Assembly (NCBI GenBank): GCA_003153125.1
Contig: PLWW01000124.1
Coordinates: 1-40,458 of the forward strand
Source of the DNA: Candidatus Dormiibacterota bacterium
Lineage (GTDB): Bacteria; Chloroflexota; Dormibacteria; Aeolococcales; Aeolococcaceae
Direction of reading: 5' to 3'
Length of the DNA stretch: 40,458 nt
The position numbers and the translations under genes were made by a program. Positions 1-40,458 of the stretch are shown piece after piece. Positions within the stretch are counted from its first letter, which is position 1. Every line of letters begins with the position of its first letter. The notes beneath the pieces are model-generated. The model was not told the origin of the DNA, searched no databases, and was given only the letters and a program-made list of their open reading frames with translations.

Positions 1-52
1 CTGCGACCAACCGCTTAGAAGGCGGGCGCTCTATCCGCTGAGCTACAGGGGC
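1..52 (-). tRNA. tRNA-Arg (UCU), 3' part outside the window
   Basis: Read on the minus strand from 52, the sequence gives an acceptor arm GCCCCTG, T8-A9, a normal D arm (GCTC..GAGC) and an anticodon loop CTTCTAA, so the anticodon is UCU (Arg, AGA codons). The variable region and the start of the T arm run off the left edge of the window, so the gene is partial here only because of the cut. It diverges from tRNA-His 38 bp away. Confidence 0.93.
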
Positions 53-69
53 CGGATGGAGTGTGCCCC

Positions 70-77
70 ATATAATC
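70..77. promoter_or_regulatory. AT-rich -10 candidate between divergent tRNA genes
   Basis: TATAAT at 71-76 is a perfect -10 hexamer for tRNA-His, with start expected near 83 and the mature tRNA at 91. On the other strand the same AT-rich block contains GATTAT (72-77), correctly placed about 20 nt before tRNA-Arg. No good -35 is visible on either side. The block is the only AT-rich stretch in the 38 bp gap, so both tRNAs may use it. Confidence 0.5.
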
Positions 78-90
78 GCTGAGCTTCCGG

Positions 91-168
91 GGTGGCTATA
101 GCTCAGCTGGTTAGAGTGCCAGGTTGTGGCCCTGGAGGTCGAGGGTTCAAATCCCTCTAGCCACCCCA
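91..168 (+). tRNA. tRNA-His (GUG)
   Basis: The acceptor stem GTGGCTA/TAGCCAC (92-98 with 158-164) carries the extra histidine-specific G-1 (91) opposite C73 (165), followed by an encoded CCA (166-168). The anticodon stem CCAGG/CCTGG holds the loop TTGTGGC, giving anticodon GUG. The T arm GAGGG-TTCAAAT-CCCTC is canonical. The encoded G-1 and CCA leave little doubt about the identity. Confidence 0.97.
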
Positions 169-193
169 GAGGCCGTGATCGCCCGACCAAGGG

Positions 194-1009
194 TCACGAC
201 GAGACGGCGGGACCGTGCCACTGCCGGCGCGCGACGAGGACGTCGCGGAGCAGGCCGGGGCGGTCGGTCATGATCCCGTCGACGCCGAGGTCGAGCAGGC
301 GGCCCATCTCGGCGCGGTCGTCGATGGTCCACGCGTGTACGGGCAAACCGGCGCGGTGGGCGGCCCCGACGAAGCGCCTGTCGAGCACCACCACGTTGCC
401 CGCCCGCACCGGCACCTGCACGCAGTCGGCCCCCAGGCGCGGCATGCGACCGGTCCGCGAGGCCACCCACGCGGCGGCGATGGCCGCCCGTCCCATCGAG
501 GTGCAGACACCGCCGCCGGCGAGGCGCCGCACCCGGCGCAGACGCTCATCGCGGAACGAACCGATACACACCCGGTCCAGTGCGCCGACGCCGCGGACAA
601 GGTCGACAAGTGGCTTGACCACGGCGTCGGACTTGGTGTCGATGTTGACAAAGACGTCAGGCCAGCGGCTGAGCAGCTCCTCCATGGTGGGCACCCGGAT
701 CCCGGTGCCCCGCAGCGGAAACGTGCTGCCGTCTGGCGAGAAGTGATGGGCAGCGTCGGCACCGGCGATGAACGACGCGGTCACCGCGGACACGACACCG
801 GTGCGATCGGTGACGCGGTCGAGGATCTCATCGTGGAACGAGAAGACGACACCGTCACTGCTCAGATGCGCGTCCGTCTCGAGGTGGCGATAGCCGAGCG
901 CGACCGCCGCCTCGAAGGCCGGCATGGTGTTCTCGGGGAGGTCCTCGCCGCCGCCGCGATGGGCGATGGCGAGGGGGGAGGGGTGGTCGAGGAACCCGCG
1001 GACGCCCAC
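194..1009 (-). CDS. Glycerophosphodiester phosphodiesterase (GDPD family)
   Basis: A 271-aa protein that should hydrolyse glycerophosphodiesters to sn-glycerol-3-phosphate plus an alcohol. It shows the GDPD signature in order: AHRGG near residues 16-20 (catalytic His17, Arg18), PENT with metal-ligand Glu26, ETDAHLS with Glu44 and Asp46, then FHDEILDR with the second catalytic His59. The C-terminal HAWTIDD and GVDGIMTDRP segments are typical of the barrel's end. No signal peptide is seen, so it is probably cytosolic like UgpQ. The start is a GTG with no clear SD. It lies 34 nt after gltD on the same strand and may be the last gene of that operon. The role could be phospholipid turnover or phosphorus salvage; I infer no specific substrate. 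Confidence 0.9.
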   Translation of the reverse strand: MGVRGFLDHPSPLAIAHRGGGEDLPENTMPAFEAAVALGYRHLETDAHLSSDGVVFSFHDEILDRVTDRTGVVSAVTASFIAGADAAHHFSPDGSTFPLRGTGIRVPTMEELLSRWPDVFVNIDTKSDAVVKPLVDLVRGVGALDRVCIGSFRDERLRRVRRLAGGGVCTSMGRAAIAAAWVASRTGRMPRLGADCVQVPVRAGNVVVLDRRFVGAAHRAGLPVHAWTIDDRAEMGRLLDLGVDGIMTDRPGLLRDVLVARRQWHGPAVSS

Positions 1010-1043
1010 GCCGAGAGGCTAGCGCCTCCGCCGCGGGCGTGCG

Positions 1044-2471
1044 TCAGGCGGTCACCTCGGCGCGCTGGGCGAGAAGCACGTCGCACGTGGCCGCCGCCCG
1101 CCGCCCGGAGGCGATGGCGTCGACCACCAGGGCAGCCCCCAGCACCGCGTCGCCCGCCGCCACCACGACTGGCCCGGCGCGGAGGTCGTCGCCGACGGTG
1201 ATGCGCGTGTCGCCCTCGTCGAGGCTCACGCCGAGCTGCTCGAACAGCGGCGACGGCCTCAACCCGGCGAAGCCGATGGCCAGCATCACCATGTCGGTGT
1301 CGATGCGCCGCTCCGTCCCGGGGCGGCGCACCAGCCCGCGGCCACCGGCGCTGCCGTCGCGGTCGACGTCGACCACGGTGATGCCGCACACGCGACCTCG
1401 CTGGTCGCCCTCGAAGCCGAGGACCTCGATCCCGAAGGCGCGCACGCCGCCCTCCTCGTGCGCGGCGTGGCTGCGCAGGACCAGGGGCCATTGCGGCCAC
1501 GGGTTCGAGGCGGTTCGGGTCCGTGGCGGCTCGGGGTAGATGACCAGCTGCTGTACGGAGGCGCACTCCTCGCGATGGGAATCGCCGAGGCAGTCTGCGG
1601 CGGTGTCGCCCCCGCCGATGATCGACACGGAGCGTCCCCGCGCGCTGACCACCTCGACGGTCTGCCCGGCGACGCGCCGGTTCTGTCCGATGAGGTATTC
1701 CATGGCGAGGTGGATGCCATCGAGGTGACGGCCGGGCAGGTCGGCTTCGCGCGCCCGTTCCGACCCGAGGGCAAGGACGACGGCGTCGTGGCGTTCCAGC
1801 AGCTCCTGACCGCTGACGTCGACCCCGCAGTCTCGGTCGCACTCGAACGTGATGCCCTCGGCGCTGAGCAGGTCGAGGCGCCGGTCGAGCACTGCCTTGT
1901 CCATCTTGAAGTCGGGAATGCCATAGCGGAGAAGGCCGCCCGGGAAGTCCGCCTTCTCGTACACGACGACGCGGTGACCGGAGCGGTTGAGCTGCTGAGC
2001 TGCGGCCAGTCCGGCCGGGCCGGAGCCCACCACGGCCACGGTGAGGCCGGTGCGGAAGGCCGGTGGACGCGGCCTGATCCAGCCGTTGGCGAACGCCGTG
2101 TCGATGGCCGTGCGCTCGATCTCCTTGATGGTGACCGCATCCCCGCCGATGGCCAGCACGCAGGCGGGCTCGCATGGCGCCGGGCACAGCCGCCCTGTGA
2201 ACTCGGGGAAGTTGTTGGTGCTCTCCAGGTTCTCGGCGGCGCTGCGCCACTCGCCGCTGCGCGCCAGGCCGTTCCACTCCGGGATCAGGTTTCCCAGCGC
2301 GCAGGCGTTGTGGCAAAAGGGCACGCCGCAGTCCATGCAACGCGCCGCCTGCGCCTCGACCGTGGCCAGCGGCAGTGGGTGGATCAACTCGGCGTGGTCC
2401 CGAACACGCTCCGCGACCGTGCGGTATGGCGAGGTCCGCCGCGGGATCTCCAGGAAGTCGCGACGTCCCAT
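1044..2471 (-). CDS. gltD: Glutamate synthase (NADPH) small subunit
   Basis: This 475-aa beta subunit passes NADPH electrons through FAD and [4Fe-4S] clusters to GltB. The N-terminal iron-sulfur region has Cys45-x2-Cys48-x4-Cys53-x3-Cys57 and Cys96-x3-Cys100-x3-Cys104, as in GltD and dihydropyrimidine dehydrogenase. It is followed by an FAD Rossmann motif GSGPAGLAAA and a second NADP-binding motif with GGGDTAADCLG. The length matches the family. Its ATG shares one base with the gltB TGA (TGATG), so translation is probably coupled to gltB. The open frame extends further upstream inside gltB, but MGRRDFLEIPR is the usual GltD N-terminus. Confidence 0.97.
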   Translation of the reverse strand: MGRRDFLEIPRRTSPYRTVAERVRDHAELIHPLPLATVEAQAARCMDCGVPFCHNACALGNLIPEWNGLARSGEWRSAAENLESTNNFPEFTGRLCPAPCEPACVLAIGGDAVTIKEIERTAIDTAFANGWIRPRPPAFRTGLTVAVVGSGPAGLAAAQQLNRSGHRVVVYEKADFPGGLLRYGIPDFKMDKAVLDRRLDLLSAEGITFECDRDCGVDVSGQELLERHDAVVLALGSERAREADLPGRHLDGIHLAMEYLIGQNRRVAGQTVEVVSARGRSVSIIGGGDTAADCLGDSHREECASVQQLVIYPEPPRTRTASNPWPQWPLVLRSHAAHEEGGVRAFGIEVLGFEGDQRGRVCGITVVDVDRDGSAGGRGLVRRPGTERRIDTDMVMLAIGFAGLRPSPLFEQLGVSLDEGDTRITVGDDLRAGPVVVAAGDAVLGAALVVDAIASGRRAAATCDVLLAQRAEVTA

Positions 2472-5400
2472 CAGACGGCCACGCCGAGCGCTGTCTGGCG
2501 CGCGGCCAGCGCACGCTCGTAGTCGACGGGGAGAATCTTGATGAACCGCGACAGCGACAGCGGCCAGTTCTCCAACAGCTCCTCGGCGACCGGGCTCTGG
2601 GTGTAGGCGAGATGCCGCTCGAGAAGCTCGCGCACCACGGGGCCGTCGTTCTCGTCGTCGGGCTCGAGCAGGCGCACCATGCCGGTGTTGCAGCGCTGCC
2701 CGAACGACCCGTCCACGTTGAGCACGTAGGCCAGCCCGCCGCTCATCCCCGCGGCGACGTTGCGCCCGGTGCGGCCCAGGATGACCACGACACCGCCCGT
2801 CATGTACTCGAGCGCGTGGTCGCCCGTGCCCTCGACGACGGCCTGGGCGCCGCTGTTGCGCACCGCGAAGCGCTCGCCGGCCACGCCGCGCACGAACATC
2901 TCGCCCGAGGTGGCGCCATAGAGCAGAACGTTGCCGGCGATGACGTTGTCGTCGGCCCGGCGGCGCGCGTTGGTGGGGGGCAGGACCACGATGCGGCCGC
3001 CGCTGAGACCCTTGCCGCACCCGTCGTTGACCTCGCCATGGACGGTGATCGTGATCCCGGCCGCCAGCCACGCCCCCAGCGACTGCCCGGCGCTGCCCTG
3101 CAGGTCCAGACGGATGGTGTCCGGAGGAAGGCCTTCGGCGCCGTGCCGTGAGGCCACCTCACCGGAGAGACGAGCCCCCACGCTGCGATCCCCGTTGCTG
3201 ATGCGCATGCGCAACTGCAGGGGTGTGGCATGGTCGAGCGCATCGGTCGCGAAGGCAATGACGCGCTCGTCGATGTCCCCGGCGGCGACGTGCGCCGCGC
3301 GTGGCATCGAGTGACGCGGCTCGCCGGGCGGCGTCAGCAGCCGGGAGAGGTCGACGTGGCCGGTGTCGTCGACCTGCTCGAGCAGTTCGACGCGCCCGAC
3401 CAGGTCCTCGAAGCGACGCACCCCAAGCCGCGCCATCCACGAGCGCACGTCCTCCGCAAGGAAGCGCATGAAGGTGACGATGTGTTCGGCACGCCCGGTG
3501 TAGCGCTCGCGGAGCTGGGGATCCTGCGTGGCGATCCCCACCGGGCAGGTGTTGAGGTGGCAGACGCGCATCATCACGCAGCCCGCCGCCACGAGCGGGG
3601 CGGTGGCGAAGGCGAACTCCTCGGCGCCGAGGAGCGCGGCCACAATGACGTCGCGCCCGGTGCGCATCAGCCCATCGCTCTGCAGGACGACGCGGTCGCG
3701 CAGGCCGTTGGCGACCAAGGTCTGCTGCGCCTCGGCCAGGCCGAGCTCCCAGGGCGCGCCGGCGTGGGTGAGCGATGACAGTGGGGCTGCGCCCGTGCCG
3801 CCCTCGTAGCCGGAGACCACGATGTGGTCGGCGCGCGCCTTGGCGACCGCGGCGGCCACGGGGCCCACGCCGATCTCGGCGACGAGCTTGACGCTGATGC
3901 GTGCGGCGGGGTTGACGGAGCGGAGGTCGTAGATGAGCTGGGCGAGGTCCTCCACGGAGTAGACGTCGTGGTGCGGTGGAGGAGAGATCAGCCCCACCCC
4001 CGGCGTCGAATGGCGGAGGCGGGCGATGGTGACGTCGACCTTGTCGCCGGGAAGCTGGCCACCCTCGCCGGGCTTGGCGCCCTGGGCGACCTTGATCTGG
4101 ATCTCGTCGGCGTTGATGAGGAAGTCGGCGGTAACACCGAACCGGGCGGAGGCCACCTGATGGATGGCGCTCCGCTTCGAATCCGTGCCGTCGAGCACGT
4201 ACCGGGCCGCGTCCTCACCGCCCTCGCCGGTGTTGGAACGGCCGCCGATGCGGTTCATGGCGATGGCCAGCGTCTCGTGCATCTCCGGTGAGATCGAGCC
4301 CAGCGACATGGCGCCGGTGGCGAAGCGGCGCACCAGCGTGTCCGCGGACTCCACCTCCTCGAGGGGCACGGGCACGTCGGCCTCGCGGATGGCGAGCAGT
4401 CCGCGCAGGGTTCGGCGCTCCGCCGATTCGCGGTCAGCGAGGGTCACGTACTGGCGGAAGTGCTCCGGCGATTCTGAGCGCACGGCGTGCTGGAGGGCCC
4501 CGATCACCTCCGGGTTCCAGGCCCGCTTCTCACCGTCGCGCCGCCACTGGTAGGTGCCGCCGCCGTCCAGCGCTGCGGGGGGCGCACCGTTCTGCGGGAA
4601 GGCGCGAGCGTGGCGGCGCACAGCGTCGGCGGCGATGCGCTCCAGCCCGGCGCCACCGATGCGCGTCGGTGTCCGTGTGAAGTACCGTTCGACCACGTCC
4701 TCGGAGAGCCCGATGGCCTCGAAGAGCTGGGCTCCGCAGTAGGAGAGGACGGTCGAGATGCCCATCTTGGCGATCGTCTTGAGCAGCCCCTTGCGCAGCG
4801 CATTGATGACGTTGGCCTGCGCGGCGGGACCGTCGAGGCCCTCGATGGCCCCGCTGACGGCGAGCTCGGCGGCTGTGTCGAGGAGAAGGTAGGGGTTGAC
4901 CGCCTCGGCTCCGAACCCGATGAGCAGCGCCAAGTGTGCGACCTCGCGCGGCTCCGCGCTCTCCACCACGAGCCCAACCCCGGTGCGGGTGCGCTCGCGG
5001 AGCAGGTGATGGTGCACAGCGGCGGTTGCCAGGAGCGAGGGGATGGGGACGTGCGTGGCGTTGGCGCCCCTGTCGCTGATGATCAGGATGGTGCGACCCG
5101 CGTCCACGGCGTCGGACGCCAGGCGGCAGATCCGTCGCAGGCCGTCCTCGAGGCCGCCGGCGCCGTTGCCGGGGTGAAAGACCGCGTTGATCATCTCGGC
5201 CGGGAACTGGCGCTGGGTGACCTGCCGGATCGTCGCCAGGTCGGCGGCGGTGAGGATCGGGTGGGGCAGCTCGAGACGCGCCGCCTGCGCCGGGCCCTGC
5301 TCGAGAAGGTTGCCGCCGGCCCCCAGCGACGTGACCAGGGACATCACCGCCGCCTCCCTGATGGGATCGATGGGCGGGTTGGTGACCTGGGCGAAGAGCT

Positions 5401-6946
5401 GCTTGAAGTACGCGAAGAGCGGCTGCGGGCGGGTGCTCAGCACCGCCAGCGGCGCGTCATTGCCCATCGACCCGACCGGCTCCTCGCCGCGTGCCGCCAT
5501 CGGTGCGACGATGAGGCGCACGTCCTCCTCGGTCCAGCCGAAGAGGTGCTGGCGGATGCGCAGCGTGCCCGGGTCCGGCTCCTGCTGGTCGCTTCCGGGG
5601 GCCAGCTCGTCGAGGTGAACTGTTCCGCCGCGGATCCACTGCTGATAGGGGTGGCGCGCCGCAAGCAGCCGCTTGCAGGCGTCGTCGTCGAGGATGGCGC
5701 CGGCCTCTGTGTCGACGAGCAGCAGCCTGCCGGGGTCGAGCCGCCACTTCTTGACGATGCGCTCCTCGGGGATGTCGAGCACCCCCGCCTCGGACGCCAT
5801 CACGACGAGGCCGTCATCGGTGACCACGTACCGCGCCGGCCTCAGGCCGTTGCGATCGAGACACGCCCCCACCAGCCTGCCGTCGGTGAAAGCGATGGCC
5901 GCCGGTCCATCCCACGGCTCCAGCAGGCTGGCGTGGAACTCGTAGAAGGCGCGGCGCTCGTCGTCGAGCAGCTCGTTGCTGTGCCACGCCTCCGGGATCA
6001 TCATCATCATGGCGTGCTCGATGGAGCGCCCTGACATGGTCAGGAGTTCGAGGGCGTTGTCGAACTGGGTCGAGTCCGAGCCGTCGGAGTCGAGAACGTC
6101 GCGAATCTTCTCGACATCGCCGCCGAAGAGGGCGCTGCGGAACTTCGACTGGCGGGCGTTCATCCACGCCGCGTTGCCGCGCAGCGTGTTGATCTCGCCG
6201 TTGTGCGCGCACATCCGTGCCGGCTGGGCGAGGTCCCAGCGGGGAAGCACGTTGGTGGAGAAGCGCGCGTGGACGATGGCCAGCGCCGACACCACCGCCG
6301 GGTTGCCCAGGTCGCTGTAGAAGCGGCCGAGTTGTTCGGCGGTGAGCATCCCCTTGTAGACGACCGTCCGGCTGCTGAGGCTGGCGAGGTGGAGGGCGCG
6401 CCGGCCCATCCCGCCCTGGCGTGCCCGCGTCTCGATGACACGACGGAGCACGTAGAGGCGGCGCTCCAGGGCGTCACCGTCCAGGCCGACCGCGGCGACG
6501 AAGAACTGGCGGATGTGCGGCATGGCCGCCCGCGCCGTGACCCCTGGAGCAGTGGGGTCGACCGGCACGTCGCGCCAGCCGAGCAGATGCACACCCTCGG
6601 CGGCACAGCAATCCGCGATGAGGTCCTCCGCCGTCCGGCGCTCGCCGGCAGCGCGGGGAAGGAAAGCCACCCCCACGCCATAGGCGCCGGCCTCGGGCAG
6701 TGCCACGGGTGAGGCCGAGAGCAGGAAATCGTGGGGAAGCTGGAGGAGGATCCCGGCACCGTCGCCGGTGTCCGGGTCGCTCCCCGTGGCACCGCGATGT
6801 CCCAGGTTGACGAGGGCGCGCATCGCCGAGGACACGATGCTATGGTCGGCACGGCCCGACGTGGTGGCGACGAAGGCTACCCCACATCCGTCGTGCTCGA
6901 ATCGCGGATCACGGAGATCGCGGGGGGCCGGGGCGGGGGCGCTCAT
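2471..6946 (-). CDS. gltB: Glutamate synthase large subunit
   Basis: A 1491-aa alpha subunit that makes two glutamates from glutamine and 2-oxoglutarate. The N-terminal class II amidotransferase begins at Cys21 (HDGCGVAF), which would become Cys1 after removal of a 20-residue propeptide. The central and FMN domains follow; the [3Fe-4S] motif Cys-x5-Cys-x4-Cys is visible in CVMMRVCHLNTCPVG, and the C-terminal GXGXG-type beta-helix contains GGVVVILGRTG. I chose the ATG at 6946 (MSAPAPAP); an in-frame ATG at 6991 would give a 35-residue propeptide, also within the family range. The gene precedes gltD with a one-base overlap and diverges from sdhC. Confidence 0.97.
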   Translation of the reverse strand: MSAPAPAPRDLRDPRFEHDGCGVAFVATTSGRADHSIVSSAMRALVNLGHRGATGSDPDTGDGAGILLQLPHDFLLSASPVALPEAGAYGVGVAFLPRAAGERRTAEDLIADCCAAEGVHLLGWRDVPVDPTAPGVTARAAMPHIRQFFVAAVGLDGDALERRLYVLRRVIETRARQGGMGRRALHLASLSSRTVVYKGMLTAEQLGRFYSDLGNPAVVSALAIVHARFSTNVLPRWDLAQPARMCAHNGEINTLRGNAAWMNARQSKFRSALFGGDVEKIRDVLDSDGSDSTQFDNALELLTMSGRSIEHAMMMMIPEAWHSNELLDDERRAFYEFHASLLEPWDGPAAIAFTDGRLVGACLDRNGLRPARYVVTDDGLVVMASEAGVLDIPEERIVKKWRLDPGRLLLVDTEAGAILDDDACKRLLAARHPYQQWIRGGTVHLDELAPGSDQQEPDPGTLRIRQHLFGWTEEDVRLIVAPMAARGEEPVGSMGNDAPLAVLSTRPQPLFAYFKQLFAQVTNPPIDPIREAAVMSLVTSLGAGGNLLEQGPAQAARLELPHPILTAADLATIRQVTQRQFPAEMINAVFHPGNGAGGLEDGLRRICRLASDAVDAGRTILIISDRGANATHVPIPSLLATAAVHHHLLRERTRTGVGLVVESAEPREVAHLALLIGFGAEAVNPYLLLDTAAELAVSGAIEGLDGPAAQANVINALRKGLLKTIAKMGISTVLSYCGAQLFEAIGLSEDVVERYFTRTPTRIGGAGLERIAADAVRRHARAFPQNGAPPAALDGGGTYQWRRDGEKRAWNPEVIGALQHAVRSESPEHFRQYVTLADRESAERRTLRGLLAIREADVPVPLEEVESADTLVRRFATGAMSLGSISPEMHETLAIAMNRIGGRSNTGEGGEDAARYVLDGTDSKRSAIHQVASARFGVTADFLINADEIQIKVAQGAKPGEGGQLPGDKVDVTIARLRHSTPGVGLISPPPHHDVYSVEDLAQLIYDLRSVNPAARISVKLVAEIGVGPVAAAVAKARADHIVVSGYEGGTGAAPLSSLTHAGAPWELGLAEAQQTLVANGLRDRVVLQSDGLMRTGRDVIVAALLGAEEFAFATAPLVAAGCVMMRVCHLNTCPVGIATQDPQLRERYTGRAEHIVTFMRFLAEDVRSWMARLGVRRFEDLVGRVELLEQVDDTGHVDLSRLLTPPGEPRHSMPRAAHVAAGDIDERVIAFATDALDHATPLQLRMRISNGDRSVGARLSGEVASRHGAEGLPPDTIRLDLQGSAGQSLGAWLAAGITITVHGEVNDGCGKGLSGGRIVVLPPTNARRRADDNVIAGNVLLYGATSGEMFVRGVAGERFAVRNSGAQAVVEGTGDHALEYMTGGVVVILGRTGRNVAAGMSGGLAYVLNVDGSFGQRCNTGMVRLLEPDDENDGPVVRELLERHLAYTQSPVAEELLENWPLSLSRFIKILPVDYERALAARQTALGVAV

Positions 6947-7121
6947 CTGTTCGATCCCAAATAGCGTGACAGGATGTGGTCGAGCCATCAAGCCCAGCGT
7001 CGATGCCTCCAGCCACAGCAGACCGGCCCTTCATCGTAATCAATGCCGCATTCGCTACGATCAGTACCAGTTCCCGCTCGTTCTGCACCGATCCGCCGCG
7101 CCTTCAGGCGCCAGGGGAGAG
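6947..7121. other. Divergent spacer between gltB and sdhC
   Basis: This 175 bp spacer must contain the promoters for both flanking operons. TACGAT at 7056-7061 is a possible -10 for sdhC, without a convincing -35. The sdhC SD AGGGGAG lies at 7113-7119. I saw no riboswitch-like structure, repeat or small gene in it. Confidence 0.35.
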
Positions 7122-7934
7122 ATGGCCCAGGTCACAGCGACGCCCACCGCACCGAACGCTCAGCATCCTGAGCAGACCGTCCTGCAGCGATTCCGCCGCG
7201 ACCAGCCGTGGTGGCTGCTTCCGCTCACCGTCGTCACCGTCCTGGGCGGCTTCGGCCTCTACGTCCTCTGGACCGCATTTATCGAGTCACCGCCGGGTTC
7301 TGTCAACCACGTCAGCGAGTGGGGTCCGTATCTCTCGCCGTTCTTCTCGCCCCTGATCTGGAAGAGTGGCCCGGTCAGCCCGGCGATCTTCGTGCTCTGG
7401 TCGCCGCTCATCTTCCGCGCCAGTTGTTACTACTACCGCAAGGCGTACTACCGATCGTTCTTCCTCGATCCGCCGGCGTGCGCCCTCGGTGAAATGCGCC
7501 ATCGCGCGTACCACGGCGAGTCCCGCTTCCCGATGGTGCTCAACAACCTCCACCGCTTCACCCTCTACGCCGCGCTCGTCATCCTGGGCTGGCTGTGGTA
7601 CGACGCCTTCCTGGCCTTCTTCTCCGTCGACCCGGCAAACCACGGCCACGTGTGGCTGGGCCTGGGCACCGGGATCATGCTCGCCAATGTGGTCCTGCTC
7701 ACCGCCTACACCTTTAGCTGTCACTCGCTCCGCCACCTCGTCGGCGGTGGCCTGGACTGCTATTCCACAGCCCGGCTCGGCATGGCTCGCAACGGGGCCT
7801 GGCGCGCGCTCACCAAGATCAACCTGCGTCACCCAATGTGGGCGTGGCTGAGCCTCTTCAGCGTCATGCTCACCGACGTCTACATCCGCCTGCTGCAACA
7901 CGGGCTGTTCGTGGACCCCCACATCGTTTTCTGA
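7122..7934 (+). CDS. sdhC: Succinate dehydrogenase membrane-anchor subunit, Sdh1 type
   Basis: A 270-aa integral membrane protein directly before sdhA and sdhB, so it anchors the complex and passes electrons to quinone. About five hydrophobic segments are visible (near 31-52, 85-100, 145-168, 178-198, 240-255). It does not resemble the short SdhC/SdhD pair of E. coli. The conserved block around CYYYRKAYYRSFF..PPAC (Cys102, Cys120) and the SCHSLRHLVGG block (Cys200, His201, His205) with Cys213 match the long single-anchor type of mycobacterial Sdh1, as I recall that family. The ATG at 7122 has a strong SD (AGGGGAG, 7113-7119); the frame is open far upstream but runs into gltB. Its TGA overlaps the sdhA ATG by one base. 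Confidence 0.88.
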   Translation: MAQVTATPTAPNAQHPEQTVLQRFRRDQPWWLLPLTVVTVLGGFGLYVLWTAFIESPPGSVNHVSEWGPYLSPFFSPLIWKSGPVSPAIFVLWSPLIFRASCYYYRKAYYRSFFLDPPACALGEMRHRAYHGESRFPMVLNNLHRFTLYAALVILGWLWYDAFLAFFSVDPANHGHVWLGLGTGIMLANVVLLTAYTFSCHSLRHLVGGGLDCYSTARLGMARNGAWRALTKINLRHPMWAWLSLFSVMLTDVYIRLLQHGLFVDPHIVF

Positions 7935-9754
7935 TGAGTGCCGAGAGCTACATCACCCACGAGTGCGACGTGCTTGTCATCGGTGCCGGCGGTTCGGGCA
8001 TGCGCGCCGCCATCGCCGCCGCGGAGGCGGGGTGCAGCACGATCGTGATCACCAAGTCGCTGCTCGGCAAGGCGCACACCGTCATGGCCGAGGGAGGCAT
8101 TGCCGCCGGGCTCGGCAACCTCGACGACGCCGACGGATGGGAGGTTCATTTCGCCGACACCATGCTCGGCGGTCAGCTGGTCAACAACTGGCGGATGGTC
8201 GAGCTCTACGCCCACGAGGTGATCGACCGCGTCTACGAGCTGGAGCGGTGGGGAGGCCTGTTCGACCGCACCGACGACGGCCTGATCATGCAGCGGCCAT
8301 TCGGCGCACACAGCTACCGGAGGCTCGCCCACGTCGGCGACCGCACGGGCCTCGAGCTGATCCGCACCTGCCAGGACAAGTTGGTGCACACAGCAGGCGC
8401 CGAGTGCCTCATGGAATACACGCTCACCCGCTTGCTGAAGAACGGCGACCGCGTGGTCGGGGCCATGGGCTACAACCGCAATGACGGCAAGTTCGTGGTC
8501 ATCAAGGCAGGCGCGACCATCCTCGCCAGCGGCGGATGGGGACGCATGTACCGCTACACCAGCAACAGCTGGGAGGGGACGGGTGACGGCGCCGCCATGG
8601 CCTACGACGCGGGCGCCGACCTGCTCGACATGGAGTTCGTGCAGTTCCACCCCACGGGCATGATCTGGCCACCGGGCGCCCGGGGGATCCTGGTCACGGA
8701 GGCGGTGCGCGGCGACGGAGGGATGCTCTTCAACAGCGAGCACAGGCGCTTCATGCTGGACTACGACCCCGTCAAAAAGGACTTGAGCTCGCGCGATGTC
8801 GTGGCCCGTTCCATTTACAAGGAGGTTCAGGCGGGGCGCGGTTCGCCGCACGGCGGCGCCTTCCTGGACATCACACACCGCGGCGCCGACTACATCCTGC
8901 GCAAGCTGCCCTCCATGTACGAGCAGTTCCACGCGCTGGCGTCAGTGGACATCACCAAGGAGCCAATGGAGGTGGGCCCGACCATCCACTACACCATGGG
9001 CGGCATTCGCGTCGACCCGGAGACGTCGGCGACGACCGTGCCTGGGCTCTATGCGGCGGGGGAGTCGGCCGGCGGCCTCCACGGCGCCAACCGCCTCGGC
9101 GGCAACTCGCTCGGTGACATCCTCGTCTTCGGCCGGCGCGCAGGCGTCGCAGCCGCAGAGTTCGCGCGAACGGAGGGCCAGCAGCGGGACGTCGACGAGC
9201 GAGACGTCGAGGCGGAGCAGACCGCTCTCCTCGACCCGCTCGACAGCAGCCATGGTTGGACCGACAGGGAGAATCCCTACCACCTCCATGAGGCGCTGCA
9301 GGCGGCGATGCAGGACGACGCGGGCATCGGCCGCAGCGATGCGTCGCTCCAGCGCGCCCTCTCGGCCATCCTCGAGCTGCGCGGACGCAGCAAACGGATG
9401 CGGGTGGTCGGTCGCCGTGTGCTCAATCCTGGCTGGCACACCTGCAGGGACGTCACCTTCATGCTCACCGTCAGCGAGGCCATCGTTCGCAGTGCCCTGC
9501 ACCGCCAAGAGAGCCGCGGGTCGCAATGGCGCTTTGACTTCCTCGAGCAGGACGCCAGGCAGGGCCAGGTGAATTACGTAACACGGCGCGACGGCGACTC
9601 CATGACAGTGGAAGCGGTCCCCCTCTCGCAGATGCCAGCCAACCTTGTGCAGCTGCTGCCGCGCAGCCGTTTCTACGACCCCGCGAAGCTCCCCAAGGGA
9701 TATCTTCGACCCGAGGAGATGCCGCCGGCCACGGCGAAGGAGGCTCCAGGATGA
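7934..9754 (+). CDS. sdhA: Succinate dehydrogenase flavoprotein subunit
   Basis: A 606-aa flavoprotein that oxidises succinate to fumarate. It shows the FAD Rossmann motif GAGGSGMRAA (residues 17-26), the histidine for covalent FAD attachment (His48 in KAHTVMAEGG), the HPTG and EAVRGDGG substrate-site motifs, and the GGNSLGDILVFGRRAG segment late in the FAD domain. The C-terminal helical domain carries the usual RSRFYDPAKLP-like end. The start ATG (MSAESYITHECD) overlaps the sdhC stop as TGATG, and the end overlaps sdhB by 4 nt, so the three genes are translationally linked. Confidence 0.96.
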   Translation: MSAESYITHECDVLVIGAGGSGMRAAIAAAEAGCSTIVITKSLLGKAHTVMAEGGIAAGLGNLDDADGWEVHFADTMLGGQLVNNWRMVELYAHEVIDRVYELERWGGLFDRTDDGLIMQRPFGAHSYRRLAHVGDRTGLELIRTCQDKLVHTAGAECLMEYTLTRLLKNGDRVVGAMGYNRNDGKFVVIKAGATILASGGWGRMYRYTSNSWEGTGDGAAMAYDAGADLLDMEFVQFHPTGMIWPPGARGILVTEAVRGDGGMLFNSEHRRFMLDYDPVKKDLSSRDVVARSIYKEVQAGRGSPHGGAFLDITHRGADYILRKLPSMYEQFHALASVDITKEPMEVGPTIHYTMGGIRVDPETSATTVPGLYAAGESAGGLHGANRLGGNSLGDILVFGRRAGVAAAEFARTEGQQRDVDERDVEAEQTALLDPLDSSHGWTDRENPYHLHEALQAAMQDDAGIGRSDASLQRALSAILELRGRSKRMRVVGRRVLNPGWHTCRDVTFMLTVSEAIVRSALHRQESRGSQWRFDFLEQDARQGQVNYVTRRDGDSMTVEAVPLSQMPANLVQLLPRSRFYDPAKLPKGYLRPEEMPPATAKEAPG

Positions 9755-10617
9755 CCACGACCGGCGCTGCGTCCGCCGCAGGCCTCGACGGGACATCTCC
9801 GGTGTCCGAGTACGGCACTCCCGACCCCGGCCTGACCGGTGACACGATCACCCTCAACGTCTTCCGCGGCACCCCCGACGACCAGCAGGGCGACGTGACC
9901 TACCAGGTGCCCGGGGTGTCCGGCATGGTGGTGCTCGACGCCATCCACTACATCCAGCACAACCTCGACACAGACCTGGCCGCGCGCTGGAACTGCAAGG
10001 CGGCCAAGTGCGGCTCGTGCAGCGCCGAGATCAACGGGAGGCCGGGCCTGATGTGCAAGACGCGCATCGACGAGCTCCCCGATGGGCCGATCACCGTCCG
10101 GCCCATGAAGGCATTTCCACTCATCAAGGACCTGGTCACCGACGTCTCGCGCAACTACGAGATCAACAGGGCGATCCCTCCGTTCACCCATGCCCCGGAC
10201 GACGGCACGCCGTGGCGCATCCGCCAGGCCGACATCGACCGCCTCTACGAGTTCCGCAAGTGCATCGAGTGCTACCTGTGCCAGGACGTGTGCCACATCA
10301 ACCGCACCCATGGCCTCCTCGACCGCTTCTACGGGCCGCGCTTCTTCGTGCGCGTGGCCAGCCTCGAGATGCACCCCAAGGATGTGCTCGACCGCACCGA
10401 GCAGACGCGCGACGAGGGTGGTCTCGCCTACTGCAACGTCACCAAGTGCTGCACCGAGGTCTGCCCGGAGCACATCCATATAACGGACAACGCCATCATC
10501 CCGCTCAAGGAGCGCGTCGCCGACAAGCACTGGGACCCGGTGCGCTGGATGGGCCGCAGGATGTTCGGCAACCGCGACAACGACACCCAACCCCCCACAC
10601 CTTCGCCGGCCGGGTAG
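9751..10617 (+). CDS. sdhB: Succinate dehydrogenase iron-sulfur subunit
   Basis: A 288-aa electron-transfer subunit. The [2Fe-2S] domain has Cys82-x4-Cys87-x2-Cys90-x11-Cys102. The C-terminal domain has Cys171-x2-Cys174-x2-Cys177-x3-Cys181 and Cys228-x4-Cys233/234-x3-Cys238, which supply the [4Fe-4S] and [3Fe-4S] clusters. The N-terminus has about 30 residues ahead of the ferredoxin-like fold, longer than in E. coli SdhB. The ATG overlaps the sdhA stop by 4 nt and an AGGAGG-like SD lies in the end of sdhA. Together with the long SdhC this makes a complete complex II of the Sdh1 kind. Confidence 0.95.
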   Translation: MTTTGAASAAGLDGTSPVSEYGTPDPGLTGDTITLNVFRGTPDDQQGDVTYQVPGVSGMVVLDAIHYIQHNLDTDLAARWNCKAAKCGSCSAEINGRPGLMCKTRIDELPDGPITVRPMKAFPLIKDLVTDVSRNYEINRAIPPFTHAPDDGTPWRIRQADIDRLYEFRKCIECYLCQDVCHINRTHGLLDRFYGPRFFVRVASLEMHPKDVLDRTEQTRDEGGLAYCNVTKCCTEVCPEHIHITDNAIIPLKERVADKHWDPVRWMGRRMFGNRDNDTQPPTPSPAG

Positions 10618-10627
10618 CCGCAGCTCC

Positions 10628-10912
10628 GTGAGCGTGGCGATCGTCGCGGGCACGGTCGCCGCCGTCCTGCTCGTTGCCGCCGTGGTCGGCATCGCCCGGC
10701 GCGGGCGCAACCCCAGCGCAGGTAGCGACCCGTCGACACTGCGCGACGCCTTCGTCGGCATCCTCATCACCGTCGGTCCGTTCTTCGGCGTGCGCTATCA
10801 GCCGCCGCGCGTGGAGGTCCCCGTGGTCATGGCCCCGGCCCCTGACGACCTCGACCCCGCCACGGCAGCCCCACGCCAGGGCGACGACGAGGCCGCGCGC
10901 GAGGACATCTGA
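10628..10912 (+). CDS. Small membrane protein downstream of sdhB, function unknown
   Basis: A 94-aa frame with a GTG start 10 nt after sdhB. Residues 4-23 form a hydrophobic segment, followed by a basic stretch (RRGRN), a second short hydrophobic stretch (DAFVGILITVGPFFG, about 42-56) and a Pro/Asp/Glu-rich tail. I do not recognise the family. Position and size recall the small extra subunits or accessory proteins seen with actinobacterial Sdh complexes, but this is inference. No strong SD is visible. It ends 18 nt before the end of mdh, which comes from the other strand. Confidence 0.55.
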   Translation: MSVAIVAGTVAAVLLVAAVVGIARRGRNPSAGSDPSTLRDAFVGILITVGPFFGVRYQPPRVEVPVVMAPAPDDLDPATAAPRQGDDEAAREDI

Positions 10913-10930
10913 CGCGCGCTACGGGACCGG

Positions 10931-11914
10931 TCAGCCGGCCGTCGTCGCGGCGCTGAGTGGTGGCATCGACGCGTCGATGTCCTCGCGCCGCGCATCCATG
11001 ATGTCGACCAACTGCTGCACCGACGACGCGGACCGGTGCAGGGCCTCACGGTCGCTGTCAGAAAGGGCGACCTCGACCACGCCGAGCAGCCCGCCCGCGC
11101 CGAGGCGGGCGGGAACGCCTGTGTACAGGCCGTTGATGCCGTACTCACCCTCCAAGTACACCGCGCAGGGCAGCACCTGGTGGGTGTCGAGGAGGATTGC
11201 GTCGGTCATCTGGGCCGCGGCCGCAGACGGCGCGTAGTAGGCGCTTCCCGTCTTGAGCAGCCCAACGATCTCGGCCCCGCCATCGCGGGCGCGTTGCACG
11301 ATGGCGTCGAGGCGCTCCTTGGAGATGAGCTGCTCGACGGGCACGCCGGCGACGGTGGTCAGCGAGGTGAGCGGCACCATCGTGTCGCCGTGGCCACCGA
11401 GCACGTACGCCGCCACGTCGACCACGGAGGCGTCAAGCTCCTGCGCGATGAAGGTGCGGAAACGGGCCGTGTCGAGCACGCCGGCCATCCCGATGACGCG
11501 CTCGCGCGGGAAGCCGCTGACCGCCTTGGCGACCTGTGCCATGGCGTCGAGGGGGTTGCTCACCACCACGATCACGGCGTCCGGTGAGTGCTCCGCGACC
11601 TGTCGGGCAACCGACGCAACGATCTTGGCGTTGGTCATGACCAGGTCGTCGCGCGACATGCCCGGCTTGCGGGCCACGCCGCTGGTGATCAGGACGACAT
11701 CGGAGGCGGCCGTCTCCTCGTAACCGTTGGAGCCGGTCACGACGGAGTCGTGGCCGAGGATGGGGCCCGCCTGGAGGAGGTCGAGCGCCTTGCCCTGGGG
11801 CAGTCCCTCGACGATGTCGACGAGCACGATGTCGGCGTAATTGCGCTCGGCGAGGCGCTGCGTCAGGGTCGCCCCGACGTTGCCGGCACCGACGACTGTG
11901 ATCTTGAAGCGCAC
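10931..11914 (-). CDS. mdh: Malate dehydrogenase (lactate/malate dehydrogenase family)
   Basis: A 327-aa NAD-dependent enzyme interconverting malate and oxaloacetate. The dinucleotide motif GAGNVG is at residues 9-14 with Asp33 for the NAD ribose (NAD preference). The specificity loop reads [11 protein letters not shown], with Arg82 at the position where lactate dehydrogenases have Gln, so malate is favoured; Arg88 follows. The catalytic His is in GGHGDTMVP. The start is a GTG at 11914 preceded by AAGGGTGA; the frame is open for several hundred codons upstream, antisense to nth, but that part has no family similarity. Convergent with the sdh operon, so complex II and Mdh genes end within 18 nt of each other. 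Confidence 0.94.
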
Positions 11915-11956
11915 CTTGTCACCCTTGGTCTGGACGTGGTTGCAGGGATCGGGCAC

Positions 11957-11962
11957 ATTGTA
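11957..11962 (-). promoter_or_regulatory. Candidate -10 of mdh
   Basis: TACAAT on the minus strand, giving a 5' leader of roughly 35 nt before the mdh GTG, with the SD AAGGGTGA inside it. No clear -35 is seen. Confidence 0.45.
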
Positions 11963-11999
11963 GGAAGCCGCGGTCGCAGCCCGCGTTTCAGCCGCTAGC

Positions 12000-12797
12000 A
12001 TGGCCCGGATGGCAGCCACGCGCCCCGATCCACCGCGCCCGGCGCAACGCGGCCGGGCCTCGGCACGGAGCCGGCGGCGCCTCCCCGCAGGGGCCAGGGC
12101 GCGGGCACTCACGGTCGTGGAACGCCTCCGCGCAGAGTACCCGCAAGCAACGTGCGCTCTCGTCCACGAGTCGCCGTTGCAACTGCTCGTGGCCACCATC
12201 CTCAGCGCGCAGTGCACCGACGAGCGCGTCAACATGGTCACCCCGGTGCTGTTCGCGCGGTACCCGACGGCTGTCGACCTGGCCGAGGCGCGCCTCGAGG
12301 ATCTCGAGGAGGTCATTCGCTCCACCGGTTTCTTCCGGATGAAGGCGCTGGCCATCCGCGAGATGAGCCAGGACGTGGTGGCGCGCTTTGGAGGGCAGGT
12401 GCCGCGCCGGATGGAGGACCTTGTGAGCCTCCGCGGCGTCGGCCGCAAGACCGCCAACGTGGTGCTCGGGGTCGCCTTCGGCGTGCCTGGTCTCCCCGTC
12501 GACACCCACGTCACGCGCCTCTCCGGTTTACTCCGCCTGACCAGCGCCAAGGACCCGGTCGAGATCGAGCGCGACATCTGCGCGATGGTGCCCGCTGAGG
12601 AGTGGACCGACCTGAGCCTGCGCCTCATCATGCACGGACGACGGGTGTGCGTCGCCCGGACCCCGCGTTGCACACAGTGCGTCCTCGGCGACATCTGCCC
12701 GTCCGCCGACCTGGGTCCGGTGCGGCCCGGCGCCCGCACCGGCGGCCGTCATGCCACGGCCAGGACGGCGCGCCCTCGATCGCCGAGCGGAAGCTGA
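12000..12797 (+). CDS. nth: Endonuclease III
   Basis: A 265-aa base-excision repair glycosylase/AP lyase for oxidised pyrimidines. The helix-hairpin-helix [14 protein letters not shown] carries the catalytic Lys150, and VDTHV holds the catalytic Asp168. The [4Fe-4S] loop Cys217-x6-Cys224-x2-Cys227-x5-Cys233 is complete. A basic, Arg/Ala-rich N-terminal extension of about 35 residues precedes the domain. The start could be ATG 12000 or, more attractively, ATG 12009: TAGCAT at 11996-12001 lies 7 nt before it, fitting the leaderless pattern seen elsewhere in this window. The 3' end overlaps the convergent hypothetical gene by 49 nt. Confidence 0.95.
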
Positions 12798-13231
12798 CGG
12801 AAACCCGGGAATGCGCATGACCGCGCCCGGTGCAGAGATGCCACGAGCGCCTCGGTGCGGCGGAGTTCGAGGTCGGTGATGCCGCAGGCTCGGGCCACCT
12901 CCTCGAACGCGACCACGCGCCCGCCGGCGGCGTTGACACGTCCCACCCAGGCCGCGAACGACAGGGCCACTCGCGCGTAGATAAAGGGCTCGGCCTGATG
13001 CTCGGGCATGCTGGTCTCGATGACGCTGAGGGTATGCCCCGCGGCGACCGCAGCCATCAATGTCTCGGCCACGCCGGCCAGGAGGGGGCCTGACGCCGAT
13101 CGCGCGGCGTCGTGGTAGACGAGCACGGTGCGGCCATCCGCGCGCACGTGCTGGATGGCCAACGCGCTCAGGCCGCGGTAGGGGTCGAAGAAACCGACCG
13201 GGATGGTGGCGAGCGGGGGTCCGATCTCCAT
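12749..13231 (-). CDS. Hypothetical protein, 160 aa
   Basis: I do not recognise this protein. It is soluble-looking, without a signal peptide or membrane segment. It has an alpha/beta-like pattern (RTVLVYHDAARS, HTLSVIETSMPEH) and a final helical part around GITDLELRRTEALVASLHRARS. The frame is supported by its length, by codon use like its neighbours (G/C third positions) and by its position between two convergent/divergent real genes. It overlaps the 3' end of nth by 49 nt tail to tail, so part of its C-terminus could be spurious. It diverges from the wax ester synthase gene with 86 bp between starts. Confidence 0.6.
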   Translation of the reverse strand: MEIGPPLATIPVGFFDPYRGLSALAIQHVRADGRTVLVYHDAARSASGPLLAGVAETLMAAVAAGHTLSVIETSMPEHQAEPFIYARVALSFAAWVGRVNAAGGRVVAFEEVARACGITDLELRRTEALVASLHRARSCAFPGFRQLPLGDRGRAVLAVA

Positions 13232-13302
13232 GGTCGGTCAGCCTGGGGGCGACGGGCGGACATCGGGGAGACATCCCAGCCACTCGTCCCGCATGGGCGG
13301 CG

Positions 13303-13308
13303 TATACA
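13303..13308 (+). promoter_or_regulatory. Candidate -10 for the wax ester synthase gene
   Basis: TATACA lies 9 nt before the ATG at 13318. No SD is present in between, so the transcript probably starts at or within a few bases of the ATG (leaderless). Confidence 0.45.
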
Positions 13309-13317
13309 GTCACAGCC

Positions 13318-14835
13318 ATGCAGGGCGCACAGAAGTTGACGCCGCTCGATGCGTCCTTCCTTCACCTCGAAACCCCCAGGACGCACATGCACATCGGCGG
13401 GGTGGCCATCTTCGAGCCCTCACCGCTCGGCACCGGCCGGGCACTCTATGAAGCGCTCGCCCGGGCGATCGCGCCGCGCCTCGACCTCATGCCGCGTTAC
13501 CGCCAGAAACTGGCGTTCGTTCCTCTCAGCCTGGACACCCCGGTGTGGGTCGACGACCCGGACTTCGAGATGAGCAACCATCTTCTCCGCGCCGCCCTGC
13601 CCAAGCCCGGCGGCGACCTGGAACTCCAGGAGCTCATCGGCCGCGTGTTCTCGCGACCGCTCGACCGGCGCCGCCCGCTCTGGGAGATCTACATCGTCGA
13701 GGGGTTGCGCGACGGCCGCTGGGCGCTGCTCACCAAGTCCCACCACGCCATGGTGGACGGCATCTCCAACCTCGAGCTGGCCACGATCCTTCTCGACGTC
13801 GAGCCCGACCCCGAGCCGGACAGCCGTCCCTTCGGGGTCTCGCACTGGGAGCCGGAGGAAGCGCCGAGCAGCATGGGCCTGCTCATCAACTCGCTGCGTG
13901 AGCGGGTCACCCGGCCCGCGCGTCTGCTCAGCGCTGCCCGCGCCGTCGCCGGCCAGCCCGGGCGCCTCGGCAACGCCCTGCGCGACACCGCCAGCGGCCT
14001 GGTTGCCATGGCCGACCACTTCGGCACATCGAGCTCGGCCATCAACGGCAGGACCGGCCCGTCGCGCTCCTACCGGTACAGCCGGTTTCCCCTTGAGGAC
14101 TTCCGCACCATCAAAGCGGCCTTCGGCGGAACCATCAACGACATCGTCCTGGCCGTGGTGGCGGGGGGCCTTCGCCATTTCCTCATCACCCGCGGTGTCG
14201 ACCCGGAGGATGAGGACGAGGCTCTGCAGGCGCTCTGCCCGGTCAGCATCCGCGACACAAGGGAGCGCACCGCTCTCGGCAACCGCCTGGCCATGCTGCT
14301 CGTGAAGCTGCCCACAGCGGAGGCCGACCCGCAGCGCCGCATCGCCGCCGTGCGCAGCACCGTCGACGGGCTCAAAGCGCGCAAGCAGGCGGTCGGGGCC
14401 GACTTCCTTCTCAACCTCGCCGGGTTCGCCCCCTCGACGTTGCACGCCATGGTGGCGCGGGCGTCACTCCGCCAGATCGCGTTCAACCTCATCGTCACCA
14501 ACGTGCCCGGACCACAGTTCCCCCTGTACTGCCAGGGTGCCAAGCTGGTCGAGGTGTTCCCGATCGCCTTCCTGTATGACGGGCAGAAGCTGGCCATCGC
14601 CATCTTCAGCTACTGCGGGACGCTCAACTTCGGCTACCTCGTCGACTCACAGGGGATGAGCGACGTCGACGTCTTCGCCGAGTGTGTCGAGGAGGCCCTC
14701 CGGGAGCTGGTCGATGCGGCGAAGTTGGATGCCGCGCGCCCGCCGGTGGCCTCGCGTCAGCCGTCGGCGCGCCGCAAGCGCGCCGTTCGAACTACATCCG
14801 TCGGATCGACACCTAGGCGAGGCTCGGTGGGCTGA
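13318..14835 (+). CDS. Wax ester synthase/diacylglycerol acyltransferase (WS/DGAT)
   Basis: A 505-aa acyltransferase using acyl-CoA to esterify diacylglycerol or fatty alcohols for neutral-lipid storage. It begins with the family's characteristic LTPLDASFLHLETPRTHMHIG. The catalytic HHxxxDG motif is at residues 142-148 (HHAMVDG). The PLWEIYIVEGL block precedes it, and the C-terminal domain contains the ND motif (GGTINDIVLAVVAGGLR) and the NVPGP segment. Length is slightly above the usual 450-480 aa because of a basic C-terminal tail. The family is widespread in actinobacteria that store triacylglycerol, which supports the suggested lineage. No lipid gene is next to it, and the preferred acceptor cannot be told from sequence. 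Confidence 0.93.
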   Translation: MQGAQKLTPLDASFLHLETPRTHMHIGGVAIFEPSPLGTGRALYEALARAIAPRLDLMPRYRQKLAFVPLSLDTPVWVDDPDFEMSNHLLRAALPKPGGDLELQELIGRVFSRPLDRRRPLWEIYIVEGLRDGRWALLTKSHHAMVDGISNLELATILLDVEPDPEPDSRPFGVSHWEPEEAPSSMGLLINSLRERVTRPARLLSAARAVAGQPGRLGNALRDTASGLVAMADHFGTSSSAINGRTGPSRSYRYSRFPLEDFRTIKAAFGGTINDIVLAVVAGGLRHFLITRGVDPEDEDEALQALCPVSIRDTRERTALGNRLAMLLVKLPTAEADPQRRIAAVRSTVDGLKARKQAVGADFLLNLAGFAPSTLHAMVARASLRQIAFNLIVTNVPGPQFPLYCQGAKLVEVFPIAFLYDGQKLAIAIFSYCGTLNFGYLVDSQGMSDVDVFAECVEEALRELVDAAKLDAARPPVASRQPSARRKRAVRTTSVGSTPRRGSVG

Positions 14836-15124
14836 GGCGCATCGCCCAGGCGTGGGCCTGGTCGTCGGGCACGGGGCTGTGCCCATCCATGGAGATGGCG
14901 AGACGCCGCGCCTCCACCCCGTCGAGGCGGAGGCGGCCGACCTCACCGTCATCGATGAGCCCCGCGTCGATGCACACGTCGAGGAATTCGACCAGCTGGT
15001 CAGGGTCCAGTGAGTCGAGAAAGCGCATCTTGCGAATCAGTCGCTCGCGGTTGCTGGGAAGGTAGACGCCGAGGTCGGCGAACGCCAGCAGGACGGCCCG
15101 AGCGAGGTCGCGGAGTTCGTCCAC
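14813..15124 (-). CDS. Small hypothetical protein, 103 aa
   Basis: A mostly helical, soluble protein of unknown family (ELRDLARAVLLAFADLGVYLPSNRERLIRKMRFLDSL..., then DDGEVGRLRLDGVEARRLAISMDG). I chose the GTG at 15124: it lies 7 nt below a TACCAT box on the minus strand, matching the leaderless layout used nearby. A TTG at 15142 would add six residues but overlaps that box. The last 23 nt overlap the end of the wax ester synthase gene tail to tail. Function unknown. Confidence 0.55.
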   Translation of the reverse strand: MDELRDLARAVLLAFADLGVYLPSNRERLIRKMRFLDSLDPDQLVEFLDVCIDAGLIDDGEVGRLRLDGVEARRLAISMDGHSPVPDDQAHAWAMRLSPPSLA

Positions 15125-15131
15125 TACCCCG

Positions 15132-15137
15132 ATGGTA
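15132..15137 (-). promoter_or_regulatory. Candidate -10 of the 103-aa hypothetical gene
   Basis: TACCAT on the minus strand, 7 nt before GTG 15124; no usable SD between. The spacing predicts a leaderless transcript. Confidence 0.35.
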
Positions 15138-15192
15138 CGCAACCCACGTGGTCACGCCGCTCGGATCCGGCCACGATTCTCTCGCGGTGATG

Positions 15193-16206
15193 TCACCGCG
15201 CCATCCTGATGGCGGCCGCAAGGAGCGCTGCCACACCGATGGTGCGTGCCGTCGCCGCACTGCGCCACGAGGCGTCGTCCAGGTGTGCGATCAGGTCCGC
15301 GTACATCGGGGAATAGAGCGCGTTGACGACACGCCGGTCGCTCATCGACGGAACCTCCCGGGTGGCGCTGGGGCGTCCGTCATGGACGAGCCGGAAGGTG
15401 CCGTCCTCCCAGTCCACGTCCAGGCATTGAGCCGGGCGGTCGAGGTGCACGGCGTTGGTGCGCCGCGTCCCGGCATACGAGGCGCGGACCCGGGCCATGC
15501 CCGCGGCGCCGAGGCGCACGTCGACGGAAGCCACCTCACGGCCGCCCGGGCCCTCCCGATGACAGGCCACCACCGCGCAGTGCGGGTCGAGCAGGTGGAA
15601 CAGCGCGAGGTAGTGGACGGCGTGGTCGCCGAGGATGCCCCCTTCGTGCTCCGGGTCGGCGCGCCAGCCTCCCGCACTCAGGGGATCGGTACCGGGTCGC
15701 TCCACGCCGACGCGCACGGTGAACGGCTCGCCGGCCCGCACACCACCGGCCGCGGCGCGCGACACCCACTGCCATGGGGTGGCGTGGCGATACTGCTGGA
15801 CGGTGGCGAGGGCAAGCTCGGGGCGGCGCGCGGCGAGGTCACGCAGGCGGGCGACGTCGGCGTCGCTGATCCCGAGTGGTTTCTCGCACAGCACATGAAC
15901 GCCACGTTCCAGTGCCGCCGCCATCTCCTCGAGGTGGGCGCTTGGAGGGGTGGCGATGACCAGCAGGTGCGGCGTCGTGGCCGCGAGCATCTCGTCGTTC
16001 TCGGCGAATGCGGCGGACTGCGGATGCCGTGCGGCAACGGCGTCGCGCCTGTCGCGGTCGGGGTCGCACACGCCGACCACGCTGACGCTTCCCCCCACCT
16101 CGGCGGCGCGCAGCGCCGGCAGATGTGCCCTGGTCGCGGCCGAGCCGATTCCCACCACGGCAACGCGCAGCGGCCCGCCCCGGCGATGCTCAGCCGGCAA
16201 GCGCAT
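15193..16206 (-). CDS. Gfo/Idh/MocA family NAD(P)-dependent oxidoreductase
   Basis: A 337-aa oxidoreductase. The Rossmann motif VGIGSAATRAHLPAL (18-32) and the family's CEKPLG motif (Cys107-Glu108-Lys109-Pro110) are clear. The C-terminal alpha/beta domain has GGILGDHAVHYL, the position of the usual GG..D..xH active-site signature. Members act on sugars, inositols or related polyols; the substrate here is not evident. Its ATG lies 17 nt inside the end of the aminotransferase gene, so the two are translationally coupled and very probably work on the same metabolite. It is the last gene of the kimA operon. Confidence 0.88.
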   Translation of the reverse strand: MRLPAEHRRGGPLRVAVVGIGSAATRAHLPALRAAEVGGSVSVVGVCDPDRDRRDAVAARHPQSAAFAENDEMLAATTPHLLVIATPPSAHLEEMAAALERGVHVLCEKPLGISDADVARLRDLAARRPELALATVQQYRHATPWQWVSRAAAGGVRAGEPFTVRVGVERPGTDPLSAGGWRADPEHEGGILGDHAVHYLALFHLLDPHCAVVACHREGPGGREVASVDVRLGAAGMARVRASYAGTRRTNAVHLDRPAQCLDVDWEDGTFRLVHDGRPSATREVPSMSDRRVVNALYSPMYADLIAHLDDASWRSAATARTIGVAALLAAAIRMAR

Positions 16207-17488
16207 CCTGCAGCGCGCTGATCGCCTCGTCGGCGCCGTGCTCGGTGAGGATCAGCGGTGGGTTGAGTCGAACTTCCGGCACATCGCCGACGATCAGGAT
16301 CCCGGCGTTGAGGCAGCGGCGGAAGAGGCGCAGGCAGAGGTCGCTTCCGGCCAGCTCCGCGGTCGCCGGGTCGACGAGGTCGAACCCGAGCATCATGCCC
16401 AGCCCCCGGTTGCGGGCCACGAACGGCGACGCCGCCTCGAGGGCCACGATGCCGTCGGCGAGGCGGCGGGCGGTGCGCTTGACCTGGTCGTCGAAGCCCG
16501 GCGCCGCCAACACATCGAGCACGGCGATGCCGGCCGCGCAGGCCAGCGGGTTGGCACCGTAGCTGCTCGACGTCGCCGACGGCTGCGCGAAGAGGCTGGC
16601 GTCCCACAGCGAGCTGGGCGCGGCCACTCCGCTCAGCGGGTACCCGCCGCCCATCGCCTTGCCCAGCACCAGGATGTCCGGTCGGACGTCGAACCAGTCG
16701 ACGGCGAATGTGCGGCCGAGGCGGCCGAAGCCGGTGATCGACTCGTCCACGATGAGCAGCCAGCCGTGGGCGTCGCAGAGAGCGCGCAGCCCGGCGAGGA
16801 ACCTCCGCTGAGGTGGCCGGTTGCCCGCCGTGCCGAGGACGGGCTCGACGATCACCGCTGCGACGTCGTGGAGGTCGGCGGCGCACAGCTCGAGAGCGGC
16901 GATGGCAGCGGCGCCCTCTTCCTCGCACGACGGGTAGCTGAGGGAGTCGTGCTGTTCGCAGCGCGGGTAGGGGAGGGTGTGCACCCAGTCCACCCCGAGG
17001 TTGACCCGCTCCTCAGGGAACCGTCCGCCGCTGAATCGCACCCCGGTCGTCTTGCCGTGGAAGCCGCTGGAGAAGGAGATGAGGTCGCGACGTCCGGTCA
17101 CCGATTGGGCGAGGCGAACCGCCACCTCGACTGCCTCGGCTCCCCCGGAGTAGAGCGCGACGCGGTCAACGCCGAAGGGCAGGACCGCGGCGAGGCGCTC
17201 CAGGTAGTCGGCGTGCTCAGGAGTGTGCAGAACGCAGGCGGCGAGGCGTTGCGCCTGCCGGCCCACCGCCTCCGACCAGACCGGGTTGGCGTGACCGATC
17301 GCCGCCACACCCATGGCTGTGGCGAAATCGAGCAGCCGCCGCCCGGAGTCCGTGATCAGGTACGGCCCCTCGCCGTGGGTCACCACCAGGCCGGCCGACT
17401 CTGCGATGCGGCGGGGGCCCCCGCCGCCGTGGCGGCGCACCGCCTCGGCAACGTGGCCGGCGGGAGTGGTGTCGACTGTTGTGCTCAC
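16190..17488 (-). CDS. Class III PLP-dependent aminotransferase
   Basis: A 432-aa fold-type I aminotransferase of the GABA/acetylornithine/ectoine class. The PLP-binding lysine is Lys277 in VLGKAMGGGYPL; the cofactor-binding Asp248 is in IVDESITGFGRLG, and SGFHGKTTG (141-149) is the usual aromatic-His-Gly segment. The GTG start overlaps the kimA stop by one base (TAGTG), and the 3' end overlaps the oxidoreductase by 17 nt. The substrate is unknown. No acetyltransferase or ectoine synthase gene accompanies it, so an ectoine pathway is not supported. Its firm coupling to a K+ transporter and a MocA-type dehydrogenase suggests synthesis or breakdown of an amino-bearing small molecule. Confidence 0.88.
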   Translation of the reverse strand: MSTTVDTTPAGHVAEAVRRHGGGGPRRIAESAGLVVTHGEGPYLITDSGRRLLDFATAMGVAAIGHANPVWSEAVGRQAQRLAACVLHTPEHADYLERLAAVLPFGVDRVALYSGGAEAVEVAVRLAQSVTGRRDLISFSSGFHGKTTGVRFSGGRFPEERVNLGVDWVHTLPYPRCEQHDSLSYPSCEEEGAAAIAALELCAADLHDVAAVIVEPVLGTAGNRPPQRRFLAGLRALCDAHGWLLIVDESITGFGRLGRTFAVDWFDVRPDILVLGKAMGGGYPLSGVAAPSSLWDASLFAQPSATSSSYGANPLACAAGIAVLDVLAAPGFDDQVKRTARRLADGIVALEAASPFVARNRGLGMMLGFDLVDPATAELAGSDLCLRLFRRCLNAGILIVGDVPEVRLNPPLILTEHGADEAISALQDALAG

Positions 17489-19668
17489 TAAATCGCCTCG
17501 ATGTCATCGTCGCCCCCGTCGCCACGCCGGCGGATGCGGCGGACATGGGGCGCACGTTGCAGGTGGTAGGGGACGTTGATGACCACCGTCCCCGGACGGA
17601 AGAGCAATTGTGCCTTGAGCCTCAACGCCGTCTGATTGTGCAGGAGCGCGTGCCACCAGCGCGTTGCCACCAGCTCGGGCAGCACGATGATGATGGTGTT
17701 GTCACCGTGCTGCTTGTCGATAGCGTCGATGTAGCGGAGCAGCGGCCGGATGAACGACCGGTACGGGGACTCGACGATCTCGAGGGGAACGTGGTTGCCC
17801 CAGATCTCCCATTTGGCCCGCAGCCTCTCGATGTGGTGCTCGTCGTCGCAGATGTGCACGGCGATGACGCTGTCGCTGATGGCCCGAGCCATCGCCAGTG
17901 ACTGCATGGCCACGCCGTTGAGCTCGGCGATAGGCACGATGCACACCGGCTTGAGGTCGGCGGGGGAGATGGGGATCTCGGTGGTGAGGTGCGTGGCCAC
18001 GTCTTGGTAATGGCGGTGAATCGCATAGAAGACAGTGACGAAGGTCGGGATGATGATCAGCACCACCCAGGCGCCGCTGGTGAACTTGGCGGCCGCGGTG
18101 ATGATGAAGACCAGGGCGGTCAGGCTCATGCCCACGGCGTTGAGCGGCAGCCCCCGGCGCCAGCCGGGCTCACGGCGCTTCAGCCAGCGCATCACCATGC
18201 CACCCTGCGACATCGTGAAGGCGAGGAAGACACCGATCGTGTACAGCGGGATGAGCGAGTCCACCCTGGCGCCGAACACCCACACGAGCAGGACCGCCAT
18301 CGCCGCAAGCACCACAATGCCGTTGTTGAACGCCAGCCGCTCGCCGAGACGGCGGAACTGGTGAGGAGCGTAGTCGTCGCGGGCGAGGAAGAAGAAGAGG
18401 CGGGGGAAGTCGGAGAAGGAGGTGTTCGCGGCGAGGACGAGGATGGCCGCCGTCGTCCACGTGACGAAATACAGGCCCGCGCTGTTGCTGCCGAACGCCG
18501 CGGTGGCGAACTGCACGATGATCGGCGGGTTGCTGCTCTTGTATGGGTGCAGGCCGAGAAGGTGGGCGCCGAGCGTGATGCCCACGAACATGGTGCCCAG
18601 GGTTAGCCCCATCACCGTCAGCGTGGTCCGCGCGTTGTGCCAGCCGGGCGGTTTGAACGCGGGCACGCCGTCGCTGATCGCCTCGACGCCGGTCAGGGCG
18701 GTGCAACCGGACGCGAAAGCCTTGAGGATGAGCAGGACACCCACGCCCTCGATGGCGTGGCCGAGCGGCGCCGTCTGGACCGGAAGCGTCGTATGGGTCG
18801 CCAGCCGGATGAATCCGACGATGAGCATCACGAAGATGCCGAAGATGAACAGGTAGGTGGGCGCCGCGAAGATCGACCCTGATTCGCGGATGCCGCGCAG
18901 GTTGCCCAGGACGATGAGCACGATGATGCCGCTGCACACGAGCACGCCGTGCTGACCGACCCACGGCACCGAGCTGGCGACGAAATCCTTGCCGCTGGAC
19001 ACCGAGACGGCGACGGTGAGCACGTAGTCCGTCATGAGGGCCGCGGCAGCGACCAACCCGAACAACGGCCCGAGGTTGTCCTTGGCGACGATGTACGAGC
19101 CCCCGCCCGCGGGGTACGCCTTGATCGTCTGCCGGTAGCTCAGCACCACGGCGCAGAGCAGGAAGACGATCGCGCCCATGATGGGCAGCGAGTACTGCGT
19201 CGCCGCCGAGCCTGCGACCACGAGCACGACGAGGATCTGCTCGGTCGCGTAGGCCACCGATGAGAGTGCGTCCGACGACAGCACAGCGAGGGCCTTGACC
19301 TTGGTGAGCTTCTCGCCCTCCTGCTGCGCCGTGGCCAGCGGCTGACCGAGGATGAAGCCGCGGATTCGCTTCGCGAAGCGCCCCATGTCGCTGGTGGGGG
19401 CCGTGGCCCGGGCAGTGGCTTCAAGCCATCCCGGTGCGACATTCTTGAAGCCCTGGTTCTTGGGGCGCACCACGCGCACGTAGTGCTCTCCGGCCCGGCC
19501 GCGCCGCTCGAGAACACCGAGGTCGGGCTCGACGAAGTCCCGCCCGGTCTGGACGCGAGCCCGAGGGACGAGTGACCAGGACCGGCCCGCCTCGCGAAGT
19601 GCGGCCACCTCGTCTTCGGGGAGACCTGCCTTGGCGGACTCCGACGGTTCGGGCGGCGTTTCACTCAC
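17488..19668 (-). CDS. kimA: KimA-type high-affinity potassium transporter (APC superfamily)
   Basis: A 726-aa APC-fold transporter with about 12 membrane segments (roughly 125-580) and a C-terminal cytosolic domain with LNGVAMQSLAMARAISDSVIAVHI. Residues known in Bacillus subtilis KimA for K+ binding are all present with conserved spacing: Asp133 and Tyr140 (SSDALSSVAY), Asp214 and Thr218 (TDYVLT), Thr326 and Glu329 (TGVE). The offset to the B. subtilis numbering is about 97, so this protein has an extra N-terminal cytoplasmic region of that length. The GTG start (MSETPPEPSE) is uncertain because SD support is weak. It is the first gene of an operon with an aminotransferase and an oxidoreductase. 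Confidence 0.88.
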   Translation of the reverse strand: MSETPPEPSESAKAGLPEDEVAALREAGRSWSLVPRARVQTGRDFVEPDLGVLERRGRAGEHYVRVVRPKNQGFKNVAPGWLEATARATAPTSDMGRFAKRIRGFILGQPLATAQQEGEKLTKVKALAVLSSDALSSVAYATEQILVVLVVAGSAATQYSLPIMGAIVFLLCAVVLSYRQTIKAYPAGGGSYIVAKDNLGPLFGLVAAAALMTDYVLTVAVSVSSGKDFVASSVPWVGQHGVLVCSGIIVLIVLGNLRGIRESGSIFAAPTYLFIFGIFVMLIVGFIRLATHTTLPVQTAPLGHAIEGVGVLLILKAFASGCTALTGVEAISDGVPAFKPPGWHNARTTLTVMGLTLGTMFVGITLGAHLLGLHPYKSSNPPIIVQFATAAFGSNSAGLYFVTWTTAAILVLAANTSFSDFPRLFFFLARDDYAPHQFRRLGERLAFNNGIVVLAAMAVLLVWVFGARVDSLIPLYTIGVFLAFTMSQGGMVMRWLKRREPGWRRGLPLNAVGMSLTALVFIITAAAKFTSGAWVVLIIIPTFVTVFYAIHRHYQDVATHLTTEIPISPADLKPVCIVPIAELNGVAMQSLAMARAISDSVIAVHICDDEHHIERLRAKWEIWGNHVPLEIVESPYRSFIRPLLRYIDAIDKQHGDNTIIIVLPELVATRWWHALLHNQTALRLKAQLLFRPGTVVINVPYHLQRAPHVRRIRRRGDGGDDDIEAI

Positions 19669-19693
19669 TCTTCGTCACAAGACCCCGTCGCAG

Positions 19694-19699
19694 AGTGTA
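19694..19699 (-). promoter_or_regulatory. Possible -10 of the kimA operon
   Basis: TACACT on the minus strand, about 25 nt upstream of the kimA GTG start region. The whole kimA to 19775 spacer is only 106 bp, and I see nothing in it that looks like the c-di-AMP (ydaO-type) riboswitch that often precedes kimA genes. Confidence 0.3.
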
Positions 19700-19774
19700 G
19701 TCAGCGTCCCGCAGACGCGGATCGGTGAGGGTCGGGTACGATTCAAGCGTTCCGATGGATTTCGACTTGGCCGA

Positions 19775-20545
19775 GTGATCGATACAACCGAGGCATCGTC
19801 CCGCGCCGCTGGCGAGGAGACGGACGGCCGCAGCACACCCATTGTCGGTGGGGCGCGCGCTGTTGCACCGAGTGTCCGCAGCCGCGCGCCCGTGGGCGGG
19901 CCATCGCCGGCGCAGCTTCCCCGGATCGTCCGCCCGCAGGGGCTGCCTCACTCAACGCGGCCGATCGACCCCCCGGCACCGGAGCATCACCACCTGCCCT
20001 CGTGGGTGCGGAGGCTCCACGCCCAGGCACGTCCCATCCTCGCCGACCTGCTCGGCAACCTGTCCGGCGAAGCGCTGCAGCGCTTCCAGGCCACGGTGGA
20101 CGCGCTGATCGCCGCCATCAGTTCCGGCAAGTTCAGCCAGGCGTGGCAGTACCCCCGCGTGATCGGCGAGGGCATGGAGGTGTTCGAGAGCCATCGCCGC
20201 GACAACGCTGAGGAGCTCCGCGCCCAGCGGATCCTCGAGCAGAGGCGCAAGAAGGCGGGGGACTCGCTGCGCGAGGCCGGTGCGCGCCTGGCGCCCGACG
20301 TGCTGGCGCGTCTCAACCGAACACTGCGCAGTGCGGTCACCGCCGAGGAGATCGACGCTGTGACCACCGAGATGGACCAGTCGGTGACCGTGGCGCGGAC
20401 CAGTGAGGAGCGCCGCCGCGACCGCGAGATCGATCGCACCCGCTCGCGCATCCGCAACACGCTACCCCGCGCCGGGGCGGCCGAGCCTGCCGAGACGTGG
20501 CAGGACGTGCTGCGCCGCTTCGCTGAAACGCAGGCCGCTGAGTAG
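19775..20545 (+). CDS. Hypothetical protein, 256 aa, charged and helical
   Basis: I do not recognise the family. After a Ser/Pro-rich, probably disordered first 70 residues there is a helical region (LPSWVRRLHAQARPILADLLGNLSGEALQRFQATVDALIAA in two parts) and then a long Arg/Glu-rich stretch that looks like coiled coil (EELRAQRILEQRRKKAGD, SEERRRDREIDRTRSRIRN). There is no signal peptide or membrane segment. The start is uncertain: the frame is open back into kimA, and I chose GTG 19775 because it avoids that overlap. It diverges from kimA and is followed 60 bp later by the CBS operon. Confidence 0.6.
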   Translation: MIDTTEASSRAAGEETDGRSTPIVGGARAVAPSVRSRAPVGGPSPAQLPRIVRPQGLPHSTRPIDPPAPEHHHLPSWVRRLHAQARPILADLLGNLSGEALQRFQATVDALIAAISSGKFSQAWQYPRVIGEGMEVFESHRRDNAEELRAQRILEQRRKKAGDSLREAGARLAPDVLARLNRTLRSAVTAEEIDAVTTEMDQSVTVARTSEERRRDREIDRTRSRIRNTLPRAGAAEPAETWQDVLRRFAETQAAE

Positions 20546-20568
20546 ACGGGCCGACGGCAGGCCGCCGG

Positions 20569-20574
20569 TATACT
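20569..20574 (+). promoter_or_regulatory. Candidate -10 of the CBS/flavoprotein operon
   Basis: TATACT lies about 30 nt before the TTG start at 20606, with the SD GAGGAG (20596-20601) in the predicted leader. No TTGACA-like -35 at 17 bp. This suggests a promoter specific to the CBS gene pair rather than read-through only. Confidence 0.45.
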
Positions 20575-20605
20575 CGCAGCCAGTTCAGCCAGCGCGAGGA
20601 GTTCG

Positions 20606-21097
20606 TTGAGCACAACCCCCGTCGCAGCATCGCTTGACCCGGATCGGCTCGCGCCCGACGCCGGCAACCCACTGGTCGCCGACGTGATGCGGGACGAGGT
20701 GGTCTTCTGCCTCCCCAGCACCCCGGTCGACGCGATCGCCAAGCTGATGGCCGACAACGAGTTGAGTGAGATCCCAGTCCTGCTCGACCGCCGCCCGGTG
20801 GGCTATGTGCAGCAGGACGACATCCTCGACCGTCTCGTGGCCGGCGACGTCGCCATCGCCGGCAGCGACGTGGCCATGCGACCCCCAACGACTGTGGTGC
20901 AGGCTCGCGACATCCTGCGCACCCCGCCCCTGCTCGTTGACGAAGGGCAGCAGGTGCGCGAGGTGGCGGCGATCATGGCCCAGCAGGGCCGCCAGGTGGC
21001 GCTGATCATGCACGAGGACGAGACCCCGGTCGGGATGCTGACCGCGCGCGAGCTCGCCGACCACCTCCTCGCGCACCCCGGGCTGTCCGGTGCCTGA
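20606..21097 (+). CDS. CBS-domain pair protein
   Basis: A 163-aa protein made almost entirely of two CBS motifs: VADVMRDEVVFCLPSTPVDAIAKLM... (about 23-80) and RDILRTPPLLVDEGQQVREVAAIMAQQG... (about 101-155). Such Bateman modules bind adenine nucleotides, SAM or c-di-AMP and regulate partners. No catalytic domain is attached. The start is a TTG at 20606 with the SD GAGGAG four bases upstream. It overlaps the next gene by 8 nt; that gene itself opens with a degenerate CBS-like region, so the two products probably form one complex in which this protein senses a nucleotide ligand (inference). Confidence 0.85.
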   Translation: MSTTPVAASLDPDRLAPDAGNPLVADVMRDEVVFCLPSTPVDAIAKLMADNELSEIPVLLDRRPVGYVQQDDILDRLVAGDVAIAGSDVAMRPPTTVVQARDILRTPPLLVDEGQQVREVAAIMAQQGRQVALIMHEDETPVGMLTARELADHLLAHPGLSGA

Positions 21098-23318
21098 GCT
21101 GGACCGTCTCGCCATCACCCTCGGCGCAGAGTGCGACGCGGAGGACACGCTACTCGACATCATCGCGCAGCTGCGCGCGCAGTACCCGGTGCCCCTCGTG
21201 GTGTATCGCGACGAGACGATCGAGGGCACCGTCGGCCTCGAGGTGATCGTGGCCGCGTTCGGCCGCGACCTCGGTGCGGTGCGCGTCGGCGAGGTGATGC
21301 GTCGAGCCCCAGCGCTCGACATCGGCGAGGCGACCGAGCACGGCGTCGCGGCAATGCGCGCCGCCGGCGGCGCGGCGGTGATCGTCACCGAGAGTGACGG
21401 AGGCATCTTCGCGAGGCAGCGCACCGAGCGCCCCGTCGGCATGGTCACCGACGCCTTGGTGCTGGCCACGATCGGCAAGAACGTCACCGACAAGGCGCCG
21501 ATGAAGATCCTTGCCGGGCATCGCGATCTGGGCTTCAACGTGCCCGTGTCGCCGTGTCAGCGCAACTGTCCGATCAAGCAGGACATCGCGACGTACGTGG
21601 ACTACGTGAGCCAGGGTCGCTACGTCGACTCCTGGGCGGTCATCCACGAGACCAACCCCTTCCCGAGCATGCTGGGACGGCTCTGCAACCACCCCTGCGA
21701 GACCGACTGCAAGCGCGGCTGGGACCCCGGTGAGGAGCCGGTCACGATCCGTTCCATCAAGCGCTTCAGCACTGACTTCGCCTTCAAGCAGAACCTCTGG
21801 ATCGATTACAAGGTGGCTCCCCCCAACGGGCGCCGCGTGGCCGTGGTCGGGGCCGGCCCAGCCGGTCTCACCTGTGCCCTCGACATGCGTGTGCAGGGGT
21901 ACGAGGTGGTGGTGTACGAGCGTGAGGCCAAGGTGGGCGGCCTGCTGAGCACGTCGATCCCGCCCTTCCGGTTCGATCACACCCAGCTGCAGTGGGAGCT
22001 GGATATGATCCTCGCCACCGGCATCGATGTGCGCACCAACAGCAACATCGGCGTTGGTGACAACGATGTCAAGATCGAGGATCTGCTCACCGAGTACGAC
22101 GCCGTGTTCGTGTCGATCGGCATGATGAAGGGGCGCATCCTGCCCATCCCGGGAAGCACCCTGCCCCAGGTCACGGACGCGATGACCTTCCTCCGCCAGA
22201 TCTCCTACGACCGAATGCCCGACCATTTCCCGGTGGCGGGGCGCGTGGTCGTGGTCGGCGGCGGCGCCATCGCCACCGACGCATGTCAGAGCTCGATCAA
22301 GCTGGGCGCCAAACAGGTGTGGATGGTGGCGATCGAGCCCGAGGACCGGCTCCCGGCGTTCGGCAACGAGCTTCATGAGGCCAAGGAGATCGGGCTCAAC
22401 ATCAAGTGCGGTGTCATCGTCAAGGAGATCCAGGCCGACGAGCGCGGCAACGTCCTCGCCGTCAGCTTCGCGCCGTTGCAGCCGATGGAGTTCGACCCGC
22501 TCAGCGGCAAGCTGATCTTCTCCTCTGTGAAGGAGGACGAGAACGCCCAGCGCTGGACGGTCGCCGCCGACCTCGTCATCTTCGCCTCGGGCCAGATCAT
22601 GGAGGCTCCGGGGGCAGCCGTTCCGCTGACCCAGAGGGGCCTCGTCGCCGCCGACCGGGGCGGCCACACCGGCGTTGACAGGCTGTTCTGTGGCGGTGAC
22701 TGCGTGCAGGGCCCGTCTTTCATCGTCGACGCCGTCGCCTGGGGCCACCGCGTGGCGCGCTCCATCCGCGAGTACCTCGGCGACGACCTGCCCGCCGTCG
22801 AGCGCGTCTATCAGACGATCGTCGAGCGCACCGACGACCACCGCCAGTCCGAGGTGTTCGCGCGCACCGAGCCATCCATCCTCGAAGCCTCCAAGCGCTA
22901 CGACATGACCGAGTGCGAGCTGCCATGGAGCGACCGCGAGGCGATCGTCCAGTCGATCAGGTGCTTCCAGTGCGACTCGGTGCACCATTACGACACGGCG
23001 GTCTGCGTGCTCTGCGGAGCCTGCGACGACGTGTGCCCGGAGAAGGCGATCGACGTCGTCGTCTTCGGTGAGGACCGCGAGCGCTCGTCCGGCGGCGAGA
23101 CCAAGGTGTGCGAGACGTCCGGTGGTGATCCCCTGTCGGGAGGCTACGAGGGCGAGATCTTCATCAACTACGACCGTTGCACGAACTGCCGCATCTGCGA
23201 GGACCATTGCCCGGTCAACTGCATCACGTTCGAGCGGGTACGCTTCATCGACGACACCATGCGAGTGGTGGAGAAGCCGCGCGTCAGCGTCGAGCTTCCA
23301 CTGGTCGCGGTGCGCTGA
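21090..23318 (+). CDS. CBS / GltD-like flavoprotein / 2x[4Fe-4S] ferredoxin fusion
   Basis: A 742-aa three-part protein. Residues about 5-130 resemble a CBS pair (PLVVYRDETIEGTVGLEVIV; VGEVMRRAPALDIGEATEHGV). Residues about 145-565 are a GltD/NfnB-like NAD(P)H module: Cys156-x3-Cys160-Pro and Cys199-x3-Cys203-x3-Cys207 for iron-sulfur clusters, the FAD motif GAGPAGL (254-260), the NAD(P) motif VVVVGGGAIATDAC (386-399) and FCGGD (533-537). The C-terminus is a bacterial 2x[4Fe-4S] ferredoxin domain: Cys639/642/645/649 and Cys697/700/703/707, plus Cys625-x2-Cys628. This suggests electron transfer between NAD(P)H, FAD and ferredoxin, with a regulatory nucleotide-sensing head. GTG start, 8 nt overlap with the CBS gene. 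Not a second GltD: no GltB partner is adjacent, and the domain order differs. Confidence 0.87.
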   Translation: MPELDRLAITLGAECDAEDTLLDIIAQLRAQYPVPLVVYRDETIEGTVGLEVIVAAFGRDLGAVRVGEVMRRAPALDIGEATEHGVAAMRAAGGAAVIVTESDGGIFARQRTERPVGMVTDALVLATIGKNVTDKAPMKILAGHRDLGFNVPVSPCQRNCPIKQDIATYVDYVSQGRYVDSWAVIHETNPFPSMLGRLCNHPCETDCKRGWDPGEEPVTIRSIKRFSTDFAFKQNLWIDYKVAPPNGRRVAVVGAGPAGLTCALDMRVQGYEVVVYEREAKVGGLLSTSIPPFRFDHTQLQWELDMILATGIDVRTNSNIGVGDNDVKIEDLLTEYDAVFVSIGMMKGRILPIPGSTLPQVTDAMTFLRQISYDRMPDHFPVAGRVVVVGGGAIATDACQSSIKLGAKQVWMVAIEPEDRLPAFGNELHEAKEIGLNIKCGVIVKEIQADERGNVLAVSFAPLQPMEFDPLSGKLIFSSVKEDENAQRWTVAADLVIFASGQIMEAPGAAVPLTQRGLVAADRGGHTGVDRLFCGGDCVQGPSFIVDAVAWGHRVARSIREYLGDDLPAVERVYQTIVERTDDHRQSEVFARTEPSILEASKRYDMTECELPWSDREAIVQSIRCFQCDSVHHYDTAVCVLCGACDDVCPEKAIDVVVFGEDRERSSGGETKVCETSGGDPLSGGYEGEIFINYDRCTNCRICEDHCPVNCITFERVRFIDDTMRVVEKPRVSVELPLVAVR

Positions 23319-23359
23319 GGCCGCCCACGCCGGCCGCGGGCCCGGCCGACGAGGTCCTG

Positions 23360-23794
23360 ATGAGACGGGCACTGCGCCTGGCACGGCGAGCGGGGCAGCG
23401 AGGCGAGGTGCCGGTGGGCGCCGTGGCGGTGCGTGACGGCGAGGTGATCGCGGCGGCGTCGAACCGCATCGAGCGCTCTGCAGACGCGACCGCGCACGCC
23501 GAGATGCTGGTGCTGCGCCGTGCGGCGGCGGTGCTCGGCGGCTGGCGGCTTACCGGGGTGACCGTGGTGGCCACGCTGGAGCCCTGCCCGATGTGCGCGG
23601 GAGCGATGGTGCAGGGCCGCATCGACCGCTGCGTCTACGGTGCTCGTGACCCCAAGAAAGGCGCCGACGGCAGCGTCTACGACGTCCTGCGCAATCCCCT
23701 CAACAACCACCGTGTCGGCGTGGCCGAGGGTGTGCTGGGCGACGATTGCGGCCGGCTGTTGACCGACTTCTTCCGCGGCCGGCGGGGCGGCTAG
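23360..23794 (+). CDS. tadA: tRNA-specific adenosine deaminase
   Basis: A 144-aa zinc deaminase converting A34 to inosine in tRNA-Arg(ACG). The HAE motif (His46, Glu48) and PCPMC (Cys76, Cys79) supply the zinc site and the proton shuttle; GEVPVGAVAV and DPKKGADGSVYD match TadA rather than cytidine deaminases. I start at ATG 23360, 41 nt after the flavoprotein gene, with GAGG five bases upstream; no canonical start lies further up in frame. Some TadA proteins begin a few residues earlier (DE..MR.A), so a CTG start cannot be excluded. The exonuclease gene follows 4 nt later. Confidence 0.94.
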   Translation: MRRALRLARRAGQRGEVPVGAVAVRDGEVIAAASNRIERSADATAHAEMLVLRRAAAVLGGWRLTGVTVVATLEPCPMCAGAMVQGRIDRCVYGARDPKKGADGSVYDVLRNPLNNHRVGVAEGVLGDDCGRLLTDFFRGRRGG

Positions 23795-23798
23795 GGGC

Positions 23799-24671
23799 AT
23801 GGCCTGCGACTGGCTCCTCATCGACGGCTCCAGCCTCATCTTCCGCGCGTTCCACGGCATCCCGCGGACTGTGCGCTCACCCGACGGCCACCCTGTCAAC
23901 GCCGTCCGGGGGTTCATGGACGCCCTGGCACGGCTGGTCTCGACGCGGCAGCCCCGGCACCTTGCCGTGGCCGGCGATGCTGACTGGCGCCCGGCATGGC
24001 GCGTGGAACTGATCCCGAGCTACAAGGCTCACCGCACCGCGGAGCCGGTGCCGCCCGACCTCGAGCCGCAGATGCCGCTGATCGACGAGGTCCTCGCGGC
24101 CGTCGGCATCGACGCGGTCGGGGTACCCGGCTACGAGGCCGAGGATGTCATCGCCACCTGGACCGCCAGGGCCGAGGGAACGGTCGAGATCGCCAGTGGA
24201 GACCGCGACCTGTTCGCGCTCATCGAGGATCCGCGGGTGTGCATCCTCTACCCGGAGAAGGCCGGGCTCACCATCGTCACCGAGGCGGAGGTGACCCGCC
24301 GCTACGGCATCCCGGGTCGCAGCTACGCCGATTTCGCGATGCTGCGCGGCGACCCGTCCGATGGGCTGCCGGGTCTCAAGGGCGTCGGCGCCGTGGCCGC
24401 GGCCGACCTGGTGCGCCGCCACGGCGGAGTTGCCGGCGTTCTCGCCGACGCTCGCCTCACCGACGGCCAGCGCCAGTACCTCGCCGCGGCGTTGCGGGTG
24501 GTTCCGCCGGTGCCGGACCTGCCCGTGGAGTTGCCCCCGGGGCGTCGCGACGCCTACCCCGTGGACGGCGAACGCCTGACCACCCTCACCGAGCGCCTCG
24601 GCCTGGGCTCGGCGACGGAGCGCCTCCTTGCCGCCCTGGTGGCCCTGACCAGGCAGCCGTCCAGCGACTGA
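23799..24671 (+). CDS. Stand-alone 5'-3' exonuclease domain protein (PolA N-terminal-like)
   Basis: A 290-aa FEN/PIN-like nuclease matching the 5'-3' exonuclease domain of DNA polymerase I without the polymerase. The N-terminal LLIDGSSLIFRAFHG, the helical-arch SYKAHR, the acidic cluster GYEAEDVIAT and SGDRDLFALI (metal-binding Asp residues), RGDPSDGLPGLKGVG and the helix-three-turn-helix are all visible. Probable role: removal of RNA primers or flaps. ATG 23799 follows AGGGG and the tadA stop by 4 nt. Free-standing paralogues like this often accompany a full-length PolA elsewhere; that gene is not in the window. Confidence 0.88.
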   Translation: MACDWLLIDGSSLIFRAFHGIPRTVRSPDGHPVNAVRGFMDALARLVSTRQPRHLAVAGDADWRPAWRVELIPSYKAHRTAEPVPPDLEPQMPLIDEVLAAVGIDAVGVPGYEAEDVIATWTARAEGTVEIASGDRDLFALIEDPRVCILYPEKAGLTIVTEAEVTRRYGIPGRSYADFAMLRGDPSDGLPGLKGVGAVAAADLVRRHGGVAGVLADARLTDGQRQYLAAALRVVPPVPDLPVELPPGRRDAYPVDGERLTTLTERLGLGSATERLLAALVALTRQPSSD

Positions 24672-24688
24672 GAGGCAGGTGATGATCG

Positions 24689-25267
24689 TCAGGCGGCTGG
24701 GGGAGTCATCCCGGGGTTGACGCGCTGCCAGAGACCGTGGTCGCGCCACCCGCCGGCGATGGCCAGGTAGGCGGCGGCCACGCCGACGGGCTCAAAACCG
24801 CAACGTTGTAAGACGGCCTGCGACGCCACATTGTCCACCAGCGTCGCGGCCTCGATGCGGTGCAGGGCCAGGGGGGTGAAGGCGATGTCGACGACGGCGT
24901 CGACGGCCCACGACGCGATTCCCAGGCGCAGCCTGGCGCCGTCCACAGAGTAACCGAGCCTGGCGCTGCAGAAGGGCCCGCGCGACACGTCGGAGAGGAT
25001 GGCCTCGCCGACCAGCTCGCCGTTCTCGCGGACCAGGAAGGGGAACATCCTCCCGGCGGCCACGTCGCCCTGGGCGCGGTCCATGCGCGACGCCTGGCCC
25101 GCCGGGGTCCAGAAAGCCTCGTCACGGTGTGGCTGCGTGGGGGTCAGACGATCGCGGTTGCGAGCCCAGTAGGCACCCATGCGGTCGGCGTCTGCGACCG
25201 TCCACAGGGTCAGCGCCAGGGCGCCGCGCCGGCCCGTCGCGGGGTGTGAGCGCGTCAGAGCCTGCAT
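24689..25267 (-). CDS. GNAT-family N-acetyltransferase (RimJ/RimL-like)
   Basis: A 192-aa acetyltransferase. The central RENGELVGEAILSDVSRGPFCSARLGYSV and the C-terminal LALHRIEAATLVDNVASQAVLQRCGFEPVG match the RimJ/RimL subgroup, which acetylates protein N-termini or small amines. The acetyl-CoA loop region (GARLRLGIASWAVDAVV) lacks the textbook Q/RxxGxG/A but keeps the general form, which is common in this subgroup. I chose ATG 25267, 4 nt after the methyltransferase stop; a GTG at 25297 would overlap that gene. Substrate unknown. Confidence 0.82.
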   Translation of the reverse strand: MQALTRSHPATGRRGALALTLWTVADADRMGAYWARNRDRLTPTQPHRDEAFWTPAGQASRMDRAQGDVAAGRMFPFLVRENGELVGEAILSDVSRGPFCSARLGYSVDGARLRLGIASWAVDAVVDIAFTPLALHRIEAATLVDNVASQAVLQRCGFEPVGVAAAYLAIAGGWRDHGLWQRVNPGMTPPAA

Positions 25268-25271
25268 CGTG

Positions 25272-25892
25272 TCAGCCGGAGCGGACTGCCGTGGCACGCC
25301 AGGCCTTGACCCGTCCGTCGACGATGTTCACCTCGAAGATTGCCGGTTCGACACTGCGCAGGTCCCAGCCGTCTGCGAGGGCGGTCTCGATGTCGTTGCG
25401 ACGGATGCGGCGCGGGCCCCAGTGTCCGGGAGCTGCGTCGCTGAAGACCAGCATGTGGTACAGGCCGCCGATCGCCGTGACGCGACCGACCGACTCGACG
25501 TAGCGGGCCCTGTCGGCGTCGTCGAAGAGATGGAACACACCGCTGTCCATGACGGTGTCGAAGATCGTGTCGAGAACGCTGAGGTCCATGGCGTCGGCCA
25601 CTTCGAAACGTGCCCCGGCGAGCCCGCGGTCGACCGCCCTCTGGCGAGCAATGGCGATGGCCTCGACGGATGAGTCGACGCCCGTGGCCTGCAGCCCCCT
25701 GGAGGCCGCCGTCAGCGCCAGTTCCCCGGTCCCGCAGCCGACGTCGAGGACGCGGCCCGAGACCTGCCCTGCCTCGAAGAGCTCAAGGAGCGCAGGCTGA
25801 GGGCGGCCGATCTCCCACGGCGGCGTGCCCCGGTAGACCTCGTCGAAGCTCACGAACGGAGAGATCGGGTTGAACGGGGGGTCGGTCGCCAC
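25272..25892 (-). CDS. Class I SAM-dependent methyltransferase
   Basis: A 206-aa protein with the SAM-binding motif LDVGCGTGE (residues 49-57), the acidic ribose loop (GVDSSVEAI) and FEVADAMDL as motif III. The start PPWEIGRPQPALLELFEAG resembles thiol or small-molecule methyltransferases of the thiopurine S-methyltransferase-like group, but the exact substrate cannot be read from sequence. GTG start without a good SD. It is followed 4 nt later by the acetyltransferase gene, so the two form a small operon. Confidence 0.85.
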   Translation of the reverse strand: MATDPPFNPISPFVSFDEVYRGTPPWEIGRPQPALLELFEAGQVSGRVLDVGCGTGELALTAASRGLQATGVDSSVEAIAIARQRAVDRGLAGARFEVADAMDLSVLDTIFDTVMDSGVFHLFDDADRARYVESVGRVTAIGGLYHMLVFSDAAPGHWGPRRIRRNDIETALADGWDLRSVEPAIFEVNIVDGRVKAWRATAVRSG

Positions 25893-26086
25893 ATGCGCAG
25901 TCTGGCGCGCCGACGCATACCCACGACGCCAGACGGTCGCTGTTGGCCGTGCACACCTGCAGGGCGCGATCGTCGTTACAACGGTGACCTCCAGGTCGTC
26001 GCCGCGTTACGAGCCCGATCGCGTCTGCGCCGTGTGAAAGCCGGTCGATGACCATAGCCCCGCGTCAATCGACAGAGGGGGCCACT

Positions 26087-28390
26087 GTGACCAATCGGCG
26101 ACTGTGCGTGGTGGGGACAGCCGCGGCTGCCTTCTGCACGGCATTGGTGCTGGCCATGCTGCTCGCGCCTGCGGCAGCCACGCGCCCACTCGACGAACTC
26201 AGCGAACTCGTCGCCCCGATGCTCGCAGCCACCGCCTGCGTGGTGGCGGGGCGTCGCAAGGGGGGCCGCGCGCGCACCGCGTGGTACCTCATCGCCGCCG
26301 GCGCAGCGGCTCGCGGCGCCGGCCAGGGTGCGTGGTGCTGGCTCGACCTCGTCCTCCACCAGGGCAACCCCTTCCCTTCCATCGCCGACGCCGGCTTTGC
26401 AGCGGCGGTGCCGCTTCTGCTCGCCGGCCTCCTGACCATGCCGTTCTGGCCGGCAGGACCGGCTGCCAAGCTGCGGGTGGTCAGTGACGGTCTGCTCGTG
26501 GCCGGGGGCATCCTCCTGCTCAGCTGGCACACCGTTCTCACGCCCGTTCTCGCGAGCCCCGTGGACAGCGCCCTCAGCCAGGGCCTGAGCCTCGCGTACC
26601 CGATCGGGGACGTGATCGTGGTGACGGTCCTCGCGATGATGTGGTCGCGCGCGTCGTCCTCGTCACGCACGCCGATCCTGCTCATCACCGCCGGCGCGCT
26701 GCTCATCGCGGTGTCCGACACGGGGTCCGCGTACGCGCATGCACGGGGCTCCTTTGGCTCGGGCAACCTGGTCGACATCGGCTGGGTGGCCGGGCACTTG
26801 GTCCTCGGTCTGGCGGCGCTGTGCGCGTTCGGGCGACGTGAGGGCCCGCGGCAGGTCCTGCCGCCGACCCCACTGAGTGCTGTGGTTCCGTACCTGCCGC
26901 TGCCGGTGGTGATTGCCCTCGCGGTGCGCGAGTGGCTCTCCGACGGGGTGATCAGCCCGTTCACCCTGCTCATCGGCCTGGCTCTCTTCGTACTCGTCCT
27001 GCTCCGACAGGGACTCGCCGTTCGCGAGAACGTGCGCCTGGTCCGCCTCCTCGCCTCCAACGAGTCCGAGCTCAGCCACCGTGCCGAACACGACCCCCTC
27101 ACCGACCTCAACAACCGGGGCAGCTTCATCCACCTGGTCGATGAATGGCTCAGCGATCCGGCGTCAGACCGGATCTGCGCCGTGATGTTCGTCGACCTCG
27201 ACGACTTCAAGCACATCAACGACAGCCTCGGCCACGCCATGGGAGACGAGGCCATCGTCGCCGTCGGCGAGCGGTTGCGCTCCTGCATGCGCAGCCATGA
27301 CCTCGTGGCACGTCTCGGCGGCGACGAGTTCGCGGTCTTCCTCACCCGCCTGCCCAACGTCAACCAACTCGTCACCATCGCGGAGCGGCTCATCGAGACA
27401 CTCAACGAACCCTTTCAGAGTGCCGACATGCACGCCTCGGTGTGCGGCACGATCGGCATCGCCATCGCCGAGCCCGGTGATGACGCCGCCGAACTGCTCC
27501 GCCGCGCCGACATCGCCATGTACGCGGCCAAGGCCCGCGGGAAGGGGATGTTCGGCATCTTCGAGCCGAGCATGCACGTCGCCATGTACGCACCCCTGGA
27601 GCGGCGCGCCGACCTCGAGCGCGCCGTGGAGGCGGGGGAGTTCGCGCTCCATTTCCAACCCGTGGTGGACGTCCCCACGCGCGCCATCGTCGGCGTCGAG
27701 GCGCTGATCCGCTGGGAACATCCCCTCCTCGGCATGGTCGGGCCGCTGGACTTCATCGACGATCTCGAGAAGGCCGCGTTGATGATCCGCGTCGGCGCCT
27801 GGGTCCTCAACGAGGCCTGCGGCCAGGCCGTGCGGCTGCGCGGCATCACCGGGGACGATCTCTTTGTGAGCGTCAACGTGAGCAGTTCGCAGATGCTCGA
27901 CAGCGGTTTCGTCGCCGTCGTGTCCGACGCGCTCGCAGGGAGCGGGCTGCCGGCCGAGGCGCTGGTCGTCGAGCTGACGGAGAGCGTCAGCGTCGGGGAG
28001 AGCGAGGTGGTGGGTCTGCGGCTGTGTCAGTTGCGCTCGATGGGCGTGCGAGTGGCCATCGACGACTTCGGCAGCGGCTACTCGTCGTTCACATACCTGC
28101 GCCGATTGCGCGTGGACATCCTCAAGATCGACAAGTCCTTCATGGACGACCTGCTCGCGGGCGGCTCCGGCGCCGCGCTCGTCGAGGGCATGATCGGCCT
28201 CGGCAACAGCCTGGGCCTGCTCACCATCGGCGAGGGGGTGGAGGAGGGTGCCCAGCACGCAGCCTTGGTGAGGCTGGGCTGCAGCATGGCCCAGGGATAT
28301 CTCCACGCCCGGCCCATGCCGATGGACCAGATCGCCGAGCGCTGCCTCGTTCGCACGCCCGCGGCAGCAGAGATCGCGGCCGCGCGCTGA
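26087..28390 (+). CDS. Membrane GGDEF-EAL cyclic-di-GMP protein
   Basis: A 767-aa protein with seven to nine hydrophobic N-terminal segments (about 1-310), then a diguanylate cyclase and a phosphodiesterase domain. GGDEF is intact (near residue 410, RLGGDEFAVFL), with a matching inhibitory I-site RxxD five residues before it (RSHD). The EAL domain keeps VEALIRW (near 539), IDDFGSGYSS and the late GEGVEEG glutamate, so both synthesis and hydrolysis of c-di-GMP are possible. I prefer GTG 26087 because AGAGGGGG lies five bases upstream; an ATG at 26048 would add 13 residues and lacks an SD. The membrane region has no recognised sensor family. Confidence 0.92.
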   Translation: MTNRRLCVVGTAAAAFCTALVLAMLLAPAAATRPLDELSELVAPMLAATACVVAGRRKGGRARTAWYLIAAGAAARGAGQGAWCWLDLVLHQGNPFPSIADAGFAAAVPLLLAGLLTMPFWPAGPAAKLRVVSDGLLVAGGILLLSWHTVLTPVLASPVDSALSQGLSLAYPIGDVIVVTVLAMMWSRASSSSRTPILLITAGALLIAVSDTGSAYAHARGSFGSGNLVDIGWVAGHLVLGLAALCAFGRREGPRQVLPPTPLSAVVPYLPLPVVIALAVREWLSDGVISPFTLLIGLALFVLVLLRQGLAVRENVRLVRLLASNESELSHRAEHDPLTDLNNRGSFIHLVDEWLSDPASDRICAVMFVDLDDFKHINDSLGHAMGDEAIVAVGERLRSCMRSHDLVARLGGDEFAVFLTRLPNVNQLVTIAERLIETLNEPFQSADMHASVCGTIGIAIAEPGDDAAELLRRADIAMYAAKARGKGMFGIFEPSMHVAMYAPLERRADLERAVEAGEFALHFQPVVDVPTRAIVGVEALIRWEHPLLGMVGPLDFIDDLEKAALMIRVGAWVLNEACGQAVRLRGITGDDLFVSVNVSSSQMLDSGFVAVVSDALAGSGLPAEALVVELTESVSVGESEVVGLRLCQLRSMGVRVAIDDFGSGYSSFTYLRRLRVDILKIDKSFMDDLLAGGSGAALVEGMIGLGNSLGLLTIGEGVEEGAQHAALVRLGCSMAQGYLHARPMPMDQIAERCLVRTPAAAEIAAAR

Positions 28391-28429
28391 GGCGCAGTGG
28401 CGCGACCGGGTGGAACGGCCGTGCGGTGC

Positions 28430-28435
28430 TAGGCT
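28430..28435 (+). promoter_or_regulatory. Candidate -10 of greA
   Basis: TAGGCT, six bases before the greA GTG with no SD between; predicts a leaderless greA transcript. The same hexamer is used by the ilvB leader. Confidence 0.45.
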
Positions 28436-28441
28436 GATCGC

Positions 28442-28906
28442 GTGGCCACCGACAAGACCGTCCACCTGACCGCCGAGGGCCAGGCCCGCCTCGAGGAAGA
28501 GTTGCGCGACCTCGTCGAGAACCGCCGCCCCGTCATCGTGCGCCGCGTGGCCACGGCGCGCGAAGAGGGTGACCTCAGCGAGAACTTCGCCTACCACGAC
28601 GCCCGTCGCGAGCTCGGTCTCCTCGACGGCCGCGTGCAGACGATCGAGGCGATGCTGCGCAACGCCAAGGTGATGCAGACCACCGTCGGCGACGTCGTCG
28701 GGCTGGGCTCCACGGTGACCGTTCGCGACGAGTTCGGCGAGTCGACCTACGTGATCGTCGGCCCCGTCGAGGCCGACGTGGCAGCCGGCCGCATCTCGAT
28801 GGTCTCGCCGCTGGGGGCTGCGTTGATGGGCCGCACGGTGGCGGATGAGGTCAGCTTCAGCTCACCGGGAGGTACGCGCAGCGCGGTCATCGAGTCGGTT
28901 CGCTGA
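28442..28906 (+). CDS. greA: Transcript cleavage factor GreA
   Basis: A 154-aa factor that enters the RNA polymerase secondary channel and stimulates cleavage of backtracked RNA. The N-terminal coiled coil (LTAEGQARLEEELRDL) carries the acidic tip EEGDLSEN with Asp44 and Glu47, and the C-terminal FKBP-like domain has IVGPVEADVAAGRISMVSPLGAALMG. Length is normal for GreA. GTG start at 28442, six bases below TAGGCT and without SD. The N-terminal residues MATDKTVHLT are short of the domain start by only a few residues, as in actinobacterial GreA. Confidence 0.96.
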   Translation: MATDKTVHLTAEGQARLEEELRDLVENRRPVIVRRVATAREEGDLSENFAYHDARRELGLLDGRVQTIEAMLRNAKVMQTTVGDVVGLGSTVTVRDEFGESTYVIVGPVEADVAAGRISMVSPLGAALMGRTVADEVSFSSPGGTRSAVIESVR

Positions 28907-28926
28907 CAGTCCCGCCGGCCTGACCG

Positions 28927-29838
28927 ATGCGACGCGGCGCCGCCATGCTCTGTGCGGCGCTGGCCCTGGGCGGCTGTGGCTCAGGGCCCGCGGCCACGTC
29001 GGCGGCGGCCACGTCGGCGCCGGCTCATGCTACGGCCACCTACTGCACCGACGGAGGCACGGCCGAGACCCTCGATGTGTACGAGCCGTCGCGCGGCACC
29101 GCCCCGCACCCGTTGCTGCTGGTCATCCATGGCGGCTCGTGGGCGTTCGGCAGCTCGGCCCTCGCGGGCCAGAACCCGCTTGCCCGCATGACGGTGACGG
29201 CCATGCTCAGCCGGGGCTTCGCGGTCGCCTCCATCAACTACCGGCTGGCCCCCGCCAACCCTTGGCCGGCGCAGATCATCGACGTGCGCTGCGCGGTGAG
29301 GTACCTCCGCGCCACCGCCGCCCGCTGGAATCTCGACCCGCAGCGGTTCACCGCCCTCGGCACCAGCGCGGGGGCGCAGCTGGCCAGCCTGGCCGCGCTG
29401 TCTGCAGGCGCAGAGCCGCAATGGGACAACGGCCTCTACACCGGCGAGTCCGGCGGGTTCGCGGCCGTCGTCGACGGCTGGGGCCCGGCTGACCTCACCG
29501 CTCCCGGGTGGAGCGCGCTGGCGGCGGCCATCGCGGAGCCGGTCTTCCGGGCGGCGGTCGGTTCGGACAGCCAGGCATTGCGGGACGCCTCTCCGGTGAC
29601 CTGGGCCCATGCGGGCGCACCGCCTTTCCTGATCATCCAGGGCTCCCGGGACACCCTGGTTCCCGCGCAGCAGTCGGCGGAGTTGCAGGCGAGGCTCACC
29701 AGTGCCGGCGCCGTGGCAACGCTGATACCGGTCGCCAACGCCGAGCACGAGCTGCGCCCGGTCGGCGGTGCCATCAGCCCCGGCCTGGACGTGCTCACAA
29801 CGCGCGTGGTGGACTTCCTGCAGTCAGCTGCCCGTTGA
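28927..29838 (+). CDS. Lipoprotein alpha/beta hydrolase (esterase-like)
   Basis: A 303-aa secreted esterase-like hydrolase. The short signal ends in a lipobox L14-G-G-C17, so it should be anchored outside the membrane by Cys17. The fold resembles the HSL/BD-FAE carboxylesterases: oxyanion HGGSW (68-72), nucleophile Ser147 in GTSAGA, Asp242 in GSRDTLVP and His274 in AEHEL. The Ala/Thr-rich stretch after Cys17 is a linker. Starts 20 nt after greA; no SD is visible. The last 15 nt overlap the convergent PsiE-family gene. Substrate unknown. Confidence 0.86.
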   Translation: MRRGAAMLCAALALGGCGSGPAATSAAATSAPAHATATYCTDGGTAETLDVYEPSRGTAPHPLLLVIHGGSWAFGSSALAGQNPLARMTVTAMLSRGFAVASINYRLAPANPWPAQIIDVRCAVRYLRATAARWNLDPQRFTALGTSAGAQLASLAALSAGAEPQWDNGLYTGESGGFAAVVDGWGPADLTAPGWSALAAAIAEPVFRAAVGSDSQALRDASPVTWAHAGAPPFLIIQGSRDTLVPAQQSAELQARLTSAGAVATLIPVANAEHELRPVGGAISPGLDVLTTRVVDFLQSAAR

Positions 29839-30354
29839 CGGGGTCTTCGGTTCCCTGCCGAGCGGGATCGTCGACCGCCGCCAGATGAACAGTGCCACGA
29901 CCATGGCGACCACGAGAACGATGAGCAGGAGCAGCTGCACCCAGTAGACGAAGAACTGCGGCCCGCTCTGAAGGCTGTCGCTGCTGGCTGTGAGGATGAG
30001 GATCCGCCGCACGCCGGCGATCAGCCCGACGACGAGGAACGGCTCGGCCGCAAGAGCGTGGTCGCGCAGAGTGATGCGCACCGTGTGCAGCAGTTCCACG
30101 ACCATGAAGACGAGGAGAGTCTCGTCGAGGACGTGGACGATCATGTTGTGGATGTTGTTGACGTTGAAGTTCTGGGCGATGTACAGACCGGCGCCGAACA
30201 TCAGGAGGCTGCCGCTGCCGATCAGGAAGAGGGCGATGATCGCGTAGATCGCGTCCTCGACGACCTCGAGCACGACCAGCCCGAGACGGTGCCCTGGCGT
30301 GCGCCGCAGAGCGTTCATCGGGGGCGCGTGCGGCGCAGGTGGTTGATCCGTCAT
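29824..30354 (-). CDS. PsiE-family membrane protein
   Basis: A 176-aa protein with four hydrophobic segments (about 25-58, 72-92, 100-122, 135-160). The block [37 protein letters not shown] is the hallmark of phosphate-starvation-inducible PsiE proteins (written here in parts: [27 protein letters not shown]). The molecular function of this family is unknown. ATG 30354 is preceded by GAGG (minus strand, 30358-30361), and TACCAT (30369-30374) could be its -10. I see no clear pho box. The 126 bp between this start and the end of the DAHP synthase gene holds nothing else I can support. Confidence 0.85.
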
Positions 30355-30480
30355 GGTCCTCGGGGCACATGGTAGTCGCGATCAATCGTGCCCAACGAAG
30401 ACGACGCAGCATCCAGCGACCGCACAGACATGCGCACCTGCGCCACCGTCGCCGTCCCGGGCCCGTCGAACCGACCGCGC

Positions 30481-31557
30481 TCACACATGTGCCAGAGCCT
30501 TCGACAGGCACGCATCGATGACCGCGGACATCACCGCGGTCGCGCCGCTGCGGCCCAGCTGCGGCGCCAGGCGGGCCACCCTCGCGGCCACGTCGGCTTC
30601 GCGACGGTGGTCGCGGATGGGCACCCCCTCACTGACCTTGATGCGCTCGATGTGCGCGACCACAGTGGCACGTCGTTCCAGAAGGAGAGCCAGCGCGGAG
30701 TCGACACCGTCGATGGCCGCGCGGCATTCCTCGACTGTGTCAGCCGCCGCCGGCCTGGCGACCGCCGCCAGCAGCTCGCAGGCCACGACGATCTCCGCGA
30801 GCGTCCGCGGGGTGATCGCCTGTGCGGCGTCGCAGAGGGCGTCCGCCGAGGACGGGTGGCATTCGATGAGCAGGCCGTCGGCGCCCCCCGCAACCGCGGC
30901 CATGGCGAGCGACGGCACCCACGCGGCGCGGCCCGCGGCGTGGCTCGGATCGACGATGACGGGGAGGTCGGTCCTCTCGCGCAACACCGGGATGGCCGAG
31001 AGGTCGAGCGTGTTGCGGGTGGCGGTTTCGAAGGTGCGGATGCCGCGTTCGCAGAGCACGACGCGGTCGTTGCCCTCGTGCAGGACGTAGCCGGCGGCAC
31101 CCAGCCACTCGTCCACCGTCGCCGACATGCCCCGCTTGACCACCACCGGCAGCCCCGATCGCGCCGCAGCCCGGAGCAGCGGAGCATTGTGCATGGAGCG
31201 CGCGCCGATCATCAGCACGTCGACGTGCGGCGTCAGCTCTGCGACGTGGTCGACCTCCAGCGGCTCCGCGAGGATGGGCAGACCTGTCGCCTCGCGGGCT
31301 TCGTCCAGCAGCTCGAGACCGGCGCGGCCCATGCCCTGGAAAGCCTCGGGCTGCGTCCTGGGCTTGTGCACACAGCCGCGAAGGATGGACGCGCCGGCGG
31401 CGGCCGCGGCCAGCGCATGCGCGACGTAGTCGGGCTCCACCGCGCACGGACCGCCGATGACGGGCACGGACGCGCCGCCGACAAGGACGTCGCCGATCGC
31501 CACGCAGCGCGCGCGAGCACGGCGTGTGGCGCTGGGGATCAGTGCCTCGATATCCAC
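30481..31557 (-). CDS. aroF: DAHP synthase (type I-beta) fused to C-terminal chorismate mutase
   Basis: A 358-aa bifunctional enzyme. Residues about 1-270 are 3-deoxy-7-phosphoheptulonate synthase, the entry step of the shikimate pathway: metal-ligand Cys38 in GPCAVE, Lys65/Arg67 in [32 protein letters not shown], the metal His in DPSHAAGR and the Glu in GLLIECHP. Residues about 275-350 are an AroQ chorismate mutase with [21 protein letters not shown] and the RREADV motif intact. The fusion usually provides feedback by chorismate or prephenate. The KPRT..FQG loop and GARSMHN differ from the canonical KPRTSPYSFQG and GARNMQN. GTG start at 31557, SD GGAGG (31567-31571). Controlled by an upstream leader peptide (see 31654-31722). 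Confidence 0.93.
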
Positions 31558-31561
31558 TGTG

Positions 31562-31590
31562 AATGACCTCCGTGAAGTGCCAGGGTCACT
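31562..31590 (-). promoter_or_regulatory. Hairpin covering the aroF SD
   Basis: On the minus strand AGTGACC (31584-31590) can pair with GGTCATT (31562-31568), seven pairs with one G-U wobble, burying the end of the SD GGAGG (31567-31571). No U-run follows any nearby stem, so control of aroF may act on translation rather than by a terminator. Confidence 0.4.
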
Positions 31591-31596
31591 CCGCGG

Positions 31597-31694
31597 GGCT
31601 CTGCCGAGGACCGACCCATCGTTGATGGAGCCAGCCTCGGTGACGACTGCGCGTTAGGCTTGAATTGCCCTCGGCAGCCGCCTGGCTGGCCGAG
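31597..31694 (-). promoter_or_regulatory. Alternative RNA stems of the aroF attenuator
   Basis: Four segments read in minus-strand order. Segment 1 (31684-31694, CTCGGCCAGCC) directly follows the Phe-Tyr-Phe codons and pairs with segment 2 (31670-31679, GGCTGCCGAG) in ten pairs with one bulge. Segment 1 can instead pair with segment 3 (31627-31640, GGCTGGC), segment 2 with segment 4 (31597-31611, CTCGGCAG, eight perfect pairs), and segment 3 with segment 4 (CCGAGG/CCTCGG). Mutually exclusive folds of this kind are the hallmark of ribosome-mediated attenuation. Confidence 0.6.
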
Positions 31695-31722
31695 CAAAAT
31701 AGAAGCGCGCGCTCTGTCGCAT
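31654..31722 (-). CDS. Aromatic attenuator leader peptide (Phe-Tyr-Phe), 22 aa
   Basis: A minus-strand ORF of 22 codons plus TAA, beginning MRQSARFYFARP and ending AIQA, located 96 nt before the DAHP synthase start. Its seventh to ninth codons are TTC-TAT-TTT (Phe-Tyr-Phe), the end products of the pathway. A strong stem-loop begins right after these codons. The ATG is six bases below a TAGGGT -10, so it is probably translated leaderless. An equivalent FYF leader upstream of a DAHP synthase gene has been described in Corynebacterium glutamicum (aroR-aroF). It is too short to be found by ordinary gene callers. Confidence 0.75.
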   Translation of the reverse strand: MRQSARFYFARPARRLPRAIQA

Positions 31723-31728
31723 GGCCGG

Positions 31729-31758
31729 ACCCTAGCACGAGGCTCGGCGGCGACGCAA
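31729..31758 (-). promoter_or_regulatory. Promoter of the aroF leader
   Basis: On the minus strand TTGCGT (31753-31758) and TAGGGT (31729-31734) are 18 bp apart. Transcription would start close to the A of the leader ATG at 31722. Confidence 0.5.
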
Positions 31759-31806
31759 GCAACAATCCGCCGGGACAGTTGCGGCGCCGCGGTGGGGGAG
31801 ACCCGA

Positions 31807-31812
31807 TAGACT
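31807..31812 (+). promoter_or_regulatory. Candidate -10 of ilvD
   Basis: TAGACT lies ten bases before the ilvD ATG at 31823 and there is no SD between them. The ilvD transcript is probably leaderless or nearly so. It diverges from the aroF leader promoter within 100 bp. Confidence 0.45.
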
Positions 31813-31822
31813 CCCGCCGGAC

Positions 31823-33538
31823 ATGGCTGAGAACGGCAGCAAGCGCCACAGCGCGGCGATGACCGACGGGCTGCACCGGGCGCCCGCCCGCTCCATGCTG
31901 CGCGCCATCGGGTTCACGTCCGAGGATCTCGCCAAACCGATCATCGGTGTCGGTCACTCCTGGATCGAGACGATGCCGTGCAACTTCAACCACCGCGTGC
32001 TTGCCGAGCGTGCCAAGGCCGCGATCCGCGCCGCCGGCGCAACCCCGATGGAGTTCAACACCATCGCCATCAGCGATGGCGTGTCGATGGGCACCGAGGG
32101 GATGCGCGCGTCGCTGGTCTCACGGGAGGTGATCGCCGATTCGATCGAACTTGTGGCGCGCGGCCACTCCTTCGACGGGCTGGTTCTCATCGTCGGGTGT
32201 GACAAGACGATCCCGGCCGCGGCCATGGCACTGTGCCGCCTCGACATCCCCGGCGTGGTCCTCTATGGCGGCACGATCGCCGCCGGCCGCCACCGCGGCC
32301 GCGACATCACCCTCCAGGACGTGTTCGAGGTCGTCGGCGCGTACGGTGCGGGCACCGTCGACGCGGCCGAGGTCGAGGCGGTGGAGGCGGCGGCGTGTCC
32401 GGGGGCCGGCGCCTGCGGCGGCCAGTTCACGGCCAACACCATGAGCACGGCGATGGAGTTCCTCGGGCTCAGCCCGGCGGGAGCCAACGACATCCCGGCC
32501 ACCCACCCCGACAAGGTGCTCGCGGCCGAGGCGGCCGGCCGACTCGCGGTGCAGCTCGTCGTCGATGACGTACGGCCGCGCACGATCGCGACCCGTGAAG
32601 CATTCGAGAACGCCATCGCGTGCGTTGCTGCCAGCGGCGGTTCGACAAACGCGGTCCTTCATCTTCTCGCGGTCGCCGCCGAGGCCGGGGTGCGCCTCGA
32701 CCTCGACGACTTCGACCGCATCTCGGCGCGCACCCCGATCCTCGCCGATCTCAAGCCGGGCGGTCGCTTCGTCGCCGCCGATGTCCACGCCGCCGGCGGC
32801 CTGGCCCTCCTCGCCCAGCGTCTCGACAACCTCGGCGTGCTCAACGCCGGCTGCCGCACCGTCGACGGGCGCACCATCGGCGAGATCGGCGCAGCCGCGC
32901 ACGAGACGCAGGGCCAGGAGGTCATCCGCCCGCTGTCCTCACCATTGAAGAGCCGGGGCGGCATCGCCATCCTTCGCGGGGCGGTGGCTCCCGAGGGCTG
33001 CGTGGTCAAGCTGGCCGGGCACGACCGCACCGCCCACCGTGGGCCGGCGCGGGTCTTCGACGGCGAGGACGCGTGCTTCGCGGCGGTACAGGCGGGTGAG
33101 ATCGTCGACGGCGACGTCGTGGTGATTCGCTACGAGGGCCCGGTGGGGGGTCCGGGCATGCGCGAGATGCTCTCCGTGACCGGCGCGTTGGTCGGCGCCG
33201 GCCTCGGCGACACCGTCGCCCTCATCACCGACGGCCGCTTCTCCGGCGCGACGCACGGGCTCATGGTCGCCCACGTCACCCCGGAGGCTGCGCTGGGCGG
33301 TCCTCTCGCGGCCCTTCGCGACGGCGACATCATGACGATCGACATCGACTCGCGACGGATCGATGTCGACGTCCCCGCCAGCGCGCTGGCCGAGCGGCTC
33401 AGCTCATGGGCCCCCCCACCACCGCGATACCCGTTCGGGGTCCTCGCCAAGTACGCCGCAACGGTCGGCTCCGCGTCGCGCGGGGCGCTCACCTCGCCGG
33501 TGCCGGAGCCCGCGAACATGGAGGCCGCCGCCGGCTGA
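31823..33538 (+). CDS. ilvD: Dihydroxy-acid dehydratase
   Basis: A 571-aa Fe-S dehydratase converting 2,3-dihydroxy-3-methylvalerate or -isovalerate to the 2-keto acids of isoleucine and valine synthesis. Three conserved cysteines, Cys53 (MPCNFNH), Cys126 (VGCDKT) and Cys198 ([12 protein letters not shown]), fit the [2Fe-2S] type. Lys128 and Asp127 belong to the Mg site, and the late [12 protein letters not shown] carries the catalytic Ser. The leading residues [16 protein letters not shown] are a normal start. Located just before the ilvB operon but separated from it by a promoter and attenuator. Confidence 0.97.
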
Positions 33539-33629
33539 GACGGCCCGTGCATCGCGAGGCGCGGCGGTGCACGCCTGCGCTGCAAGGCAATCGTATGGAG
33601 ATCGAAGCGCCGCTCTTACAGGCTTGTGC

Positions 33630-33658
33630 TTGACGGTTCAACGGTCGTCGCGTAGGCT
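33630..33658 (+). promoter_or_regulatory. Promoter of the ilvB-leuD operon
   Basis: TTGACG (33630-33635), a 17 bp spacer and TAGGCT (33653-33658). Transcription is expected at about 33665-33667, that is at the GTG of the leader peptide. The 90 bp from the ilvD stop to this promoter contain nothing else I can support. Confidence 0.75.
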
Positions 33659-33666
33659 ACCGGCGC

Positions 33667-33762
33667 GTGAACAAACTGCTCGTCGCCGTCCTTGTACTCC
33701 TTGGGCTGCTCCTGATTGGGAGCGGGACCTCGAGGTTCCGGACGCGGCGCGTGCCCGAGTAG
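33667..33762 (+). CDS. Branched-chain attenuator leader peptide, 31 aa
   Basis: A GTG-started ORF of 31 codons ending in TAG. Codons 4-17 read LLVAVLVLLGLLLI, twelve of fourteen being Leu, Val or Ile, the products of the operon. A ribosome short of these charged tRNAs would stall there and leave GGGACC (33724-33729) free to pair with GGTCCC (33789-33794) of the terminator stem, preventing termination. A GTGCC/GGCAC hairpin (33751-33766) spans the stop codon. No SD: the GTG is eight bases below the -10, so translation is probably leaderless. The C-terminal TSRFRTRRVPE is not conserved in such peptides as far as I know. Confidence 0.82.
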   Translation: MNKLLVAVLVLLGLLLIGSGTSRFRTRRVPE

Positions 33763-33787
33763 GCACAAACCAGAACCGGATCACGAA

Positions 33788-33820
33788 GGGTCCCCTCTCC
33801 AGAGGGGGCCCTTTCTTTTT
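33788..33820 (+). terminator. Attenuator terminator upstream of ilvB
   Basis: GGGTCCCCTC (33788 on) pairs with GAGGGGGCCC (to 33811) through ten pairs including one U-G, with a UCCA loop, followed by TTTCTTTTT (33812-33820). It lies between the leader peptide and ilvB, where a terminator makes sense only as a conditional one. Confidence 0.9.
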
Positions 33821-33854
33821 CGCCCACCACACCGCCAGACCCAAGGAGCACCTC

Positions 33855-33908
33855 ATGGACGACCAGGGCCGGAGAGCCGACCCCGCCAGCCGGCGGGCCA
33901 CCCCATGA
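33855..33908 (+). CDS. 17-codon ORF translationally coupled to ilvB
   Basis: An ORF MDDQGRRADPASRRATP with a strong SD AAGGAG (33843-33848) six bases upstream. Its TGA overlaps the ilvB ATG (ATGA at 33905-33908), and ilvB has no good SD of its own. It probably delivers ribosomes to ilvB. It is unrelated to the attenuator peptide. An alternative is that ilvB once started here and a frameshift separated the two; the sequence alone does not decide. Confidence 0.5.
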   Translation: MDDQGRRADPASRRATP

Positions 33909-35629
33909 TCCACGCGCACACCGACGAGGAGACGGCCCCGGAGCCGCGCGTTCTGACCGGCGCCGAGATCGTCTTCGAGTGCCTCCTCGCCGAGGGGGTG
34001 ACCACCATCTTCGGCTACCCCGGGGGCGCCAACCTGCCGCTGTACCAGCACCTGCCGCGGTACCCGGGCCTGCACCACGTGCTGGTCAGGCATGAGCAGG
34101 GTGGCGCACATGCCGCCGACGGGTACGCGCGCAGCCGGCCGGGCGCGGTGGGCGTCGTCTTCGCGACCAGCGGCCCCGGAGCGTTGAACATGGTCACCGG
34201 CCTCGCCACCGCCTACGCCGACTCCGTGCCGGTCGTGGCCATCACCGGCCAGGTGGCCATCACCGCGGTGGGCACCGACGCCTTCCAGGAGTCCGACGTC
34301 ATCGGCTCGACCATGTCGGTCACCAAGCACAGTTACCTGGTCACGCGGGTCGAGGACATCGCCCCCACGATGCGCGAGGCGTTCCACGTGGCCCGCTCGG
34401 GCCGCCCCGGACCGGTGCTCATCGACATCCCCAAGGATCTCCAGCAGGCGCGGACCGAGCTGCGTCTCTCGGACGAACCGGTGCGCCTTCGCTCCTTCCC
34501 GGCCCCGCCGATGCCCGACGACATGAAACTGCGGCGCATCGCGCAACTGATCGACGAGGCGGCGCGGCCGGTGATGCTCATCGGTCGCGGTGTGATCATC
34601 TCCCAGGCGGAGCAGGCGGTCATCGACCTCGTCGAGCGCGCCAACATCCCGGTCGGCTGGACGCTGCTGGGCACCGGCGCGTTCCCGGTCCGCCACCCGC
34701 TGGCGCTGCAGATGGTGGGCTTCATGGGCGCCGGCTACACCAACCTTGCGGTCTGTGACGCCGACCTTCTGATCATGGTGGGAATGCGCTGCGACGACCG
34801 TGTGACCACGCGGCTCGACTCCTTCGCACCCCGCGTGGAGCACATCGTGCACATCGACATCGATCCGGCCGAGATCGGCAAGAACGTGGTGCCGCATGTG
34901 TCGGTCGTCGCCGACGCGCGCAAGGCGCTCACCGCGCTGCTGCCGCTCGTCAAGCCCAAGCGTGAGCACCACTGGCTGACCCGGATCGACCAGTGGAAGG
35001 AGGAGCACCCCGTTCGCTTCGTGTCGAACAACGGCCTGCTGCAGCCCCAGGAGGTGCTCATCGAGATGTACGCGCGCTGCCACGATGAGGCCATCGTTCT
35101 CGCCGACGTCGGCCTCAACCAGATCTGGGCGGCGCTGTGGTTTGACTACGCCAAGCCGGGCCGCTTCCTCAACTCCGGTGGCACCGGCACCATGGGCTTC
35201 GCCTTCCCCGCCTCCATGGGTGCCAAGCTCAGCAACCCCGGCAAGACGGTGTTCTGCGTGAGCGGGGAGGGTGGCTTCGTGATGAACATGCAGGAGATGG
35301 CGACGATGGTGGAGGAGAACATCGACGTCAACGTGCTCATCCTCAACAACTCGTCGCTGGGCATGGTCCGGCAGTTCCAGGACGACTTCTACGGGGGCAT
35401 CCGTTCTGCCGTCGACCTGACGTTCACCCCCAACTTCGTCAAGCTGGGCGAGGCTTTCGGCATGAAGGCGATGACCACCGACCGTCGTGAGGACGTCGCG
35501 CCCATGCTCGACGAGGCGCTGGCGCACCGCGGACCGGTGCTGATGAACTTCGACATCGACCGCGATGCCAACGTCTACCCGATCGTGCCGCTGGGCAAGG
35601 GCATGCTCGATTTCGTGGAGGCGTCGTGA
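33905..35629 (+). CDS. ilvB: Acetolactate synthase large (catalytic) subunit
   Basis: A 574-aa ThDP enzyme condensing two pyruvates, or pyruvate and 2-ketobutyrate. The N-terminal LTGAEIVFECLLAEGVTTIFGYPGG is typical, with catalytic Glu64 in VRHEQGG, FATSGPGALNMVTG, and the FAD-binding region in the middle. The ThDP/Mg motif reads G-E-G (454-456) with Asn481-Asn482, that is GEG-x24-NN, where the family almost always has GDG. The only in-frame start that fits is ATG 33905, coupled to the preceding 17-codon ORF. It overlaps ilvN by 4 nt. Confidence 0.96.
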   Translation: MIHAHTDEETAPEPRVLTGAEIVFECLLAEGVTTIFGYPGGANLPLYQHLPRYPGLHHVLVRHEQGGAHAADGYARSRPGAVGVVFATSGPGALNMVTGLATAYADSVPVVAITGQVAITAVGTDAFQESDVIGSTMSVTKHSYLVTRVEDIAPTMREAFHVARSGRPGPVLIDIPKDLQQARTELRLSDEPVRLRSFPAPPMPDDMKLRRIAQLIDEAARPVMLIGRGVIISQAEQAVIDLVERANIPVGWTLLGTGAFPVRHPLALQMVGFMGAGYTNLAVCDADLLIMVGMRCDDRVTTRLDSFAPRVEHIVHIDIDPAEIGKNVVPHVSVVADARKALTALLPLVKPKREHHWLTRIDQWKEEHPVRFVSNNGLLQPQEVLIEMYARCHDEAIVLADVGLNQIWAALWFDYAKPGRFLNSGGTGTMGFAFPASMGAKLSNPGKTVFCVSGEGGFVMNMQEMATMVEENIDVNVLILNNSSLGMVRQFQDDFYGGIRSAVDLTFTPNFVKLGEAFGMKAMTTDRREDVAPMLDEALAHRGPVLMNFDIDRDANVYPIVPLGKGMLDFVEAS

Positions 35630-36213
35630 ACCAGAGCCGCCTCCTCTCCGTCCTCGTCGAGAACAAACCCGGCGTCCTCAACCGCGTGGCCTCGGCCGTG
35701 CGTCGCCGCGGCTTCAACATCGATTCACTGTCGGTCGGGCCCACCGACGACGGCTCCGTGTCTCGGATGACGATCGCAGTCCACGTCGGCCACCAGCAGG
35801 CGGAGCAGGCCACCAAGCAACTGGCCAAGCTCATCGACGTGATCACGATCGACGATGTCACCGAGCAGCGTGTTGTGGCCCACGAGATCCTGCTGATCCG
35901 CATGCATGCGCCGCTCTCGCAACGACGCCACGTGCTCGACATCGTCGACATCTACCGCGGCCGCGTCGTCGACATCGCCTCGGAGTCGATGATCATCGAG
36001 GTCACCGGGTCGACCGAGAAGATCGACAATTTCATCGACCTGATGCGCCCCTTCGGCATCAAGGAGCTGGGCCGCAGCGGCGCCGTCGCGCTGGTTCGCG
36101 GCGATGATGCGCGCCTTCGCCTGGTCGACTTCGATCCGCCTCACGATGAGCAGGCGGTCATCCCCCCCGCCGGTGACCGAACCGGGTCCGTCGACATGAC
36201 GGGCAATGTCTGA
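35626..36213 (+). CDS. ilvN: Acetolactate synthase small (regulatory) subunit
   Basis: A 195-aa regulatory subunit that gives valine feedback inhibition to IlvB. The N-terminal ACT domain (RLLSVLVENKPGVLNRVASAV, continuing to FNIDSLSVGPTDD) and the C-terminal ALS small-subunit domain with SESMIIEVTGSTEKI and RPFGIKELGRSGAVAL are both present. The last 30 residues are a non-conserved tail. GTG start overlapping ilvB by 4 nt (GTGA). ilvC follows after 19 nt with its own SD. Confidence 0.96.
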   Translation: MNQSRLLSVLVENKPGVLNRVASAVRRRGFNIDSLSVGPTDDGSVSRMTIAVHVGHQQAEQATKQLAKLIDVITIDDVTEQRVVAHEILLIRMHAPLSQRRHVLDIVDIYRGRVVDIASESMIIEVTGSTEKIDNFIDLMRPFGIKELGRSGAVALVRGDDARLRLVDFDPPHDEQAVIPPAGDRTGSVDMTGNV

Positions 36214-36232
36214 ACGCAATGAGGACTGACTG

Positions 36233-37278
<1,046 letters not shown>

Positions 37279-37282
<4 letters not shown>

Positions 37283-38919
37283 GCCAGAGCGACGACACCA
37301 ACGGGCAGGTCTCGAGCCTCGGCAACCCGCTGTTCACCGCGACGGCGCCAGACGAGCCCGAGCACCTGCTGATCCTCGACACCACCCTGCGCGACGGCGA
37401 GCAGTCTCCCGGGGTCGCTCTCAGCGCAGAGGACAAATTGGTGATCGCCCGTCAGCTGGCGCGGGTTCGCGTCGACATCATCGAAGCCGGCTTCCCGTTC
37501 GCCTCTCCCGGGGACTACGCCGCTGTGCACGCCATCGCGGAGCAGGTCGAGGGTCCCGTGATCGCCGGCTTGAGCCGTTGTTTTGAGGGTGACGTCAGGC
37601 AGTGCGCCAAGGCGCTGGAGCCTGCCGCGAACGCGCGCATCCACGTTTTCATCGGCACATCGCCGACACACCGCGACTCGCAGCTGCGCATGACCCAACA
37701 GCAGGTGTACGACCGCGCGGTGTCGATGACCGCCCTGGCCAAGACCTTCCGCGAGGACGTGGAGTTCTCCCCGATGGATGCCAGCCGCACCGAGCCGGAG
37801 TACCTCGCCGACGTGGTGGCGGGAACCATCGCCGCCGGGGCCACCACGATCAACCTCCCCGACACCGTCGGCTACGCCACCCCCGACGAGTGGCGCGGGC
37901 TCATCGAGTGGCTGCGCAAGCGCGTCCCGGCCCTCGACTCCGTGGTTCTCTCCGTGCACTGTCACAACGACCTCGGCCTCGCCGTCGCCAACTCCCTCGC
38001 GTCCGTGCGTGCGGGTGCGCGGCAGGTGGAGACCTGCGTCAACGGGATCGGCGAACGAGCGGGCAACGCGGCTCTCGAAGAGGTCGCCATGGCGACCAGG
38101 CTGCACCCCGAGGTGTTCGGCGTGGCCACGCAACTCGACCATTCCCACCTCTACCGCACCTCGCGCCTGGTCTCGCAGCTCACCGGGATGCAGGTCCAGC
38201 CCAACAAGGCGGTGGTCGGAGCCAACGCCTTCGCCCACCACTCCGGCATCCACCAGGACGGTGTCCTCAAGGACCGGCGCACCTTCGAGATCATGGATGC
38301 CAGCGACGTCGGCGCCGGGAGCACGCTGGTGCTCGGCAAGCTGTCGGGTCGGCACGCCCTGCGCAACCGCCTCCAGCAGCTGGGCTACAACCTCGACGAG
38401 GAGGAGTTGAAGCGTGCCTTCGTGCGCTTCAAGGACCTGGCCGATCGCAAGCGTGAGGTCACCGACCACGATCTCGAGGCGGTGGTGGCCGACGAGCGGC
38501 GCACCGGTTCCGAGCACTACCAGCTGGAACACCTGCAGGTCAGCTGCGGCACCAGGCTCCGCCCCACCGCGACCGTGCGGATGATGCTCTCCGACGGATT
38601 GTCGTATGAGGCCGTGGCCATCGGAGACGGCCCCATCGACGCCGCCTACCGTGCCATCAATTCGCTGTGCCAGGTCGAGGGCGAGCTCGAGGAGTTCGCG
38701 GTGCAGGCGGTGACGGCCGGCATCGATGCCATCGGCGAGGTGAACGTACGCCTCCGCCGTGACGGCACCCGCGCCACCGGTCACGGCGCCGACACCGACA
38801 TCATCGTTGCCGCAGCAAAGGCCTACGTCCATGCCCTCAACCGCATGAAGGACGGGGTCGTGAGTGGCGAGCGGCCCACCCCCGAGACGGTGGGCAGCGC
38901 CGCCGAGGCGGGGCGATGA
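37279..38919 (+). CDS. leuA: 2-isopropylmalate synthase
   Basis: A 546-aa enzyme joining acetyl-CoA and 2-ketoisovalerate, the first leucine-specific step. [13 protein letters not shown] (catalytic Arg38, metal Asp39), the metal site [14 protein letters not shown] and [13 protein letters not shown] are intact. The C-terminal LeuA dimer domain (about 400-525, feedback by leucine) is complete. The N-terminal 27 residues before the barrel are not conserved. GTG start overlapping ilvC by 4 nt; ATGA overlap with leuC. Confidence 0.97.
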
Positions 38920-40343
38920 CGCGACGGACACTGTTCGACAAGGTGTGGGATGCGCACCGGGTGGGCGGCGAGGAGGAGGGGCCCACCCTCCTCTACATCG
39001 ACCTGCACCTGGTGCACGAGGTGACGTCTCCGCAGGCGTTCGAGGGGTTGCGCCTAGCCGGGCGGACGGTGCGCCGGCCCGACCAGACGATCGCCACCAT
39101 GGATCACAACGTGCCCACCGTCGACCAGCTCGCGCCCATCGCCGACCCGGTGAGCGCAGCGCAGGTCGAGGCGCTGCGCCGCAACTGTGCGGACTTCGGC
39201 ATCCCGTGCTATGGGATCGGTCATCGCTGGCAGGGCATCGTGCACGTCATCGGCCCGGAGCTCGGCCTGACCCTCCCGGGCACGACGATCGTCTGCGGCG
39301 ACAGCCATACGGCGACGCACGGGGCGTTCGGCGCCCTTGCCTTCGGGATCGGCACCACCGACGTCGAGCACGTGCTCGCCACCCAGACCCTGCGCGCTGG
39401 CCGCCCCAACAGCATGGAGGTGCGCATCGACGGCGTCCTGCCGGCCGGGGTGACCGCCAAGGACGTGGCCCTCGGCGTTCTGCGGACGATCGGCACAGCC
39501 GGTGCCGCGGGACACGTGGTCGAATACACGGGCTCAGTCGTCGCGCGCATGTCGATGGAACAGCGCATGACCCTGTGCAACCTCACCATCGAGGGCGGCG
39601 GCAGGGCTGGAATGATCGCGCCCGACGACCTGACCATCGCCTACCTCGCCGGACGGCCGTTCGCGCCGCGCGGGGAGGCCTGGGATGAAGCCGTCGCGGC
39701 ATGGACTCAGTTGCGCAGCGACGAGGGGGCGGCGTACGACCGCACCGTGGTCATCGACGCCGCCGACCTCGCGCCCTTCGTCACGTGGGGAACCACGCCG
39801 GCGCAGTCCGTCGCCGTCACCGACGCCGTCCCCGACCCGGAGAGCTTCAGCGACCCCGCGGAGCGCGAATCGGCGGCGCGCGCGCTCGTCTACATGGGTC
39901 TGACGCCGGGCACCCGGATGGAGGACGTGACCATCGACACGGTGTTCATCGGCTCCTGCACCAACTCGCGCATCGAGGACCTGCGCATCGCCGCCGAGGT
40001 GATGGATGGGCATCGTGTCGCCGACGGGGTGCGGGTGCTGGTGGTGCCGGGGTCGCAACAGGTCAAGCTGCAGGCCGAGAACGAGGGGCTCGACAGGATA
40101 TTCCTCGCTTCTGGGGCGGAATGGCGCGACGCTGGCTGCTCCATGTGCTTGGGCATGAACCCGGACCAGCTCCAGCCCGGACAGCGGTGTGCGAGCACGA
40201 GCAACCGCAACTTCGAAGGCCGGCAGGGGCGTGGCGGGCGCACCCACCTGGTGTCACCTCCCATGGCCGCGGCCGCCGCCATCGAGGGGCGCATCACAGA
40301 TGTGCGCCGCTTCCGTGCGCGCGTCGGACAGGCCGTCCCGTGA
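38916..40343 (+). CDS. leuC: Isopropylmalate isomerase large subunit
   Basis: A 475-aa aconitase-family subunit. It has the [4Fe-4S] cysteines Cys348 (GSCTNSR), Cys408 and Cys411 (CSMCLG), the start [12 protein letters not shown], the [19 protein letters not shown] segment and [22 protein letters not shown] near the end. It works as a heterodimer with LeuD to isomerise 2- to 3-isopropylmalate. It overlaps both leuA and leuD by 4 nt. Confidence 0.97.
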
Positions 40344-40458
40344 CGCCGTTTCGCTGTGAGCACGGGAGGATCGTGCCGCTGGACCGATCCGACGTCGACA
40401 CCGACCAGATCATCCCCAAGCAGTTCCTCAAGCGCATCGAGCGCACCGGCTACGGCGA
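40340..40458 (+). CDS. leuD: Isopropylmalate isomerase small subunit, 5' part only
   Basis: The first 39 codons from a GTG overlapping the leuC stop (GTGA). The visible sequence includes [19 protein letters not shown] and RIERTGYG, the typical LeuD start that includes the conserved DTDQIIP. The rest lies beyond the window. Confidence 0.95.

Follow-up and report, generated by a model that had tools for sequence, protein, structure and literature searches.

Two overlapping Dormibacteria genes encode a CBS-pair protein and a CBS/GltD-like/ferredoxin fusion flavoprotein

How might a small stand-alone CBS-pair protein be related to a ferredoxin flavoprotein that carries a CBS pair of its own? The question is raised by two overlapping genes in a 40,458-nucleotide stretch of DNA (contig PLWW01000124.1, here called the window) from a Candidatus Dormiibacterota bacterium. 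The first encodes the CBS-pair protein (P1, 163 aa) and the second a fusion protein (P2, 742 aa) in which a degenerate CBS pair, an N-terminal Fe-S module, a GltD-like FAD/NAD(P) module and a C-terminal ferredoxin domain follow one another. The pair is read here, at a probability a little short of even, as a single unit of two genes whose products form a ferredoxin:NAD+ oxidoreductase gated by nucleotides.

A two-gene unit restricted to two Dormibacteria families

All features of the pair lie on the forward strand. P1 starts with TTG at 20606 and ends at 21097; P2 starts with GTG at 21090 and ends at 23318. The two reading frames share 8 nt, GTGCCTGA (21090-21097), and both the overlap and the frames are as the earlier note had described them. 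A likely ribosome-binding site, GAGGAG (20596-20601), lies 4 nt before the TTG of P1, no clear site for P2 itself is seen in the sequence at the overlap, and translational coupling of the two genes is probable. The coding signal is strong, GC3 minus GC2 being 0.47 for each gene. Homologues share 55-91% full-length identity with P2 and 30-90% identity with P1; both are therefore real genes.

A pattern-based scan of 84,980 species genomes, which detects close relatives only and is the sole coverage of other phyla, found 35 loci of the family plus one unrelated GltD. P1 is directly upstream of P2 in all 28 loci that have room for it, and the remaining seven start inside P2 at a contig edge. Most loci of the window's own family (f1) have the 8-nt overlap; in the second family (f3) the two genes mostly overlap by 1 nt. 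Of the 24 genomes in which P1 is detected (E < 1e-14), 23 have P2 as well; the contig of the remaining one breaks off about 150 bases past P1. All 24 P1-bearing genomes are thus compatible with P1 occurring only where P2 does, and the co-occurrence across genomes by which the earlier note proposed to test the pair is borne out.

P2 is present in 37 of 110 Dormibacteria genomes, 20 in f1 and 17 in f3; at the same threshold it is missing from those of the other families of the class, among them f4 and f2, which is of the same order. Among 400 sampled genomes of the phylum, none outside f1 and f3 holds a full-length P2, and the other matches in this sample align from about residue 145 on, without the CBS part. 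Named records of the family come from Candidatus Dormibacterota and related soil MAGs labelled Chloroflexi. The P2 sequences form one clade on a long stem (1.46) in the tree, the sister of which is poorly placed (long branches). In f1 the neighbours of the pair are tadA and an unknown gene; in f3 they are genes for a peptidase, cytochrome c assembly, MFS and TldD/PmbA. Since these outer flanks differ, the pair has been kept together while its surroundings changed. Among the genomes searched, P1 and P2 are a conserved, lineage-restricted two-gene unit of two Dormibacteria families. The 304-aa gene directly upstream of the pair in the window (19631-20545) has no Pfam match, and its position is kept in most own-family loci.

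The CBS pairs of P1 and P2

P1 has two CBS repeats (PF00571, 3.7e-19): repeat 1 at residues 24-78 (20675-20839; from Pfam and residue conservation) and repeat 2 at about residues 95-156 (20888-21073, limits approximate; from Pfam, the AF2 model and conservation). The AF2 model of P1 (pLDDT 81.3) is a CBS-pair fold whose best structure match has Z 16.8 (rmsd 1.9 A, 123 residues), in agreement with the stand-alone CBS-pair protein first noted at this locus.

The degenerate CBS pair of P2 occupies residues 1-133 (taken elsewhere as 1-135; 21090-21488). Pfam gives no CBS match in the first 135 residues of the window's own P2; PF00571 is matched by 13 of 19 P2 relatives (best 5.5e-7). When the P2 N-terminal profile is compared with the P1 profile, both repeats align over 111 columns (probability 95.8, E 6.9e-9), and the significant PDB matches of the N-terminal family profile are CBS-domain proteins (best E 1.3e-10). 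In the AF2 model of the P2 N-terminus, strands and helices follow one another as in two CBS repeats, mostly at pLDDT 70-90. After residue 130 the model is poor (mean pLDDT 55.9), with the Fe-S and ferredoxin parts badly modelled, so that confidence is limited to the CBS pair and some of the FAD/NAD core. The degenerate pair claimed earlier is confirmed by sequence profile, and the CBS fold that was to be looked for in the first 130 residues is there.

Residue conservation was assessed on 24 aligned members of each protein. At site 1 of P1, Gly66 and Asp72 are kept in all 24; at site 2, S/T146 is found in 23 and D/E149 in all. The window's own P1 is without a Ser/Thr at site 1, where it has Gln69. 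In the CBS pair of P2, the repeat 1 site has Asp in 0/24 and Glu in 12/24, and the repeat 2 site has D/E in just 8/24. Since the acidic CBS-site residues are kept in P1 and mostly lost in P2, P1 is probably the sensor and the CBS pair of P2 the receiver. The pattern suggests that P1 would hold the ligand and that the P2 pair would dock with it, as the other half of a shared CBS module.

The same residues bear on two other readings of the CBS parts. P1 and the P2 N-terminus could be structural only, an assembly or dimerisation module that does no ligand gating while the redox enzyme is as described below. Such a role would fit the loss of most nucleotide-site residues from the P2 pair, which is also the least conserved domain (0.58 vs 0.78-0.85 for the redox domains), and the frequent lack of Ser/Thr at site 1 in own-family P1. 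It is nevertheless distinctly unlikely, for a structural module need not keep the Gly, acidic and Ser/Thr residues that P1 keeps at its two sites. The other reading leaves the gating in place and changes the ligand: the module would sense SAM, c-di-AMP, Ap4A, NAD(H) or a metal instead of adenylate charge. The CBS folds nearest P1 are those of SAM/MTA-, AMP/ADP-, Ap4A- and c-di-AMP-bound proteins, all at similar Z (14.7-16.8), and the fold cannot separate these ligands. CBS pairs in general may bind SAM, c-di-AMP, metals or no ligand, but AMP, ADP and ATP are the commonest, and a different ligand for P1 is considered rather unlikely, though with an appreciable chance.

Redox modules and electron partners of P2

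In the remainder of P2, Fer4_20 (PF14691, 4.6e-19; residues 154-235, 21549-21794) is followed by the FAD and NAD(P) Rossmann domains (Pyr_redox_2, PF07992, 4.9e-26; residues 249-550, 21834-22739), the arrangement of GltD/NfnB-like proteins, which is also seen in the structure matches. A linker at a DsrL-like position in the alignment (about residues 571-620, 22800-22949) leads to the C-terminal 2[4Fe-4S] ferredoxin domain (about residues 621-716, 22950-23237), where Fer4 repeats (PF00037) are matched in two stretches at 639-713. The Fe-S and FAD residues are invariant across 24 P2 members; Pfam and the invariant Cys thus uphold the GltD/NfnB-like module, the N-terminal Fe-S cysteines and the 2x[4Fe-4S] tail of the earlier note. 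In the N-terminal module Cys 156, 160, 199, 203 and 207 are invariant (24/24), and none of the 24 aligned P2 has equivalents of NfnB Cys39 and Cys42, the first two distal ligands. With these absent and five Cys only, the module probably has one cluster, not two. The first Cys pair is also missing in most other aligned GltD-Fd (GltD-ferredoxin) relatives, and its absence is read from the alignment as a subgroup trait and no departure from the wider GltD family. The C-terminal domain has 12 invariant Cys (24 members), eight in two CxxCxxCxxxC motifs and four at 625, 628, 674 and 711. Cys35 of P1 (20708-20710), in CBS repeat 1, is likewise invariant; for Cys35 and the four P2 Cys outside the motifs, a role as redox switch or as an additional metal site is possible.

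The phosphate of NADP is held in NfnB by a YRR motif, which is also present in DsrL-2 (PMC7596348). At its place P2 has V-A-I-E-P (residues 413-417, 22326-22340), the position being [A/S]-I-E in 24/24 members with Glu416 invariant; nearby, the NAD(P) site has GGGA where GGGN is expected, and the next Arg is Gln400. An acidic residue at the YRR position typically marks an NAD(H) enzyme. Because the invariant Glu416 stands where the NADP-binding Arg would, P2 is predicted to use NAD(H), not NADPH. Reduction of ferredoxin by NADH is uphill without bifurcation, which makes ferredoxin to NAD+ the likelier direction. The NAD(P)H:ferredoxin electron transfer suggested earlier therefore stands in part: the role fits the family, but the NADP signature is lost, so that NAD(H) would be the cofactor, and ferredoxin to NAD+ would be the easier direction when no bifurcating partner is present.

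No gene for an electron-partner enzyme, and no Nfn- or Stn-type partner subunit, lies next to the pair in the neighbourhoods of f1 or f3, and the earlier note was right that no oxidoreductase partner adjoins it. Its statement that no GltB lies nearby has to be corrected. The window annotation places gltB, the glutamate synthase large subunit gene, at 2471-6991, and a GltD paralogue search places gltD, for the small subunit of the same enzyme, at 1044-2460 (limits approximate); both are on the reverse strand, at 1.0-7.0 kb of the window. This gltBD encodes an enzyme of its own with its own GltD, unlinked to P1 and P2. Elsewhere in the window, a 602-aa ORF (10931-12739) has lactate/malate dehydrogenase domains from residue 279 on only; its first 220 residues and the remainder match separately in several relatives, and it may be two genes.

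P2 is the free-standing GltD-Fd protein of the source genome. The other two GltD-Fd proteins of this genome adjoin 2-oxoacid:ferredoxin oxidoreductases. On contig C88 (locus L069, 4189-8848) a KorAB-type enzyme adjoins a 591-aa paralogue, and at C39:83459-85716 and around (locus L070, 2611-8824) a 1203-aa PFOR-type protein, described as a PFOR fusion, is encoded together with a 544-aa GltD-Fd protein and a DHO_dh-domain (PreA-like) protein. The three C39 genes may form a linked oxidoreductase complex. The reported absence of PreA thus holds for the surroundings of the pair and not for the genome, which has this PreA-like gene on a separate contig, next to another GltD paralogue and unlinked to the pair.

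POR_N, a domain of 2-oxoacid:ferredoxin oxidoreductases, is found in 95 of 101 relatives, and genomes of other Dormibacteria families have such oxidoreductases without P2; P2 is therefore not required for them. The idea that P2 tracks these enzymes is unsupported, since they are almost universal in the class and its own occurrence is patchy. P2 is the sole GltD-Fd protein detected in most f3 genomes, and the single KorAB-type locus annotated in f3 lies beside a radical SAM gene, without a reductase gene. Of 101 genomes, 100 have NuoF-type proteins, which allows respiration of NADH; the same count rules out a ferredoxin-fed complex I without its NADH module, with P2 as the link. NuoF scores are mostly above the curated cut-off in the pair-holding families f1 and f3, and below it in f2 and f4. 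In a relative from the phylum with a 1.1-Mb genome, a 636-aa GltD-like protein is encoded within a complex I cluster, with a NuoH-type gene on one side and a NuoJ-type gene on the other (L133, 5422-9980), and in another relative a 614-aa GltD-Fd protein adjoins a cytochrome b/b6-type gene (L134, 4576-7252).

Two other assignments of P2 have to be weighed against these neighbourhoods. The C-terminal Fe-S domain could serve one specific, unlinked enzyme and not free ferredoxin, in the manner of DsrL with DsrAB or of KorC-like proteins. The closest characterised relatives and the two paralogues in the source genome do look like dedicated partners, and the phylum relatives adjoin cytochrome b or sit in a complex I cluster; but neither in f1 nor in f3 do the flanks link an enzyme gene to the pair, and a dedicated enzyme is judged unlikely. 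P2 as an ordinary glutamate synthase small subunit is highly improbable and was rejected. Its GltD-family score reaches 244.5 bits (TIGR01316), but P2 falls far below the cut-off of every GltD model, the gltB of the window has an adjoining gltD, and P2 has extra CBS and ferredoxin domains and no NADP motif.

Proposed mechanism and comparison with known systems

In the preferred reading, that of a gated ferredoxin:NAD+ oxidoreductase, reduced ferredoxin would be supplied by 2-oxoacid:ferredoxin oxidoreductases whose genes lie elsewhere in the genome. Its electrons would enter P2 at the C-terminal 2[4Fe-4S] domain and pass to the FAD, with the N-terminal [4Fe-4S] cluster close by, and NAD+ would be reduced; the reverse reaction would be possible, though uphill unless a bifurcating partner took part. 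The CBS pair of P1 would bind an adenine nucleotide and make, together with the degenerate P2 pair, a joint CBS module that would raise or lower P2 activity with the energy state of the cell. The domain make-up suggests that cell energy state controls electron flow through P2, and gating by nucleotides is plausible. The full proposal, in which the adenine-nucleotide sensor P1 docks on the P2 CBS receiver and energy charge gates ferredoxin/NAD electron exchange directly, is put forward with some doubt, at a chance clearly below even.

Control of GltD-type ferredoxin:NAD(P) oxidoreductases is usually ascribed to substrate supply or to the partner enzyme. If the proposal is true, a CBS receiver with a constant CBS partner would bring low-potential electron flow under direct allosteric control by energy state. 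Such gating would be of relevance to Dormibacteria, a class of soil and polar bacteria, which one report links to chemosynthesis on atmospheric trace gases in cold-desert soil poor in nutrients (PMC9561532).

In the titles and abstracts retrieved under CBS and electron bifurcation, and more widely, no CBS-domain protein of this type was found. Searches for a CBS domain with ferredoxin flavoprotein, NADH and cryo-EM returned nothing, and those for Dormibacter and ferredoxin unrelated work only. The stand-alone CBS regulators CBSX, DarB and AcuB share the fold of P1 (Z 14.7-16.7), are small and may act on a partner enzyme. The P1 gene differs from theirs in that it overlaps the gene for the protein on which P1 presumably acts, and this protein has a CBS pair itself. 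Control of thioredoxins by CBSX was unsupported in one study (PMC7921703).

The best PDB matches of P2, by both sequence and structure, are flavoprotein subunits of NfnABC, Stn and NfnI/Xfn. The best sequence match is 9bov (2.2e-74); the best structure match has Z 23.0 (rmsd 4.4, 295 residues), all matches of the whole-P2 search being to the flavin domain and uninformative on the CBS part. NfnB, NfnABC and Stn are bifurcating complexes with partner subunits and no CBS domain, whereas P2 has a CBS pair and no linked partner. The NAD(P)H:acceptor oxidoreductase DsrL has the same redox domain order as P2, including the linker, and its DsrL-1 types prefer NAD(H) (PMC7596348). DsrL is tied to DsrAB and is without a CBS pair; P2 is unlinked and has one. 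In NCBIfam, P2 is best matched by PRK12771 / NF009410 (385.5 bits over residues 153-714, below the curated cut-off of 516). The GltD-ferredoxin proteins of that family, which, judging by gene neighbourhood, are taken to be KorC-like partners of 2-oxoacid oxidoreductases, have the order Fer4_20 - FAD/NAD(P) - 2[4Fe-4S] as P2 does. P2 differs in its added N-terminal CBS pair and CBS partner, in being unlinked to an oxidoreductase, and in having Ile-Glu where the NADP-type members have Arg-Arg. The best reading of P2 is as a variant of the GltD-ferredoxin family that is fused to a CBS pair and has a constant partner in P1.
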